Under the pieces are notes generated by a model. That model did no database searches. It was not told where the DNA came from and saw only the letters and a list, made by a program, of their open reading frames with translations. Shown here piece by piece: positions 1-33,028 of a stretch of 33,028 nucleotides of DNA. Source of the stretch: Acidobacteriota bacterium (GTDB lineage Bacteria; Acidobacteriota; UBA6911); contig JAAYAM010000278.1 in assembly GCA_012719355.1 (NCBI GenBank), forward strand, positions 1-33,028, given 5' to 3'. Made by a program: the position numbers and the translations under genes. How positions within the stretch are numbered: the stretch's first letter is position 1; each line of letters begins with the position of its first letter.

Positions 1-198
1 GAAATCCAGATAGTGCAAAGAACCGGAAATGGATCTTCACAAGCAATTGGCCGCTCTTCTTGCCTGACTACACGACGTGTCTGCTGTCGTTCGCCGGAAG
101 TGAGCTGAACTGCGTCTTGCCGGGGCAGAAAAGCCCGGTTCTCGGGGGGGTAACGATTTCATTCCTTCTGCTGCGCCAGTGACGACACAGCTTCCGGA
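1..198. other. Non-coding or unresolved left edge
   Basis: I see no convincing gene here. A minus-strand frame is open through most of it, but its composition looks like a shadow. Positions 120-138 hold a weak GC-rich hairpin (arms around CCGGGGC and GCCCGG, one base bulged) that could lie at the end of the Kelch/DUF721 transcript. It has no following T-run, so it is not a clear intrinsic terminator. Confidence 0.3.
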
Positions 199-486
199 CT
201 AACCCTGGGGTGTTGTTCTTACCGAGATGGACTGAATCAAACCGGATGTAACGACCCGGAGTTTCTCGAGGAGTTCCGGTTTGATGCTCGTAACAGCTTC
301 CTCCCAGGTTTTGTCGGTAAGCTCGATAACCAACTCGGGCTTCCTGAACGCGGCCGGGCGGCATACCGCCGCCAGCCTGTCGCCCAGCAATTTCGGCCAC
401 GCCCCGGCGAGACATCCAATAACCCAATCGCTGTTATCGGATGTCCCGCGGTGGAGCGAAAGTAGAATTGCGAATATCTGCTCCAA
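199..486 (-). CDS. DciA/DUF721-like small protein, TTG start
   Basis: A 95-residue protein resembling the DUF721/DciA family. It has a Trp-containing segment (GAWPKLLGDRLA) followed by a stretch rich in K, P, E, L and V and a conserved 'TWEEAV..IKPELLEKL' region, as in DUF721 (W..ivG..la ... W..eL). DciA proteins load the replicative helicase in many bacteria; whether this short copy does so is unknown. I chose the TTG at 486 because it lies 4 nt after the Kelch stop codon (491-493), with the GGAG inside the end of the Kelch gene as ribosome-binding site. That suggests translational coupling. The longer in-frame extension overlaps Kelch coding sequence and looks like its shadow. Near the 3' end a +2 frame gives a plausible 19-residue tail ending in QQKE, so a late frameshift is possible. 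Confidence 0.6.
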   Translation of the reverse strand: MEQIFAILLSLHRGTSDNSDWVIGCLAGAWPKLLGDRLAAVCRPAAFRKPELVIELTDKTWEEAVTSIKPELLEKLRVVTSGLIQSISVRTTPQG

Positions 487-490
487 TCCC

Positions 491-3400
491 TTACTCCGTT
501 CCCGGCATCTGGACTGGCGGAACCGCTGAAATGAACCTATCCCCCCGATCAGCGATGATCGCGAAGCTGTGGAGCGGCTGCGTCGAACGCACCCTGATGT
601 TCGCGGTGCGGTGCTGCTGTCCCGGGAAGAGTTCACTTACCTTGGCGATGACGTTGCTTCCGTTGGCGATCGTGATTGTCGCGGTCGACGCCGGAGCGGT
701 ACCGCCGGCCAACGGCCACAATTCAAGGGCGACGGTGGCCTCGGCTCCGCTCGTATTGAGCAGCGACAGTTCTGTTTCGTACGACGCATCTTCGGAAATC
801 AGCGGGTAGACAAAGTCGGTCAGCGGGTGGCCCGAGAGATGAAAGCTTGTCAGGAAGGTGCTGTTCGGGTTCGTGAACGAAACGGTTCCTACGATGAAAT
901 TTTTCGTGCTTGAAACCTCCAGCCATCCGGTCTGGTTGAGCAAAGACGGATCATTCTGGAACAGGTTCCACAGGTTTCCTTTCAATTGGCCGTTCTTCGG
1001 GAGGGTTACCGTCAACGGAGTTCCCATCACAATCCCGTTGGAGGCATGTAGAGTCAGGGTTACTGTCGCCGCATCCCGCTGGTGCGCGTTGATGATGTTG
1101 ACCAGAGTCTGATAGTCCTCAAGGATAGTGAACTGCGGCGAGTAGAGCGTCGATATTCCGGAATGCTTTTCCACGTTGATGGCGTGAAGGGAAGCATCGG
1201 TACCGCCGTTATTGTAGATCTCGGTAGCAAGCACTCCGACATTCGTTTTAATCCTCAAATATCCCTGGTTTGAGCTTACCAGCCCAACCGCGGCGTGCCG
1301 CTGGCGCGATCCGTTCAAGCTGGCGGAGCGTTCGAAGACGCCGGTTATCGGGTTGTAAACTTCGAATGTTCCACTGGTCTCGCTGCCGTTGTTCCCTCCC
1401 GCGATGAGCACTTTGTCCTGGTTGCGGTCTGCCTCATTGATGATCAGGGTCGCGGAATGCCAGACGCGTGCTTCCGACATTTCTCCGTTGGCAAGAACAA
1501 AGCTTCCGGAGACGGGATTGTAGATCTCGGCTAGGTTGGTCGCGCCCGACGAATTCATCCCTCCGGCGATCAGAACTCTCCCGTCGGGAAGCAGCGCTGC
1601 GGAGTGACCGCTGCGCGGTACGACCATTGGAGCGATCGGGATAAAAGATCTGGTTGCCGGGTCGTACAGTTCGGCGGAGTTGAGGTAGGTGCCATTGTAG
1701 CCGCCGGCGATCAGGACCTTTCCGTCCTGCAGCAGGACCGCGGTATGAAAGGCACGGTTCCTCCTCATACTCCCGGTAGCGGTGAAGGTCGAGGTGGCCG
1801 GGTCGAAAGTCTCCGCTGTGGCGGAAATGGAGATGCCGTCGATTCCCCCAGTGATCAGGATCGTTCCGTCAGGAAGCCTGGTCGCGGTATGGGAATCCCG
1901 CGCTGAAGTCATCGGGATGGCTGCCGAGAATCCCCCTGTTGCAGGATCGAAAATCTCGGCTGTGCCGCTTATCGACTGTGCGTTCTGTCCTCCTGCCAAC
2001 AGCACTCGTCCGTCCAGCAGCAAGGTCGCGGTATGCCGGTACCGTTCCGAGTTCATGGTTCCCGGGAGAGTCAAAAAAACTTTATCGATGGGATCATACA
2101 GCTGGGCCGTCTTGAGTACTCCCGATCGATTCTTGCCGCCGGCGACAAGTATCTTCAGGTCGAGCAGCGGAGTTGCAGAAGCGCCCTCGCGCGGCTCGGC
2201 CAGCGAACCGCTTGTGGCCGAAGACGAGGTGCCGTTGCTCACGATCTCTGCGCTGTTCATGATGTCGTTGCCAGATGAGCCGCCCACGAGCAGAATCTGT
2301 CCGGACGCCAGGTCCGAAGAGATGTGTTCTGCTGCACTCTTAGCCTCACGGTTCAGGGGCGACAGCTGAGCAACTGCACTTTCGAGCAGGCTTCCGTCAG
2401 TGCTGTAATGGTTGAGAAGGTAGCTCGACGTGCTGAAATTGGGATTGACTATGGTGATCTCGGCGTTCGATCCGTCCACCATGGAAAGCTCCGGAATGAT
2501 GAAGTCGTGCAGCTGATCCCGGTGATCAGGATAGAACGAAATCCCCTGAAGACTGCTGGTATACGAATTCAGAAACTCGGCACGGACGCGCCCGGTTGCG
2601 CTGAAGGCAGCAACGCTCGGCGTTTCTGCTTCAATTTCCAGACGCCCGGTCCTGTCGGTGAACGAAGAAAAATCGAACAATTGGGCGACGTCCAGCGATT
2701 TCTGTTCATTTGCGTCCAGCGTGAGCTCGGCCGCATTCGGTCGGCCCGAAGCCGAAAATGGACTCCCGTTGTTCTGAAGCGCGGACACCCAGACTGTAGT
2801 GGGGGATGCAGCCAGGTTCAGTATCGAAAGACCTGTGAACTGATCGTTCTCGCTGATGATTTTCGTTTGCCGGAGCAGAGTCGAATCAACAAGAAGATCA
2901 ATCTCGTTGCTCGTGAAGTTCACAACCGCGATACGGATTCCGTCAGGAGTGATGGCGAGGCTTGATGCCTGATCAACATGAAAATTCGGCCGGTCTCCGA
3001 CCACGGTGGCTCCGACGATTTTGTTGCGGACAATGTCGTGCTCGAACAGGAGGTCATCGGTGGATGAAGTGTAGTAAACGTACCTCGGATTTGTGTCGAC
3101 AAATGCGACATTCGAGGAGGGCAGTTGGTTGCTCCTGTAGCTCTGGTGAACCGTCGACACGTTCAAATCCGCGGTGGGGATCAGGGTTGTGGCATTTGTG
3201 GAAAGAATCAACCACTTATCTCCATTGACCGGGTCGCGCAAGAGCGTCGTATAGCCTGGAAGATGTCCAATCTGATGTGTTCCCAGGATCTCTCCCGTCG
3301 CCGGATTGAACACAAAGAGCCCGCTGGTTCTGCTGTCGTCCTCGTGTGTAAAGGTGTCCTGGCTGCCGATTACTCCCAGTGTCCCATCGGCGTTCAACAC

Positions 3401-5119
3401 CGGCTTGTTATAGATCGTGAAGGTGGCAGTCGGATAGATGTCCTGCGGCCTCATTTTGAATTTGGAAGTCATGGATCCGGCGTTTGCGAAAACCACCTCG
3501 TTTGCAGTCGTGTCCACGATCATGAGCGTGTTGCCGTCATTTGTGAGCGTGATCTGGGCAGGCGTGACAAGCCCTCCCAATCTTCCGAGTTCCTGTCCGG
3601 ACGATGTGCTGAATTTGATGACGGTTCCCGTCGCGGTCGACGAGATGTATCCGGTGGTCCGGTCTGGAGAGAGAGTGAGCAAACTGCCGAAACCGAAACC
3701 CGCGTCAAACGCGTACGTCTGCTCAACCGAGAACGTATCCATGTTTACGACGAATATTCTGTTGTCCAAAACTGAAACTGCCGCGAACCTTCCTGCATCG
3801 AGCTGAGTCAGGAAGGCGGGATTGCCGCCCGTCGCGATCCTTTCAATCACCTCTCCGGTCGTGGTCGAGAAAGCCAGAATAACGCCTGATCCGGCATAAG
3901 GGACAAACCCGGTCTGGGAATCTGCTGAGAACAGTATGTTGGGCGCGATATTGTCTGCAGCCATCCGGTAATTGACGTCGAAGGTCAAGAGATCGGCGTT
4001 CCGCCCTCCCGCCAGCAGGACACGGCCGTCGTCAAGCACCGTTCCCGTGTGCAGAAGCCTTGCCGACGCCATTGTTGTCGACAGCGGGGTGAAAGCACCG
4101 TTTGCGAAGACTTCGGCGCTGTTCAGTATTCCGTCCGAAGAGCCTCCGGCCACAAGAACCTTTCCGTTGCTGAGGCTCGCGGTATGGCCTGTGCGCGGGA
4201 CCGTCATGCTCCCCGTTGCCGAAAAGGTTCCGGCAGCGGGATCATAGATCTCGGCGCTGCTCAGCACGGAAGTCGAATTCCTCCCACCGGCGATCAGTAC
4301 TTTTCCGTCCGGCAGCAAAGTCGCGCTGTGGCCGTGTCGTGCTGCTGTCATTGTTCCCGCCGTCGCGGTGAACTGGTTTGTCGCAGGATCGAAAATCTCG
4401 GCCGTGTTCAGGTAATCGCTGCATGATGAAGTGCTGCCTTCGGCGTTTCTACAGCCGCCGGCGATCAGTACTTTCCCGTCGGGGAGCAGGGTTGCGGTGT
4501 GACCTTCCCTCGCTGAAAGCATCGGGCTTGCCAGAAGCGTAAAATCCTGGCTGTTGGGGTTGAAGAGTTCCGCACTGTTGAGGAACCCGCCATTGAATCC
4601 GCCCGTGACCAGGACGGTATTGTTGCTCAGCAGCGTGGCGGTAGCATTCTCCCGGGCGTGATTGAGTCCTTTTACAACCGTAACGGCCTGGCTCGATGGA
4701 TCATAGATGTCCGCGCTGGTGAGATAATTGCCGTCGAAGCCTCCCGCCACCAGAATTGAACCTGTATGGAGTCGGATCGCCAGAGGCCCGGCCTTGTCAC
4801 TGTTCAAAGCCGTTGTCCGGGTAAATCCGTTTTGCGGATCAAACAACTCCGCGGATCTCAAATAACGATTATTGTATCCACCTGCGATATAGACTTTGCC
4901 TCCGGGCAACGGGACGGCAACATGGTGTTCTCTCGCAACCGTCATCGTCCGGGCAACGGGAGTTATGGCGCCGGTCGCCGGATCATAGATATCGGCTGTG
5001 TTGGTTATCACTCCCGCGTTAGGGTTGACGGTCTTGTCGACGCGTTTCTGCGCAAACACGCAGGAGCACCAGAGAAGTAAGGAAATAAAGGAAAGAGTGA
5101 ATACGGACCGGAAACGCAT
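491..5119 (-). CDS. Giant exported Kelch/beta-propeller protein
   Basis: A 1542-residue secreted or surface protein. I chose the ATG at 5119 because GGAGAG lies 7 nt upstream and the protein then opens with a signal peptide (MRFRSVFTLSF..., cleavage near CVFAQ). Residues about 30-390 carry a first set of Kelch repeats, each with a 'LLPDGKVLIAGG'-like strand and a 'SAEIYDPAT'-like strand. Residues about 395-770 resemble a YncE/lactonase-type propeller. A beta-sandwich-like segment follows at about 770-940, then a second Kelch set at about 945-1280. The C-terminus (about 1290-1542) repeats the beta-sandwich type. Kelch propellers usually bind proteins or glycans; the ligand here is unknown. A TATAAT box lies about 140 nt upstream. 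The DUF721-like gene follows with a 4 nt gap. Confidence 0.85.
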   Translation of the reverse strand: MRFRSVFTLSFISLLLWCSCVFAQKRVDKTVNPNAGVITNTADIYDPATGAITPVARTMTVAREHHVAVPLPGGKVYIAGGYNNRYLRSAELFDPQNGFTRTTALNSDKAGPLAIRLHTGSILVAGGFDGNYLTSADIYDPSSQAVTVVKGLNHARENATATLLSNNTVLVTGGFNGGFLNSAELFNPNSQDFTLLASPMLSAREGHTATLLPDGKVLIAGGCRNAEGSTSSCSDYLNTAEIFDPATNQFTATAGTMTAARHGHSATLLPDGKVLIAGGRNSTSVLSSAEIYDPAAGTFSATGSMTVPRTGHTASLSNGKVLVAGGSSDGILNSAEVFANGAFTPLSTTMASARLLHTGTVLDDGRVLLAGGRNADLLTFDVNYRMAADNIAPNILFSADSQTGFVPYAGSGVILAFSTTTGEVIERIATGGNPAFLTQLDAGRFAAVSVLDNRIFVVNMDTFSVEQTYAFDAGFGFGSLLTLSPDRTTGYISSTATGTVIKFSTSSGQELGRLGGLVTPAQITLTNDGNTLMIVDTTANEVVFANAGSMTSKFKMRPQDIYPTATFTIYNKPVLNADGTLGVIGSQDTFTHEDDSRTSGLFVFNPATGEILGTHQIGHLPGYTTLLRDPVNGDKWLILSTNATTLIPTADLNVSTVHQSYRSNQLPSSNVAFVDTNPRYVYYTSSTDDLLFEHDIVRNKIVGATVVGDRPNFHVDQASSLAITPDGIRIAVVNFTSNEIDLLVDSTLLRQTKIISENDQFTGLSILNLAASPTTVWVSALQNNGSPFSASGRPNAAELTLDANEQKSLDVAQLFDFSSFTDRTGRLEIEAETPSVAAFSATGRVRAEFLNSYTSSLQGISFYPDHRDQLHDFIIPELSMVDGSNAEITIVNPNFSTSSYLLNHYSTDGSLLESAVAQLSPLNREAKSAAEHISSDLASGQILLVGGSSGNDIMNSAEIVSNGTSSSATSGSLAEPREGASATPLLDLKILVAGGKNRSGVLKTAQLYDPIDKVFLTLPGTMNSERYRHTATLLLDGRVLLAGGQNAQSISGTAEIFDPATGGFSAAIPMTSARDSHTATRLPDGTILITGGIDGISISATAETFDPATSTFTATGSMRRNRAFHTAVLLQDGKVLIAGGYNGTYLNSAELYDPATRSFIPIAPMVVPRSGHSAALLPDGRVLIAGGMNSSGATNLAEIYNPVSGSFVLANGEMSEARVWHSATLIINEADRNQDKVLIAGGNNGSETSGTFEVYNPITGVFERSASLNGSRQRHAAVGLVSSNQGYLRIKTNVGVLATEIYNNGGTDASLHAINVEKHSGISTLYSPQFTILEDYQTLVNIINAHQRDAATVTLTLHASNGIVMGTPLTVTLPKNGQLKGNLWNLFQNDPSLLNQTGWLEVSSTKNFIVGTVSFTNPNSTFLTSFHLSGHPLTDFVYPLISEDASYETELSLLNTSGAEATVALELWPLAGGTAPASTATITIANGSNVIAKVSELFPGQQHRTANIRVRSTQPLHSFAIIADRGDRFISAVPPVQMPGTE
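1560..4560. repeat. Diverged tandem Kelch-coding repeats
   Basis: The DNA repeats a unit of roughly 150-160 bp in two blocks. The core 'ccggcgatcag.ac.tt.ccgtc' recurs near 1575, 1703, 4289 and 4455, with weaker copies between. Each copy encodes the DGKVLIAGG strand of one Kelch blade. The blocks (about 0.95-2.3 kb and 3.9-4.95 kb) are separated by the non-Kelch propeller. Such repeats can recombine or mis-assemble. Confidence 0.6.
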
Positions 5120-5543
5120 ATGACTCTCCATGAAACAGCACCGCATAAGAGCAGCGGCCGATTATTAAGTCCGGGATCCGGGTTGACGAAAGAACAGCCA
5201 CAGATTTCCCAAGATTTGAGACTGAGCTATCTCAATCATTTTTCAAAATCGCGGCTCATTATATACGAATAGGCCGAAAATGAATGAAAAAGGTGATGTG
5301 GAGCCTTGACTCCTTTTTTAAGGCGGACACCTCGCTGCTATCGACAAAAGATCCCGGTTGGTGTAAGAATGTCCAACGCATCTCGTCAGTTTAAGACGAG
5401 TGTGCTTGTTCGCTCGCCCGCATCCGCCGAATTCAGAAGCAGGTCGGTGAGAATCGTGGGCCAGGGACTGTCGTTGATCACATGTTTCTGCTCTGCGCAC
5501 GCCGCGACAGTGCCTGAATGAAGAACACTTGAGGAGGTGTGGA
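5120..5543. other. 424 bp divergent intergenic region
   Basis: This region separates the Kelch gene from the Oar-like receptor and should hold both promoters. On the minus strand there is a good TATAAT (5258-5263). On the plus strand I see no convincing -35/-10 pair. A small hairpin, CTCGTC (5382-5387) with GACGAG (5395-5400), lies in the likely leader of the receptor. No known riboswitch consensus was recognised. Confidence 0.5.
5258..5263 (-). promoter_or_regulatory. Candidate -10 box for the Kelch gene
   Basis: The minus strand reads TATAAT within GTATATAATG, about 140 nt before the Kelch start. The matching -35 is poor (TTCATT-like at 19 nt), so this is a sequence-based guess. Confidence 0.35.
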
Positions 5544-8500
5544 GTGACTCGAGTCTTATCCAATAACGCCATCAGATATGTATCCTTCATATTAATTATC
5601 CTGGCTTTTTCATTGACGCTTTCGGCTCAGACCGGGTCGGTAATCCTCGAAGGGACAGTATGGGATCCTGCAGGGAATCTTTTTCCTGGAGCAGTCCTGA
5701 CCGCCGTGCAAGAGGAGAGTGGACGCGAGTTCGAAGCGGTCAGCGACGAAAACGGGCACTACAGGTTTCTGGCTTTGCCTCCGGGACAGTACTCAGTGAC
5801 TCTCAAGGCGAAAGGATTCAAGAACGTCATGCGCCGGAGCATAGCGCTGCTGATGCCCGGCACCGTCGAGCAGGTCTTCACGATCGAGGCTGCCGCCATC
5901 GACGAAGATCTTTCGACATACGAAACCACCAGAATACATGATTCAGAGAACTCCGGGGCCCTTTCGCAGGAAGAGCTGCTGGCCCGTCCTCTCATTGACC
6001 GCAATCCGCTGTCACAGGTCATGTATCAGCCCGGCGTCCAGATAGACGGAGGGAATGAGGGGAGATCAACGGTCAACGGGACAAGGCCTGCGATGAACAG
6101 CGTCGTGATGGACGGAATCTCGGTTGCCGATCCCGTCAACCCGTCGCTCGACTCTTCAGTCGTCCGTCTGAATCCGGAAATCGTCTCGGAAATCCAGATC
6201 GTAACCTCGGGCGGGAAGGCGGAGTACGGCAGGTCGGGCGGCGGCCAGTTCGTCGTTCTTTCACGGCCCGGAAGCAAGTCCTGGTCCGGGACTGCATACG
6301 ATTACTTCAGGAACACGAACCTGAATGCCAACGATTTCTTCGTCAACGCCGCCGGACTCCCGCGCCCGAGCATGACGAGGAACATATTCGGCGCCGTTGT
6401 CTCCGGACCGGTATTCAAAGACAAGACCCTTCTCTTTGCGAACTTCGAAGGTAACCGGGACAGGCGCCAGGTAAGCCGTAACCGCCTCGTGCTCACGCCC
6501 GAGGCGAAAGCCGGCATATTCCGGTGGACCGCCCCCAACGACCGGGATACCGTGCGGTCGTTCGACATTGGTGCAAACGATCCTCTCGGGCTTGGGATTG
6601 ATCCTGCCGTGGCTTCGATTCTGAGTGCTCTCCCCAGTCCCAACAATACCCTGATCGGAGACGGACTCAACACGGGTGGATTCAGCTTCAACAACAGCAC
6701 CTATCTCGAGCAGGAAAGGGTTGCCGCCCGGATCGACCATGAATTGAACGCAGGTCACAGGCTTTTCCTGCGCATGAACTGGGACCGGACCGACGGCACC
6801 GACGTGTTCAGCGGTGCGGATGCTCCATTCCCGAATCAGCCGTCGGGCACCATCAAACAGAGTTTCTGGGGAGTGACCGTTGGATCAAACTGGACCATCA
6901 ATCCCCGGATGGTCAACGAACTCCGGATAGGATTTCTGCGTCCCAAGACAGACCTGAACAGGGATGCCCGTAGTGCAGGACCGATGCTCCTGGCGAATTC
7001 CTGGACGAATCCGCTGGATCCCTCTTTTCCCCGTTCCCAGGGTTCCCGGGTGTTTGAAATCGCCGACAGCATGTCGCATGGCAAAGGCAGCCATGTATTT
7101 AAATATGGAGTGGATTACCGGCGGGTGCGGCTCGAGACGGTCGATTTCAGCGGCACATATCCCAACGTGACTTTCGACACCGGCTTCGGAAACGCGCCAT
7201 CGTCTGCGGTCGGTCCTTCAGAGCAGCTGGAGATATCGACACGCGACCGGCAGACTTTCGAGAGACTGTATAACGACCTGCTCGGCAGGATCGAGAGTGT
7301 GGGCCAGACGTTTAATTCAAGTTTGACAACTGTGTTTCCTGCCGGGACTCCGAGGGAGCGCGCCTTTACGTCGAACGAATTCTCCGGGTTTATACAGGAC
7401 GACTGGCGGATCCGGTCGAACCTTACCCTTAATCTCGGATTGCGCTTTGAACTCAGTTCCGTTCCAAAAGAAGTGAATGGCTTTCAGTCGGTACTTGATC
7501 AATCCTTTAACCTGGATTCGGCGCTTACAGATCTGCGGGTTGCTTCCGGCGACTCCTGGTACAGAAAAGGTCTGCGGGGGCTGGCTCCTCGCGCCGGTTT
7601 CGCGTGGGACGTCTTCGGTACCGGAGGAACGGTTCTTCGCGGCGGATACGGAATTTTCTACGACCGCCTTATTGGGGCCGTCACAAACCTGGTAGATGCC
7701 AGCAGCTATGGCTTCTCCCAAACCGCCACCGTATTCCCGAATGCGGAGGGGACGGAAACACGTCTGAGCAATGGTATCCCAGAGGTTCCGCAGCCTCTGC
7801 CCCCTGAGCTCGATGTTCCTCTGAGCCGTTCAACCTCTATTGCGATATTTGACCCGGAACTGCGCGCACCCAGGATCGATCAGTTCAATTTGATGCTTGA
7901 ACAGCGCCTGGGCGGGGCCATATTCGAAGTCGGGTATGTAGGTACGCGCGGGCGCAACCTGTTCCAGTATCTGAATCTGAACCAGACCAAGACCCAGGGC
8001 GAATTCCTTGCGGCATTCCGGCAGCTTCAGGCCTATCGTGATCTTGGCATGCCGATACCTGAGACCAACCCGTTCCTGCAGGTGTTCGGCTCCCCAGGCG
8101 CTGCGCTTGACGCCGTTGGTGGATTCAATGTCGATGCGAACAGGGTCGGCCTGGTCGCGGACATCATGGACAAAGGATACTTCGGGAATTACGCAGCCGC
8201 CGGTGTCCCCGACACTCTGATACGGAATTTCCCACAGTTTGACAAATTCATCGTGGGGACGAGTACCGGGAAGTCATGGTACAACTCACTTCAGGCCGGA
8301 TTCCGGGCGAGCGGAAGAACATATCACATGCGCGCCTATTACACATGGAGCAAGTCTATTGACACGCTCTCTTCGGATGGCGACGCGCTGGTCACTCCGA
8401 CAGACAGCTTCCAGCGGCTGGGAAGAGCGCCAAGCGATTTCGACAGAACCCATGTGTTCAATTTTGCGTGGGACCAGAGGCTTCCTTTCGGAAGAAGCTG

Positions 8501-8999
8501 GAGCCTTGACTCGCAGATCCCGAGATGGGCCGACGCCGTCTTCGGCGATTGGAGCTTCGCGATCCTGTGGGTGAAAGAAAGCGGCCGGCGATTCAGCGTC
8601 TTCTCCGGTGCCGAGACAGTGTATGCCGGAACGAACAGCTATGCCGACTACGAGGGCTCCCATGGTATTGGGAGGATTCAGAAGCAGCCGCGGCAGATAC
8701 TCTGGTTCTTGCCCGAACATAGAGCGTTGTTCTCGGTGCCCGGTGCCGGAAGCCTCGGAAGCTCCGGGCGGAATTCATTTGTCGGCCCGTCATATTCGAA
8801 CGTGGACATGGCGCTCTACAAGAGTTTCGCAATAAACGAGCGGCAAAATGTTCAGCTGCGCATCGAAGCCTACAATCTCTTCAACCGGGCTCATTTCGGT
8901 ATTCCTGACGGGGATATCTCGAGTCCGACCTTTGGCAGGATTACTTCGACGGTGGGAACTCCTCGTTCACTGCAGGTGGCGCTGCGCTACCGGTTCTAA
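5544..8999 (+). CDS. Oar-like TonB-dependent receptor with carboxypeptidase-regulatory domain
   Basis: A 1151-residue outer-membrane protein. I chose the GTG at 5544 because AGGAGG (5532-5537) lies 6 nt upstream; a TTG at 5529 would put the start before this ribosome-binding site. A signal peptide (residues about 1-28, ending LTLSAQ) is followed by a carboxypeptidase-regulatory-like fold (about 30-110; 'GHYRFLALPPGQYSV'), a TonB plug (about 130-230; 'PALNSVVMDGIS'-type segment) and a long beta-barrel ending in ALRYRF with the terminal Phe needed for barrel insertion. Oar-type receptors are abundant in Acidobacteriota and Myxococcota and are thought to import large ligands or help secretion. 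The substrate cannot be read from sequence. It is followed by a strong inverted repeat. Confidence 0.9.
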   Translation: MTRVLSNNAIRYVSFILIILAFSLTLSAQTGSVILEGTVWDPAGNLFPGAVLTAVQEESGREFEAVSDENGHYRFLALPPGQYSVTLKAKGFKNVMRRSIALLMPGTVEQVFTIEAAAIDEDLSTYETTRIHDSENSGALSQEELLARPLIDRNPLSQVMYQPGVQIDGGNEGRSTVNGTRPAMNSVVMDGISVADPVNPSLDSSVVRLNPEIVSEIQIVTSGGKAEYGRSGGGQFVVLSRPGSKSWSGTAYDYFRNTNLNANDFFVNAAGLPRPSMTRNIFGAVVSGPVFKDKTLLFANFEGNRDRRQVSRNRLVLTPEAKAGIFRWTAPNDRDTVRSFDIGANDPLGLGIDPAVASILSALPSPNNTLIGDGLNTGGFSFNNSTYLEQERVAARIDHELNAGHRLFLRMNWDRTDGTDVFSGADAPFPNQPSGTIKQSFWGVTVGSNWTINPRMVNELRIGFLRPKTDLNRDARSAGPMLLANSWTNPLDPSFPRSQGSRVFEIADSMSHGKGSHVFKYGVDYRRVRLETVDFSGTYPNVTFDTGFGNAPSSAVGPSEQLEISTRDRQTFERLYNDLLGRIESVGQTFNSSLTTVFPAGTPRERAFTSNEFSGFIQDDWRIRSNLTLNLGLRFELSSVPKEVNGFQSVLDQSFNLDSALTDLRVASGDSWYRKGLRGLAPRAGFAWDVFGTGGTVLRGGYGIFYDRLIGAVTNLVDASSYGFSQTATVFPNAEGTETRLSNGIPEVPQPLPPELDVPLSRSTSIAIFDPELRAPRIDQFNLMLEQRLGGAIFEVGYVGTRGRNLFQYLNLNQTKTQGEFLAAFRQLQAYRDLGMPIPETNPFLQVFGSPGAALDAVGGFNVDANRVGLVADIMDKGYFGNYAAAGVPDTLIRNFPQFDKFIVGTSTGKSWYNSLQAGFRASGRTYHMRAYYTWSKSIDTLSSDGDALVTPTDSFQRLGRAPSDFDRTHVFNFAWDQRLPFGRSWSLDSQIPRWADAVFGDWSFAILWVKESGRRFSVFSGAETVYAGTNSYADYEGSHGIGRIQKQPRQILWFLPEHRALFSVPGAGSLGSSGRNSFVGPSYSNVDMALYKSFAINERQNVQLRIEAYNLFNRAHFGIPDGDISSPTFGRITSTVGTPRSLQVALRYRF

Positions 9000-9008
9000 A
9001 GCGGTTCA

Positions 9009-9054
9009 TTCGTGTCCTTCGTGAATCCGGTAACGGACACACGAAGGACACGAA
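9009..9054. repeat. 15 bp perfect inverted repeat with 16 nt spacer
   Basis: Arms TTCGTGTCCTTCGTG (9009-9023) and CACGAAGGACACGAA (9040-9054) are perfectly complementary. The repeat starts 10 nt after the receptor stop and ends 20 nt before maf. It may end the receptor transcript, but no T-run follows. Each arm contains an internal near-repeat of TTCGTG, so a dispersed REP/MITE-like element is an alternative. Confidence 0.7.
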
Positions 9055-9074
9055 GACTTACGACGGGACAATTG

Positions 9075-9674
9075 ATGAAATGGATCCTGGCTTCGGCTTC
9101 ACCACGCCGAAGCGAAATCCTGCGTAATCTGGGAATGCGCTTCGTAATCGATCCCAGCGGAGTGGCTGAACCCGAGCGCGCAACGGGTGAATCGCCTTCC
9201 GGCTATGCGGCCAGGGTGGCGCGGCTGAAAGCATCGAATGTGGCGCAAAGGCGGCGGTCGGGCATCGTCATCGCCGCCGACACGATTGTCGTGGCGGGCG
9301 ACCGCATCCTGGGAAAGCCCGTGGACAAGGACGAGGCTTCTGCAATGTTGAAGCGGCTTGCAGGCCGCTGGCATGAAGTCATCTCGGGCGTCTCTCTTGT
9401 CGAGTGCGGCACCCTCCGTTCACGTTCAACACACAGCCGGACTCGCGTTCACTTCAGGCGCCTGTCGGCCGCTGAAATAGGCTGGTATCTCGATTCCGGA
9501 GAATACCGTGACAAGGCCGGCGCGTATGGCGCCCAGGGTCTTGCCTCTTTGTTTATCGACCGGATCGATGGCTGTTTCTTCAACGTAGTCGGATTTCCGG
9601 TCGCCGCCTTCGAACTGATATGCAGGAAAATGGGAATCGAACTCACCGGGCAGCTCCAACCCCGTTCCCGTTGA
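9075..9674 (+). CDS. maf: Maf-family nucleoside triphosphate pyrophosphatase
   Basis: A 199-residue cytoplasmic enzyme. Maf proteins hydrolyse non-canonical or methylated nucleoside triphosphates to the monophosphate and pyrophosphate, and affect septum formation. The N-terminal signature (LASASPRRSEIL) is complete, as are the AADTIV block with the catalytic Asp, the 'GKPVDKDEA' segment and the 'DKAGAYGAQGLAS' block. I chose the ATG at 9075 because the family begins right before the SASPRR motif; the ribosome-binding site is weak (GGGACA). An in-frame extension to 9012 would run through the inverted repeat. The neuD-like gene starts 20 nt downstream, so maf probably heads the sugar operon, although its function is unrelated. 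Confidence 0.93.
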   Translation: MKWILASASPRRSEILRNLGMRFVIDPSGVAEPERATGESPSGYAARVARLKASNVAQRRRSGIVIAADTIVVAGDRILGKPVDKDEASAMLKRLAGRWHEVISGVSLVECGTLRSRSTHSRTRVHFRRLSAAEIGWYLDSGEYRDKAGAYGAQGLASLFIDRIDGCFFNVVGFPVAAFELICRKMGIELTGQLQPRSR

Positions 9675-9694
9675 CCTCGCGAAGGAGCACGGCG

Positions 9695-10381
9695 ATGGAC
9701 ATCCAGAACCCGCACATTGTCATCTTTGGTATCGGTCCGTTGAGTCGGACCATTTTTTACTCGAGTCAAAGAAGCAACACGTGCAAGATAGCCTGTTTCA
9801 CCGCTGATCGCGGATACATAAAAGAGGCGACTTTCTGCGGATTGCCCGTCGTTGCATTCGAAGAGGTTGATCGACAGTATCCGCCATCTGACTATGACAT
9901 GCTGGTAGTAAATGTCGGCGCAGTCTCAGGAACGATTTCAAGAAAAGATATGTTCCTGCGGGCCCGAGATAAGGGTTACGATTTCGCCAATTACATTGAC
10001 CCAAAAGCGGATGTCATGCCGGACTTGATAATGGGCAGGAACAACATAATCATGTCCAACACCCATGTAGGCCCCTGCGGCAGGATGGGAGACGACAACT
10101 TCGTTCGTGAAAACACCTATCTCGGTCATGATTTCATAATCGGTGCCCACAACTTTCTGGGGCCGGGGTGCACTTTCGGCGGTTCGTGTCGTATAGGCGA
10201 TCTGAACTTCATCGGAATGGGCAGCACGGTAATCAATGATATTCATATCGGCAGCGGCAATCTCATCGGCGCCGGGACACTCGTAATCAGGAATCTGGAG
10301 AACTGCGGCAAATACGTGGGGCATCCGGCAAAGAGAGTTGGTGACTATCTTCAGACAAGGACGGATACATGCAGAGCCTGA
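9695..10381 (+). CDS. NeuD/PglD-like hexapeptide acyltransferase
   Basis: A 228-residue protein with a Rossmann-like N-terminal domain (residues 5-95; 'HIVIFGIGPLSRTI') and a left-handed beta-helix of hexapeptide repeats (about 105-215). This is the layout of PglD and NeuD, which move an acyl group from acyl-CoA to an amino- or hydroxy-sugar. His145 in 'LGHDFIIG' matches the usual catalytic His. I chose the ATG at 9695 because GAAGGAG lies 8 nt upstream. It overlaps the BKACE gene by 13 nt. In this setting it most likely N-acylates the amino group put on by the DegT aminotransferase. The acyl group is unknown and need not be acetyl. Confidence 0.8.
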   Translation: MDIQNPHIVIFGIGPLSRTIFYSSQRSNTCKIACFTADRGYIKEATFCGLPVVAFEEVDRQYPPSDYDMLVVNVGAVSGTISRKDMFLRARDKGYDFANYIDPKADVMPDLIMGRNNIIMSNTHVGPCGRMGDDNFVRENTYLGHDFIIGAHNFLGPGCTFGGSCRIGDLNFIGMGSTVINDIHIGSGNLIGAGTLVIRNLENCGKYVGHPAKRVGDYLQTRTDTCRA

Positions 10382-11202
10382 TCATTAATTTCGCTCCCAC
10401 CGGGATGGTGCCGACAAAGGACGACAACCCTCATGTGCCAATTACGCCGGCGGAAATCATCGAGGACGTCCGGCTGGCGTACAATCTGGGAATTTCCATG
10501 GTTCACCTGCACGCACGGGATCCTCAAACCCACAAGCCCACCTGGAAGAAAGAAGTGTACGCACAGATCATCAGCGGAATTCGCGAATTTGCTCCCGAGC
10601 TGGTTATCTGCGTATCCACCAGCGGTCGCACGTTCAATGAATTTGAAAAACGCTCTGATGTGCTCCAGCTCAAAGGAGATCTCAAGCCCGACATGGGGAG
10701 CCTGACCCTCAGTTCGCTCAATTTCCAGAAGCAGGCCAGCGTGAGTGATCCTGAAATGATCATGAGCCTGGCCAGGCGGATGCAGGATAACGGGATAAAG
10801 CCCGAGGCGGAGGCGTTCGATGCCGGCATGGTCAATTATCTCAAGTATCTTGTCCAGAAAGGGGTCGTGCAGCCACCGTATTACGCAAACCTTATCCTTG
10901 GCAACATTTCCAGTGCACAGGCCGATCTGCTGCATATCGGAATTATGATCAGAGATCTTCCCGATAACACATTGTGCTCGCTCGGAGGTATCGGAGATCG
11001 TCAGCTCCCCGTGAATTCACTGGCGATTTCAATGGGCTATGGGGTAAGGGTGGGGCTCGAAGACAATCTCTGGTACGATGCCGGCCGCACCAGATCTGCA
11101 AGAAACATCGACCTGCTCGAGAGGGTTCACGTCATCGCCCAGGCAAACCAGCGGCCGGTGATGAAGCCGGCACAACTGCGACAGATGTTGAGGCTGGCCT
11201 GA
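10369..11202 (+). CDS. BKACE (DUF849) beta-keto acid cleavage enzyme
   Basis: A 277-residue enzyme of the family that condenses a beta-keto acid with acetyl-CoA and splits it to acetoacetate plus a new acyl-CoA. The zinc ligands are visible as H46 and H48 in 'HLHARD' and E231 in 'GLEDN'. R227 and D232 match catalytic positions of the lysine-fermentation enzyme Kce. Kce's substrate-amine-binding Glu14 is not conserved (the segment here is 'APTGMVPT'), so the substrate is probably not 3-keto-5-aminohexanoate. The gene overlaps the acyltransferase by 13 nt and lies 3 nt before the ketoisomerase, so it belongs to the sugar operon. I infer it makes the acyl-CoA used by the acyltransferase. A catabolic role is the alternative. 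Confidence 0.85.
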   Translation: MQSLIINFAPTGMVPTKDDNPHVPITPAEIIEDVRLAYNLGISMVHLHARDPQTHKPTWKKEVYAQIISGIREFAPELVICVSTSGRTFNEFEKRSDVLQLKGDLKPDMGSLTLSSLNFQKQASVSDPEMIMSLARRMQDNGIKPEAEAFDAGMVNYLKYLVQKGVVQPPYYANLILGNISSAQADLLHIGIMIRDLPDNTLCSLGGIGDRQLPVNSLAISMGYGVRVGLEDNLWYDAGRTRSARNIDLLERVHVIAQANQRPVMKPAQLRQMLRLA

Positions 11203-11205
11203 CCC

Positions 11206-11643
11206 ATGTACAAAATCATCAGACTGGACGTTCACGCCGATGATAGAGGGGAACTTGTTGCCATTGAGAACGGCCGCAACATCCCCTTCGATATCAAACG
11301 GGTCTTCTACATCTTCAATGTCGGCCCTGATGTAATGAGGGCTCGGCACGCCCAAAAAGACACGCGTGAAATCATAGTGTCGCTGTCCGGAACATGCCGC
11401 CTTCTGCTCGATAACGGAAGAGGCAAGAGGGTGAACATGCGGCTGGAAAAACGGGATGAAGCCGTCTACATAGATTCAAACATCTGGATAGAACTGTCGC
11501 ACTTTTCGAAGGATTGCGTGCTGCTCGTTCTTTCGGACGTATATTACAGCCCCGAGAATCAGATCCGCGATTACAGAGAGTTTATAGCTCAAAATGATAC
11601 CATTCCTGAACCTGCAGAAAGTGAACCAGCGGTACCGTTTTGA
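11206..11643 (+). CDS. FdtA/WxcM-like sugar 3,4-ketoisomerase (cupin)
   Basis: A 145-residue cupin. FdtA and QdtA move the keto group of dTDP-4-keto-6-deoxyglucose from C4 to C3 before transamination. The family signature is visible: 'RGELVAIE', '[14 protein letters not shown]', then 'RARHAQK' and '[13 protein letters not shown]'. Reference enzymes have a HAH(R/K) motif with two active-site histidines. Here the second is Gln (Q50), so either the activity differs or another residue serves as base. The start lies 3 nt after the BKACE stop, and the 3' end overlaps the aminotransferase by 50 nt. Its position before a DegT aminotransferase supports a role in 3-amino-3,6-dideoxyhexose formation. 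Confidence 0.8.
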
Positions 11644-12682
11644 TATCGAGGATGCGATCAGGCGGGTGTTGGACAGCGGACGATATCTGTTGGACCAGAA
11701 CCTGGAGGATTTCGAACGGAGTTTTGCGGATTACTGCGGAACGAAGTATGCCGTCGGAGTCGGGTGCGGGCTGGATGCGTTGAGCCTGATCATCAAAGCG
11801 TTCGGCTTCGGGCCGGGTGATCAGATCATCGCGCCCGCAACCACCTACATCGCGTCTATCCTGGCCATATCCCGTAATGGTTGTGAGCCGGTCCTCATAG
11901 AACCTGACATCGAAAGCTATAACATCAATCCGGATCTTATCGTCGAAAAGATCACGCCCGCGACGAAGGCGATCATGGTCGTCCACCTTTACGGCCGACT
12001 GTGCCGCATGGACAGGATCACCGATATTGCGCGGCGGTTCGGGTTGAAGGTCATTGAAGATGCCTGCCAGTCCCATGGCGCATCGTGGAATGGGAGGAAA
12101 GCTGGGAGCCTCGGCGATGCAGCCGCTTTCAGTTTCTACCCGACCAAGAACCTGGGTTGCCTTTCCGATGGAGGCGCAGTCACGACGAACGATGCGTCAC
12201 TTGCCCGCAAAATCAGAGCACTGCGTAACTATGGCTGCATTCAGAAGTACGACAGTGAGTATCAGGGCGTAAATTCACGACTGGATGAGATTCAGGCAGC
12301 TGTCCTGAACATCAAACTGAAGCATCTCGACTCGGAAAACAGCCGCAGGAGACAGATCGCCGCCTTTTACCTCAACAGCATCGAGAATCGAAGAATCATA
12401 TTGCCGTACAGCAGTGACAAGGATTCTCACGTTTGGCACCTGTTTGTCGTAAGAAGCAGAAACCGAGACCGGCTGCGGCGATACCTGTGGGAGAAGGGTG
12501 TCGAGACCCTGATACACTATCCGGTGCCGCCCCACCGGCAAAAGGCATATGGCTGGGACGACATATCTTTACCTTTGACCGAGAGGATTCATGATGAGGT
12601 TCTGAGTCTGCCGATGAATACCGCGCTCGAACAGAGTGAACTGGTCAAAATCGTAGAGGCGGTGAACAGCTATGAAGAATGA
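11594..12682 (+). CDS. DegT/DnrJ/EryC1/StrS PLP-dependent sugar aminotransferase
   Basis: A 362-residue enzyme that transfers an amino group from glutamate to a keto-sugar nucleotide, FdtB/QdtB type. K185 in 'FYPTKNLG' forms the Schiff base with PLP. D156 in '[10 protein letters not shown]' pairs with the pyridine nitrogen, and 'NYG' near residue 215 with '[10 protein letters not shown]' completes the active site. The start at 11594 gives the standard family N-terminus (MIPFLNLQ) but overlaps the ketoisomerase by 50 nt with only a weak ribosome-binding site, suggesting coupled translation. It overlaps the glycosyltransferase by 11 nt. Confidence 0.92.
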
Positions 12683-13544
12683 TCTGGTCAGCGCCGTTAT
12701 TCCGGCTTACAACCACGAGCGTTACGTGCAGCAGTCCATTGAGTCTGTGATGGCTCAAACCCACAGGAACCTGGAATTAGTGATATTCAACGACGGATCA
12801 ACCGACCGGACAGATGAAAAGGTCAGGGAACTTCTGGACCCTTGTCAACGGCGGTTTGTGAGATTTGAGTACATTCCAAAGCAAAATGAAGGATTGGCCA
12901 CCACGCTGAACAGGGCAATTGATTGGGCCCGTGGCGACTATATCTATACTATTGCATCTGATGATGTCGCCGAACCAGATGCAATCAGAACTCTATACCG
13001 GTTTCTTTCGAGGCATCCGAAATATGCCATGGCCGTCGGCGACAACCAGTTGATCGATGCGACGGGGCAAAGATGCTACTGGGACAGCGAGAGAAATAAC
13101 ACGGGCCTTGATGGAGCGGTATTTCACACATTCGTAGAATTCCTTCAGTACACCCGTCCCGACTTCGAGTTCACGTCGCCTGAATATGGGAGCTACCGGA
13201 CTCTGATGAAAGGGAATTACATCACAAATGGGAAACTCTTCCGCAGACGGGCCCTGATCGAGGTTGGAAAGTATCTGCCTGGAATAAAGCTGGAAGACTG
13301 GTACATGAATCTGCAATTGTCGAAAAAATACAAAATCAAGTTCATTAACAAAGTACTTCTTTCCTATCGCTGGCATGATACCAACACGATCAAGAATCCG
13401 GACTACCATAAAGGAAGCGTACAAAGGATCTTTGAACTGGAAAAGGAGTATCATGCCCGCTGGCTCCGTGAACAGGAACGGAAGGCCGGGCGTTGGTTTG
13501 GCTTGGGCAGGTTTATTTACAAAATCAGAACCGAACGGTCCTAA
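12672..13544 (+). CDS. Family 2 glycosyltransferase
   Basis: A 290-residue GT-A enzyme. The N-terminus ([14 protein letters not shown]), 'NDGSTD' at residues 40-45 and the metal-binding 'ASDD' at 95-98 are intact. A long acceptor-side insert follows (about 130-215). There is no membrane helix, so it probably acts at the inner face of the membrane. As last gene of the operon it likely attaches the modified amino sugar to a lipid-linked glycan or protein. Its stop overlaps the stop of the convergent release-factor-like gene by 4 nt, and no terminator separates them. Confidence 0.9.
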
Positions 13545-14722
13545 GACACTTTCCTTCCTTTAGACGCCACCATGGGCGTGCGTAACCATGCCCCTATGCC
13601 GCCGGCGGTCCGCAGGTCGCTTGCCGCTTTGCCTGCGACAATCTCTATTGCAGCCGATTGAGACAAGGCGAGTTCCGGAATAACCGTCCGCAGCGCCCGG
13701 ACTTGTCTTCCGGAGCCGCAGACCGGGCATACCGGGCCGCCCGATGCGTCGATCCAGCCACAGTTGACACACTGGTTAACCGATCCGGTCAAACCGCGCG
13801 CGACGACCAACTCACGCACATTTCCTTTCTGGATCTGGTCCAGCGTTTCATCAAGTCCTGTCACGGCCTGGTGCGATGAGCCTTCATTGGAGATCAAGTC
13901 TTTGACCAAAGCCGCCTCATACTCTCGCTCCCAACTGGTCAGGAGAGGCTGCAGCCTCTTGTTGATCTCGCCGGAAGAAATGCGGGTCAGGACCTTTGGA
14001 AGAGTTGCGATACGGTCCCTGAGATCTTCGGGCATGGACTGTGCGACGAATTCGATTTCTTCCGCTTCTCCGACCAGGAGGACCGGCCTTATCTGTCCTT
14101 CGTTTGCCCAGTCGGCGATGCGGTCAGACAGCCGTTTCAGAAAACGCTTGCGTTGTTCCTCAATACGAGCGGCCACCCGGTCGCGCTCTATGCCGGCTCT
14201 TTTCGCTACTGGTGAAGTGGATGGCTTCACCATGTGCGGCATCCTCCACGAGGAAATATCCAGCGTAAACTCGAGAGGCGGATCTTCCGCGATGGTTCCG
14301 AGGAAGAACCGCAAAAACCGCGCGCCGGAGCCGTCGATAAGAACCGCACCGCGCAAACGGTGTTCATCGAGAACCCAGGCCATCTGTTGAAGAGACGGCT
14401 TGCCCCAATGCAGTTCGTCCCTGACTTCCACCTGCAGTGGGATCTCTTCCCATGTCTGCGGGCCGGCGAACAAGACAAGGCCGCGGCTGCCGGGATCCGC
14501 CGTTTTCAGGTGGCGGCTGATTCTGTCGAGTTGCGTCTCAAATGCCTTTCGCTCCGACGGAGGCAGCTCTTCACTCAGGGCTCGTCCTGTCGATTTCAAC
14601 CACTTCATGTATCCCCGCGGCGTGCTCTGGTTCCGGGGATTACCGGGATTGATGTCGATGTACGCCGTCAGGATTGGGGAGGGGAGATGCGGTAGATGCG
14701 ATATACTCGCTGTCAAAGACAT
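13541..14722 (-). CDS. Bacterial archaeo-eukaryotic release factor-like protein (baeRF), zinc ribbon
   Basis: A 393-residue cytoplasmic protein resembling bacterial eRF1/Pelota-like proteins (baeRF, probably family 10). An N-terminal domain (about 15-145; 'ILTAYIDINPG', 'VLIDGSGARFLRFFLG') precedes a helical linker (about 170-205) and an L7Ae/RNase H-like domain (about 210-310; 'PVLLVGEAEEIEFV'). A C-terminal zinc ribbon has C318, C321, C332 and C335. Bacterial members are proposed to act on ribosomes, but few have been tested. I see no GGQ motif, so peptide release by the classical mechanism is not expected. ATG 14722 has GGGAG about 9 nt upstream. Confidence 0.75.
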   Translation of the reverse strand: MSLTASISHLPHLPSPILTAYIDINPGNPRNQSTPRGYMKWLKSTGRALSEELPPSERKAFETQLDRISRHLKTADPGSRGLVLFAGPQTWEEIPLQVEVRDELHWGKPSLQQMAWVLDEHRLRGAVLIDGSGARFLRFFLGTIAEDPPLEFTLDISSWRMPHMVKPSTSPVAKRAGIERDRVAARIEEQRKRFLKRLSDRIADWANEGQIRPVLLVGEAEEIEFVAQSMPEDLRDRIATLPKVLTRISSGEINKRLQPLLTSWEREYEAALVKDLISNEGSSHQAVTGLDETLDQIQKGNVRELVVARGLTGSVNQCVNCGWIDASGGPVCPVCGSGRQVRALRTVIPELALSQSAAIEIVAGKAASDLRTAGGIGAWLRTPMVASKGRKVS

Positions 14723-14860
14723 GATTCTTTCTCCCTACAAACGCCACTGTCTTCTTCTTCCGGGAGGATGCTTCGGTGCCGGCGGACCACCGTGAAGCGG
14801 TTATCGAATATATGTCTCGATGATATCACCCCGGACAAGCCGCGTTCAAGTAACGCGCCG

Positions 14861-15283
14861 TCAGGGCCGGCGATCGTCCAATGCGCCGAGTTGAGTGAAG
14901 ATCGACCTGGTATCGGCAACGTCCCAATGCTCGCAGAGTTTTCCTTCCCGCAACCGGAACATGTCGACGACGTCGTATTCGATCTTGTTGTTCGTGTGTG
15001 GAAGGCCGAGCAGTCCGTCCCCTGTGTGGGTTCCCGTGTAAGTGCTGTAGACAAAAACAAGGTCACCTTCGGCAACCATCATGTTGATGGTCGCCTTTGC
15101 GTCGGGAATGGCAGTGAAAAAAGACTTGTGGAACTCGATGAAACCGGCCTTCCCTTGTGCCGCATGGGGATTGTGCTGAATGTAGTCGTCATGGATGAAT
15201 CTGTCCACCGCAGTCAGATCGTGTCCGCAGAAGACCTTTTCATAGAGTTCCCTGATAACCTCTTTGTTTCGCTCCGTGATCAT
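14861..15283 (-). CDS. SnoaL-like ester cyclase/NTF2-fold protein
   Basis: A 140-residue single-domain protein of the SnoaL-like family (NTF2 fold). 'NKEVIRELYEKVF', 'DRFIHDDYIQHNPHA', 'TYTGTHTGDGLLGLP' and 'VVDMFRLREGKLCEHWDV' are the conserved blocks. Members include polyketide cyclases and many small enzymes of unknown substrate, so the reaction is not assigned. ATG 15283 has GGGGAG 6 nt upstream. It lies between the serine hydrolase (52 nt gap) and baeRF (138 nt gap) on the same strand. Confidence 0.85.
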   Translation of the reverse strand: MITERNKEVIRELYEKVFCGHDLTAVDRFIHDDYIQHNPHAAQGKAGFIEFHKSFFTAIPDAKATINMMVAEGDLVFVYSTYTGTHTGDGLLGLPHTNNKIEYDVVDMFRLREGKLCEHWDVADTRSIFTQLGALDDRRP

Positions 15284-15335
15284 GTCTGCTCCCCAACTCT
15301 CGAATCAGCCTCAACGTTATCTGAGAAACCGCCGG

Positions 15336-17054
15336 TCAGGGGATGCGCACCGCTCTAATATCGCGGCCGTTCTGGTGCAGGACTACGGCTTTCGCAGGCC
15401 CCTTTCCGTCTACTTCGAAAGTGATCTGGGCATCGACCACCTTTGTAAAGAAGACCCGTTCCCCTGCGGGGAATACCTCGATCTTCTGCTGGCCTGTCAG
15501 CTGCGTGAACAGCCGGTTTCCCTCGCGCGTGACGGTGAATACCGCCGCTTCGGACAGTCGGTAACTGCCGACGTAATTGTCGAGAAGGGCCGGGTCGATA
15601 CTCACCTCGCGGCGCCCGAACCACTCCGGAAGACTCTCCTGGTCCTCTCCGAGTTTGCGTGCGAACTGGTCGCGACCAAGCTGTCGAAGTACCAGCCCAT
15701 TTACCTTCCCCTGCTCATCCTTCTTGAAGAAGATTTGGGCCTCGGTGACCTTCACGAAGAACTCTGCTTCGCCTTCAGGATAGATCTCGAAGGCGGGCTG
15801 GCCGGTAAGTTGGCCTGAAAGCTGTCCCTCCTTCCGGGTAACTGTCAGCAGAACCCCCGGAATGAACTGGTATCTTCCAACGTAGCGCTCCAGAACCTCT
15901 GCATCGACTGTGATCTCCCGATGCTCCGGCGGTGCTGCTACGAGCGGGGAGTCGTGGGGCAGCAGCGGCGACGATCGATCCAGGAGGTGAAAGCCAATGT
16001 CGTCCACTCCGGCAGGGGGGCTTACATTCGAAAGCACAACGACTCCTGTCCGCGCCTTGGGATCGAAGCCGGCGAAAGATCGGTATCCGCCGGTCCCGCC
16101 ATTATGCCAGATGATCTCCGAGTCTGCCTTTGGACGCATCAGCCACCCCAGCCCGATTTCCATCCCGGGATTTGACGGCGTTCGTTTTCCCAGTGTCGCT
16201 TTTATTGCGGCATCCAGACTGGACTCTTTAAGTCCAAGCAGGGCTTCGAGGAATGAAAGCATGTCGTTGGCGCTTGAGCGTAAGGCTCCTGCTCCGGCGA
16301 GTGTAGGGATGTCCCAGTTTGGTGTCGGTCTGAACGAGGCGTCGTGCCCCAGCGCAAGTCTCGACTTCATGGCATCTGAGGGGGCGATGCCGGTGCTGGC
16401 CATCCCGAGAGGATCGCAGATCCTGGTCCGGACGAGTGTCTCGTAAGCCTTGCCGGCGGCCAGCGACAGAATGTGACCGAGCAGGCCCATCCCCAGATTG
16501 GAGTATTCGAATTCCGCCCCGATGTCGCGCGGAAGCGTGTAGCCGGAGAGAAATTCGTAAAGCTGCTCCACCGTGTAATCGGCATAGGGGTTCAGCGGAT
16601 TCTTTGTAGCGTCGAGATTCGACGGCAGGCGCGGCAGTCCGGATCGGTGCCGGGCCAGGTCTTCAAGTGTGATTACCTTGCCGCCGCGTTCAGGCATCTT
16701 TGTTGAAGTGAGGTACTTGGCTGCCGCGTCGGTGATTGCCACCTCCCCACGCTGCGCCATATCCGCCAGCAGCAGGGCAGTAAAGACTTTGGAGATCGAC
16801 CCGATTTCAAACAGCGTGTCACCGTCGACAGGTCGCGGGTCGTTTTCGCCTAAGCTTCCGTGGGCAACTATCCTGCGCCCGGCCGGCTCAATCACTCCGA
16901 CGACGATTCCGATGCGGTCGCTATTAATGCCGAGCCGTTCCGAAAGTATCTTACGGATTTCCTCGTTGGAAGGGACCGGAGATTGTGCCGCGGCCTCGTA
17001 TGACAGGCATATCAAAACTGCCGACAGCAAACACAAAAACCTGATGTTTTTCAT
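15336..17054 (-). CDS. Exported serine hydrolase, class C beta-lactamase fold, with two DUF3471-like domains
   Basis: A 572-residue protein starting with a signal peptide (ending near YEAAAQ), so periplasmic or secreted. The catalytic domain (about 30-375) has the nucleophile motif S86-I-S-K89, the Y184-S-N186 triad and H317-N-G-G in place of KTG. This favours an esterase or D-amino-peptidase activity over beta-lactam resistance. Two tandem DUF3471-like beta domains follow at about 395-475 and 490-572, each with a 'YVG.Y......TVTR..' start and a similar ending, which suggests duplication. ATG 17054 has AGGAA 3-8 nt upstream. A hairpin with T-run lies about 80 nt upstream on this strand. Confidence 0.9.
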   Translation of the reverse strand: MKNIRFLCLLSAVLICLSYEAAAQSPVPSNEEIRKILSERLGINSDRIGIVVGVIEPAGRRIVAHGSLGENDPRPVDGDTLFEIGSISKVFTALLLADMAQRGEVAITDAAAKYLTSTKMPERGGKVITLEDLARHRSGLPRLPSNLDATKNPLNPYADYTVEQLYEFLSGYTLPRDIGAEFEYSNLGMGLLGHILSLAAGKAYETLVRTRICDPLGMASTGIAPSDAMKSRLALGHDASFRPTPNWDIPTLAGAGALRSSANDMLSFLEALLGLKESSLDAAIKATLGKRTPSNPGMEIGLGWLMRPKADSEIIWHNGGTGGYRSFAGFDPKARTGVVVLSNVSPPAGVDDIGFHLLDRSSPLLPHDSPLVAAPPEHREITVDAEVLERYVGRYQFIPGVLLTVTRKEGQLSGQLTGQPAFEIYPEGEAEFFVKVTEAQIFFKKDEQGKVNGLVLRQLGRDQFARKLGEDQESLPEWFGRREVSIDPALLDNYVGSYRLSEAAVFTVTREGNRLFTQLTGQQKIEVFPAGERVFFTKVVDAQITFEVDGKGPAKAVVLHQNGRDIRAVRIP

Positions 17055-17403
17055 GTTTCCTACTTTTCTAATAGATCAGGCCACGAGACGCGGCGCGCAC
17101 AGAGCGCCCACCGGAAGCGAAATGTGAAAAATGCCCGGGACAAGACCGGGCGGACACAAAGGAATCATGTACGTCCACGGGTGACCAGCACCACCGTTAG
17201 ACCAAATGTGTTTCTCGAAAGTCAGGTTATAGCTAAGAATGGTCGCCTTGGCAAAGGAATTCCTGATCGCGAGCTGGTCAAGGCCTGCGGGTGAGAGACA
17301 GATGTGTCTTGCATCAACAGGAATCTGTAATTTCTCTGCGACATGTATACTGATAACCTGAAATCTATGCGGGCCGAGCTTGATTCAAGACAGGAGCATC
17401 ATC
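17055..17403. other. 349 bp divergent intergenic region
   Basis: This region separates the serine hydrolase (minus) from ddh (plus). It contains a hairpin (17133-17151) and a TATACT (17346-17351) that could be a -10 for ddh but lacks a good -35. I recognise no gene in it. Confidence 0.5.
17133..17151 (-). terminator. Terminator-like hairpin upstream of the serine hydrolase
   Basis: Arms GCCCGG and CCGGGC enclose 7 nt. On the minus strand the stem is followed by ATTTTTC, like an intrinsic terminator. It lies about 80 nt before the hydrolase start rather than after a gene, so it could attenuate that gene or end a short leader transcript. Confidence 0.4.
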
Positions 17404-18312
17404 ATGACGCGAAGAGTGAATGTGGCGGTTTTGGGCTATGGCAACATTGGAAAGCATGCGGCCGACAGCGTGGACCTTTCCCCGGATATGCGCCTCGCTG
17501 GGATCGTGGAACTCCCGGAACGGCTGCAGGGACTGGAGCCGGCCGCGGCCCGGAAGCGAAAGGTGGTTGAATCGATAGACGAATTGACGGACGTGGATGT
17601 TGCGCTGTTGTGCATCCCCAGCCGGGCGGTGCCTGATGTCGCGCCACCGATACTGGCAAGGGGGATCAACACCGTTGACAGTTACGATATTCACGGGCAT
17701 CTGGCGGATCTGCGACGCCGTTTGAATGAAGCGGCCCTCGCCGCCCAGGCCGTGGCGGTAGTGTCGGCCGGCTGGGATCCTGGAACTGACTCCATGATTC
17801 GTTGCATGTTTGAATTCATGACCCCTCGCGGCATCACCTATACAGACTTCGGCCCGGGAATGAGCATGGGCCACAGCGTCGTTGCCCGGGCGATTCCCGG
17901 AGTGGAGGATGCCCTGTCGATGACGATACCAATGGGAACAGGCGTCCATCGTCGGATGATTTACGTCCAGCTTCGTCCCGGGGCCGATGTGCGCGAAGTC
18001 GCCAGCATGCTGAAGCAGGATCCCTACTTTGCGGATGATGAGACGATCGTGCGGCAGGTGGAGGATGTATCGGAACTGCTGGATGTGGGGCATGGAGTTG
18101 CGATTGAACGTAAAGGCGTCTCGGGCTCAACCCACAACCAAAGGCTTCATTTCTCCATGAAGATCAACAATCCGGCCCTGACTGCCGAAATAATGGTCGC
18201 GGCAGCCCGAGCCGCCATGCGGCAGAAACCTGGCGCCTATACGATGATCGAAATTCCCATAATTGATTTCATGTACGGCGACCGCGATTCCATCATCCGC
18301 GGACGCGTTTAA
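17404..18312 (+). CDS. ddh: meso-Diaminopimelate D-dehydrogenase
   Basis: A 302-residue cytoplasmic NADPH enzyme that forms meso-diaminopimelate from tetrahydrodipicolinate and ammonia in one step, for lysine and peptidoglycan. The Rossmann motif 'VAVLGYGNIGKHA' opens the protein. 'DSYDIH', 'VVSAGWDPGTDS', 'FGPGMSMGHS' and 'NPALTAEIMVAAARA' match the family in order, and the length is usual. ATG 17404 has AGGAG 8 nt upstream; an in-frame start at 17380 is less likely. The SelW-like selenoprotein gene starts 35 nt downstream with no terminator between, so the two are probably co-transcribed. Confidence 0.88.
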   Translation: MTRRVNVAVLGYGNIGKHAADSVDLSPDMRLAGIVELPERLQGLEPAAARKRKVVESIDELTDVDVALLCIPSRAVPDVAPPILARGINTVDSYDIHGHLADLRRRLNEAALAAQAVAVVSAGWDPGTDSMIRCMFEFMTPRGITYTDFGPGMSMGHSVVARAIPGVEDALSMTIPMGTGVHRRMIYVQLRPGADVREVASMLKQDPYFADDETIVRQVEDVSELLDVGHGVAIERKGVSGSTHNQRLHFSMKINNPALTAEIMVAAARAAMRQKPGAYTMIEIPIIDFMYGDRDSIIRGRV

Positions 18313-18347
18313 AACGAAAAACGCCACTCTATCGTGGAGGGAAAACC

Positions 18348-18566
18348 ATGAACGTATTGATCAGGTATTGCGGAGAGTGAAACTATCTGCCGCGCGCTAC
18401 GAGTCTCGCAGCGGAAATAAAGAAAGCGTTCGGGGTGGATGCTCAGCTGGAAGAGGGCAGGGGAGGGATCTTCGACGTGATTGTCGACGGAAAGAAGATT
18501 TATTCGAAGCATGCCACCGGCCGTCACGCGAATCCGGATGAAGTTATCAACCTGATGAAGCGCTGA
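18348..18566 (+). CDS. SelW/Rdx-family selenoprotein (CxxU), in-frame UGA at 18378-18380
   Basis: Reading the TGA at codon 11 as selenocysteine gives 72 residues: MNVLIRYCGE-Sec-NYLPRATSLA, then AEIKKAFGVDAQL, GGIFDVIVDGKKIYSKHATG and 'NPDEVINLMKR'. This is the complete SelW/SelT/SelH (Rdx) pattern: a beta strand, C-x-x-Sec (C8, U11), 'NYLPRA', a helix, 'G.FDV.VDG..IYSK' and a final helix. SelW proteins are thioredoxin-like selenol/thiol oxidoreductases of the cytosol with unknown partners. The start has GGAGGG (18336-18341) 6 nt upstream. The terminal codon is also TGA (18564-18566), so UGA serves both meanings in one gene. A bacterial SECIS-like hairpin follows the Sec codon. No other frame here looks coding. 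Confidence 0.9.
18378..18414 (+). promoter_or_regulatory. Sec UGA and bSECIS-like hairpin of the SelW gene
   Basis: The UGA (18378-18380) is followed by CCGCGCG (18390-18396), a 10 nt loop (18397-18406) and CGC-A-GCGG (18407-18414): a 7 bp stem with one bulged A. The loop G18401 is 23 nt from the U of UGA, inside the 16-37 nt range known for bacterial SECIS elements that bind SelB. Confidence 0.7.
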
Positions 18567-18576
18567 AGCAGCCGGC

Positions 18577-20643
18577 TCATAGCCCGCCTCGACTACCGGG
18601 ATCGGACTTCTTTACATCGCCGAGGAATTCCCGCAGAAACTTTTCACTTGCGGGATCCGACATGACCACCACAGTGTCTCCGGGAGCGAGCCGGGTGTCT
18701 CCATTAGGAAAAACGGTTTCGGCCTGCCGCATTATGGAGACGACCAGTGTGTTGGGCGGGAATCCAGCTTCGCGCAGAGTCTTCCCTGCGATGGCGGACG
18801 ACGCTTTCAATTGCGCTTCAAACAGAGTCGTGCTTCCAGGGAGCGAATTCGTCCTGCGAATACTTCTTTCGAGGGTATGTCTGTAAGTAGCTATAGCATC
18901 TTTGACTGTGAGTTTGCCCACCACCCGGCCCGTATCCATTACCGGAGCCCAGCTCAATCCCCTCGCAGTAAGTTGTTCGAGAGCAACATCCATGCGTTCG
19001 TCGGGATCCAAAACAACTGCCCCATCGCCGAGTGTCCTGGCAAGCGATGCGTCTGGCGGCGATTGCCGCAGCTTTTCGATGTCGGAATCGGTCACGATAC
19101 CGGCGAAGTTCCCAGCCCTGTCCAACAGAACCAGTCCGGAATTCGGATCGCGCTCCAGCACCGCGACCGCTTCGGTCACAGAAGCATCAGCAGCCAGCGT
19201 ACTGCAGCGCGTGACCGCGTCGCGGACAAGCAGAGACGACAGCAATGGAAAACTCATCCGCACCCGGTGTGCAGGAGAGCTTGCCCGGTCCGGGATCTGG
19301 TTACGGTAGATCGTTTGGTCTCCGCAGATCGCCGTTGAAATGGCTACTACGATCATGGCCGGGGCAAGCAGCGAAAGGTTGCCCGTCATTTCTGCAACCA
19401 TCAGCATGACCGCGAGTGGCGCGTGGGCGATTCCGCCGAACATCCCGATCATGCCTATGATGACGAAAGGAGCGGGGCTTGCCGGCATGCCCTGAAACAC
19501 GTTGTGAAACAAACGCCAGAATGAAGCTCCCACCATTCCGCCGATCACCATTCCCGGGCCGAAGATTCCGCCTGATCCTCCGGAACCGATCGAAAGAGAG
19601 GTTGACAGGATTTTGGCGAATGGCAGGACAAGAACGATCCAAAGCGGGAGAAGATCCACCTGGGCCTCCATCGCAATCTGAATCCAGCCGTAGCCCATAT
19701 GGAGGCAAGCAGGAAGAACGAGTCCCATAAACCCGACCAGAAGGCCTCCGACAGCCGGTTTGATCCAGCGGGGCAGATTCATCCTACGGAACACCCCATT
19801 CATACCGTAGAAGGACTTGGAGTACAGAATCCCGACAAGTCCACAGACCACTCCAAGGAGCGCGTAATAGAAGAGCTGAATCGGCTGGTTGAAGCCTATA
19901 TGCGGCATGGCTCCGAAAACGGGAGTGTAGCCGAAAAACGCGCCGAAGATGCTGTAGCCTACGATGGAGGCAATCAGGCCGGGAATCAGAGCCTCTACTT
20001 CCAGGTCATGGATATACAGGATCTCAGCTGCCAGAAGTGCCCCACCCAGTGGAGCCCTGAAAATCGCGCCGATACCTGCCCCGATTCCTGCAGCAACTGC
20101 GATTCGTCGGGTCTGCGGATCGAGATTGAGGAATCTGCCCATCAAAGATCCGAAGCCGGCGGAGATCTGGGCAGCGGGTCCTTCACGGCCGCCCGATCCT
20201 CCCGAGCCGATGGTAATGGCCGCCGTTACCAGTTTGATGACCGGAATTCGTGCCCGGATTAGGCCTCCCTTGCGGTGAATCGCCTCGATTGCGGCATCGG
20301 TCCCGTGTCCTTCCGCTTCAGGTGCAAGCTTGAATACGATGATGCCCGAGATGAGTCCCCCGACTGCGGTAACCAATGGAAGGAGCCACGGGCGCGCCAT
20401 TGGGGTGATTACAGGCGAGCCTTCGCCGATCGGGCCCGGCGGTATGTACCCCACGATTCGGCCAAGGAAGAGTTCGGTGCAAAACTCTATTGCCGAGAAG
20501 AAAACAACGGATCCCAACCCTGCTACGATCCCTATCGCGGTACTCAAAAGAAGCCATCTGGCCAGATAACGCTGCCCCTCGAATCCTGCGCTCACGGACC
20601 GCATGCGGCGCAGCCAACTTTGGGCACCACCTTCCGGACACAT
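18577..20643 (-). CDS. CLC-family chloride channel/antiporter with CBS pair and TrkA-C domain
   Basis: A 688-residue inner-membrane protein. The CLC transport domain (about 20-440) has the motifs GSGGS (146-150), GREGP with the gating Glu154, and 'GSGGSGGIFGPGM'. Reference CLCs have GSGIP and GxFxP; the GSGGSG form is seen in the CBS/TrkA-linked subgroup. Two CBS domains (about 460-585) bind adenine nucleotides, and a C-terminal TrkA-C/RCK-C domain (about 600-685; 'LAPGDTVVVMSDP') suggests ligand gating. I chose ATG 20643 because GGAGG lies 9 nt upstream; the GTG at 20694 has no ribosome-binding site. It ends 11 nt from the convergent SelW gene. Confidence 0.92.
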   Translation of the reverse strand: MCPEGGAQSWLRRMRSVSAGFEGQRYLARWLLLSTAIGIVAGLGSVVFFSAIEFCTELFLGRIVGYIPPGPIGEGSPVITPMARPWLLPLVTAVGGLISGIIVFKLAPEAEGHGTDAAIEAIHRKGGLIRARIPVIKLVTAAITIGSGGSGGREGPAAQISAGFGSLMGRFLNLDPQTRRIAVAAGIGAGIGAIFRAPLGGALLAAEILYIHDLEVEALIPGLIASIVGYSIFGAFFGYTPVFGAMPHIGFNQPIQLFYYALLGVVCGLVGILYSKSFYGMNGVFRRMNLPRWIKPAVGGLLVGFMGLVLPACLHMGYGWIQIAMEAQVDLLPLWIVLVLPFAKILSTSLSIGSGGSGGIFGPGMVIGGMVGASFWRLFHNVFQGMPASPAPFVIIGMIGMFGGIAHAPLAVMLMVAEMTGNLSLLAPAMIVVAISTAICGDQTIYRNQIPDRASSPAHRVRMSFPLLSSLLVRDAVTRCSTLAADASVTEAVAVLERDPNSGLVLLDRAGNFAGIVTDSDIEKLRQSPPDASLARTLGDGAVVLDPDERMDVALEQLTARGLSWAPVMDTGRVVGKLTVKDAIATYRHTLERSIRRTNSLPGSTTLFEAQLKASSAIAGKTLREAGFPPNTLVVSIMRQAETVFPNGDTRLAPGDTVVVMSDPASEKFLREFLGDVKKSDPGSRGGL

Positions 20644-20774
20644 CTTTAGGAACCTCCAAAGAACGTCGCGGAGACGCCGGGACTCCGCAGTCACAAAACG
20701 TCAGAGCTTATCAGAATCTGCCATCGAGGATTGAGGAAAATCAGGGTTGGACCTCCGATGCACTCGGACGCGTC

Positions 20775-23123
20775 TCAGAAGTGGTAGCGGACCTTCATAT
20801 ACCAGGTACGTCCGGGCTCCGGGAAGCCTTCCTGGTAATAGTAGTTGGAATCGAAGAGATTGCTGACGCCGGCCTGAATTGCGGCTCCTTCGCCCAAGGG
20901 GGCGATCAGACCCACATCCGCAGTGACGAAATTCGATGCAGGAACTATCGTACCTGCATCGTTGGTCGTGACGGTTCCGTGTTCGTGCCTGATAGTAGTC
21001 AGTAATGTTGATTTCCAGGGGAGCCTGACATTGGCCACGGCAACGACTTTGTGTTTAGGCGCGCGGACCGGATGCACGCCCGGCACACTCTGAACAGGGG
21101 GTATCGTCCACTTCAGGAAGCTGTAGTTGGCATTCAGGGAGAGGCGCGAAAGAGGTGTGCTGCGCAGTGTGAGTTCAAATCCCTGATGGACTTCTCTGCC
21201 GATATTGACAGACTGCTGACACATTCCGTCCCCCATCGACGGGCACTGATTCTCATATTCGGCCGGTATGACGGCATTCTGGATCGCATCATAGACATCG
21301 CTGCGGAAAAGCTCCGCCTGCAGGACTGTGTTGAGCCCGAAGGCTTGCGAATACCCCAGCGTCCAGTTTCGCGCGTGTTCCGGTTGTAATGCAGGGTTCG
21401 GAATCGCCCGCCCATACCGGTAGGAGTACCGGTCCTTCAAAGTCGGAAAGTGGCTCTTTTGCGTGACTGCAAAGAACAGGGAGCCGGTGTCCGACAAAGA
21501 GTAGGAAAACGACGCCAGCGGATTGTAATCCCATACCCGAACAAGGCACGACCCGGCCTCCCCGCATCCGAAAGGCTCTACTGAGTAGCGTGTTACGGAA
21601 TTCCTTCCCTCTCCGGCAACCGTCGTCTTCAGATCTTGGGCTTCGAGGGCATCGAGCAGGTCTGCACTCAGCCCGACCGTCGCGCGCATCCGCGAGGAAA
21701 CGGTAATGACATCCTGAAAGCCGATTGAGATCATCCTGTCGTGGTGAGTGCGCCACGGCTCCGTGACTGCGCCGCCTTTCGAGAACGTGGTCTTGCTTTC
21801 CTTGTGAATGTCATCCTTGATGAAGAACGATACGCCGATGGAATGGCGGGCTAATCGCCGGGTCGAGAATTCGGCCGAAGCTCCGACAGAATGATCGTCG
21901 TATGGATTGACGCTGGCGAGACTCGAATAGGTCTCATCGGTGAATCCGGTCATGTTGTTGCGAAAGCGGTCGTAGTACGCACGGAATCTGAGTGACTGCA
22001 TTCCACCCAGGCCGGTGCTGGAATTGAAATAGTACATTTCCTTATTCCAATAGGGCCAGCGCCAGAACTTGGGCTTGTTGTGCTCGACGTCCTGCCCGGA
22101 ATACGGCGGGGTTCCATAGTCTGATTTCTGATTGGAATAGGAGACGACGTACTGATGAAGGTTTCGCGGCGTCCAGCCCACGCGTCCGCTATAGCTTGCG
22201 TCACGACGATCGGAATTCGTGCGGTTGAAGCCGGGCTGGAGCCGGTTTGTGATGAATTCGCCTGACAGAGGGTAGTGATCGGTTTGCCGCCAGTCAACAC
22301 CAGCCTGGAGGAAAAAACGTTGCCATCTCGAGCCGAGGTGCAAACTAGATTCCAATCCGTTGCCTGAACCGGTGCCGATTGCGGCGTCGGCATCTAATCT
22401 CTTTTCCGGCAGGCGCGTGACGAGATTTACGGCGCCGCCCAGACCGTTCGGTCCGCGCAGCGGGGAAGAATAACCTTTTGCGACTTCGATTTCACTGAAA
22501 GTGCCGGTCAAGAAACGGCTGACATCGACAAAGCCGTCAAAGGGTACGTAGACTGGAATGCCGTCAACATAAAGACCGACCTGGCGGGTGTCGAATCCGC
22601 GGACCATGATTCCTGACTGCCCCCGCGCAGAATTGTGATCTATCCCGATGCCCGGCAGGTATCGGACCGACTCCCCGATATCAGGCATATGAAGATCTTC
22701 AATTTCCGAGTGGTGGATAGTGGCGGCTACAGGCGACAATGGCGAAATCTCCGCCGTCACACTGATTTCCGTGACGCCCAGTTCAAAAGGACGCCCGTTG
22801 TCCTGCCGTGAAAGCGCTGCCACGGTTTCTCGTAATGCGGTGATCAGGCTGCGTGTCTGTTCAGCAGTCCAGGGTTGCGGAGGGACCGGAGGGAGCTCGA
22901 CCGTAGATCGCGGGTGAAGCCTTATCCAGAATCCGACCTCCGTGAGGATATGCGCAATTCCGGTGCGTTGTTCCTCCAGTGCTGCCGACTGAAGATACGC
23001 GAGTTCCGTGTGCCATCCATTGAGATGCCTGCTTTGTGCCTTTGAAGCAGGAGTCCCGGATATCAGAACCAGGAGGAAAAGAGCGGTTGCAGATGAAGTG
23101 CGCTGAATCCTGATCGAAAGCAT
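20775..23123 (-). CDS. TonB-dependent receptor, linked to the TupA-like gene
   Basis: A 782-residue outer-membrane receptor. A signal peptide (ending SKAQS) is followed by an unusual 80-90 residue segment (helical, rich in Q, E and L), a TonB-box-like stretch ('VTEISVTAEI', about 120) and a plug domain (about 135-245; 'GIMVRGFDTRQVGLYVDGIPVYV', 'GPNGLGGAVNLVTR'). A 22-strand-type barrel ends in MKVRYHF. Two close Cys pairs in predicted surface loops ('CGEAGSC', 'CPSMGDGMC') suggest disulfides. It is smaller than the Oar-type receptors and closer to siderophore/metal receptors. The start lies 24 nt after the TupA-like stop, with AGGAGG 11 nt before the ATG, so the two are one operon. The substrate may be the oxyanion or a complex of it. 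Confidence 0.9.
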   Translation of the reverse strand: MLSIRIQRTSSATALFLLVLISGTPASKAQSRHLNGWHTELAYLQSAALEEQRTGIAHILTEVGFWIRLHPRSTVELPPVPPQPWTAEQTRSLITALRETVAALSRQDNGRPFELGVTEISVTAEISPLSPVAATIHHSEIEDLHMPDIGESVRYLPGIGIDHNSARGQSGIMVRGFDTRQVGLYVDGIPVYVPFDGFVDVSRFLTGTFSEIEVAKGYSSPLRGPNGLGGAVNLVTRLPEKRLDADAAIGTGSGNGLESSLHLGSRWQRFFLQAGVDWRQTDHYPLSGEFITNRLQPGFNRTNSDRRDASYSGRVGWTPRNLHQYVVSYSNQKSDYGTPPYSGQDVEHNKPKFWRWPYWNKEMYYFNSSTGLGGMQSLRFRAYYDRFRNNMTGFTDETYSSLASVNPYDDHSVGASAEFSTRRLARHSIGVSFFIKDDIHKESKTTFSKGGAVTEPWRTHHDRMISIGFQDVITVSSRMRATVGLSADLLDALEAQDLKTTVAGEGRNSVTRYSVEPFGCGEAGSCLVRVWDYNPLASFSYSLSDTGSLFFAVTQKSHFPTLKDRYSYRYGRAIPNPALQPEHARNWTLGYSQAFGLNTVLQAELFRSDVYDAIQNAVIPAEYENQCPSMGDGMCQQSVNIGREVHQGFELTLRSTPLSRLSLNANYSFLKWTIPPVQSVPGVHPVRAPKHKVVAVANVRLPWKSTLLTTIRHEHGTVTTNDAGTIVPASNFVTADVGLIAPLGEGAAIQAGVSNLFDSNYYYQEGFPEPGRTWYMKVRYHF

Positions 23124-23147
23124 GTGCGTCGACGCCTCCTGTCGAGG

Positions 23148-23999
23148 TTACCGATTGTTGAAGTTTCTTACCGGGATGAAGATCGGTATTCCATCACCAA
23201 GTCCTCCGTCGTAGGTCGCAAGGAACCGTTGGATTTTCTCCGACAGAAGGAAATCGGAAAGCTTCCGCGCTCCTTCTATATTGACCGAGGGGAATCTTTC
23301 AGGATTTGCCACCATCGCCACATAGGGGCGGCGCATGACCGGATCCCCCTGAACCATGATTTTGACGCCAGGACTGGGCTGCATTTTGTTGAACATTATC
23401 GGGATCCTGCCGACGATCATGTAGGCGTTGCTGGCACCGACATAATGGAGAATTCCTTTTGTATCGGTGTTCTCGTACTTGAGCACCCAGGCGCCGATCA
23501 TGTGCACGCCGGCTCTGTGAAACAGCGTATGCGCCGTCTCCCTCGGTCCGTTTGATTGAAAATCGAGCCAGTTTGCTCCTGATGCCGCGATCTTCCTGAC
23601 AGCTGCGGTGCCGTCCTTCATGCCCGATATCCCGGCGGGATCATCGGCCGGGCCCACGATAACCAGATCGTTTTTCGCCCAGGGCCGCAGATCGATTGCC
23701 CATCCGTCGGCTACCAGATTGGTAGTCGCATCACTTGAGTGCATCGTCAGGAAATCAACTCTCCCCTCCTGCATGGCGCGGGCGAGAATAGGCTTCGCCC
23801 CGGTTACCACCACCTCTGTCTTGATTCCGGTCTCCTTCTGGAACCGTCTGTCGATCTCGTTCCAGAGAGGGGTCATGGTCATACCTCCGATAACCGCCAC
23901 CCGGACAGGTTTGGAGCCCCCTTCGACGCCGTGAACTGCGAAGAGAATCATCGAAAGGACTGCTGCGATTGAGGCCGTCTTCATAATCAGGTGCTTCAT
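23148..23999 (-). CDS. Exported oxyanion-binding protein, TupA-like (PBP-like)
   Basis: A 283-residue periplasmic binding protein. After a signal peptide (residues about 1-28, cleavage near EGG) come the fold features of TupA/WtpA tungstate-binding proteins: 'ETGIKTEVVVTGAKPIL', 'GRVDFLTMHS', 'KNDLVIVGPADDPAGISGMKDG', 'AVRKIAASGANW', 'HYVGASNAYMIVGR' and 'KLSDFLLSEKIQRFLA'. The TTTS oxyanion loop of reference TupA is replaced by GGMTMT, so the ligand may differ (tungstate, molybdate, or selenium or sulfur oxyanions). I chose ATG 23999 because AAGGAA lies about 8 nt upstream. No ABC permease or ATPase lies in the window. It follows the exported selenoprotein on the same strand with a 345 nt gap. 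Confidence 0.75.
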   Translation of the reverse strand: MKHLIMKTASIAAVLSMILFAVHGVEGGSKPVRVAVIGGMTMTPLWNEIDRRFQKETGIKTEVVVTGAKPILARAMQEGRVDFLTMHSSDATTNLVADGWAIDLRPWAKNDLVIVGPADDPAGISGMKDGTAAVRKIAASGANWLDFQSNGPRETAHTLFHRAGVHMIGAWVLKYENTDTKGILHYVGASNAYMIVGRIPIMFNKMQPSPGVKIMVQGDPVMRRPYVAMVANPERFPSVNIEGARKLSDFLLSEKIQRFLATYDGGLGDGIPIFIPVRNFNNR

Positions 24000-24344
24000 G
24001 CCGGGTTTCCTTTCTATGTAATTCGGACAGGACAAACGTTATGCAATAGAGACGTCGTTTATAACATACAATATGAAGGTATACACAACAGAATTTTGCC
24101 GCCGCTCCCGGTACCGGCATCACAGGTGAAATCTGCCGGGAGAGGGGTCAGATGCTCGCACTTGAATTGTGAATACAATGGGCGGGTATGACCGTGCGCG
24201 AGTCAATATCGGGGCGGAAGACCGGCTTGACCGGGATCGCGCACAACTGCAGTGCCTCGCGGTCCCGGATTACGGCAGAGTTCCGGCAGGAGCGGCGACG
24301 TTTTCTGTGCTGAAGGTCGGCCGCTCCTGTTGTTTCGTCGTCAC
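24000..24344. other. 345 bp structured intergenic region between the selenoprotein and TupA-like genes
   Basis: No real gene is seen. It holds (a) CTCCCGG (24105-24111) paired with CCGGGAG (24136-24142), with an overlapping alternative CCGGCA/TGCCGG stem enclosing TCAC-AG-GTGA, and (b) GTTAT/ATAAC half-sites (24038-24042 and 24061-24065) 18 nt apart, reminiscent of ModE boxes but with a longer spacer. TupA-like transcription probably starts near 24060-24090. I did not match a Moco, cobalamin or other known riboswitch. Confidence 0.45.
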
Positions 24345-26108
24345 CTATCTCCATTCATCGATCAGGATTCCCCGGCCGAACCGGAAATCGGTGACGAACC
24401 AGGTGGTCTGAATATTACCGCCTGTGATGATGACATTAATTGTCCTCGGATTGGTGAATGGTTTGAGCAGCGTGTCAGGCGGCAGGTCTTTCCATGCCGC
24501 ATAGGGCGCGAGTCCCTGAAGCGCCAACGGCATCATAGCGGTGGTATTCACACCGTTTCCCCAGTAAGTACCGGCGGCCACTTCCACGTTCTGCGCCAAC
24601 CATTCGGCGAGTTGCGCTTTTGTCTTGAATCCGTGCGCGTCTTTGAGCAGGGCGGCCACCGTCGGATCCATTATGATTGTCGCGGCCATGCCGGTGAGCG
24701 AACGCATGTAGTCCCGGAACATCATGTGGGGAGGATGCTTGATCTGCGCTTCTCCCACGCTCGAGATATAGCTCCAGCCGCTCCCTATGCTTACGACATT
24801 GTCGGTACGCTTGAATCCCATCTGCACGCTGATCGGATCCCATCCTTCAGGCAGCAGTTCCTCATTCTCGGCGAAGCAGAGATTGTTGTACTGCAGATTG
24901 CTTCCGAGTGAGGAGTACGCGCCGGCACCCAGACGGACGTCTCCGATAATCTTGCCCGCCAGCGTAAATGATCTGCCGATGACCGAGTTGGCTTCGGCGA
25001 AAGGACCAAGGGCATCCATTCCTGAGTTCATGCCGATCTCTTTGCGCACCGGACCGTTCACGACAATCATATTGGCCGCCGAACTGGTTGAGTTCCCGAA
25101 TGAAGATGCCTGTGTAAGCACTGCGAGGATGGTCGGGAAGTATTCCACCCTGGCTCCCGCCATCACTGCAATGACCGCGGCTTTCTCCACGGTCATTTCC
25201 CGGGTCGTGCCGAAGTATCGGCACACCACCTCATCGGGCTTGCGGCTCGTTCCTTTGAGCATTTCGGCCACAAGCTTCTCGGTAGGAAGTATGATCGGAT
25301 TGAAGTCGGTCCATTCCTTGTCCTTAAACAGGCGGTGCAGGTTCGCCTCGGTGTCCGGCTTCAACAATCGTGGTTCCGGGGTATAGCCTGAAGGCATGCC
25401 GCTTTTCTTCTCTTCGTCGGTCAGGGGCAGCGTCAAAGCATCGAGGATTGCCTTCATCATGGGTTTGCCGCTCAGCAGATCCTTTCCCTCGACATAGCTC
25501 TTGTGCACGGATCTCGGCTGGCCCGCCACAGGAAAAGGGAAGGCGACATAGCGAATCGGCATCCCGTTTCCGTAGAGGAGATCATAATCCTTGAACTTGA
25601 CGACGTTGACGCCGGAAGCGCCCACGGTAGGAATCTTGTGTTGCAGTTCGATGTTCCGGGCAAATCGGCTCACGGCCGATACGCAGCCGTGTCAGCCGCC
25701 TATCCCGATCACGACCCCGCCGGCGTTCCCGGCTGCAATCTCCTTCCTGAGCGCTTCATCATCGCCTGAAAAGGGGCCGCCGCTGATCCTGCGGATCTCC
25801 GTTTTTACCGAAGGCATGTTCTTGGCAAACCAAGCCTGCATTTCTTCAAAAACACTGTAGGCCGCCTCCGGGCCGCCCCATTGCATATCAACCAGAAACA
25901 ACGTTTTCCCTTCCAGTGTGTCGATGCGCGGACCGAGAGGAACCCGTTCCACGAATCTCGTCGACATCGCGGGGCTCATGACATTACTCAGCAGTGCCTC
26001 ACGAGCTTCTCCGATATCGGGTTTGCCTGTTGCCGGTGACATACCCCCGATCGAGATCAGAGCGGCCACCGAAAGCAGAACGCTTCCAAGCAGGACTTTT
26101 CCCTTCAT
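24345..26108 (-). CDS. Exported UGSC/GrdB-like selenoprotein, in-frame UGA at 25694-25692
   Basis: A 587-residue protein whose frame is broken once, by TGA at codon 139. The halves are in the same frame, and the second has no ribosome-binding site or plausible start. Read through, the site is 'GIGG-Sec-HGC' (U139, C142), a U-x-x-C redox motif at the position where UGSC-family proteins and GrdB place Sec or Cys. Residues 1-22 form a signal peptide or N-anchor (MKGKVLLGSVLLSVAAL...), so it acts outside the cytoplasm. The first domain (about 45-185; 'PRIDTLEGKTLFLVDM', 'ELQHKIPTVGAS') and the second ('GTSRKPDEVV', 'VEKAAVIAVMAGARVEYFP', 'VNGPVRKEIGMNSG', 'CFAENEE') match the UGSC family in order. 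The true stop is TAG (24347-24345). ATG 26108 has GGAGG 5 nt upstream. Its substrate is unknown. Confidence 0.88.
25660..25694 (-). promoter_or_regulatory. Sec UGA and bSECIS-like hairpin of the UHGC selenoprotein
   Basis: Downstream of UGA (25694-25692), ATCGGC (25680-25675) pairs with GCCGAT (25669-25664) around loop CGTGA. Below a U-U mismatch the stem continues with G-U, C-G and G-C pairs (25682-25684 with 25662-25660). Loop G25673 is 21 nt from the U of UGA, as in known bacterial SECIS elements such as that of fdhF. Confidence 0.75.
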
Positions 26109-26156
26109 GTCTTCCTCCCCAGCTGGTCATAAGTGAATTCCAATGAAGTGGTCTGA

Positions 26157-26185
26157 GATATAGGCCATTTCGCCTGATGCCGCAA
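26157..26185 (-). promoter_or_regulatory. Candidate sigma-70-like promoter of the UHGC selenoprotein
   Basis: The minus strand reads TTGCGG (26185-26180), 17 nt, TATATC (26162-26157), about 50 nt before the ATG. The spacing is right; the boxes match consensus at 3/6 and 4/6, so this is a moderate guess. Confidence 0.4.
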
Positions 26186-26305
26186 GATAAATCGCGGAAG
26201 GAAGGCGTGAGGCGGGTACCAATGCGCTAATTGCTTGCGTTTCTCTGCAGCTAACGGTACCTTCTTAACTCATAATCAAATCACTTAACTGATAGGAGGA
26301 TTTAA

Positions 26306-26488
26306 ATGGCGAAGGCTGCAGCCAAGACGAAAGCTAAAGAGAAACCTGCAAACAGAGCCAAAGCACCGGCCAGCGAAAAACGCGAGTATAAGACCCCTGA
26401 ATCGGCAGCAAAACAGAAGCTTCAGTGGGAGAGCAAGGGATACAAGGTCACACGCAGGGGGAACATACTGCACATCAAGAAGGGTTAA
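26306..26488 (+). CDS. 60-residue lysine-rich basic protein
   Basis: A small protein: an Ala/Lys tail (MAKAAAKTKAKEKPANRAKA) followed by a short folded-looking part ('EYKTPESAAKQKLQWESKGYKVTRRGNILHIKKG'). AGGAGG lies 7 nt before the ATG and a hairpin terminator follows 25 nt after the stop, so it is a real free-standing gene. The tail resembles those of histone-H1-like nucleoid proteins. I do not recognise the family; DNA or RNA binding is inference from charge. It is divergent from the selenoprotein gene, with 197 nt between them. Confidence 0.75.
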   Translation: MAKAAAKTKAKEKPANRAKAPASEKREYKTPESAAKQKLQWESKGYKVTRRGNILHIKKG

Positions 26489-26512
26489 CAGAATCTTAGC
26501 TTCGTTCCTATC

Positions 26513-26554
26513 GGAGAATCTCCTCTGTTGATTCGATCGATAGAGGAGATTCTC
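26513..26554 (+). terminator. Hairpin terminator between convergent genes
   Basis: GAGAATCTCCTCT (26514-26526) pairs perfectly with AGAGGAGATTCTC (26542-26554), giving 13 bp around a 15 nt loop. It lies between the small basic protein and the convergent esterase. No T-run follows, so it may act in both directions or need Rho. Confidence 0.6.
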
Positions 26555-26607
26555 TCCGGTACCACATACAGTCTGCCCGCTCTCACTCCGGCAGACACCT
26601 GCTCTGA

Positions 26608-27642
26608 TCATTCGAACTTCAGCTGCCGTGAGAAGAAGCTCATAACATTGTTCTGAAAGCGGGAAGCGACCCGATTCCCGTGATCACCCTCGTACTCTTC
26701 GAAAACATGCGGAACGCCGAGGCGATTCAGTTCACCGTGAAGCTCGACGTTCATAGCTCTCAGAAAATCCTTGTCTCCCACATCCATTACAATAGCCCTG
26801 TACCGCTTCAGACTCGAAACGTATTGACTGGCCATTGCCAGCGGTGAGTTGGCCGCATACTTGGCGGCAACCAGCGGCTGGATCTCGCCGTCCTTTGTAG
26901 GCAGATCGAAATAATCCGGAGGATTGGCAGGATTTGGCGCCCATGCTGCAGCCTGCGCCTGCGCGACTTTCGCAAATGGATTCGGTTTGCCTTCCGGGGC
27001 GGGGGCGGGAGCATCTTCTGACGGAGCCTCCTTGCGGACGGGCGGCAGGCTTACTGTGTTCATCAGACAGCACGAACTCATCGCATAGAGCGCGGAAAAG
27101 ACTTCCGGATACTTCATTCCGATCCTCACGGTACCGTAGCCGCCCATTGAATGTCCGGAGAGCCCGCGGCTGTCCCTGTGCGCCAGCGTACGGTAGTTGC
27201 TGTCGATATAGGCGACAAGGTCACGGGCGATGAAACCTTCCCAGTCTCCGGTTGTCGGAGAATTGGAGTACATGCTCCCGTTGTAAACGGTGTGAGCGTC
27301 CGGGAGTACAATGATCATCTCCTTCGTTCCCGCTGCGATGACGTCATCCGCCGTTTTGGGCAGATTCAGAAGGTTGACATAGGCATCGACGTTGATGCCG
27401 TATCCGTGGAGGAAGTAAACGACCGGATACCGCTTCGCCGGCGACGTGCGATAGCTGGGAGGGAGATAGATAACAACATCCCTGTCGGGACTGTCCCCCT
27501 CGAGATTCCCTTCGAGAGAAGTGCCATGCACCTTGATCCGTTCGATGGTTCCGTCATTCTGTTCTGCCGCAGGGACAATCGCCACGGCGGTGAAAAGGGT
27601 GAATAGTACGACTGCGAAAAAACCTGTTCTGGCTGATTTCAT
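26608..27642 (-). CDS. Exported esterase, alpha/beta hydrolase (esterase D family)
   Basis: A 344-residue protein with a signal peptide (ending IVPAAE). The esterase fold shows 'YFLHGYG' as oxyanion part, the nucleophile S165 in 'LSGHSMGGYG', an acid in 'DVGDKD' (288-290) and the catalytic H319 in 'EGDHGN'. A Pro/Ala-rich insert (about 200-240) forms a lid-like segment. Family members hydrolyse esters of sugars, feruloyl groups, mycolyl esters or S-formylglutathione; the secreted form suggests extracellular ester substrates. ATG 27642 has GGAG about 8 nt upstream. The LolA-like gene lies 142 nt upstream on the same strand. Confidence 0.88.
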   Translation of the reverse strand: MKSARTGFFAVVLFTLFTAVAIVPAAEQNDGTIERIKVHGTSLEGNLEGDSPDRDVVIYLPPSYRTSPAKRYPVVYFLHGYGINVDAYVNLLNLPKTADDVIAAGTKEMIIVLPDAHTVYNGSMYSNSPTTGDWEGFIARDLVAYIDSNYRTLAHRDSRGLSGHSMGGYGTVRIGMKYPEVFSALYAMSSCCLMNTVSLPPVRKEAPSEDAPAPAPEGKPNPFAKVAQAQAAAWAPNPANPPDYFDLPTKDGEIQPLVAAKYAANSPLAMASQYVSSLKRYRAIVMDVGDKDFLRAMNVELHGELNRLGVPHVFEEYEGDHGNRVASRFQNNVMSFFSRQLKFE

Positions 27643-27749
27643 GTGCGAACTCCATGCACTTGGTTGTTTTCCGAAGTATCACCTGATTTCGGGTTCCTGT
27701 GGTATGAACCTCAGAACTTGCAGGCGCAGGTAGTATGGCTCTGTGTCAG

Positions 27750-27766
27750 TTGCGTTGGCAACGCAA
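27750..27766. repeat. 17 nt odd palindrome
   Basis: TTGCGTTG (27750-27757) and CAACGCAA (27759-27766) flank one G. The site lies between the LolA-like and esterase genes and could be an operator or the stem of a short hairpin. Function unknown. Confidence 0.4.
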
Positions 27767-27784
27767 TAACGCTTGGCAAGGCCC

Positions 27785-28759
27785 TCAGTGAGCCTTGAAA
27801 ACCGAAGGATCGAGTTTCCCGTTCTGCATCCACTGATCCGCGTCGATACTCCAGTGAGCCAGAAACGAGCTTCCGTGGCCTTCAACGGAGTATTCGAGAG
27901 TATACGTGTGAGGCAGGATCAGCGTGCCGGTTTGGTCCCCCTGCGAAGTCTTGAACGCGACTTCTCTGAAGTTGTCAAATTTCTCCACGAGCACGTAATA
28001 GGAAGGGTGAATCTGATCATGGATTCCCGCGCTTCGGGTTATCGACCCACCTTGTTCGCCGCCGGCCAAATTCGCTGAACTCGGGACTCCCCTTGTGACT
28101 GTGTGGCCGGCCTGCAGTGCCTGTTCTCCCTCCACCCGCAGGCGGTATTCAGTCCTGACGTGACGAAACGTGTCGGGCTCGAAGAACAGTCTGACCTTTA
28201 TGTCATTCAGACCGCCTTTGGGAATGTACTCGAGTTCGTGCAGTTCACGCCCGTCTACCTTGGCGCTCCGGTATTCGAGTGAGGGGTTTCTCGCTTCGAG
28301 ATTCAGCAGAGGCCAGCCAAGAGACCAGACTCCTCCCATAAGCCCCTCTTTCATGATTCCTTTGTAGCGGAAGATAAAATCTCCCAACGGGGATCTCTGT
28401 CCTGGCTTGATGGTCGACACCTCCACATCGGCCCCATCGTGCGCAAAGTACTCTCCCGGATACTCCACTGCGCCGTACTTCATAATTATGCTCAGGTTGC
28501 GTCCCGATGATATCACCATGGCCGCCCCGGCGAGAGTTCCGACGCCTCCCTGAATAAATTTCACCGTAGCTGTACCGCTCATTCCGCGGTTTTTGATTCC
28601 TGCCAGTCTTTCAGGAGATCCCAGGGATCTCAGGTGGGCGGCCACGACTCTTGCCGGCGTGAGTCTCTCCTCGCCGGCAGAAGGAGGCCCAAATCCGGCG
28701 AGGTTCAAGCACAAACAAAGAGCAGCTGCTGTGCAGAGCCTGAACGGCTTCGATCTCAT
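27785..28759 (-). CDS. Exported LolA-fold-like protein of unknown function
   Basis: A 324-residue protein with a signal peptide (MRSKPFRLCTAAALCLCL, ending near AGE). The rest has alternating hydrophobic strands ('MSGTATVKFIQGGVG', 'VEVSTIKPGQRSPLG', 'RELHELEYIPKGGLNDIKV', 'EYRLRVEG'), the pattern of half-barrel LolA/LolB-like outer-membrane lipoprotein-sorting proteins. I assign this only tentatively. ATG 28759 has AGGAG 6 nt upstream. It lies downstream of the giant Oar-like receptor, past a strong terminator, so it may have its own promoter or depend on read-through. Confidence 0.7.
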   Translation of the reverse strand: MRSKPFRLCTAAALCLCLNLAGFGPPSAGEERLTPARVVAAHLRSLGSPERLAGIKNRGMSGTATVKFIQGGVGTLAGAAMVISSGRNLSIIMKYGAVEYPGEYFAHDGADVEVSTIKPGQRSPLGDFIFRYKGIMKEGLMGGVWSLGWPLLNLEARNPSLEYRSAKVDGRELHELEYIPKGGLNDIKVRLFFEPDTFRHVRTEYRLRVEGEQALQAGHTVTRGVPSSANLAGGEQGGSITRSAGIHDQIHPSYYVLVEKFDNFREVAFKTSQGDQTGTLILPHTYTLEYSVEGHGSSFLAHWSIDADQWMQNGKLDPSVFKAH

Positions 28760-28802
28760 CGTCTTCTCCTTTCCGACAACGCACCGGTTGTATCCACTGC
28801 AA

Positions 28803-28833
28803 AAAAGCTCCCCGAAGCGACAGGGGAGCTTTT
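28803..28833 (-). terminator. Intrinsic terminator of the Oar-like receptor gene
   Basis: AAAAGCTCCCC (28803-28813) pairs with GGGGAGCTTTT (28823-28833) around 9 nt. On the minus strand the stem ends in a run of six T. The A/T runs on both sides make it usable in both directions. It starts 50 nt after the receptor stop. Confidence 0.85.
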
Positions 28834-28843
28834 CAGTTGACGG

Positions 28844-28881
28844 GATTCAGCCCCGTCGATCCGGATCGACGGGGCTGAATC
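28844..28881. repeat. 38 bp perfect palindrome after the receptor gene
   Basis: GATTCAGCCCCGTCGATCC (28844-28862) is exactly complementary to GGATCGACGGGGCTGAATC (28863-28881), with no spacer. It starts 1 nt after the receptor stop codon and precedes the terminator. In RNA it forms a 17 bp stem with a 4 nt loop, which may protect the mRNA 3' end or terminate. Confidence 0.85.
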
Positions 28882-28882
28882 G

Positions 28883-31800
28883 TTAGAAGCTGAAGCGGGC
28901 CATCATCTGAAGCGTGCGCCCGCCCACCTTGTAGGTGTACTGTCCGATAGGATCGTTGCCGTTGATGTTCATGCTCGGAGCGGTCGGGAATGTGATTCTG
29001 GTCCCGGAATAACCAAGGGTGCCGGATGCAAACGGGTGATTGAAGATGTTCGTGATATCCGCGCGCACCTCGATTCTCCTGCTTTCATCAATGGCTACCC
29101 GTTTTGTCAGCGACATATCCACGTTCCACCGGGTCAAGTTGCGGAATGTGTTATAAGCCATGTTCCCCATCTTTCCCGGCAGCGGATTCTGCAGCACTAT
29201 ATTCCCGTTTGCGGTGTCGACAACCGCCTGCAGAGTACAGAGGGGACGGAGGCTTTCTGCAATGTTGAGGCATTGCGGGTCTGTGACGAACGTGTAGCGA
29301 TTGTTGAAGAGGTTGCCTGAATCCGCACCATGTTCCCAAACGACTCCAATCGAGTTCGGGTCAATCCCGCCGTTGACTATGTCAGGGGTGCAATTGCCGT
29401 AGAGACCGCAGTTGGCACTCATGTTCAGAGGAGAACCGCTCTGAATGGTGGTGATCCACCCCAACTGCCATCCGCCGATGGCCTTTGCCAGCGCACCTTT
29501 CGCGCCTGACCCGATCAGCCGGTTCGGGCCGAACGGCAGATCGAAGGTGCCGTAGGTGACCCAGCTGTGCGGACGATCCGAATTCAGCCGAATATACCCG
29601 GTGCGCAAATCACGAGGATCGGGGCTGAGACCGCCACTGTTCCCCAAATTCTTCGACCAGGTATAGGTTGACTCGAACGATATCCCGTGAGTCGGACGCA
29701 GCGAGACCCGCGCCTGGAAAGAATGATAGTTGGAATAACCCAGGTTTTCATTCAAGGTAGCGGTATTGAACTGCGGGCTGGCCTTGATGTAATTGACCGG
29801 GAAGCCGTTATCCTCTATGTACTGACCCGTGTTGCCGCCCGGCTTGGACAGCACGTTCAGCACGTTGGCCAGTCCCCGGTAATTCCCCATGGCAAGCATC
29901 TGATTCAAATTTGTGAAGGCGCCCGGGGAGCCAAATGGCAAAACAAAACTCATGCCGTTGGCATTCCTCAGTGCCTCCCCGCCCCTGCATCCCACTCCAT
30001 CCACGGTGCAGGTGGCAAAGAAGGGGAAGCCAGCCGGCAGCGACACTCCGTTAAGCAGCTGATCCAGCAGCACAGGGTTCTCACCGCGTCGCGCCGCATC
30101 GAAAGCTTCAAGCAGCCCGTTGGTGAGGTAATTGGCTGCATTGATGTCCTTGGAGCTGAAGTTCTTCCGCGTCAACGTGCCGATATAGCGCACATCCACC
30201 GTGAGGTTCGAAGTCACATTGCGTGTGATTGCAAACGTCACGTTATGAACGCGCGGATACTGGTAATCGGAGGCATATGCGGTTATGGCCTGAGTCCTTT
30301 CATAAAGGCCATATTCTGTGAATCCCGGCACGGCGCCCGATGTAATAGGAACTCCGTTCTGGAAGAGAGGGCTTGACTTCAGATCCTTGATCCCGAAGTA
30401 GTCTCCATCTTCCCAAGCACCGGCATTGTTCCAGTTGTTGACATAGGTGAAGCCGGGATTCTGTCCTGCAGCGCTCTGGACGGTGTTGAAATTGCCCGAC
30501 ATCGAGATGTAGCTGAGCTGGTAGCCTCCGCGGATGCTGGTCCTGCCTCTCCCAAGCCAAGGAATGTCGTAAGCAAATCCCACTGCAGGACCAAAGTTCT
30601 TCCAGCTCCTGTTGTATATGGACTCGTCAGGATGCAGCCCACCAGGACCGATTGACCGGAGAGAGACCAGTTCTCCTGTGGCCACGTCTCCCTGCTTGAC
30701 TGGTGTGAACCAATTGGAGTAGCCGCCCGAGGGGCCGAATATCGCGTCCCCTCCGCCTGCGAGCCCCACCGTCAGCCCGTCACTTAGAAACGGCACTCCG
30801 AAGTAGTCATAGCGCAGACCGAGGTTGAGTGTCAGGGATGGAGTGACCTTCCAGTCATCCTTGACGAACAGAGAGAACTCCCTCATGACGGTGTCCCGGA
30901 TCATGTAGGGTTCCTCCAGCGGATCATTCCAAGCGGTGTCATTGATGCTGTTGATGAATCGCACCTGCTTGATATTGTTCAAGGATCCCGACAGGAAGAC
31001 CAGCAGGTCCCTCATGGCTCGCTTGTTGCCGTTGCCGGCATCGGAGCCGGCAAGCAGGGTGCACTCTGTATCCGAACAGCCGGGTACGTTTTCAAAAGTC
31101 TGTGGTGTGAGGGGCAATTCCCCGCCCTGAATTTCGGGGAAACTGTTGCCATATCCGTTTCCTATGATGAACTTCGAGCGGGCATAGGAGGAACTGCGAC
31201 GGAATTCCCCTCCGAACCTGAACGAATGGTTCCCTCTTATCCAGGACAGAGTGTCTCCCCAGGAATACCGTGGGCTGGTGTCGAGCATGTCGCCGATGGC
31301 CCAAAGCCCGCGTGTGCCATAGGGGGTGCTGAGGTTGGCGGAACCGTCAGTTCTGAAGCTGCCGGTTAAGCCCATTCCCGGCTCTATGACCCCGACTTCG
31401 CCATTGGTCAAGGTGCCGAACTGGGCGAGGTATTCCTGCAATTCAGCCCCCTGTCCCTTGTATGTGGTCGGCGGCTCGACGTTGGATCCGGTGCGCGACA
31501 TCCCGAATTTGAATTCGTTGAGAAGCGCGGCTCCGAGGTTTGAGACGAAGTTGACGGTGAGAACCTGTGGCCGCCGTTGCGATCCGCCTGACCAGGAGTT
31601 CTCCGGCCACGTCCTGAGAGTGTCTTCCGCATGGTTCTTTTCATAACTCCAGTTGCCGCTGATTCTATGCTTATCACTGAAGTTATGGTCGATCTTTATG
31701 TTGATCTGCTTGCGGTAAGTATCCTCTCCCACACCATACAGGTTGTCGGCTCCCTGCGCAGTGCGGGTCCAGCGGTAGCCGGCCGTGTTCAAACCGTCCC

Positions 31801-33028
31801 CGATGTCATAGTTGTTGGCCTCCGGCAGCTTCTGCAGGAAGTCCGCGATGAAGCCTGACGGATCCTGCCCCGGTCGAACCGGATCCCAGGTGCCGGATAT
31901 CTGCGCGTTCGAGCAGTCGGGCGCCAAGGTATCCAGGTTCTCGATAGTTCCAAATACACTGGCATAGCGCAACTGACCGGTATATGGCGTGACCCCCCAG
32001 GCGTTCGGCTCCCATGTCGGTCTGACAGGGTTGCCTGCGGCGTCGACTGTCGCGATTCTCGGATTACTGCCGCCCACTTCTGAAGAGCTTTGCGGATAAA
32101 GTCGGTTATCGTTGTTCCAGCGGTCCCAGAAACGGAAGATGCCTCTCCGGGCGCAGGGCGTCAGTGTCATCGCATTGTAAGGCTCGCGTCTCTTCGCGAC
32201 CTGGCCGTCAAAGAGCGCAAAGAAGAAGGTCTTGTTTTTGACGATAGGCCCTCCGGCGCTTATGGTGTACTGATGCATGTTTCGCCATGGGGGCACGACG
32301 TCGTTGCGGTTGTTTTCCCAGGTATTGGGATCAAGCGCTGTATTCTGAACGTTCCACACTGCGGTGCCGTGATAGGCATTGCCGCCGGATTTTGTTGCGA
32401 TCTGGACTTGTGCGTTTCCACGTCCAATCTCCGCATCAACCGGCGAAAGTACCATCTTGAATTCTCCCACCAAATCGGGATTGAGACGCGTGGCCGCATT
32501 TACGCCGGTTGGAAAACGCACGTCATTCACCGTGACTCCGTCTCGCTGGATGTTGACGGCGGAGGCGCTGACTCCGGCGAAAGTCGTGTCGTTGGCTGCG
32601 AAGATCGGGTCGTCCGTCACAATCACGCCGGACATGACTTTGACCAGATCCAGAGCGTTTCTGTTGACAGTCGGAAGGTTTATCACCGTCTCTGCCGGCA
32701 GCACGTCCCCGACAGAAGAACTCGATTCAAGAAGCAGCTGCTCTGCCGAGGTCGTGACCTCAATGTTTGTCGCCACGCCGCTGACTTCCAGCTCGAAGTT
32801 CAAACGGGCCTGCTGACCCACTTCAAGGCGCACGTTGGTAAATGTTTTGATCTGAAAGCCGGGCAGCTCTGCCTTCACCGTATAGGAGCCGAACAGTAAT
32901 CTGGGAAAGCTGTATACACCTGCCGCGTTGGTAACCGATGTTGAAACGACACCCGTCGATTCGTTCGTTGCTGTTACGGTCGCACCGGGAAGCACTCCTC
33001 CCGTCGTGTCGGTAACCGTCCCGCCCAA
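28883..33028 (-). CDS. Oar-like TonB-dependent receptor, 5' end cut by the window
   Basis: At least 1381 residues. The N-terminus lies beyond 33028: the visible part starts inside the carboxypeptidase-regulatory fold ('GGTVTDTTGGVLPGATVTAT', residues about 1-80) and lacks its signal peptide. A TonB plug follows (about 85-220; 'LPTVNRNALDLVKVMSGV', 'SASAVNIQRDGVTVNDVR'), then a very long barrel with short Cys pairs ('CSDTEC', 'CTVDGVGC', 'CGLYGNC') in likely surface loops, ending in ARFSF. It is the same family as the receptor at 5.5-9.0 kb but clearly diverged. A palindrome and a terminator close the gene. Confidence 0.9.
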   Translation of the reverse strand: MGGTVTDTTGGVLPGATVTATNESTGVVSTSVTNAAGVYSFPRLLFGSYTVKAELPGFQIKTFTNVRLEVGQQARLNFELEVSGVATNIEVTTSAEQLLLESSSSVGDVLPAETVINLPTVNRNALDLVKVMSGVIVTDDPIFAANDTTFAGVSASAVNIQRDGVTVNDVRFPTGVNAATRLNPDLVGEFKMVLSPVDAEIGRGNAQVQIATKSGGNAYHGTAVWNVQNTALDPNTWENNRNDVVPPWRNMHQYTISAGGPIVKNKTFFFALFDGQVAKRREPYNAMTLTPCARRGIFRFWDRWNNDNRLYPQSSSEVGGSNPRIATVDAAGNPVRPTWEPNAWGVTPYTGQLRYASVFGTIENLDTLAPDCSNAQISGTWDPVRPGQDPSGFIADFLQKLPEANNYDIGDGLNTAGYRWTRTAQGADNLYGVGEDTYRKQINIKIDHNFSDKHRISGNWSYEKNHAEDTLRTWPENSWSGGSQRRPQVLTVNFVSNLGAALLNEFKFGMSRTGSNVEPPTTYKGQGAELQEYLAQFGTLTNGEVGVIEPGMGLTGSFRTDGSANLSTPYGTRGLWAIGDMLDTSPRYSWGDTLSWIRGNHSFRFGGEFRRSSSYARSKFIIGNGYGNSFPEIQGGELPLTPQTFENVPGCSDTECTLLAGSDAGNGNKRAMRDLLVFLSGSLNNIKQVRFINSINDTAWNDPLEEPYMIRDTVMREFSLFVKDDWKVTPSLTLNLGLRYDYFGVPFLSDGLTVGLAGGGDAIFGPSGGYSNWFTPVKQGDVATGELVSLRSIGPGGLHPDESIYNRSWKNFGPAVGFAYDIPWLGRGRTSIRGGYQLSYISMSGNFNTVQSAAGQNPGFTYVNNWNNAGAWEDGDYFGIKDLKSSPLFQNGVPITSGAVPGFTEYGLYERTQAITAYASDYQYPRVHNVTFAITRNVTSNLTVDVRYIGTLTRKNFSSKDINAANYLTNGLLEAFDAARRGENPVLLDQLLNGVSLPAGFPFFATCTVDGVGCRGGEALRNANGMSFVLPFGSPGAFTNLNQMLAMGNYRGLANVLNVLSKPGGNTGQYIEDNGFPVNYIKASPQFNTATLNENLGYSNYHSFQARVSLRPTHGISFESTYTWSKNLGNSGGLSPDPRDLRTGYIRLNSDRPHSWVTYGTFDLPFGPNRLIGSGAKGALAKAIGGWQLGWITTIQSGSPLNMSANCGLYGNCTPDIVNGGIDPNSIGVVWEHGADSGNLFNNRYTFVTDPQCLNIAESLRPLCTLQAVVDTANGNIVLQNPLPGKMGNMAYNTFRNLTRWNVDMSLTKRVAIDESRRIEVRADITNIFNHPFASGTLGYSGTRITFPTAPSMNINGNDPIGQYTYKVGGRTLQMMARFSF

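Follow-up and report, generated by a model that had tools for sequence, protein, structure and literature searches.

A UGA-interrupted reading frame in an Acidobacteriota genome as a probable selenoprotein gene of an expanded, mostly exported UGSC family

We analyzed a 33,028-nucleotide stretch of DNA from an Acidobacteriota bacterium (contig JAAYAM010000278.1 of assembly GCA_012719355.1; hereafter, the window), in which the minus-strand frame 24345-26108 is, judged by comparison with its homologues, almost certainly a genuine selenoprotein gene. The larger finding is the family, since the window gene appears to be one of an expanded set of mostly exported selenoenzymes in its genus. Our preferred reading of the product, to which we assign a probability of about 0.6, is an exported selenol-dependent reductase fed by a thiol relay, with the C-terminal domain as its substrate side.

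Reading frame and selenocysteine codon

The two ORFs called on the minus strand (25692-26108, 138 aa; 24345-25673, 442 aa) form a single frame whose sole break is a TGA at 25694-25692. From its ATG start to its TAG end, the fused frame is open except at this codon 139, which lies in the motif G-G-U139-H-G-C142. The features of the gene are as follows.

24345..26108, minus strand: whole predicted selenoprotein gene, encoding 587 aa before the stop (one frame whose only TGA is shared by 140 homologues)
26113..26118, minus strand: ribosome-binding site GGAGGA, 4 nt before the ATG (from the sequence)
26025..26108, minus strand: predicted signal peptide, residues 1-28 (KGK, hydrophobic core, A-T-G end; by inspection of the sequence, with most paralogues likewise)
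25512..25982, minus strand: UGSC-family domain (PF24696), residues 43-199, alpha/beta Rossmann-like (18.2 bits; matched by 44 of 44 members; AF2 model and structure comparison)
25692..25694, minus strand: UGA codon 139, predicted selenocysteine (UGA column in homologues; Cys at the same place in Neorhizobium)
25683..25685, minus strand: Cys142, second residue of the U-x-x-C pair and presumably its resolving cysteine (kept in every Sec member)
25664..25680, minus strand: bSECIS-like hairpin core with a 6-bp stem and loop CGTGA (TCGGC-CGTGA-GCCGA; pairing and covariation across paralogues)
24348..25463, minus strand: C-terminal domain, residues 216-587, outside any Pfam family, probably 'Unknown_1' (standalone or Trx/AhpC-fused in other bacteria)

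The sequence at the downstream GTG (25673), the likely gene-caller start of the second ORF, contains no ribosome-binding site. The signal peptide is clear by eye (MKGKVLLGSVLLSVAALISIGGMSPATG), and the AF2 model has a pLDDT below 50 across residues 1-26.

A homologue search in 60 relatives gave 11-25 matches in each of ten genomes of the genus, and about 150 were taken for comparison; nearly all matches in the genus contain exactly one internal TGA. The UGA occupies the identical column in 140 of the 158 distinct aligned homologues and is always followed by x-x-C, with motif variants in the genus family that include UHGC, UDGC, USSC, and UWGC among others. The remaining 18 rows carry S, G, N, T, A, L, or C at this column; the only C comes from a Clostridiales paralogue that lacks the motif, and the one Leu row (CTG) retains the second Cys. 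No genus member in the 158-row alignment has Cys at the Sec column. Genomes G004, G007, and G008 have clusters of paralogues (L158, L161, L163, L164, L092) whose Sec position is occupied by Ser, Gly, Asn, Ala, or Thr. The scaffold thus survives where Ser, Gly, Asn, or Thr replaces Sec, and it may therefore have an additional, non-redox role.

Sec/Cys pairing among homologues is a standard criterion for a selenoprotein, and Cys forms were found in more distant organisms. Neorhizobium galegae encodes a full-length fused homologue (39% identity over 576 columns) with CSTC exactly at Sec139, the haloarchaeon Halostagnicola has split genes of the Cys form (CGSC), and Variovorax has Cys forms as fused or split genes. 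These Cys relatives, carried on plasmids in all three and on pHAMBI540a in N. galegae, resemble the window protein in both domains, encoded as fused or neighbouring genes, and have C-x-x-C at the column. They differ from it in having Cys for Sec, in showing no expansion in those records, and in sometimes having a thioredoxin reductase gene nearby; the Neorhizobium homologue also lacks the signal peptide. In N. galegae VafX2 (CP090555.1, 7902-9570; L231), a frame change has led to annotation of the Cys homologue as a pair of hypothetical proteins; in strain HAMBI 540 (L235), it is intact. A further fused homologue with Met at the Sec column lies on a Sporomusa termitida plasmid (5383-7107; L234), near aconitase X/DUF126 and adjoining an FAD-dependent oxidoreductase.

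The window is a whole contig (C222) of the source genome (G000), which comprises 4.57 Mb in 377 contigs and is rated 100% complete and 4.2% contaminated. This genome has the entire selenocysteine machinery: a tRNA-Sec whose anticodon is UCA (68.7 bits; gathering score 47) and, all over their cut-offs, SelA (555 bits), SelB (398 bits), and SelD (366 bits). SelD of the source genome is itself predicted to be a selenoprotein, with one in-frame TGA (G000:C126:9885-10814, L172).

The hairpin lies 14-30 nt past the first nucleotide of the UGA. By itself it has an unremarkable folding energy (z = -0.9), and single hairpins of the family gave a weak energy signal against shuffles (mean z -1.0), so a covariation test was used in its place. 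The core was paired in 91%, 95%, and 84% of cases in three subfamily groups, with 17, 5, and 10 two-sided changes, respectively, whereas controls with the partner strand slid gave 6-77% pairing and 0-8 two-sided changes. Stems also scored higher at the hairpin position than in windows placed elsewhere in these genes (mean 15.4 versus 10.7). The loops contain GU (CGTGA, GGTC, GTC, AGTT), and the GU-bearing loop stands about 20-27 nt from the UGA start. In the subgroup with the canonical UGSC motif, no clear hairpin was seen, and an Rfam search of the stretch reached no SECIS family.

Comparison of the window gene with five orthologues revealed purifying selection on both sides of the UGA, with dN of 0.20-0.31 upstream and 0.12-0.18 downstream and dS above 1. 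Since 140 distinct homologues keep the UGA at this column and the orthologues share the fused frame under purifying selection, the UGA does not stand there by chance. These observations, together with the Sec machinery and the Cys homologues, argue for a genuine selenoprotein. The competing view that the UGA is a true stop, or that the locus is a pseudogene or a sequencing error, would agree with the ordinary stability of the window hairpin alone and with the two ORFs that gene callers would give; it is refuted, on the available sequences, by the conserved UGA column, the complete machinery, the Cys homologues, and the selection on both sides, with the missing downstream ribosome-binding site also against it, and we give it a negligible probability. 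The original prediction of one frame split only by TGA, at the exact Sec/Cys position of the UGSC family and followed by U-x-x-C and a bSECIS-like hairpin, with a downstream part devoid of a ribosome-binding site, is thereby corroborated: the frame is conserved in orthologues, the UGA column coincides with the Neorhizobium CSTC, U-x-x-C occurs throughout the Sec homologues, and the stem is 84-95% paired and covaries across paralogues.

Family, expansion, and export in the genus

Assignment to the UGSC family, also part of the original prediction, rests on a diverse alignment (A1), in which PF24696 (Pfam UGSC) was matched by 44 of 44 members at E <= 0.01 (best 8e-29) and NF041046 (NCBIfam) by 42 of 44. 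The window protein alone falls below the PF24696 cut-off (18.2 versus 25 bits), while many genus members exceed it. The further suggestion of a GrdB-like protein found no support in sequence, and a GrdB origin was dropped: PF07355 had no match at E <= 0.01 among the 44 members and none in the source genome (control genomes were likewise empty), and the window motif UHGCVSA lacks the third Cys of UxxCxxC. One of the 44 members matches the sarcosine GrdF model NF040794 at E 0.0014. GrdB and PrdB, the beta subunits of glycine/sarcosine/betaine/proline reductases, share with the window protein Sec in U-x-x-C, and they are substrate-binding reductases fed by the thioredoxin system, the same working that we propose here. 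In contrast to them, the window protein has a signal peptide for export and no UxxCxxC.

Passages of a 2026 review (PMC13188914) count the UGSC family among selenoproteins of largely uncharacterized function, and available portions of the UGSC literature mention neither export nor expansion. In the 2008 survey of ocean metagenomes, the Sec form outnumbered the Cys form 255 to 21, fusion to a second domain, 'Unknown_1', was reported, and a thioredoxin fold was guessed for UGSC (Zhang and Gladyshev, 2008; PMC2398784). That family has the same redox domain as the window protein, Sec or Cys in U-x-x-C, and a bSECIS-like element; the proteins described here differ in that the fused form is exported, encoded by 10-19 genes per genome, and varied in motif.

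The C-terminal 370 residues match no Pfam family and, likened by description, are probably 'Unknown_1'. This domain has many residues that are invariant among members and no conserved Cys. The AF2 models are good (pLDDT 89 for the Sec domain and 91.5 for the C-terminal domain), and neither domain has a specific structural match. The best neighbours of the Sec domain are Rossmann-like or receiver-type (Z about 8-10), with no thioredoxin fold among the neighbours listed. Class I fumarase headed the Foldseek list for the C-terminal domain, but only at TM <= 0.2 (VIA Z <= 4.5), so the domain has no confident fold match; a sequence search of solved structures found no relative.

A selenoprotein family is, as a rule, represented by only one or a few genes in a genome. 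In seven genomes of this genus, we counted 10-19 UGSC-domain genes each, nearly all with Sec, and the source genome alone has 12 Sec genes of this single family plus one copy truncated at a contig end. By comparison, the largest bacterial selenoproteomes named in accessible parts of the literature comprise 57 and 63 genes. A tree of 139 rows resolved about ten subfamilies, and most genus genomes are represented in each; therefore, the duplications are older than the species. One clade of 113 rows is wholly Sec, and the non-Sec rows of the tree need three changes. Gene callers that read UGA as a stop would report nearly all UGSC genes of the genus as two fragments and so overlook more than 100 predicted selenoproteins across ten species. 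When the DNA of the compared loci was scanned for other selenoproteins, the hits were mostly antisense or out-of-frame shadows of the UGSC family.

A simple hydrophobicity rule assigned a signal-peptide-like N-terminus to about 102 of 137 members and scored about 35 as negative. Export had been predicted to be rare for the UGSC family, which seems true outside the genus, but within the genus it is the rule. Sec enzymes can work in the periplasm, as do the extracytoplasmic formate dehydrogenase N and [NiFeSe] hydrogenase; these are metalloenzymes, whereas the window protein has only the selenol-thiol pair and no metal-site motif was seen in it. Among 396 Acidobacteriota genomes, the fused Sec form was confined to the genus, apart from a single genome of a sister genus. 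A further 28 Acidobacteriota genomes had a match, of which 22 list a separate UGSC gene with an in-frame UGA, an unfused form unlike the window protein. This Sec-only record of the genus, together with the split outgroup forms and the cultured Cys relatives (Neorhizobium, Variovorax), makes UGSC function testable with common laboratory strains.

Two orthologous, lipoprotein-like UGSC paralogues from two species carry UGA-UGA (L166 in G007:C289 and L167 in G009:C14) within the motif G-F-G-G-U-U-G-C (UUGC; codons L167:2480-2485, minus strand). They are 89% identical, with 109 synonymous versus 51 non-synonymous differing codons, and both have a 7-bp hairpin downstream, which could possibly serve two adjacent selenocysteines. 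No other UGA-UGA copy was found in the 396 Acidobacteriota genomes, nor did a search mostly outside the subscription literature turn up a published account of neighbouring selenocysteines in a bacterial protein or one on UGSC function.

Genomic context and proposed mechanism

In outgroups, a standalone UGSC gene adjoins a gene that combines the C-terminal domain with either a DCPTC Trx-like domain or an AhpC/TSA domain, and in Variovorax, the gene cluster of the Cys forms includes thioredoxin-reductase-type genes (CATC and CTAC motifs). The UGSC and C-terminal domains may therefore constitute a two-part enzyme fed by the thioredoxin system. Outside the genus, the two domains often occur as separate cytosolic proteins, and these, with their Trx/AhpC-like fusion or nearby thioredoxin reductase, suggest a reductase fed by a thiol relay that was moved outside the cytoplasm in the genus. 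The source genome has one DsbD gene; DsbD is widespread, so its presence proves little.

In the proposed mechanism, SelB, tRNA-Sec, and the adjacent downstream hairpin would direct the ribosome to decode UGA 139 as selenocysteine, and the signal peptide would then take the whole protein of 587 residues over the inner membrane. Once exported, the UGSC domain would hold its selenol-thiol pair, Sec139 and Cys142, next to the C-terminal domain, the most likely site of substrate binding. There, Sec139 would reduce or reductively cleave the bound substrate and form a Se-S bridge with Cys142, to be reopened by a thiol-disulfide relay, probably a DsbD-type system for the window protein and the fused Trx/AhpC-like domain or an operon-encoded thioredoxin reductase in the cytosolic relatives. 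In the genus, the Trx part would have been lost and the fusion exported, and DsbD could pass electrons outward. The dozen or so genes per genome, in old subfamilies, would each be specialised for different substrates. We infer the reductase chemistry, the relay used, the substrate role of the C-terminal domain, and the specialisation. A reductase acting outside the cytoplasm, if true, would be a new use of selenium.

Two other functions were weighed against this mechanism. The selenol might trap a metal or metalloid (mercury, arsenic, selenium) or scavenge peroxide outside the cell, the product being a detoxification or storage protein rather than a substrate-specific reductase. U-x-x-C is a good site for soft metals and peroxide, the partner domain is fused to AhpC/TSA in some relatives, and several selenoprotein families are named as metal-binding or organometallic in passages of the 2026 review (PMC13188914). 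Nevertheless, the conserved 370-residue second domain with its many invariant residues and the about ten diverged subfamilies look like substrate specialisation, and the neighbourhood of the window gene showed no genes for metal resistance; we consider this function unlikely. Still less probable, in our estimate, is a cell-envelope thiol-disulfide (selenenyl) exchange protein like DsbA, TlpA, or DsbG that repairs or isomerises protein disulfides, with paralogues for different clients. The export signal, the U-x-x-C motif, the DsbD of the genome, and the Trx-like partner domain of relatives are consistent with such a helper, but the structural neighbours listed for the Sec domain include no thioredoxin fold, and the cytosolic relatives sit among metabolic genes (aldehyde dehydrogenase, organic-acid transport proteins). 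Moreover, we know of no protein-disulfide helpers expanded to 10-19 per genome.

Building on the relay-fed reductase, we tentatively propose a wider scenario, which we hold to be possible rather than probable. The genus would have taken a cytosolic two-part UGSC reductase, fused, exported, and multiplied it, with Sec in every redox-competent copy. The resulting selenol chemistry, not yet described, would act outside the cytoplasm on many organic substrates ahead of their uptake; it would be coupled to co-expanded aldehyde ferredoxin oxidoreductases, and one branch would have two adjacent selenocysteines.

The genes next to the window gene are as follows.

20775..23123, minus strand: TonB-dependent receptor
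23148..24035, minus strand: extracellular solute-binding protein (SBP_bac_11), possibly in the same transcription unit as the window gene
26608..27642, minus strand: exported esterase (PF00756)

The orthologues of the window gene in three sister genomes adjoin a tannase/feruloyl-esterase-like gene instead of the PF00756 esterase, and neighbours differ from one UGSC paralogue to another. Aldehyde ferredoxin oxidoreductase is encoded by 8-19 genes per genome in the source genome and six other genomes of the genus. Twelve such genes lie within 6 kb of a UGSC gene, compared to 4.0 expected, with orthologous loci counted repeatedly, and the association is only a lead. The same applies to the substrate: the tannase/feruloyl-esterase-like, esterase, solute-binding protein, and TonB receptor neighbours and the aldehyde ferredoxin oxidoreductase co-expansion are leads. 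Some of the aldehyde ferredoxin oxidoreductase genes near UGSC genes are accompanied by a Tat-signal ferredoxin-like gene (L079, L081, L085). Elsewhere in the window, a small divergent ORF on the plus strand (26306-26485), below the length needed to enter the ORF list, encodes a Lys/Ala-rich product of 60 aa (MAKAAAKTKAKEKPANRAKAP...) behind a good ribosome-binding site, and a 1551-aa protein made largely of Kelch-type repeats is encoded at 491-5146 on the minus strand.
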